The position numbers and the translations under genes were made by a program. Below, piece after piece: positions 1 through 20,042 of a DNA stretch of 20,042 nt; positions within the stretch are counted from its first letter, which is position 1, and each line of letters begins with the position of its first letter. The stretch covers positions 1 through 20,042 of the forward strand of contig CAMLNE010000029.1 of NCBI GenBank assembly GCA_946481265.1. The letters are read 5' to 3'. The notes below the pieces were generated by a model, which saw only the letters and a list, made by a program, of their open reading frames with translations, was not told the origin of the DNA and searched no databases. The stretch is from an uncultured Panacagrimonas sp. (lineage in GTDB: Bacteria > Pseudomonadota > Gammaproteobacteria > Nevskiales > Nevskiaceae).

Positions 1-12
1 CTCTTCCGATCT
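1..12. other. Residual Illumina adapter at the contig end
   Basis: The first 12 bases, CTCTTCCGATCT, are identical to the 3' end of the standard Illumina TruSeq/Nextera-era adapter that ends in GCTCTTCCGATCT. The coding frame of the following gene matches its paralogue from about base 25 onward, and nothing biological explains the first 12 bases. They should be treated as an untrimmed sequencing artefact and not as genomic sequence. Confidence 0.9.
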
Positions 13-540
13 CCGAACCCGGGCGGCCTGCCCCGCCGTGTCGTGGCAGCGGTCGACCCGGTCAATCCGGAACACGGCTCCGGACCGCTCAACGACGCCA
101 TTCTCGATATGGCGACGCTGCTCTCGCGCGCCAGCGGCGGACACGTGCGCGTCTTCTCCGCGTTTGCCGGCATCACGCCGGTGCTCAACGGCCTGGACCC
201 CGCCGCCATCCCCCTCGGCAGCATGCCCGAGGACCTCTACGAGTCCCTGCGCAAGGAACACCGTCACGCGCTGGACGTCCTGCTCGAGCGTCACGGCCTC
301 ACCGAGCACGACTCGGTGATCCTGTATGGCCCACCGGCCTACACCCTTCTCGACACCCTTGAGGGATACCGCGCGGAATTGCTGGTGGTCGGCACCATCC
401 GTCGTCGTGGCGTCGAGCGGCTGCTGATGGGCAGCACGGTGGAGCGCCTGATCGGCGAGACGCCCTGCGACCTGATCGCGGTCCCCGCGTCCAGATCCGC
501 ACCCGCACGCTCCCGCCGGACCGGGACGACGGCCAGCTGA
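13..540 (+). CDS. Tandem universal stress protein, C-terminal domain only (5' truncated by the window edge)
   Basis: This is the second Usp domain of a UspE-like two-domain universal stress protein; about 175 codons are visible. The frame is open leftward to the adapter, and the paralogue at 7467-8414 has about 140 further residues upstream, so the GTG at 43 is not a real start. Visible segments shared with that paralogue are GLPRxVVAAVDPxNPEHGSG near the left edge and VVGTIRRRG...LLMGSTVERLxGxxPCD near the C-terminus. The latter is the Usp nucleotide-binding loop (G-x2-G-x9-GS in ATP-binding members). Here the second glycine is arginine, so ATP binding is uncertain. Family members are cytoplasmic and linked to starvation, hypoxia and redox stress. 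The C-terminal tail (SRSAPARSRRTGTTAS) is low complexity and differs from the paralogue. The gene converges on the phosphorylase gene, with 55 bp between them. Confidence 0.88.
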   Translation, partial: PNPGGLPRRVVAAVDPVNPEHGSGPLNDAILDMATLLSRASGGHVRVFSAFAGITPVLNGLDPAAIPLGSMPEDLYESLRKEHRHALDVLLERHGLTEHDSVILYGPPAYTLLDTLEGYRAELLVVGTIRRRGVERLLMGSTVERLIGETPCDLIAVPASRSAPARSRRTGTTAS

Positions 541-595
541 CCCGCAGGTGGCTGGCGACCCGCGCCGGAAATGCGGGCCGTCGGCGCCGCCTGTG

Positions 596-2107
596 TCACG
601 CCGGCGCGAGTTCGATCAGGCGCGGATGGCGCTCCGCATAGGCCGTCGCGTAATCCAGCTCGCCCGGCGACTGCGCGTGGATCGTGTACAGGGGTTCGTC
701 GCGCAGGACCCGCTGGTCGAGGCGCACGTGCAGGACCAGACCCGCCGCCGACGACAGCGGCGCTCCGGCGAGCTTTGCCACGCGCGCCAGCCGGCGGTTG
801 TCGATCACCTGCACCACGCCGTCGCCGGCCGCCAGGACGTCGCGCTTCCAGGCGGCGCGTGGCGGCTGGCGCAGGCCACCCTGCGCCTCGCAGATGGCGA
901 CGAACTTGTGCCAGGCCGCGCCCCCCGACAGCAGGGACTGCGCGCGGGCGTATCCCTCCGGGCGGGCGGCGCGCCCGCCCTGCTCCAGCATGCGCGCCGC
1001 GATCTGCAGCGAGCGCTCCCGCAGTTCCGCCGGTGCGCCCGGTTCGTTGCGCAGTACCGCCAGCACGTCGAGCGCCTCCAGTGCCGGGCCGATGCCGCGC
1101 CCCACCGGCTGCATCCCGTCGGTCAGCATGGTTTCGACCTGCAGTCCGAATGCGCCGCCGAGTTCGATGAGCCGGCCAGCCAGCCGCTGCGCCGATGCAT
1201 CGGTGCGCAGCTTGGCCGTCGGTCCTACCGGAATGTCGATCATCAGGTGGGTGGAGCCGGCGGCCACCTTCTTGGAGATCACCGAGGCGGCGAGCTGCGC
1301 ATCGCTGTCGAAATCCAGTGAACGTTCCACCTGGATCAGCAGGTCGTCCGCCGGGCTCAGCGCCATCGCCCCGCCCCACACCATGCAGCCGCCCTCGCGT
1401 TCGACCACCCGGCGCATGTGCTCGAGGGTGAGCGCGACCGGCATCAGCGTCTCCATCGTGTCCGCCGTTCCGGCCGGCGAGGTGATGGCACGCGAGGAGG
1501 TCTTGGGTATGGTCAGGCCGGCGGCCGCGACGATCGCAACCACGATCGGCGTCGTGCGATTGCCCGGCAGGCCGCCGACGCAGTGCTTGTCCATGATCGG
1601 GCGCTGGTGCCAGGCCAGGCGCGTTCCCGCCTCGGTCATCGAGCGCGTCAGGTGCAGCGTCTCGGTCGCGTCCATGTGATCGCCCGCGCAGGCCGTCACG
1701 AACGCGGCGATCTGCACCGAGGAGTACAGGCCGGCGCTCAGATCGCGCACGATGGCATCGAGCGCGGCCCCGCTGAAGCGTCCCCCGTAGATCTTGCGAC
1801 GCACGGCGGAGAAGGACTCGACCGTGGCTGGATGCGACAGGCTCAGCAGATCGCCGTACCGCACGTCGAGCGCCTGCCAGGCCGACTCCGACAGCCCCGC
1901 CTCGCCCTCGCCGATCAGATCGCCATGCACGATGTTCAAGGTGGCCACGATCTCGCGCTCGCCGCTGGCCACGCAGACCCGCGACAACGCCCGCAGCCCC
2001 TCCGCCTTGCACACCGCGCATTCCTCTCTCAGGAACACCACGTGTTCGCGGAAGGTATCGATCCCCAGCCGGCGCGCGCGCAGCTGCGCCGGGGCCTGCG
2101 TACTCAC
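596..2107 (-). CDS. Thymidine phosphorylase family protein of the archaeal AMP-phosphorylase type
   Basis: A 503-aa nucleoside/nucleotide phosphorylase. Residues 1 to about 95 form the extra N-terminal domain of AMP phosphorylases, absent from the roughly 440-aa E. coli DeoA. The glycosyltransferase-4-like helical segment follows (about 103-170). The phosphate/substrate core has DKHCVGGLPGNRTT (173-186) and PKTSSRAITSPAGTADTME (201-219). These are the archaeal/AMP-phosphorylase forms and not the KHSTGGVGD form of DeoA. Family chemistry is phosphorolysis of a nucleoside, or NMP in the archaeal enzymes, to base plus ribose-1-phosphate or ribose-1,5-bisphosphate; the substrate here is inferred and untested. 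The GTG start at 2107 overlaps the stop of the beta-CASP RNase gene by 4 bases (GTGA), implying translational coupling. A longer leftward reading from 3214 only overlaps the RNase in another frame and is rejected. It probably belongs to the FNR-box transcript starting near 3813. Confidence 0.93.
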   Translation of the reverse strand: MSTQAPAQLRARRLGIDTFREHVVFLREECAVCKAEGLRALSRVCVASGEREIVATLNIVHGDLIGEGEAGLSESAWQALDVRYGDLLSLSHPATVESFSAVRRKIYGGRFSGAALDAIVRDLSAGLYSSVQIAAFVTACAGDHMDATETLHLTRSMTEAGTRLAWHQRPIMDKHCVGGLPGNRTTPIVVAIVAAAGLTIPKTSSRAITSPAGTADTMETLMPVALTLEHMRRVVEREGGCMVWGGAMALSPADDLLIQVERSLDFDSDAQLAASVISKKVAAGSTHLMIDIPVGPTAKLRTDASAQRLAGRLIELGGAFGLQVETMLTDGMQPVGRGIGPALEALDVLAVLRNEPGAPAELRERSLQIAARMLEQGGRAARPEGYARAQSLLSGGAAWHKFVAICEAQGGLRQPPRAAWKRDVLAAGDGVVQVIDNRRLARVAKLAGAPLSSAAGLVLHVRLDQRVLRDEPLYTIHAQSPGELDYATAYAERHPRLIELAPA

Positions 2108-3471
2108 CGGATGCTCACCGTCTGCAGGTAGTCGGGGACGATGCAGTTCCAGCCAAGGCGCTCCTCGATGTGCAGGCGCATCGCATCGGCGGCAGCCGGC
2201 TCGCCGTGCGTCAGGTAGACCGCTCGCGGCGGATGCATCGGCTGGAGCCAGTCGATCATCTCGGCGTAATCGGCGTGCGCCGAAAGGTTGCTCAGGGAAA
2301 CGACCTCCGCCCGCACGGCGACGTACTCGCCGTGGATCTTGAGCGAGTCGCTTCCGCCGAGAAGCGAGGCGCCGCGCGTGCCGCCAGCCTGGAAGCCGGT
2401 CAGGACGATCGCGTTGGAGGGATCCGGCGCGAAGTGTTTCAGGTGATGCACCACGCGTCCGCCGGTGGCCATCCCGCTGCCGGCGATGATGACCATCGGG
2501 CCCCGTCGCTGGTTGAGCGCGCGGGACTCGTCCACCGTGTTGACCATCTTGGCCACTCCGCACATCTGCGCGCACTGGGCGGCGTTCAGCCGGTGCTCGC
2601 GGTGGTGCCGTCGGTAGATGGAGGTCGCGTTGATCGCCATCGGGCTGTTGAGATAGATCGGCAGGTCGCGCGGGATCTCGCCGCGTTCGCGAAGCTGGTG
2701 CAGGAACCACAGCAGGGTCTGCGTGCGCCCGACCGAGAAGGCCGGCACGACCACCACGCCGCCGCGCGCGCAGGTCCGGCGCACCACTGCGCCCAGGGTT
2801 GCCGCCGGATCCTCGGTCTCGTGCAGGCGGTTGCCGTAGGTCGATTCGAGGACCAGCACGTCGGCGCGCGGCGCCGGTGCGGGACTGCGCATGATGGTGT
2901 CGTTGGGTCGTCCCAGGTCGCCGCTGAACAGCAGGCGGCGCTTGCCGTCGTCGAGCAGCACCATCGCGCTGCCGAGCAGGTGCCCCGCGGGCAGCAGACG
3001 GGCGACCAGGCCGGGCAAGGGCTCGAACGGCGCGTTGTAGTCGACCACCTCGAACTGCTCCAGCACGCGGATCGCGTCCGCCTCGGTGTACAGCGGCAGC
3101 GCCGGCTTGTGCTTCGAGTAGCTGCGTCGATTGGCGCGCTCGGCGTCCTCTTCCTGGATGCGCCCGCTGTCCGGTAACAGCAGCCGGCACAGGTCGCGGG
3201 TCGCCTCCGTGCACAGGATCCGGCCATCGAAGCCCCGGCGCATCAGCAGCGGCAGGTAACCGCTGTGGTCCAGGTGCGCATGGGTCAGCACCACCGACCC
3301 GAGTGCGGCCGGGGCGAACGGCGGGGCGCTCCAGTTGCGCAGGCGCAACTGCTTGTAGCCCTGGAAGAGCCCGCAGTCGACCAGCATCGAACCGCCGCGG
3401 TGCGTGACCCGGTAGCGCGAGCCCGTGACGGTGCCGGTGGCGCCGCAGAACTGCAGTTTCAGGCCGCTCAC
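2104..3471 (-). CDS. MBL-fold beta-CASP RNase (CPSF/YsgB-like metallohydrolase)
   Basis: A 455-aa metallo-beta-lactamase with an inserted beta-CASP domain, the family of CPSF-73-like and RNase J-like RNA-processing nucleases. The N-terminus starts with the family's GATGTVTGS strand. Metal ligands visible are H64-A-H-x-D68-H69, H164 (PAGHLLGSA) and D185 (SGDLG). The beta-CASP segment carries the conserved block IIAGSGMATGGR (328-339). Motif B is H399 in LSAHAD and motif C is H422 in THGE, so the active site looks intact. GTG at 3471 is the only sensible start, since no in-frame start precedes the GATG strand, although the ribosome site is weak. Its stop overlaps the phosphorylase start, and the 91-aa gene ends 43 bases upstream. 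Bacterial relatives act as endo- or exoribonucleases; whether this one makes NMPs for the neighbouring phosphorylase is inference. Confidence 0.94.
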   Translation of the reverse strand: MSGLKLQFCGATGTVTGSRYRVTHRGGSMLVDCGLFQGYKQLRLRNWSAPPFAPAALGSVVLTHAHLDHSGYLPLLMRRGFDGRILCTEATRDLCRLLLPDSGRIQEEDAERANRRSYSKHKPALPLYTEADAIRVLEQFEVVDYNAPFEPLPGLVARLLPAGHLLGSAMVLLDDGKRRLLFSGDLGRPNDTIMRSPAPAPRADVLVLESTYGNRLHETEDPAATLGAVVRRTCARGGVVVVPAFSVGRTQTLLWFLHQLRERGEIPRDLPIYLNSPMAINATSIYRRHHREHRLNAAQCAQMCGVAKMVNTVDESRALNQRRGPMVIIAGSGMATGGRVVHHLKHFAPDPSNAIVLTGFQAGGTRGASLLGGSDSLKIHGEYVAVRAEVVSLSNLSAHADYAEMIDWLQPMHPPRAVYLTHGEPAAADAMRLHIEERLGWNCIVPDYLQTVSIR

Positions 3472-3514
3472 CGCGTGGGCATGCCGGTTCCGGATCGGAT
3501 CATGACGGCGGGTG

Positions 3515-3790
3515 CTAGAACTTGCGCAGTGCGTCGCGCAGGTCCTGGTAGGTCTCGCGCAAGGTCTCCGCGGTCAGGCTCGCGGCGGCATTCAACTCGG
3601 CGCGGGAGAATTCCACCGAGGCGCGCAAGGCATCGATGTCGCCCTGGATGTCGGCCCAGCGAGCCTCGGCCTCGTGCCAGCGGTCCTTCATGTCGGCCTT
3701 GAACAAATGCGCCTGCAGCCTGAGTTCCTCGCGCAGCCCGGCGAGACTGTCGATCTCGCGCAGGGTGAACGGCGACTTGTTCTCTTTCAT
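3515..3790 (-). CDS. Small helical hypothetical protein (91 aa)
   Basis: The family is not recognised. The protein is charged, has no cysteines or membrane segment, and looks all-helical: MKENKSPFTLREIDSLAGL, then heptad-like stretches rich in Glu, Arg, Leu and Ala, including WHEAEARWADIQGDIDALR and ending in LRDALRKF. This suggests a coiled coil or helical bundle of about 70 residues. A GGAG ribosome site lies 5 bases before the ATG at 3790. It is the first gene of the leftward set and sits about 65 bp from the centre of an FNR-like palindrome. The role could be structural or regulatory; nothing in the sequence decides this. A longer frame over the same DNA (3468-3848) is arginine-rich and looks like a shadow. 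Confidence 0.75.
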   Translation of the reverse strand: MKENKSPFTLREIDSLAGLREELRLQAHLFKADMKDRWHEAEARWADIQGDIDALRASVEFSRAELNAAASLTAETLRETYQDLRDALRKF

Positions 3791-3847
3791 GGCAACTCCG
3801 GTCTGGGGGCAATGGGGTCAGTGTCGGCTCGCAACATCTCCGGGGCA

Positions 3848-3861
3848 TTGACCCAGGTCAA
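3848..3861. promoter_or_regulatory. FNR/DNR-type operator (leftward transcript)
   Basis: The sequence TTGACCCAGGTCAA is a perfect inverted repeat: TTGAC-N4-GTCAA, with arms extending to 6 bp, TTGACC/GGTCAA. It fits the CRP/FNR superfamily half-site spacing (consensus TTGAT-N4-ATCAA; DNR/NNR-type sites often carry TTGAC). Its centre lies 64.5 bp from the ATG of the 91-aa gene. A class II position (-41.5) would put the transcription start near 3813, with a GACACT -10-like hexamer at 3825-3820 on the minus strand. Confidence 0.65.
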
Positions 3862-3906
3862 GCACGCGTGCGGCCTTGCCGGCCCGCGATGCCCAGCGCG
3901 TGGAGC

Positions 3907-3920
3907 CTGATCTGCATCAG
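3907..3920. promoter_or_regulatory. FNR/ANR-type operator (rightward transcript)
   Basis: The sequence CTGATCTGCATCAG has the core TGAT-N4-ATCA of the FNR/ANR consensus with perfect symmetry; only the outermost T/A pair is changed to C/G. The centre is 65.5 bp from the ATG of the cytochrome gene at 3979. Class II spacing puts a start near 3955 and a -10-like CAGTAT at 3943-3948. It forms a pair with the site at 3848-3861. Confidence 0.6.
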
Positions 3921-3978
3921 TGCAAGATGCGACGCTGCGATGCAGTATTGGTCATCATCACCATCGCGAAGGTCCGCC

Positions 3979-4797
3979 ATGCCGCAACCCCGTGCCGTCC
4001 CCGAACCACCGCAGCAGCATGACGAGATCATTGGGTACCGCGTCTGGGATCTGCCGGTCCGCCTGTTTCACTGGACCAACGTGCTGTGCATCCTGGCGCT
4101 GGCCGGCATCGGCCTGGTGATCCTCAACGGCAAGGCGCTCGGCCTGTCCGCCGAGGGCAAGATCCTGCTCAAGACCCTGCACGTCCAGGTCGGCTACGTG
4201 TTCGCGATCAACCTGGCGCTGCGCCTGCTGTGGGCATTCGTCGGGCCGCCCTCTGCACGCTGGCGCGCGATGCTGCCCTGCGGTGCCGGTTACCTGCGTG
4301 ACCTGCGTCGCCATCTGGTCGCAATGGCGACCGGGGCGCGCGAGGCGCATCTCGGCCACAACCCGCTCGGCCGCCTGGCCATCGTCGCCCTCATGATCGT
4401 GCTGCTGTCGCAGGCGATCACCGGCCTGATCCTGGGTGGCACCGATCTCTACTTTCCTCCTTTCGGTTCGATCATCGCCGGGCAGGTCGCCGCGCCCGGG
4501 GTCGATCCGGCGACCCTGGTTCCCAACGCGTCCGAACTGGTCGACCCGGTCGCCTACGCGGCCATGCGCGAGTGGCGTGGGCCGATCGTGAGCCTTCATC
4601 TCTACGCGTTCTACGTGCTGATCGGGCTGGTGGTGCTGCACGTCGCCGGTGTGGTGGTGGCCGAGGTGCGCGAGCGCTCGGGCCTGGTTTCCGCGATGTT
4701 CACCGGTACCAAGTTCATCGCAGGCACTCCCGCCGACGCGCCCACCGGCAGGACCGCCGGAGACGATCGTCCGGAACCCCCGCGCGGACACGGCTGA
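3979..4797 (+). CDS. Cytochrome b561-type diheme membrane subunit
   Basis: A 272-aa integral membrane cytochrome of the bacterial b561/Ni-Fe hydrogenase b-subunit family, which passes electrons between the quinone pool and a partner protein. Four hydrophobic helices lie at about 33-50, 66-90, 132-152 and 203-232. Candidate heme ligands sit where the family has them: H31 (RLFHW, helix 1), H68 (helix 2), and H207 and H221, 14 residues apart in the last helix. GHNPLG (126-131) is also typical. ATG 3979 is preferred because AAGG lies 6 bases upstream. The longer frame from 3868 would run over the FNR-like box. Its stop is 3 bases before the ATPase GTG, so the two are co-transcribed. No hydrogenase or other redox partner is in the window, so the electron partner is unknown. 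Confidence 0.9.
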   Translation: MPQPRAVPEPPQQHDEIIGYRVWDLPVRLFHWTNVLCILALAGIGLVILNGKALGLSAEGKILLKTLHVQVGYVFAINLALRLLWAFVGPPSARWRAMLPCGAGYLRDLRRHLVAMATGAREAHLGHNPLGRLAIVALMIVLLSQAITGLILGGTDLYFPPFGSIIAGQVAAPGVDPATLVPNASELVDPVAYAAMREWRGPIVSLHLYAFYVLIGLVVLHVAGVVVAEVRERSGLVSAMFTGTKFIAGTPADAPTGRTAGDDRPEPPRGHG

Positions 4798-4800
4798 GCC

Positions 4801-7383
4801 GTGTCGCCCTCCGGCATGGACCCGGCCGGTCTGAGCGCGGAGCAGGCCGCACGCCAGCTGCAGGCGGACGGGCACAACGACGTGCCCTCGGCCGAGCGAC
4901 GCGAGTACTGGCGCATCGCCCTGGAGATGCTGTGCCAGCCGATGTTCGCGATGCTGATCGGCGGCGGCCTGATCTACCTCCTGCTGGGCGATCCGATCGA
5001 GGCGCTCCTGCTGATGGTGTTCGCCGGCCTGTCGATCGCCATCGGCCTGATCCAGACGTCGCGCAGCGAGCGCGTGCTGCAGGCGCTGCGGACGCTGGCC
5101 AGCCCGCGGGCCGGCGTGATCCGCGATGGCACGCGCCAGCTGATCCCCGGACGCGACGTCGTCCGCGGCGACCTGCTGCTGGTGGCCGAGGGCGATCGCG
5201 TGGCGGCGGATGCCGACCTGCTCGAGGCCCAGGATCTGCTGATCGACGAATCGCTGCTGACGGGCGAGTCGGTCGCCGTCACCAAGCGCGCGCCGACCCC
5301 CGACGACAGGCCATCGGCCGGACCCGCAACCGACGATGCCGCGGCCGCGCTGCGCCTGCAGGCGGGCACGCTGGTCGTGCGCGGCAGCGGCTTGGCGCGC
5401 GTCACCGCGACGGGAGCACACAGCCAGATCGGCAGCATCGGCCGCGACCTTCAGGACATCCGCACCGGGCAACCCCGGCTGCAGCAGCAGATCCGCTGGC
5501 TGGTGCGCGACTTCGCGCTGGCCGGCGCAGTGGTCGGCGTGGGTGTGGTGCTGCTGCAGGGCCTGGTCCACGGCTCCTGGCTGCAGGCCTTGCTGTCGGG
5601 TATCGCGGTCGGAATGTCCTTGCTGCCGGAGGAATTCGCCCTGGTGCTCGCCGTGTTCACGGCGATGGGGGCGTGGCGCATCTCGCGAGCGCGCGTGCTC
5701 ACGCGTCGCGCCTCGGCCATCGAGACCCTGGGTGCCACCACGGTGCTGTGCACCGACAAGACGGGGACCCTGACGGAAAACCGGATGCGCGTTGCCAGCC
5801 TGGGCGCCGGCGGTGCGCAATGGGACGGCGGCGCGCTGTCCGACGCCGCCCTGATCGGCCTGCTGGGCGTCGCCCGGCTGGCCTGCGAGCCGCGTCCGAC
5901 CGATCCGATGGACCTGGCCATCCACGCGCTGTCCGACGCGCATGCGCAGGCGGGCGCCGTACCGGCCGCGCCGGGTGAACGGCTGCGCAGCTACGGCCTG
6001 CGTCCCGATCTGTTCGCGGTGGCCAACGTGTTCGCCGGACCTGGCGCCGGGACCGCCACCGCCTGTGCCAAGGGCGCACCGGAAGCCATCGGCGAGCTGT
6101 GCCGCATGGATGCCTCCCAGCTTGCGCAGATCCGCGCGCAGGCCGACGTGCTGGCGCACCGCGGGATCCGTGTCCTCGGCGTGGCCAGTGCGCGTGTGGC
6201 GCGCCCTGCCGATGCCTCGGCATGGCCCGGGTCCCTGCGCGAGATACCGTTCACGTTCGCCGGACTGATCGGCTTCGCCGACCCGTTGCGCGCCAATGTG
6301 CCCGACGCGATCGCCGAATGCCGCGAGGCGGGCATCCGCGTGCTGATGATCACCGGCGACTATCCGGTCACCGCCGCGGCGATCGCCCGGCAGGCGGGAC
6401 TGGATGCCGACCGGGTGCTGACCGGCGACGAGCTGGCGTCCCTGTCCGACGAACAGCTCGTCGCCGAGCTGCGCAAGGTCAGCGTGTTCGCCCGCGTGCG
6501 CCCCGCGCAGAAGCTGCGCATCGTGCAGTCCCTGCAGGCCGGCGGCGCGGTGGTCGCGATGACCGGCGATGGGGTCAACGATGCGCCGGCGATCAAGGCC
6601 GCCGACATCGGCGTCGCGATGGGCGGACGCGGCACCGAGGTGGCACGGGAGGCCTCGTCGATCGTCCTGCTGGATGACGACTTCGGCTCCATCGTGAAGA
6701 CCATCCGCCTGGGCCGGCGCATCCACGACAACCTGCGCAAGGCCATCGAGTACATCGTCGCGGTCCACATCCCCCTCGCCGGCATGGCGGTGCTGCCGCT
6801 GCTGTTCGGGATGCCGATGCTGCTGACTCCGGTCCTGATCGCGTTCATGGAAATGGTGATCGACCCTGCCTGCTCGGTGGTCTTCGAGGCGGAGCCCGAA
6901 GAGGACGACGTGATGCGGCGCCCGCCACGCGACCCCGGCCTGCCGCTGCTGCAGGCACGACGCGTCATGTGGGCGGTGCTGCAAGGCGTGGTGGCGCTCG
7001 GCCTGGTCAGCGCGACGCTGATCGTGGCCGCCCGCATGGGACTTGCCGAGGACGATCTGCGCGCACTGGTCTTCACCGCGCTGGTGCTGATCAACGTCGG
7101 CCTGATCCTGGTCAATCGCTCGCTGTCAGGCCCCCTGCTCAGCAGCCTGCGCCACCGCAACCGGCCGCTGTGGGTCCTGCTCGGCGGCGTGACGGGGATC
7201 ATGCTGATCGTGATGGTCTGGCCGGCGGCGCGCGAGCTGTTCGGCCTGGGCCAGCCGCACGCGGGGATCCTGGCGGCGTGCGCGCTGGTCGGCGTGCTCA
7301 GCCTGCTCCTGCTGGAGGCGCTCAAGGCAGTCTGGTTCCACGTGCGTGTCCCGACCGCCGGAAGCGCGCGCCCTGCCGGCTGA
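4801..7383 (+). CDS. P-type cation-transporting ATPase (P2-like, PEEF motif)
   Basis: An 860-aa ATP-driven cation pump of the inner membrane. Order: cation-ATPase N domain (about 8-60), first helix pair, actuator domain with TGES (154-157), helices 3-4 with LLPEEFALVL (274-283), phosphorylation loop DKTGTLT (D319), then the hinge TGDGVNDAPA and further helices ending near the C-terminus. Helix 4 has PEEF in place of the PEGLP of Ca2+ pumps. Helix 6 keeps an acidic residue in EMVIDPACS. There is no CPC motif and no metal-binding N-domain, so it is not a heavy-metal pump; the ion cannot be named. GTG 4801 is taken as the start, but ATG 4816 is almost as likely and neither has a strong ribosome site. 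It lies between the cytochrome (3-base gap) and the UspE-like gene (83-base gap), a grouping that suggests ion homeostasis under oxygen limitation. Confidence 0.92.
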   Translation: MSPSGMDPAGLSAEQAARQLQADGHNDVPSAERREYWRIALEMLCQPMFAMLIGGGLIYLLLGDPIEALLLMVFAGLSIAIGLIQTSRSERVLQALRTLASPRAGVIRDGTRQLIPGRDVVRGDLLLVAEGDRVAADADLLEAQDLLIDESLLTGESVAVTKRAPTPDDRPSAGPATDDAAAALRLQAGTLVVRGSGLARVTATGAHSQIGSIGRDLQDIRTGQPRLQQQIRWLVRDFALAGAVVGVGVVLLQGLVHGSWLQALLSGIAVGMSLLPEEFALVLAVFTAMGAWRISRARVLTRRASAIETLGATTVLCTDKTGTLTENRMRVASLGAGGAQWDGGALSDAALIGLLGVARLACEPRPTDPMDLAIHALSDAHAQAGAVPAAPGERLRSYGLRPDLFAVANVFAGPGAGTATACAKGAPEAIGELCRMDASQLAQIRAQADVLAHRGIRVLGVASARVARPADASAWPGSLREIPFTFAGLIGFADPLRANVPDAIAECREAGIRVLMITGDYPVTAAAIARQAGLDADRVLTGDELASLSDEQLVAELRKVSVFARVRPAQKLRIVQSLQAGGAVVAMTGDGVNDAPAIKAADIGVAMGGRGTEVAREASSIVLLDDDFGSIVKTIRLGRRIHDNLRKAIEYIVAVHIPLAGMAVLPLLFGMPMLLTPVLIAFMEMVIDPACSVVFEAEPEEDDVMRRPPRDPGLPLLQARRVMWAVLQGVVALGLVSATLIVAARMGLAEDDLRALVFTALVLINVGLILVNRSLSGPLLSSLRHRNRPLWVLLGGVTGIMLIVMVWPAARELFGLGQPHAGILAACALVGVLSLLLLEALKAVWFHVRVPTAGSARPAG

Positions 7384-7451
7384 TCACCAGAACCGGGAGA
7401 CCAGGCCGGCGTCAGCAGCGCTGGGTGGGATTCGTCACACTGGCCATGCCC

Positions 7452-7458
7452 AAGGAGG
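7452..7458 (+). promoter_or_regulatory. Strong ribosome binding site of the UspE-like gene
   Basis: AAGGAGG lies 8 bases before ATG 7467. This fixes the start of the tandem Usp at 7467 and excludes the in-frame ATG at 7446, which would lie upstream of the site. Confidence 0.85.
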
Positions 7459-7466
7459 TCAATGCC

Positions 7467-8414
7467 ATGACCCAGATCCGTCGCATCCTGCTCGTGCTGG
7501 ATCCTTCCCTGTCGCGCACGCCTGCGGTCGAACGTGCGCAGGCCCTCGCCCGCCACACGCAGGCCGAACTGTGGCTCGGCCTGTTCGATCGCGGCTCCCG
7601 GCTGGGACTGCCCGGCCTCCACGATTCCGCCGAGGGACGCGGCCTCGAAGGCCGGATGCGTGATCGATCGAGTGCGCGGCTGCTCGAACTGCAGGCTGAA
7701 CTGGCCGCAACCGGCCTGAGCGTGCATGCCATCGACGACCGCGAGCACGCGGGCGCCGAGCGCATCGCCGAGCAGATCAGGCAGCACGAGATCGATCTTG
7801 TCATCAAGGATGTCGGTCATGAATCGGCGCTGCGCCGGCTGGTCTTCCTGCCGCTGGACTGGGAGATTCTTCGCAGCTGCCCGGTGCCGGTCTGGATGGC
7901 GGGTTCCGCCGCGATGGGACTGCCACGCAATGTCGTCGCCGCGGTGGACCCGCTGAATCCGGAACACGGTTCAGGCCCGCTCAACGACGCGATCCTGGGC
8001 ATGGCACGCGCGCTGGCGGATCCCGACGCCGCGCGGCTTCGCGTGTTCACCGCCTTCGCCGGCGTGCCGACGACGCTGCAGGCGCTGGACCCGATCGGCA
8101 TCTCGATCAACGCGTCCTACGAGGAACTGCACGAGGACCTGCGCCGGCAGCATCGCTGCGCCCTGACCGCCCTGCTGCAGCGCCAGGGCCTGGGGGAGCA
8201 CGATGCGGTCGTCCTGTTCGGGCCGCCGGTCCCTGCCCTGCTCGAGGCGATCGAGGACAACCGGCCCGACGTGCTGGTGGTGGGCACGATCCGCCGCCGC
8301 GGCATCGATCGCCTGCTGATGGGGAGTACCGTCGAGCGCCTGGTCGGCCAGGCGCCCTGCGACATCATCGCGGTGCCGGTGTCGGCGTCGAACACCGAGG
8401 CAGACGCGTCCTGA
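7467..8414 (+). CDS. UspE-like tandem universal stress protein
   Basis: A 315-aa protein with two Usp domains, about residues 1-146 and 150-305, the size of E. coli UspE (about 316 aa). Domain 1 starts with the family strand RRILLVLDPS, and domain 2 with NVVAAVDPLNPEHGSG. The nucleotide-loop region of domain 2 is GTIRRRGIDRLLMGSTVERL (273-292), with arginine at the place of the second glycine of the ATP-binding signature. Domain 1 lacks a recognisable loop of this type. It follows the P-type ATPase by 83 bases and is probably the last gene of the FNR-box transcript. The C-terminal domain is a close paralogue of the truncated gene at 13-540. Usp proteins act in the cytoplasm in stress survival; the exact role here is unknown. 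Confidence 0.92.
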   Translation: MTQIRRILLVLDPSLSRTPAVERAQALARHTQAELWLGLFDRGSRLGLPGLHDSAEGRGLEGRMRDRSSARLLELQAELAATGLSVHAIDDREHAGAERIAEQIRQHEIDLVIKDVGHESALRRLVFLPLDWEILRSCPVPVWMAGSAAMGLPRNVVAAVDPLNPEHGSGPLNDAILGMARALADPDAARLRVFTAFAGVPTTLQALDPIGISINASYEELHEDLRRQHRCALTALLQRQGLGEHDAVVLFGPPVPALLEAIEDNRPDVLVVGTIRRRGIDRLLMGSTVERLVGQAPCDIIAVPVSASNTEADAS

Positions 8415-8466
8415 GACGCCACCCGCCGCGCGCCACGCCTTGCGTGCGCGTGCGACGGTCTGGAGC

Positions 8467-8485
8467 GATCCGGAGGGCCCGGATC
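8467..8485. terminator. Hairpin between convergent genes, overlapping the cls stop
   Basis: GATCCGG-AGGGC-CCGGATC is a perfect 7-bp stem with a 5-base loop in the 69-bp gap between the convergent usp and cardiolipin synthase genes. It overlaps the cls stop codon (8486-8484). No T-run follows on either strand, so factor-independent termination is doubtful. It may act as a bidirectional pause or RNA-stability element. Confidence 0.35.
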
Positions 8486-9938
8486 ACAGGTAGCGCGAGA
8501 ACAGCCAGAACAGCGAATCCCACAGGCGCGCCGTCGCCGGCCGCTCCTTGAGCGCATGGAGGTCCAGCGGCCTGCTCAGCGCAAGCCGCTCCGCGAAATG
8601 CCGCTGCAGGATCGCCACCAGGCCGGTGTCGTAGATCTCCAGCATCAACTCGAAATTGAGCCGCAGGCTGCGGTAGTCGAGATTGGCCGAGCCCACGATC
8701 GCGTAGTAGTCGTCGACCAGGAACAGCTTGCTGTGCGCGAACGGCGACGGACGCCGCCAGACCTGCAGCGGGACCTCGCTCAACTGCGCGAGCCAGCGCC
8801 GCGTCGCGGCGTCGAGCCACCAGTGGTTGCTGCGCTCGGGCAGCAGCAGCGAGACCTCCACGCCGCGCAGCGCCGCCGCCGTCAGCGCGCTGGAGAGTTC
8901 CGGCGTCGGAACGAAGTACGGCGTCATGATCCGCACCGAGCGGTGCGCGGTGGCCAGCGCGCCGAGCAGGATCATCTGCAGCCGCCCCATCCGCTCGTTG
9001 GGGCCGTCGGTGATCACCCGGCACAAGGCCGCGCCGGAGGGCTCGCGTGGCTCGGGCACCGGAAGTTCGAGCGCCTCGCCGTGGATGATCAGCCAGTCCT
9101 TCGCGAAGACGTCGGCGCACTGCAGGGCCACCGGGCCTTCGACCCGGAAGTGCAGATCGGCGGCGAAGTCGCGCTTCCAGCGCCACAGCTCCGTGCCGGG
9201 CACCAGCGAGGTCGGGTCCAGGTGGTGATCGCCGATGTTCATGCCGCCGGTGAACACCAGCGTGCCGTCGATGCACAGCAGCTTGCGATGGTTCCGAAGA
9301 TTGACGTGAAGCTGCGGCGGGAAGATGTGCGGCGGCAGGAACAGCGCGACCGGGATGCCGTGCCGGCGCAGCAGGCTGCTGCCGCGTGCCGGGAATCGCC
9401 AGTCGCCGAAGCCGTCGAGCATCACCCTGACCTGCACGCCGCGATCCATCGCGCGACGCAGGGCCTGGGCGAAGGATTCGCCGGCATGTCCACGATCGAA
9501 GATGTAGGTCGTCAGCCAGACGCTGTGTCGTGCCTGCCCGATGGCCGCAAGCATCGCGGGATAGGCCTGCTCGCCATTGCACAGCATGTCGACCCGGTTG
9601 CCCGCGAGCAGCTCGCGTCGCGCCACCGCGCGCCCCATGCGGACGAGCTCCGCCACTTCGCTGGGTGCGATCCCGTCGACTTGCGGGATGGCGTCCGGAC
9701 CCTGCGGATCGCGGCCCTTCGACGGCCCGCCGATGGTCCTGCGGGCCCGTCGCGTGATGCGATTGATGCCGAAGCCGAGGTAGAGCAGCGCACCACCCAG
9801 TGGCACCAGCATGCAGACGAGAATCCACGCCCAGGCGGAACGCGGGTCCTGCTTGTGGAGCAGCGCGTGGGACGCGACGCTGCCTGCCAGCAGGACGTGC
9901 ATGCAGACGACCATCAGCTCGAGGTGCTCGGGCTTCAT
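8484..9938 (-). CDS. cls: Cardiolipin synthase (phospholipase D superfamily, ClsA type)
   Basis: A 484-aa membrane-bound enzyme expected to condense two phosphatidylglycerol molecules into cardiolipin and glycerol. Two N-terminal transmembrane helices (about 7-27 and 35-57) are followed by two PLD domains. Both HKD catalytic motifs are complete: H217-x-K219-x4-D224 (NHRKLLCID) followed by TGGMNIGD, and H402-x-K404-x4-D409 (AHSKLFLVD) followed by GSANLD. The length matches bacterial ClsA (about 480-490 aa). ATG 9938 is used because the two N-terminal helices start directly after it; no strong ribosome site precedes it. It stands alone, convergent with the usp gene. Other PLD-family synthases (ClsB/ClsC) lack the two N-terminal helices, so ClsA type is favoured. 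Confidence 0.93.
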   Translation of the reverse strand: MKPEHLELMVVCMHVLLAGSVASHALLHKQDPRSAWAWILVCMLVPLGGALLYLGFGINRITRRARRTIGGPSKGRDPQGPDAIPQVDGIAPSEVAELVRMGRAVARRELLAGNRVDMLCNGEQAYPAMLAAIGQARHSVWLTTYIFDRGHAGESFAQALRRAMDRGVQVRVMLDGFGDWRFPARGSSLLRRHGIPVALFLPPHIFPPQLHVNLRNHRKLLCIDGTLVFTGGMNIGDHHLDPTSLVPGTELWRWKRDFAADLHFRVEGPVALQCADVFAKDWLIIHGEALELPVPEPREPSGAALCRVITDGPNERMGRLQMILLGALATAHRSVRIMTPYFVPTPELSSALTAAALRGVEVSLLLPERSNHWWLDAATRRWLAQLSEVPLQVWRRPSPFAHSKLFLVDDYYAIVGSANLDYRSLRLNFELMLEIYDTGLVAILQRHFAERLALSRPLDLHALKERPATARLWDSLFWLFSRYL

Positions 9939-10122
9939 GCCGGGAGGGTCTCGTTGGCGCGTCCGTCCTCGCAGCCTGCGCGAGCCTGGACCCGCAGGCG
10001 GAAGGGCGTTGCCTTGCGGTGACCGCGGGCCGCTCCTCGACGGCCCGGGTCACCCGGTCCGGCGCGGGTGGGCCGCGCCGCCTTCGATCCTGGCGCCCTG
10101 CATGGCGCCTGGAACTTCGGCG

Positions 10123-10169
10123 GGATCCATCCATCGACGCGAATGATGATGGAGTGGACGGATGGATCC
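10123..10169. repeat. 10-bp inverted repeat with 27-bp spacer
   Basis: GGATCCATCC (10123-10132) and its exact reverse complement GGATGGATCC (10160-10169) flank a 27-bp spacer holding GATGATGG. It lies downstream of the histone-like gene terminator and about 190 bp upstream of the cls start. It could fold as a cruciform or RNA hairpin, or bind a dimeric regulator; no family is recognised. Confidence 0.5.
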
Positions 10170-10243
10170 AGCCGCTTTGCCGCTGCTGCAGTGTTCCTCA
10201 GAACCCGACCGGCCATCGCAAGCCGCATCGCCGGGGAACACAC

Positions 10244-10263
10244 ATCGGTTCTGTTGAACCGAC
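10244..10263 (-). terminator. Terminator of the histone-like gene
   Basis: A perfect 7-bp stem with a 4-base loop (TCGGTTC-TGTT-GAACCGA on the plus strand, 10245-10262) starts 1 base past the TAA of the lysine-rich gene. On the minus strand it is followed by TGTGTGTT, a moderately T-rich tail, as in an intrinsic terminator. Confidence 0.6.
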
Positions 10264-10521
10264 TTACCGTGCCGCTTTTCTTGCGGGCTTCTTTGCAGCC
10301 TTCTTTGCAGCCTTCTTCGCGGGAGCCTTCTTCACGGCCTTCTTCGCAACCTTCTTCACCGCCTTCTTCGCGGGAGCCTTCTTCACGGCCTTCTTGGCAA
10401 CCGCCTTCTTCACTGCCTTCTTCGCAACCTTCCTGGCAGCCTTCTTCGCTACCTTCTTTGCAGGTGCCTTGCGGGCTGCCTTTTTTGCGACGGGCTTCTT
10501 CACTTTCTTCTTTGCGGCCAT
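10264..10521 (-). CDS. Histone H1-like lysine/alanine repeat protein (85 aa)
   Basis: An extremely basic small protein: 36 lysines and 4 arginines in 85 residues, with no acidic residue or cysteine. It is built from KKAVKKAPAKKAVKK-type units, the composition of eukaryotic H1 tails and of bacterial H1-like/AlgP-like proteins. Such proteins bind and compact DNA, and this one probably coats the nucleoid. The ATG at 10521 has TGAGGA 5 bases upstream, so the 22-residue upstream extension (to 10587) is rejected. The only folded-looking part is absent: the whole chain is repeat. The DNA itself carries a 41-bp direct repeat (see 10310-10401), so the length is expected to vary between strains. It is transcribed alone between a weak promoter and a terminator. 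Alternative: a ribosome- or RNA-binding basic tail protein. Confidence 0.88.
   Translation of the reverse strand: MAAKKKVKKPVAKKAARKAPAKKVAKKAARKVAKKAVKKAVAKKAVKKAPAKKAVKKVAKKAVKKAPAKKAAKKAAKKPARKAAR
10310..10401. repeat. 41-bp imperfect direct repeat inside the histone-like gene
   Basis: The segment 10310-10350 recurs at 10361-10401 with a single mismatch (C/G at the 36th base) and an offset of 51 bp, i.e. 17 codons, so slippage keeps the reading frame. Shorter GCCTTCTT units fill the rest of the gene. Confidence 0.8.
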
Positions 10522-10558
10522 AGGATCCTCAACATGTCGTGGGTGTGAACGCGCGGGG

Positions 10559-10587
10559 ATTGTCGCGTCGCACGACTGATTACGCAA
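10559..10587 (-). promoter_or_regulatory. Possible promoter of the histone-like gene
   Basis: On the minus strand TTGCGT (10587-10582) and GACAAT (10564-10559) are separated by 17 bp, 38 bp ahead of the ATG. They match consensus at 3 of 6 and 4 of 6 bases. An 11-bp palindrome AAGAATTTCTT (10587-10597) touches the -35 element. Confidence 0.3.
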
Positions 10588-10790
10588 AGAATTTCTTGCA
10601 GGACGACATCGATGCCGTGTAGAGGCGACGCGTGCGACGGTCCGGTCGCCGTCGGTCCGGCGTCGAAGCGATGCCGCGATTCATGCGCCGCAGGCGCCGC
10701 TGTCGACACCGCTCCGCGCCCCGTCGATACGCCTGAGACACCCGAAGGCATGAGCCGGACATCCCTCTGCGACGCCGGCAACTACGCTGG

Positions 10791-10810
10791 AAAAAGCCTT
10801 TATTCAGGGC
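10791..10810 (-). terminator. Possible intrinsic terminator of the copper ATPase gene
   Basis: On the minus strand GCC(C)T-GAATAA-AGGC forms a 4-bp stem with one bulged C, followed at once by TTTTT. It lies about 90 bases past the copA stop. The stem is short, but the T-run in such GC-rich DNA is suggestive. Confidence 0.35.
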
Positions 10811-10898
10811 ACATGCGCGGTGCGGCATCGTTTCATGGCGAGCGCGTCATCCGCAGGACGTGCGTCGCACGGCACACGCGTTGGCGTGGTCCGTCCAC

Positions 10899-13268
10899 TC
10901 AGTCTGCAGCCCCGCTTTGGCCGCGCAGGCGCAGGGCGTTGGCCACCACCGAGGCCGAGCTCAGGCTCATCGCCAGTGCCGCGAGCATCGGCGACAGCAG
11001 GATGCCGAAGAGCGGATACAGGACGCCCGCCGCGACCGGAACGCCCATCCCGTTGTAGACCAGCGCGAAGCCGAGGTTCTGCTTCATGTTGCGTACCGTG
11101 GCGTGCGACAGCTCGATGGCGCGCACGATGCCGAGCAGGTCGCCGCGCACCAGGGTGACGTGCGCGCTGTTCATCGCCACGTCGGTGCCGGTCCCCATCG
11201 CGATACCCACGTCGGCGGCTGCCAATGCCGGTGCGTCGTTGATGCCATCGCCCGCCATCGCCACGCGCCGTCCGCGTGCCTTGAAGTCCGCCACCAGGCG
11301 CGCCTTGCCTTCCGGGCGGATCTCGCCGTGGACGTCGTCGATGCCCAGGCGCTGCGCCACGGCACGGGCCGTGGTGAGCCCGTCACCGGTGGCCATGACC
11401 ACGTGGATGCCCAGGGCGCGCAGCTTATCGAGCGCCTCGGGCGTCGACGTCTTGACCGGATCGGCCACCGTGACGAGGCCGGCAAGCTGCCCGTCGACGG
11501 CAAGGAACATCACGCTGCCGCCCTCGGCGCGACGCGCTTCGGCGGATGCCAGCAGGCTCGACACGTCGACTCCGATCTCCTGCATCAGCGCGGTGTTGCC
11601 CAGGTGCAGTCGGCGGCCGTCGACCGTGCCGCGCACGCCGATGCCGGTCACCGACTCGAAGTCCTCCACGGCCGACAGCGCGACTCCCTGCTGGCGCGCC
11701 TGCGCGACGATGGCCTCGGCGAGTGGATGCTCGCTGCCCTGGTCGAGGCTGGCCGCGTCGCGCAGGACGCGCTCGGCGGTGTGTCCCTCTGCCGCATGCA
11801 CGCTGTGGAAGGCCGGCCGGCCCTGCGTCAGGGTGCCGGTCTTGTCGACGATCAGCGTGTCGATGCGGCGCAGCATCTCGATCGCCGCCGCATCGCGGAA
11901 CAGCACGCCGGACGTCGCCGCGCGCCCGGTCGCCACCATGATCGACATGGGCGTTGCCAGGCCAAGCGCACAGGGACAGGCGATGATCAGCACCGCCACG
12001 GCGTTGATGAAGCCGTACACCCATGCAGGTTCGGGCCCGAACAGGCCCCAGGCCAGCAGGCTGAGGATCGCGACGCCGATCACGCCCAGCACGAACCAGA
12101 AGCTCACCGCGTCGGCCATTCGCTGCATCGGCGCACGCGATCGCTGCGCCTGCGCCACCATCTGGACGATCTGCGATAGCAGCGTGCCCGCCCCCACCTT
12201 CTGTGCACGGATCACCAGGCTGCCGTTGCCGTTGAGCGTCGCGCCGATGACGGCGTCACCGGGCTTGCGCCGGACCGGCAGCGGCTCGCCGGTGAGCATC
12301 GACTCATCGAGGTGACTCTCGCCCTCGAGCACCACGCCGTCGACCGGCACCTTCTCGCCCGGACGCACGCGCAGGCGATCGCCAACCTGCACCTTGTCGA
12401 GCGCCACGTCGGTCTCGCCTCCGTCCGCGTCCAGCCGGCGCGCCGTCTTCGGCGACAGGCCCAGCAGCGAACGGATCGCGGCTGAGGTCTGCGAGCGTGC
12501 CCGGAGCTCGAGCATCTGGCCGACCAGGGTCAGCGAGACGATCGCCGCGGCCGCCTCGAAGTACACGCCGATCCGCCCATGCGCGACGAAGCGCTCGGGG
12601 AACAGGCCGGGTGCGATGGTCGCCACCACGCTGTAGGCATAGGCGGAGATCACCCCCAGGCCGATCAGCGTGAACATGTTCGGGCTGCGGTTGCGCACCG
12701 ACTGCAGACCGCGCTCCAGGAAGGGCCGCCCCGCCCACAGCACCACCGGCGTGGCGAGCACCAGCTCCAGCCAGGACTGCGTCGCCATGTCCATCAGGGC
12801 GAACGAATGGCCGAACATCGCCAGGCCGACCACGATCACGGTCAGCGGCAGCGTCCAGACGAAGCGCCGGGTGAAATCGCGCAGCTCCGGGTTGTCGTCG
12901 TCCGCATCGGCGCTGGGCAGTTCCGGTTCCAGGGCCATGCCGCATTTCGGGCAACTGCCCTGGTGGTCCTGGCGTATCTCGGGATGCATCGGACAGGTGT
13001 AGACGGTGCCCGGCACCGTGGCGGCAGCCGTCTGCGACGGTCGGGGCGCCAGGTAGTGCGCGGGATCGGCCGCGAAGCGGTCATGGCAGCGCTGGCTGCA
13101 GAAGTGATAGCGCTGCCCTTCGTGCACCAGCGAGCGGGCGCTGCCCGGATCGACGCTCATGCCGCAGACCGGATCCTTTGCGGTGGCCGGCGGGGCCCCC
13201 GCGGCATTGCCATGGCAGTGGGGCGGTGCGCCAGCGTGCTCGTTCGCGCCGTGTGGGTGACCGCTCAT
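10899..13268 (-). CDS. copA: Copper-exporting P1B-type ATPase with YHS and HMBD domains
   Basis: A 789-aa inner-membrane Cu(+) (or Ag(+)) efflux ATPase. The N-terminus is His-rich ([13 protein letters not shown]...HCHG). It is followed by a YHS domain (KDPVCGM 31-37, YHFCSQRC 54-61) and a heavy-metal binding domain (YTCPMHPEI 90-98, CPKCGM 106-111) in place of the usual CxxC ferredoxin-like HMA domains. The membrane core has TGEP (326-329), CPC (431-433) and the phosphorylation site DKTGT (D475). Then come an HP pair in GSEHPLAEA and the hinge GDGINDAPA. The YN of helix 7 and the M-x2-SS pattern of helix 8 indicate P1B-1 Cu(+) selectivity. ATG 13268 has GGAG 8 bases upstream, so a 17-residue longer start at 13319 is rejected. 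No metal regulator or chaperone gene is adjacent, and no CueR box was seen. Confidence 0.93.
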
Positions 13269-13644
13269 GTCGATGACTCCGGATCCAGATCGGGGGGACA
13301 GAAAGATGCGGCCGAACATGCGGATTGCAACGTCGCCACGCGCATGGCCACATCGAATGCAGGGACTCTAGACGATGGCCCTGCCGGAAGCCGTGGCGCG
13401 TCGATGTGGATCCCGCACGCATCGCGGACGCGGTGGTGCGCCGTGTTCATGCCGGCCGTCGGCCGTTCCGGGCCAATGGTCGGCACGAGGTCAGAACGCT
13501 CCCAGGCGCGGGTCAGATGTGGCCAAGATCAAGGACCGGCGGCTGGGCTACAAGGATCCAGCGTGCCGGGCCTGCGCCATGTCGACGGGCGCGAAACCTG
13601 AACGTGAAGGCGTCCCCGGCGGGGACCAGAACTGGAGGAAGGAA
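13269..13644. other. Divergent intergenic region copA / monooxygenase
   Basis: These 376 bp separate two divergent genes and must hold both promoters. Open frames here have poor codon use and no recognisable product. A TTGCAA-like -35 on the minus strand near 13330 has only a poor -10 partner. A small perfect palindrome GGCCG-T-CGGCC sits at 13454-13464, and a leader hairpin lies before the monooxygenase (13612-13626). No CueR-type dyad for copA was found. Confidence 0.6.
13612..13626 (+). promoter_or_regulatory. Leader hairpin before the monooxygenase ribosome site
   Basis: GTCCCC-GGC-GGGGAC is a perfect 6-bp GC stem ending 7 bases before the GGAGG ribosome site (13634-13638) of the monooxygenase, whose ATG is at 13645. 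It could protect the 5' end of the mRNA or affect initiation; function is unproven. Confidence 0.4.
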
Positions 13645-15270
<1,626 letters not shown>

Positions 15271-15300
15271 CCCGGCGGGAATCTCACCGCGGCAACGAAA

Positions 15301-15346
15301 CGAGGTCCGCGCGCACCACTTCCGCGAGTGCTGCGCACGGACCTCG
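15301..15346 (+). terminator. Strong hairpin downstream of the monooxygenase
   Basis: The arms 15301-15315 and 15332-15346 pair at 14 of 15 positions (one C/A mismatch), and an inner CACT/AGTG pair closes a 6-base loop. It starts 31 bases past the monooxygenase stop. No T-run follows, so it may be a pause, processing or Rho-associated structure and not a classical terminator. Confidence 0.5.
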
Positions 15347-15406
15347 CGTCCCGCACGGACCCGGTGGTTGAAGGGCCGCCGGCGCACATCCAGTGAACCT
15401 GCACGC

Positions 15407-15447
15407 TGCAATGCAAAGGCGCCCTTTCCCACGCGCCTTGCATGGCA
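15407..15447 (+). promoter_or_regulatory. Second strong hairpin, upstream of the diguanylate cyclase
   Basis: ATGCAA(A)GGCGC (15411-15422) pairs with GCGCCTTGCAT (15433-15443) over 11 bp with one bulged A and a 10-base loop. Three more pairs follow outside after a mismatch (15407-15409 with 15445-15447). The in-frame ATG at 15442 lies inside the right arm, which argues against it as the cyclase start. It could be a leader or attenuator structure, or the second half of a tandem terminator. Confidence 0.45.
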
Positions 15448-15546
15448 TTGGCGAACGCTGCCATCGATAGATCAGAGGCTTGGAGACGGTACGGTCGATG
15501 CATCGCAAACGGCCGACCGTCCCTTCCGCTTTCCGCTCCCGACGAG

Positions 15547-16602
15547 ATGGCCTACGACCTCCTACCCGACGTCCCGCCCCGATCACCGGCGTGGGACGAC
15601 TGCGGCCCCGACCGATCCGTGCACCGCGCCCGCCCTGTTACCCCGCCCTCGCCGGCAGAGCCGCCGCCCATGGCGCTGGAAGACAGCAGTTCCATGGTGC
15701 GTCTTCTGGCGGCGGCCTCCGGTTCGCCCATCGCCGTGCATTTCGCGCTGCTGCACGGCCATCTCGTGTGTCGTTGTGCCTTCGGCGCCACGGCCTCGGA
15801 GCTGGCGCCGCTGACCGGTCTGTGGCATCGCATCCTGGAACAGGACGACGTCCTGGCCCTCGATGATCTGTTCAGTGAAGAAGGCATGGTCGAACAGCTT
15901 CGCTATACCCCGGGGGCGGGCCTGCGGGCCTGCGCCGGTGTCCGGATCCGCGCGCCCGACGGAAGCCCGATCGGTGTGCTGTGCATCGTCAATCAGCTCC
16001 CCGGCGGATTCGGGGAGACCGCGCGCAAGTCACTGCTCGATGCGCGCCGCCTGCTCGAACGTGACCTGGTGCTGCGTCACCAGGCAGAACGCGATGCGCT
16101 GACCGACCTGATCAACCGCCGTCGCATGGAGCAGGTGCTCACCCGCGAATGGCGCCGGGCCCTGCGCGAGACCGCGCCGCTGAGCGTCGTGGCGATCGAC
16201 GTGGACCGGTTCAAGAGCGTCAACGACGCGTACGGGCACCAGGCCGGTGACGCCGCCCTGCGCGCCGTCGCCGCGGCGATGCGCCGCACCTTCCAGCGCC
16301 CGGGCGACATCTCGGCGCGCATCGGCGGAGACGAGTTCCTCGCCTGCCTGCCGCAGACCGATGCGCTTGCCGCCACCCAGCTCGCCGAGATCCTGCGCGC
16401 CGAGGTGGAAGCCAGCTGTGGCTTCGGGGAAACGGAGGGCCTGACCATCAGCCTGGGCGTGGCCAGCGTGCGCGTCGGCGTCGACCACACGACCGACCAC
16501 GAGGCGCTGCTGCTCGAGGCGGATGCGGCGCTCTACCAGGCCAAGTCGTCCGGCCGTAACCGCGTGGCCGTCGCCGCGCTGCCCCTCAGTAGGGTCCAGT
16601 AG
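15547..16602 (+). CDS. GAF-GGDEF diguanylate cyclase
   Basis: A cytoplasmic enzyme expected to make cyclic di-GMP from two GTP. From ATG 15547 it is 351 aa: a linker rich in Pro (1-42), a GAF-like sensor (about 48-170, with IGVLCIVNQ as its last strand), then a GGDEF domain (about 180-345). Signatures are DALTDLINRRRM (183-194), DVDRFKSVNDAYGH (218-231), and an intact GGDEF active site (260-264). An inhibitory I-site RPGD (251-254) lies exactly five residues before GGDEF, predicting product feedback. The start is uncertain. ATG 15442 lies in a hairpin, and the codons between it and 15547 are atypical (AGA, TCA, CGA). ATG 15547 fits codon use better; ATG 15670 would still keep the GAF domain. 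No phosphodiesterase (EAL/HD-GYP) or transmembrane segment is present. Confidence 0.9.
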   Translation: MAYDLLPDVPPRSPAWDDCGPDRSVHRARPVTPPSPAEPPPMALEDSSSMVRLLAAASGSPIAVHFALLHGHLVCRCAFGATASELAPLTGLWHRILEQDDVLALDDLFSEEGMVEQLRYTPGAGLRACAGVRIRAPDGSPIGVLCIVNQLPGGFGETARKSLLDARRLLERDLVLRHQAERDALTDLINRRRMEQVLTREWRRALRETAPLSVVAIDVDRFKSVNDAYGHQAGDAALRAVAAAMRRTFQRPGDISARIGGDEFLACLPQTDALAATQLAEILRAEVEASCGFGETEGLTISLGVASVRVGVDHTTDHEALLLEADAALYQAKSSGRNRVAVAALPLSRVQ

Positions 16603-16713
16603 GCGTCCGGTCCGGTCGGCGCGACCCGCCGCCGATGGCCCCCGGAATCGATGCGGAGGATCCGCGAAGCACCCTCCGTTCCACCGGCCGGCGCGCAGGT
16701 CCCGATCCGCGGT

Positions 16714-16962
16714 CTACGCACCCTTCCCGCAACCTGCGGCCCTGCGAACCCGCTCGGTCGAGGCGGGGTACTGGCCGAGCAACGCGGCCGCCCGGCGTGG
16801 ACGTGCCAGCAGTTCGCCACCGCAGTTCGGACAGCGCCCGGACAGGACCTGGTCGGCGCACTGCGCGCAGAACGTGCACTCGAACGAACACATGCGCGCG
16901 TCGGTCGCCTCGGGCGGCAGGTCGGCGTCGCAGCACTCGCAGTTGGGCCTGAGCTGAAGCAT
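16714..16962 (-). CDS. DUF1272 family cysteine-rich small protein
   Basis: An 82-aa protein whose N-terminal 55 residues match my recollection of the DUF1272 family: MLQLRPNCECCDADLPPEAT, then CSFECTFCAQC and CPNCGGELL. Nine cysteines (C8, C10, C11, C25, C29, C32, C35, C44, C47) are arranged as zinc-ribbon-like knuckles, so a metal-binding (probably Zn) fold is expected; function is unknown. An AGGAG ribosome site 6 bases before ATG 16962 fixes the start; a longer frame to 17244 overlaps the acyl-CoA dehydrogenase and is rejected. The tail after residue 55 is basic and probably disordered. It is monocistronic or at the end of the acyl-CoA dehydrogenase transcript, 128 bp downstream of that gene. 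Confidence 0.88.
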   Translation of the reverse strand: MLQLRPNCECCDADLPPEATDARMCSFECTFCAQCADQVLSGRCPNCGGELLARPRRAAALLGQYPASTERVRRAAGCGKGA

Positions 16963-17020
16963 CCGGATCTCCTCTGGCATGACGGGCCCGCAGCTTGCCG
17001 CCACGGGATGGCGCCGCTCA

Positions 17021-17037
17021 ATGACCTGAGAGGTCAT
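17021..17037. promoter_or_regulatory. Perfect palindrome between acyl-CoA dehydrogenase and DUF1272 genes
   Basis: ATGACCT-GAG-AGGTCAT has 7-bp perfect arms and a 3-base centre. It lies 59 bp upstream of the DUF1272 ATG and 54 bp past the acyl-CoA dehydrogenase stop. It could be an operator for a dimeric regulator or a terminator hairpin; no T-run follows on the minus strand. Confidence 0.45.
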
Positions 17038-17090
17038 CACCCCTCGCCGGTGCTGATGCTTGCGTGCGCCAGGCGATGGACCGGCGCCTG

Positions 17091-18224
17091 TCAGCCGTGC
17101 GCCAGCCCGCGCCCGATGATGAGCTTCTGGATGTCCGAGGTGCCCTCGTAGATCTGGCACACGCGCACGTCGCGATAGATCCGCTCGACCGGGAAATCCT
17201 CGACATAGCCGTAGCCGCCGAAGGTCTGGATCGCGGCCGAGCACACCGCCTCTGCCGTCTCGGAGGCGAACAGCTTGGCCATGCAGGCCTGCTCCAGGCA
17301 GGGCAGCCCGGCATCCTTCATGCGCGCGGCCGAGAACACGAGCTGGCGCGCAGCCTCGAGCCGGGTCTTGGCATCGACCAGCCGGAAGTTCACGGCCTGG
17401 TGGTCGAGCAGCGACTTGCCGAAGGCCTTGCGTTCGGCCGCGTAGCGCACCGCGGCGTCGAGCGCGGCCTGCGCCATGCCCACGCTCTGCGAGGCGATGC
17501 CGATACGCCCGGTCTCCAGGCTGGACAAGGCGATGCGATAGCCCTCGCCCTCGGCCCCGATCAGCGCCTCGGCAGGCAGTTCGAGCGCATCGAAATTCAG
17601 GCTGCAGGTATCCGAGGCCTTCTGCCCGAGTTTGTGCTCGACCTTGGAGACGCTGTAGCCCGGCGTGTCGGTCGGCACCAGGAAGGCGGAGATGCCGCGC
17701 TTCGGATTCTGGGCGTCGGTGACCGCAAAGACGATCACGTACCTGCCGATGCGACCGCTGGTGATGAACTGCTTGGCGCCATCGAGCACATAGCGATCCG
17801 ACTTGCGCACCGCGCGCGTGCGCAGGGCGCTGGCGTCGGAGCCGGCATGGCTCTCGGTGAGCGCGAAGGCGCCGATGAACTCGCCGCGCGCCGCCGGCCT
17901 GAGCACGGCCTCCTTCTGCGCCGGCGAGCCGTAGCGCTCGAGAATCGCGCAGAACGGCGCGTTGTGTACGCTCATCACGGTCGACACCGCACCGTCGCCC
18001 TCGGCCACCGCCATCAGCGCCGCCGCGTAGGAAACGTAGTCCGCACCGGCGCCGTCCCAGTCCGGCGACACCGTCATGCCGAGCAGGCCCATGCCGGCCA
18101 GGCCTTCGAACACCGCCGGTTCGATCGCGGCCGCCTTCTCGCGGGCTGCGGCGCCGGGTGCCAGCACTTCGCGCGAGAAGCGCAGTGCGGTTTCGAATAT
18201 CAGGGTCTGGTCTTCGTCGAGCAT
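17091..18224 (-). CDS. Acyl-CoA dehydrogenase (short/branched-chain type)
   Basis: A 377-aa FAD enzyme that makes the alpha,beta-double bond in acyl-CoA thioesters and passes electrons to ETF. Domains in order are the N-terminal helical domain, the middle beta domain with signature ALTESHAGSD (121-130) and FITSG (153-157), and the C-terminal helical domain. The catalytic base E360 lies in QIYEGTSDIQ, the position used by short-, medium- and short/branched-chain enzymes but not by isovaleryl- or long-chain ones. Length and motifs are complete. ATG 18224 is used; no strong ribosome site is visible. It lies 85 bp downstream of the enoyl-CoA hydratase/isomerase gene on the same strand. Acyl-chain specificity cannot be assigned. 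Confidence 0.94.
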   Translation of the reverse strand: MLDEDQTLIFETALRFSREVLAPGAAAREKAAAIEPAVFEGLAGMGLLGMTVSPDWDGAGADYVSYAAALMAVAEGDGAVSTVMSVHNAPFCAILERYGSPAQKEAVLRPAARGEFIGAFALTESHAGSDASALRTRAVRKSDRYVLDGAKQFITSGRIGRYVIVFAVTDAQNPKRGISAFLVPTDTPGYSVSKVEHKLGQKASDTCSLNFDALELPAEALIGAEGEGYRIALSSLETGRIGIASQSVGMAQAALDAAVRYAAERKAFGKSLLDHQAVNFRLVDAKTRLEAARQLVFSAARMKDAGLPCLEQACMAKLFASETAEAVCSAAIQTFGGYGYVEDFPVERIYRDVRVCQIYEGTSDIQKLIIGRGLAHG

Positions 18225-18282
18225 GGTGTGGGGTCGGTGATGTTATGGAACGAGGCCGGGGCGACGCAGCCGGATGACGCCC

Positions 18283-18298
18283 TGCACGACGGCGTGCA
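18283..18298 (-). terminator. Small hairpin between the crotonase and dehydrogenase genes
   Basis: TGCACG-ACGG-CGTGCA is a perfect 6-bp stem starting 11 bases past the crotonase stop (minus strand). Without a T-run it is more likely an intercistronic pause or stability element than a full terminator. Confidence 0.3.
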
Positions 18299-18309
18299 AC
18301 CGGCGCGGC

Positions 18310-19098
18310 TCAGCGGCCGCTGAAGTTCGGCGGCCGCTTGGCGAGAAAGGCGCTGACACCCTCGCGGAAATCCTCGGTGCGGGTGGCATCCTTGAAGGCC
18401 TCGCGCTCGGCCTCCAGCTGGTCATGCAGCTCGCGCTCGAAGGAACGATCGCTGAGCCGCTTGTACTGGCCGTAGGCGCGTGTCGGGCCCGCCGCGATCT
18501 TGCGTGCCAGTTCCATCGTGGTGGCCGCCAGCTGGTCCGCCGCCACGACCTGCGTGACCAGGCCGATCTGCAACGCCGAGTCGGCGTCCAGGGTCTCGCC
18601 CAGGAACAGGAACTGTGCCGCCCGGCGCAGGCCGAGCCGGCGCGGCAGGAAATAGGTGCCGCCGAAGTCCGGCGCCGCGCCCACGCGGTCGTAGGCCATC
18701 AGGAAGCGCGTGCCCTGGGCGGCGACGACCAGGTCGCAACCGCACATCAGCGACAGGCCCGCGCCCGCCACCGCGCCGTGCACGGCGGCGATCACCGGCG
18801 CATCGATGGCGCGCAGCGTCTCGGCCACCGGGTGCAGTGCGCCGAGCAGCTGGTCGGCAACCTCCTCCGCCTTGTCGAAGTCCTCGGCGAAGCGCGTCAG
18901 GTCGCCGCCGGCCACGAAGGCGCGTCCGGCACCGCGCAGGATCACGCAACGCACGCGTGTGTCTTCGCGCAGGGGCACGACGGCGTGGTTGAGTGCCTGT
19001 GCCAGCGGCAGGTCGATGGCATTGAGGACGTCGGGGCGGTTCATCGTGAGCGTCACGATGCCGGTGGATTCATCGAGCTGCGATTCGACCAGGTTCAT
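18310..19098 (-). CDS. Enoyl-CoA hydratase/isomerase (crotonase fold, PaaG-like)
   Basis: A 262-aa crotonase-superfamily protein acting on acyl-CoA thioesters in the cytoplasm. The oxyanion-hole segments are visible: GRAFVAGGDL (58-67) and HGAVAGAGLSL (107-117). At the two catalytic glutamates of classical enoyl-CoA hydratase (E144 and E164 of the rat enzyme) this protein appears to have Ser and Tyr. It carries instead D144 in APDFGGTYFLPR, the pattern of PaaG-type isomerases and delta3-delta2-enoyl-CoA isomerases (PDxGGT). Isomerisation of an enoyl- or epoxy-CoA therefore seems more likely than hydration; this is inferred from an alignment done by eye. The C-terminal FLAKRPPNFSGR is a common family ending. 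It lies between the reductase gene (72-bp gap) and the acyl-CoA dehydrogenase gene. No ribosome site is evident before ATG 19098. Confidence 0.9.
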   Translation of the reverse strand: MNLVESQLDESTGIVTLTMNRPDVLNAIDLPLAQALNHAVVPLREDTRVRCVILRGAGRAFVAGGDLTRFAEDFDKAEEVADQLLGALHPVAETLRAIDAPVIAAVHGAVAGAGLSLMCGCDLVVAAQGTRFLMAYDRVGAAPDFGGTYFLPRRLGLRRAAQFLFLGETLDADSALQIGLVTQVVAADQLAATTMELARKIAAGPTRAYGQYKRLSDRSFERELHDQLEAEREAFKDATRTEDFREGVSAFLAKRPPNFSGR

Positions 19099-19170
19099 GC
19101 CGCAAGTCTAGTGGAGAGCGCCGCCGGAGCGCCCGCAGCGGCACGCTCGCGCCGGCCGGTCCGCCCGCGT

Positions 19171-20042
19171 CTACGGGGTCCCTGACGGAACGAACTTGTC
19201 GGCGTGAATCCGTTCCGGGGCGACGCCCAGGCCGACAAGCTTCTGCTCCACTGCCTCGACCATCCCCAGGCTGCCGCAGATGAAGGCCGCGACCTGGGCG
19301 AAATCCACGCCCAGGTCCGGCGTCAGCATCGCGGTCACCAGGCCGCGCGGGCCGGACCAGGCGGATGTGGCGGGCTCATGCGAGAGCACGGTGAGCAGCC
19401 GCAGCCGGTCCGGGTATGCCCAAAGCAGGTGCTGCAGGCGATCGTTGGCGAAGATGTCGTCCGAGGTGCGCACACCGAACACGATGGTGAAGCGGGTGGT
19501 CGTCGACCTGCGCAGCCGATCGCCGACGATGGAGAGGATCGGCGCCAGCCCGGTGCCGCCGGCGACGCACAGCCCGTCGCGATCAGGCTCGTCCACGCCC
19601 ATGATCCCGTAGGGGCCCTCGACCCAGAAGCGCGTGTTGCTGCGGTCGCGCTCGAACAGCCACTCGGAGAAGCGTCCACCGGGCAGGCGCTTGACCAGGA
19701 AACCGACCTCCTCGGCCGGCGCCGCCGCGTCCGCGGGCGGCACGTCGTAATAGGAGTAGCTGCGTCGCGTGAACGAGCCCGACTCCGCCAGCGTGCAGTA
19801 CTGGCCGGCGTAGAACTGCACCGGGGTGTCGAGCTTCAGCCGCAGGTCGATGACGTCTCCCGGCAGCGGCTGCCAGCGGCTTACGCGCGCCGACACGGTC
19901 TTCACCGGCAGCAGCGCGTGATGGCCGATCCTGGCTTCGACGACCAGGTCGCTGCGCACCTTGGCCTGGCAGGCCAGGACGTAGCCGTCACGGATCTCGT
20001 CGTTGCTCAGCGGCGACAGCGCGAGATCGACCATCGGGCTCA
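19171..20042 (-). CDS. 2Fe-2S/FAD/NAD(P)H oxidoreductase, reductase component of an oxygenase (N-terminus cut)
   Basis: An electron-transfer protein of the MmoC/BenC/XylA class that moves electrons from NAD(P)H through FAD and a plant-type 2Fe-2S cluster to an oxygenase. The visible part, about 290 codons, starts inside the ferredoxin domain. Only the end is seen, with the last cluster cysteine in GYVLACQA; the first three cysteines (roughly 60 residues) lie beyond the right edge. The FAD domain has RRSYSYYDVP, and the NAD domain has VAGGTGLAPILS and ends in FICGSLGMVEAVEQ. The ATG at 20034 is inside the ferredoxin domain and is not the start. It is first of the three visible leftward genes, followed by crotonase and acyl-CoA dehydrogenase. 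The matching oxygenase subunits are probably just right of the window. Confidence 0.9.
   Translation of the reverse strand, partial: SPMVDLALSPLSNDEIRDGYVLACQAKVRSDLVVEARIGHHALLPVKTVSARVSRWQPLPGDVIDLRLKLDTPVQFYAGQYCTLAESGSFTRRSYSYYDVPPADAAAPAEEVGFLVKRLPGGRFSEWLFERDRSNTRFWVEGPYGIMGVDEPDRDGLCVAGGTGLAPILSIVGDRLRRSTTTRFTIVFGVRTSDDIFANDRLQHLLWAYPDRLRLLTVLSHEPATSAWSGPRGLVTAMLTPDLGVDFAQVAAFICGSLGMVEAVEQKLVGLGVAPERIHADKFVPSGTP

What the first reader, a model, noticed from the sequence alone, without database searches (positions are those of the whole stretch)
596..3790. Possible RNA-to-ribose-phosphate salvage module: helical protein, beta-CASP RNase and NMP-type phosphorylase
A beta-CASP RNase with a complete active site is translationally coupled (GTGA overlap) to a phosphorylase that has the extra N-terminal domain and the GLPGNRTT and SRAITSPAGTADT motifs of archaeal AMP phosphorylases. 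If the RNase releases 5'-NMPs, the phosphorylase could split them into base and ribose-1,5-bisphosphate during oxygen limitation. In archaea that product feeds type III Rubisco; here no Rubisco or R15P isomerase is in view. A different sink, such as PRPP formation by a PhnN-like kinase or PRPP synthase, would be a new bacterial route. The 91-aa protein may be a helper.
Basis: partly seen in the sequence, partly recalled or inferred. Interest (0 to 1): 0.7.

Follow-up and report, generated by a model that had tools for sequence, protein, structure and literature searches.

The report
Bacterial nucleotide-splitting enzyme misnamed thymidine phosphorylase
A bacterial enzyme that databases call thymidine phosphorylase more likely splits RNA-derived nucleotides into a base and a doubly phosphorylated ribose, because in relatives it is often tied or even fused to PRPP-making types of enzyme, which could give oxygen-starved bacteria a way to recycle RNA.

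Summary
Observation confirmed: a 91-aa helical protein, a beta-CASP metallo-hydrolase and a 'thymidine phosphorylase' (TP) lie on one strand, the last two sharing GTGA. Eleven residues that I recall as the archaeal AMP (NMP) phosphorylase site are identical in the window TP. In 398 sampled Pseudomonadota genomes, 45 hold such a TP, at 48 places: at 41 a paralogous PRPP-synthase-like gene (PRK07199, altered PDxGG loop) lies directly 3' or about 4 kb off; at 4 TP is fused to PhnN, known for ribose-1,5-bisphosphate (R15P) -> PRPP. Those 4 genomes lack the PRS-like gene; a nadC-type gene precedes the fusion at 5 of 5 loci seen. This argues that bacterial TPs make R15P, with PRPP chemistry as sink. 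The beta-CASP gene is near on the same strand at 20 of 48 places. Published Bradyrhizobium data show the TP/PRS/MBL genes microoxia-induced and (TP, MBL) FixK2-dependent; the window has one FNR-type palindrome. Against: no PRS or PhnN gene in the window (contig end, genome not held), 17 of 35 alphaproteobacterial TP genomes have neither PRS-like nor fusion, and no activity was tested.

The parts
596..2107 (-). type-2 'thymidine phosphorylase' (NF003338/TIGR02645), proposed NMP phosphorylase making R15P, 503 aa
2104..3471 (-). beta-CASP MBL-fold metallo-hydrolase with RMMBL domain, probable RNase, 455 aa
   Evidence: nearest solved relative by sequence is RNase TTHA0252
2104..2107 (-). GTGA stop/start overlap between MBL and TP
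3515..3790 (-). 91-aa protein predicted as a single helix; 11 database relatives found; function unknown
3848..3861 (.). FNR/FixK/Anr-type palindrome TTGACCCAGGTCAA between the module and the divergent cytochrome b gene (consensus recalled)
   Evidence: only exact match in the window; with one mismatch allowed the window has 2 matches, no more than chance (mean 0.65, 17 of 100 shuffles reach 2)
43..540 (+). universal stress protein, open at the contig start and convergent with TP, so no PRS-like gene follows TP here
3868..4797 (+). cytochrome b561-type protein, divergent neighbour (longest ORF; the true start may lie later)
7470..8414 (+). second universal stress protein, part of the neighbourhood

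Best explanation
The window's TP is a bacterial nucleoside-5'-monophosphate phosphorylase: NMP + Pi -> base + ribose-1,5-bisphosphate (R15P) (inferred). The co-translated beta-CASP enzyme is an RNase that helps supply 5'-NMPs (inferred, weaker). In relatives R15P passes to PRPP-type chemistry through one of two interchangeable partners: a PhnN domain fused to the phosphorylase (R15P + ATP -> PRPP + ADP, the known PhnN reaction) or a dedicated PRPP-synthase paralogue (PRK07199) encoded directly after it. The paralogue keeps the Lys/Arg pair that I recall as catalytic but has a changed PDxGG loop; I propose that it moves a phosphoryl group to or from R15P (R15P + ADP -> PRPP + AMP, or R15P + AMP -> R5P + ADP). 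The module is switched on when oxygen is short and salvages ribose phosphate from RNA, some of it perhaps for phosphoketolase and acetate kinase. Shown: homology, site conservation, linkage and fusion in relatives and, in Bradyrhizobium, regulation (published). Inferred: every reaction. Not shown for the window: a partner enzyme, and regulation.
For: Site: 11 positions recalled as AMP-binding or catalytic in TkAMPpase (G168, S194-S199, T203, D256, S264, K288) are identical in the window TP; each is kept in 70 or 71 of 71 bacterial TPs (many of them related) and 4 of 4 fusions. Linkage: PRS-like directly 3' at 39 of 48 places, about 4 kb upstream at 2; gap between the two HMM matches 12-98 bp in the 34 pairs measured. 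Co-occurrence in 398 genomes: TP 45, PRS-like 41, both 40, Fisher p = 3e-48, not corrected for kinship; gammaproteobacterial sample 55 of 59 TP genomes. Fusion: PhnN and TP in one frame in 4 of the 5 TP genomes without PRS-like and in none of the 40 with it, p = 3e-5; TIGR02322 cut-off passed in all 4. A search with the PhnN part among long proteins gave 200 clusters at E <= 1e-10; of the 120 listed, 119 also hold a TP part with SRAIT. nadC-type gene directly upstream at 5 of 5 fusion loci seen (2 scanned, both over the nadC cut-off). PRS-like E170/S171/W174/R130 (58-61 of 61) against G/G/R/Q in 20 of 20 housekeeping PRS, with K191, R193, D218, D219 unchanged. Regulation: bll3117 (TP), bll3116 (PRS), bll3115 (MBL) rise in microoxia at protein and transcript level; bll3117 and bll3115 fall in a fixK2 mutant, as do phosphoketolase bll2518 and acetate kinase bll2517. 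FNR-type sites at 8 of 98 operon starts against 21 of 1534 control ORFs, p = 2e-4.
Against: I saw no measured activity for any TP of this proteobacterial group. In the alphaproteobacterial sample 17 of 35 TP genomes have neither PRS-like nor fusion (12 of them at most 2.5 Mb as held); 3 of the 17 have a separate PhnN over cut-off. PRS-like without such a TP: G406 (1 of 41) and G464 (1 of 17). In the gamma sample 4 of 59 TP genomes lack PRS-like (G688, G750, G772, G839), among them G839, whose MBL-TP pair resembles the window's. TP is under the AMP_phos cut-off. The window shows no PRS-like or PhnN gene. Rubisco occurs in 22 of 45 TP genomes. In the Bradyrhizobium table the three genes show no rise in soybean bacteroids and are not marked as FixK2 targets of the older study. 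Of the 8 operon starts with FNR-type sites two share one site and two are near-identical loci. Residue roles in TP and PRS are recalled.
Confidence: 0.66

Rival explanations
1. The enzyme is a true thymidine/pyrimidine nucleoside phosphorylase with an extra N-terminal domain, as the databases name it; the neighbours only reflect general nucleotide stress metabolism.
For: NCBIfam NF003338 and TIGR02645 name it (putative) thymidine phosphorylase; pyrimidine phosphorylase domains are found.
Against: The nearest solved relative is the archaeal enzyme deposited as 'putative thymidine phosphorylase' (4ga5), since shown to be an AMP phosphorylase (340 bits against 120 or less for nucleoside phosphorylases; that 4ga5 is this T. 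kodakarensis enzyme is recalled); recalled NMP-site residues are kept; fusion to an R15P kinase is hard to explain for a thymidine phosphorylase.
Confidence: 0.12
2. The phosphorylase is an NMP phosphorylase, but the PRS-like neighbour is an ordinary low-oxygen isoform of PRPP synthase (R5P + ATP -> PRPP) that does not touch R15P.
For: PRS homology and the recalled catalytic Lys/Arg are kept; TIGR01251 cut-off passed by the 3 scanned.
Against: It is a second copy beside another PRS in 39 of the 40 TP genomes that have it; canonical PDxGG is PDxES in 58 of 61, with the E in 61 of 61; in the phylum sample it is exchanged for a fused PhnN, an R15P enzyme.
Confidence: 0.3
3. The module runs in the synthetic direction: R15P is supplied by the partner and the phosphorylase joins bases to it, restoring NMPs.
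For: In T. kodakarensis R15P is described as a node used from NMPs and towards NMPs (PMC9700705, passages).
Against: An RNase-type gene near TP at 20 of 48 places and FixK2 dependence shared with phosphoketolase and acetate kinase point to breakdown, but only indirectly.
Confidence: 0.15
4. R15P goes to Rubisco as in archaea.
For: Rubisco-family large subunit in 22 of 45 TP genomes, form not typed.
Against: No archaeal R15P isomerase over cut-off in 45 TP genomes; the 22 weaker matches score 138-187 bits against a cut-off of 314; 23 of 45 have no Rubisco match.
Confidence: 0.05

Closest known systems
Archaeal AMP/NMP phosphorylase (T. kodakarensis TkAMPpase, PDB 4ga4-4ga6) and the NMP shunt of the pentose bisphosphate pathway
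   Same: Homology over 473 residues with the N-terminal domain, GGxPGN and SRAITSxAGTAD motifs, recalled AMP-site residues
   Different: Under the AMP_phos model cut-off; no R15P isomerase over cut-off in 45 relatives; partner is PRS-like or PhnN
PhnN, ribose 1,5-bisphosphate phosphokinase (E. coli phosphonate pathway)
   Same: The fused N-terminal domain passes TIGR02322 in 4 of 4 fusions of the phylum sample
   Different: Joined to a phosphorylase and preceded by a nadC-type gene; phosphonate genes nearby were not searched for
PRPP synthase (nearest solved by sequence: 1u9y)
   Same: Homology and recalled catalytic residues
   Different: PRK07199 subfamily with DPHLHR and GPDxESxxW in place of the canonical loops; a second copy beside another PRS in 39 of 40 genomes
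beta-CASP RNase TTHA0252 / aCPSF1 / type VII Cas14
   Same: MBL + beta-CASP + RMMBL with the expected motifs
   Different: The three NCBIfam equivalogs matched are all below cut-off; product unknown
FixK2/Anr-type oxygen-limitation regulon
   Same: TP, PRS and MBL genes of B. diazoefficiens are microoxia-induced, predicted operon with FixK2 box; one palindrome in the window
   Different: Regulation is not tested for the window organism; such sites mark a minority of related loci

Membership tests
NMP (AMP) phosphorylase | extra N-terminal domain before the NP-II core | tested here: met
   residues 22-494 align with 4ga5; nucleoside phosphorylases align only from about residue 100
NMP (AMP) phosphorylase | AMP-site residues G168, SRAITS, T203, D256, S264, K288 (recalled list) | tested here: met
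   all identical in the window TP
NMP (AMP) phosphorylase | score over the TIGR03327 AMP_phos cut-off | tested here: not met
   462 bits, cut-off 535; hence not filed as AMP_phos, only said to work like an NMP phosphorylase
NMP (AMP) phosphorylase | phosphorolysis of 5'-NMPs to R15P | not testable with these tools
   needs an enzyme assay
TIGR02645/NF003338 type-2 'thymidine phosphorylase' | score over curated cut-off | tested here: met
   591 and 651 bits against 434.6 and 434
archaeal pentose bisphosphate pathway | R15P isomerase in the genome | tested here: not met
   0 of 45 related TP genomes over cut-off; the window's own genome is not held, so for it untested
archaeal pentose bisphosphate pathway | type III Rubisco | tested here: inconclusive
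   Rubisco family in 22 of 45 relatives, form not typed
PRPP-forming R15P salvage (PhnN-type), in relatives | R15P kinase joined to the phosphorylase | tested here: met
   fusion at 4 of 48 places
PRPP-forming R15P salvage (PhnN-type), in the window | R15P kinase or PRS-like gene beside the phosphorylase | tested here: not met
   none in the 20 kb; contig ends 0.6 kb after TP and the genome is not held
beta-CASP RNase | MBL, beta-CASP and RMMBL domains with metal-binding motifs | tested here: met
beta-CASP RNase | cleaves RNA to 5'-NMPs | not testable with these tools
   needs an assay

The most novel reading that the evidence does not exclude
Pseudomonadota carry a Rubisco-free pentose bisphosphate route: RNA -> NMP -> R15P by a misnamed 'thymidine phosphorylase', then R15P handled by a new enzyme activity, a PRPP-synthase paralogue (PRK07199) that transfers a phosphoryl group between R15P and adenylates and stands in for PhnN; it is induced by oxygen lack and may return part of the phosphate energy of RNA as ADP or ATP before phosphoketolase.
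Probability: 0.35. Interest if true: 0.82.

Novelty: new variant of a known kind. Interest (0 to 1): 0.7.

Why it matters
R15P metabolism is described mainly for archaea and some candidate phyla, tied to Rubisco, and in E. coli for PhnN (passages). If this reading is right, about one in nine sampled Pseudomonadota genomes (45 of 398) carries an R15P-forming enzyme under a wrong name, a PRPP-synthase subfamily has an unassigned reaction, and bacteria have an oxygen-regulated way to reuse RNA ribose. Each step is testable with three recombinant proteins.

Tried and rejected
Rubisco as sink: no archaeal R15P isomerase over cut-off in 45 TP genomes; rejected as a general answer. ModD before the fusion: first read so; the scan of 2 of the 5 genes puts them over the nadC cut-off and under modD, hence 'nadC-type'. 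91-aa protein: no Pfam or NCBIfam family, two PHROG matches at E 0.04-0.06; function left open. Promoter and terminator scan of 500-4100 found none. B. cenocepacia micro-oxia and PhaR papers: the terms searched did not bring up these genes. A search for names of PRS loops found no paper, so loop names and the roles of K191/R193 are recalled. Searches with 'ribose 1 5-bisphosphate' matched nothing with that term in the rows listed, probably because of the comma in print. In one search the automatic fusion flag caught 2 of 4; the other two rest. In one search three upstream MBL genes (L090, L123, L132) are labelled MBL3; the split 12 upstream / 8 downstream is. In one search the motif filter kept 20 of 30 housekeeping PRS; 61 linked PRS were compared. 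Confidence was lowered from 0.68 to 0.66 after adding the Bradyrhizobium bacteroid and target columns and the palindrome control.
Full report
What is there. The window carries three genes on the minus strand: a 91-aa protein (3515-3790), a beta-CASP metallo-hydrolase (2104-3471) and a 'thymidine phosphorylase' (596-2107), the last two sharing GTGA. The window begins with CTCTTCCGATCT, which I recognise from memory as the tail of an Illumina adapter, so base 1 is probably a raw contig end. Downstream of TP an open universal stress gene points the other way. No PRS-like or PhnN gene was found in the window. The window's own genome is not held. The nearest named relative of its TP is from Panacagrimonas perspica, 75% identity (120 of a capped list seen), and a quick tree of 106 rows groups the two (97% local support); the host is probably a relative of the Nevskia/Solimonas group.

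The phosphorylase. It matches the archaeal AMP phosphorylase 4ga5 over residues 22-494 at 340 bits; nucleoside phosphorylases match from about residue 100 at 120 bits or less. The PDB still names 4ga5 'putative thymidine phosphorylase'; that the T. kodakarensis enzyme was misnamed so and splits NMPs to R15P is stated in PMC8376864 (passages); that 4ga5 is this enzyme is recalled. The 11 residues that I recall as AMP-binding or catalytic are identical in the window TP; each is kept in 70 or 71 of 71 bacterial TPs and in 4 of 4 fusions, while in 4 archaeal loci S194, A196 and I197 vary. It is under the cut-off of the AMP_phos model, so I do not file it as AMP_phos; I say that it probably works like one.

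Neighbours in other genomes. In an even draw of 398 Pseudomonadota genomes, 45 have such a TP (E <= 1e-100; 44 over the cut-off), at 48 places. The surroundings of all 48 were fetched (46; 2), some cut by contig ends, and scanned by script. A gene of the PRK07199 subfamily of PRPP synthases follows TP directly at 39 places and lies about 4 kb upstream at 2 (L130, L131). Of the other 7, four are PhnN-TP fusions (L098-L101), one is a second TP copy in a genome whose other copy has PRS-like (L089), one has an internal stop (L102) and one lies at a contig end (L103). The beta-CASP gene is near on the same strand at 20 of 48 places, 12 upstream and 8 downstream, and at one place on the other strand.

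Co-occurrence. TP in 45, PRS-like in 41 (E <= 1e-60), both in 40 of 398 genomes, Fisher p = 3e-48, uncorrected for kinship. In a gammaproteobacterial draw TP is in 59 of 274; PRS-like (over 200 bits) is in 51 of the 55 newly tested and in the 4 known. In an alphaproteobacterial draw 35 of 240 have such a TP (I used the score gap from 192 to 155 bits as the border and did not score each with the HMM): 2 fusions and 33 stand-alone, of which 16 have PRS-like; 17 have neither. Of those 17, three have a PhnN over cut-off, in one case (G565) divergent from and next to TP. G406 (1 of 41) and G464 (1 of 17) have PRS-like without such a TP. Twelve of the 17 are at most 2.5 Mb as held; G565, G631, G539, G626 and G502 are larger. 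The draws share some genomes.

The fusion. Four of the five TP genomes without PRS-like have PhnN and TP in one open frame; none of the 40 with PRS-like does (p = 3e-5). A protein search limited to the PhnN part and to long proteins found 200 clusters at E <= 1e-10, of which 120 were listed; 119 of these 120 also hold a TP part with SRAIT, PhnN first in 118. A nadC-type gene lies directly before the fusion at the 5 loci looked at, L098-L101 and L165; the two scanned pass the nadC cut-off. PhnN makes PRPP from R15P (PMC9700705, passage), and NadC uses PRPP (general knowledge). A domain that consumes R15P, fused to the phosphorylase, is the best single argument that the phosphorylase makes R15P. 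In the tree the four fusions form one clade among PRS-linked TPs.

The PRS-like enzyme. All 45 TP genomes have a PRPP-synthase family match; 39 of the 40 with PRS-like have another one besides (the exception is G259). Against 20 housekeeping enzymes, 61 linked ones keep K191, R193, D218, D219 and H127 but have E170 (61), S171 (58), W174 (60) and R130 (61) where the housekeeping ones have G, G, R and Q in 20 of 20. The changed loop is, from memory, the one that holds the pyrophosphate. With its exchange for PhnN this suggests an R15P-related reaction; that is inference.

Regulation. In Bradyrhizobium diazoefficiens bll3117 (TP), bll3116 (PRS) and bll3115 (MBL) rise at 0.5% oxygen at protein (log2 2.1, 4.4, 2.9) and transcript level (5.1-, 7.7-, 15.4-fold); the same table shows no rise for them in bacteroids and does not mark them as FixK2 targets of an older study (PMC6515984, section 18 part 1 and passages). 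A later paper gives bll3117-bll3116-bll3115 as predicted operon with a FixK2 box at -74, and falls of 6.6-fold (bll3117) and 30.6-fold (bll3115) in a fixK2 mutant, with phosphoketolase bll2518 and acetate kinase bll2517 in the same table (PMC9104804, one passage). The window has one exact TTGAYNNNNRTCAA palindrome, TTGACCCAGGTCAA at 3848-3861, between the 91-aa gene and the cytochrome b gene; with one mismatch allowed the window is no richer than shuffles. Such sites lie at 8 of 98 operon starts against 21 of 1534 control ORFs (p = 2e-4); two of the 8 share one site and two are near-identical loci. Phosphoketolase or acetate kinase matches lie near TP at 5 of the 48 places (L001, L093, L109, L130, L131; some phosphoketolase scores are weak) and at some other loci such as L006 and L224.

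The 91-aa protein. Eleven relatives were found. Three of them have a longest contig of the same length as a close TP relative (P0002/P0137, P0004/P0140, P0010/P0136), which suggests but does not prove linkage. It is predicted as one helix.

In print. Searches of open-access papers showed, in the listings and passages that I saw, no paper that states this route; many hits were not opened and subscription journals are not covered. Archaeal AMP/NMP phosphorylases and those of candidate phyla are in print (passages), and a WOR-3 paper is in the listings. The fusion is in databases under the name of one half or the other, and UniRef calls some 'Multifunctional fusion p...'.

Verdict. Observation confirmed; interpretation partly supported, strengthened on the PRPP side and weaker on the RNase side. 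A new variant of a known kind.

Noticed in passing
window 1-12: CTCTTCCGATCT at the very start looks like an untrimmed Illumina adapter tail (recalled), so the contig end is artificial and the first USP gene is cut.
   Followed up: partly
window 10264-10587 (-): Lysine/alanine-rich repeat ORF that looks like a histone H1-like protein (my reading, no family search).
   Followed up: no
L098, L099, L100, L101, L165: A nadC-type gene lies directly before each PhnN-TP fusion looked at, hinting that the fusion supplies PRPP for NAD synthesis.
   Followed up: partly
L167, L176, L191: In some alphaproteobacterial genomes a lone TP lies beside a dnaK- or grpE-like ORF (my reading of the sequence starts) without PRS-like or fused PhnN; its role there is unexplained.
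   Followed up: no
L102 (G278) 6099-7973: A type-2 TP with an internal stop and a long branch, next to a beta-CASP gene on the other strand; perhaps decaying.
   Followed up: no
window 10899-13319 (-) and 4801-7383 (+): Copper-type and cation-type P-type ATPases near the module; an ORF cluster that reads like heavy-metal P-type ATPases recurs within 6 kb of TP at 16 of 92 loci (my reading of its representative).
   Followed up: partly
G177, G282, G327, G638, G695: Five genomes hold two type-2 TP copies each.
   Followed up: no
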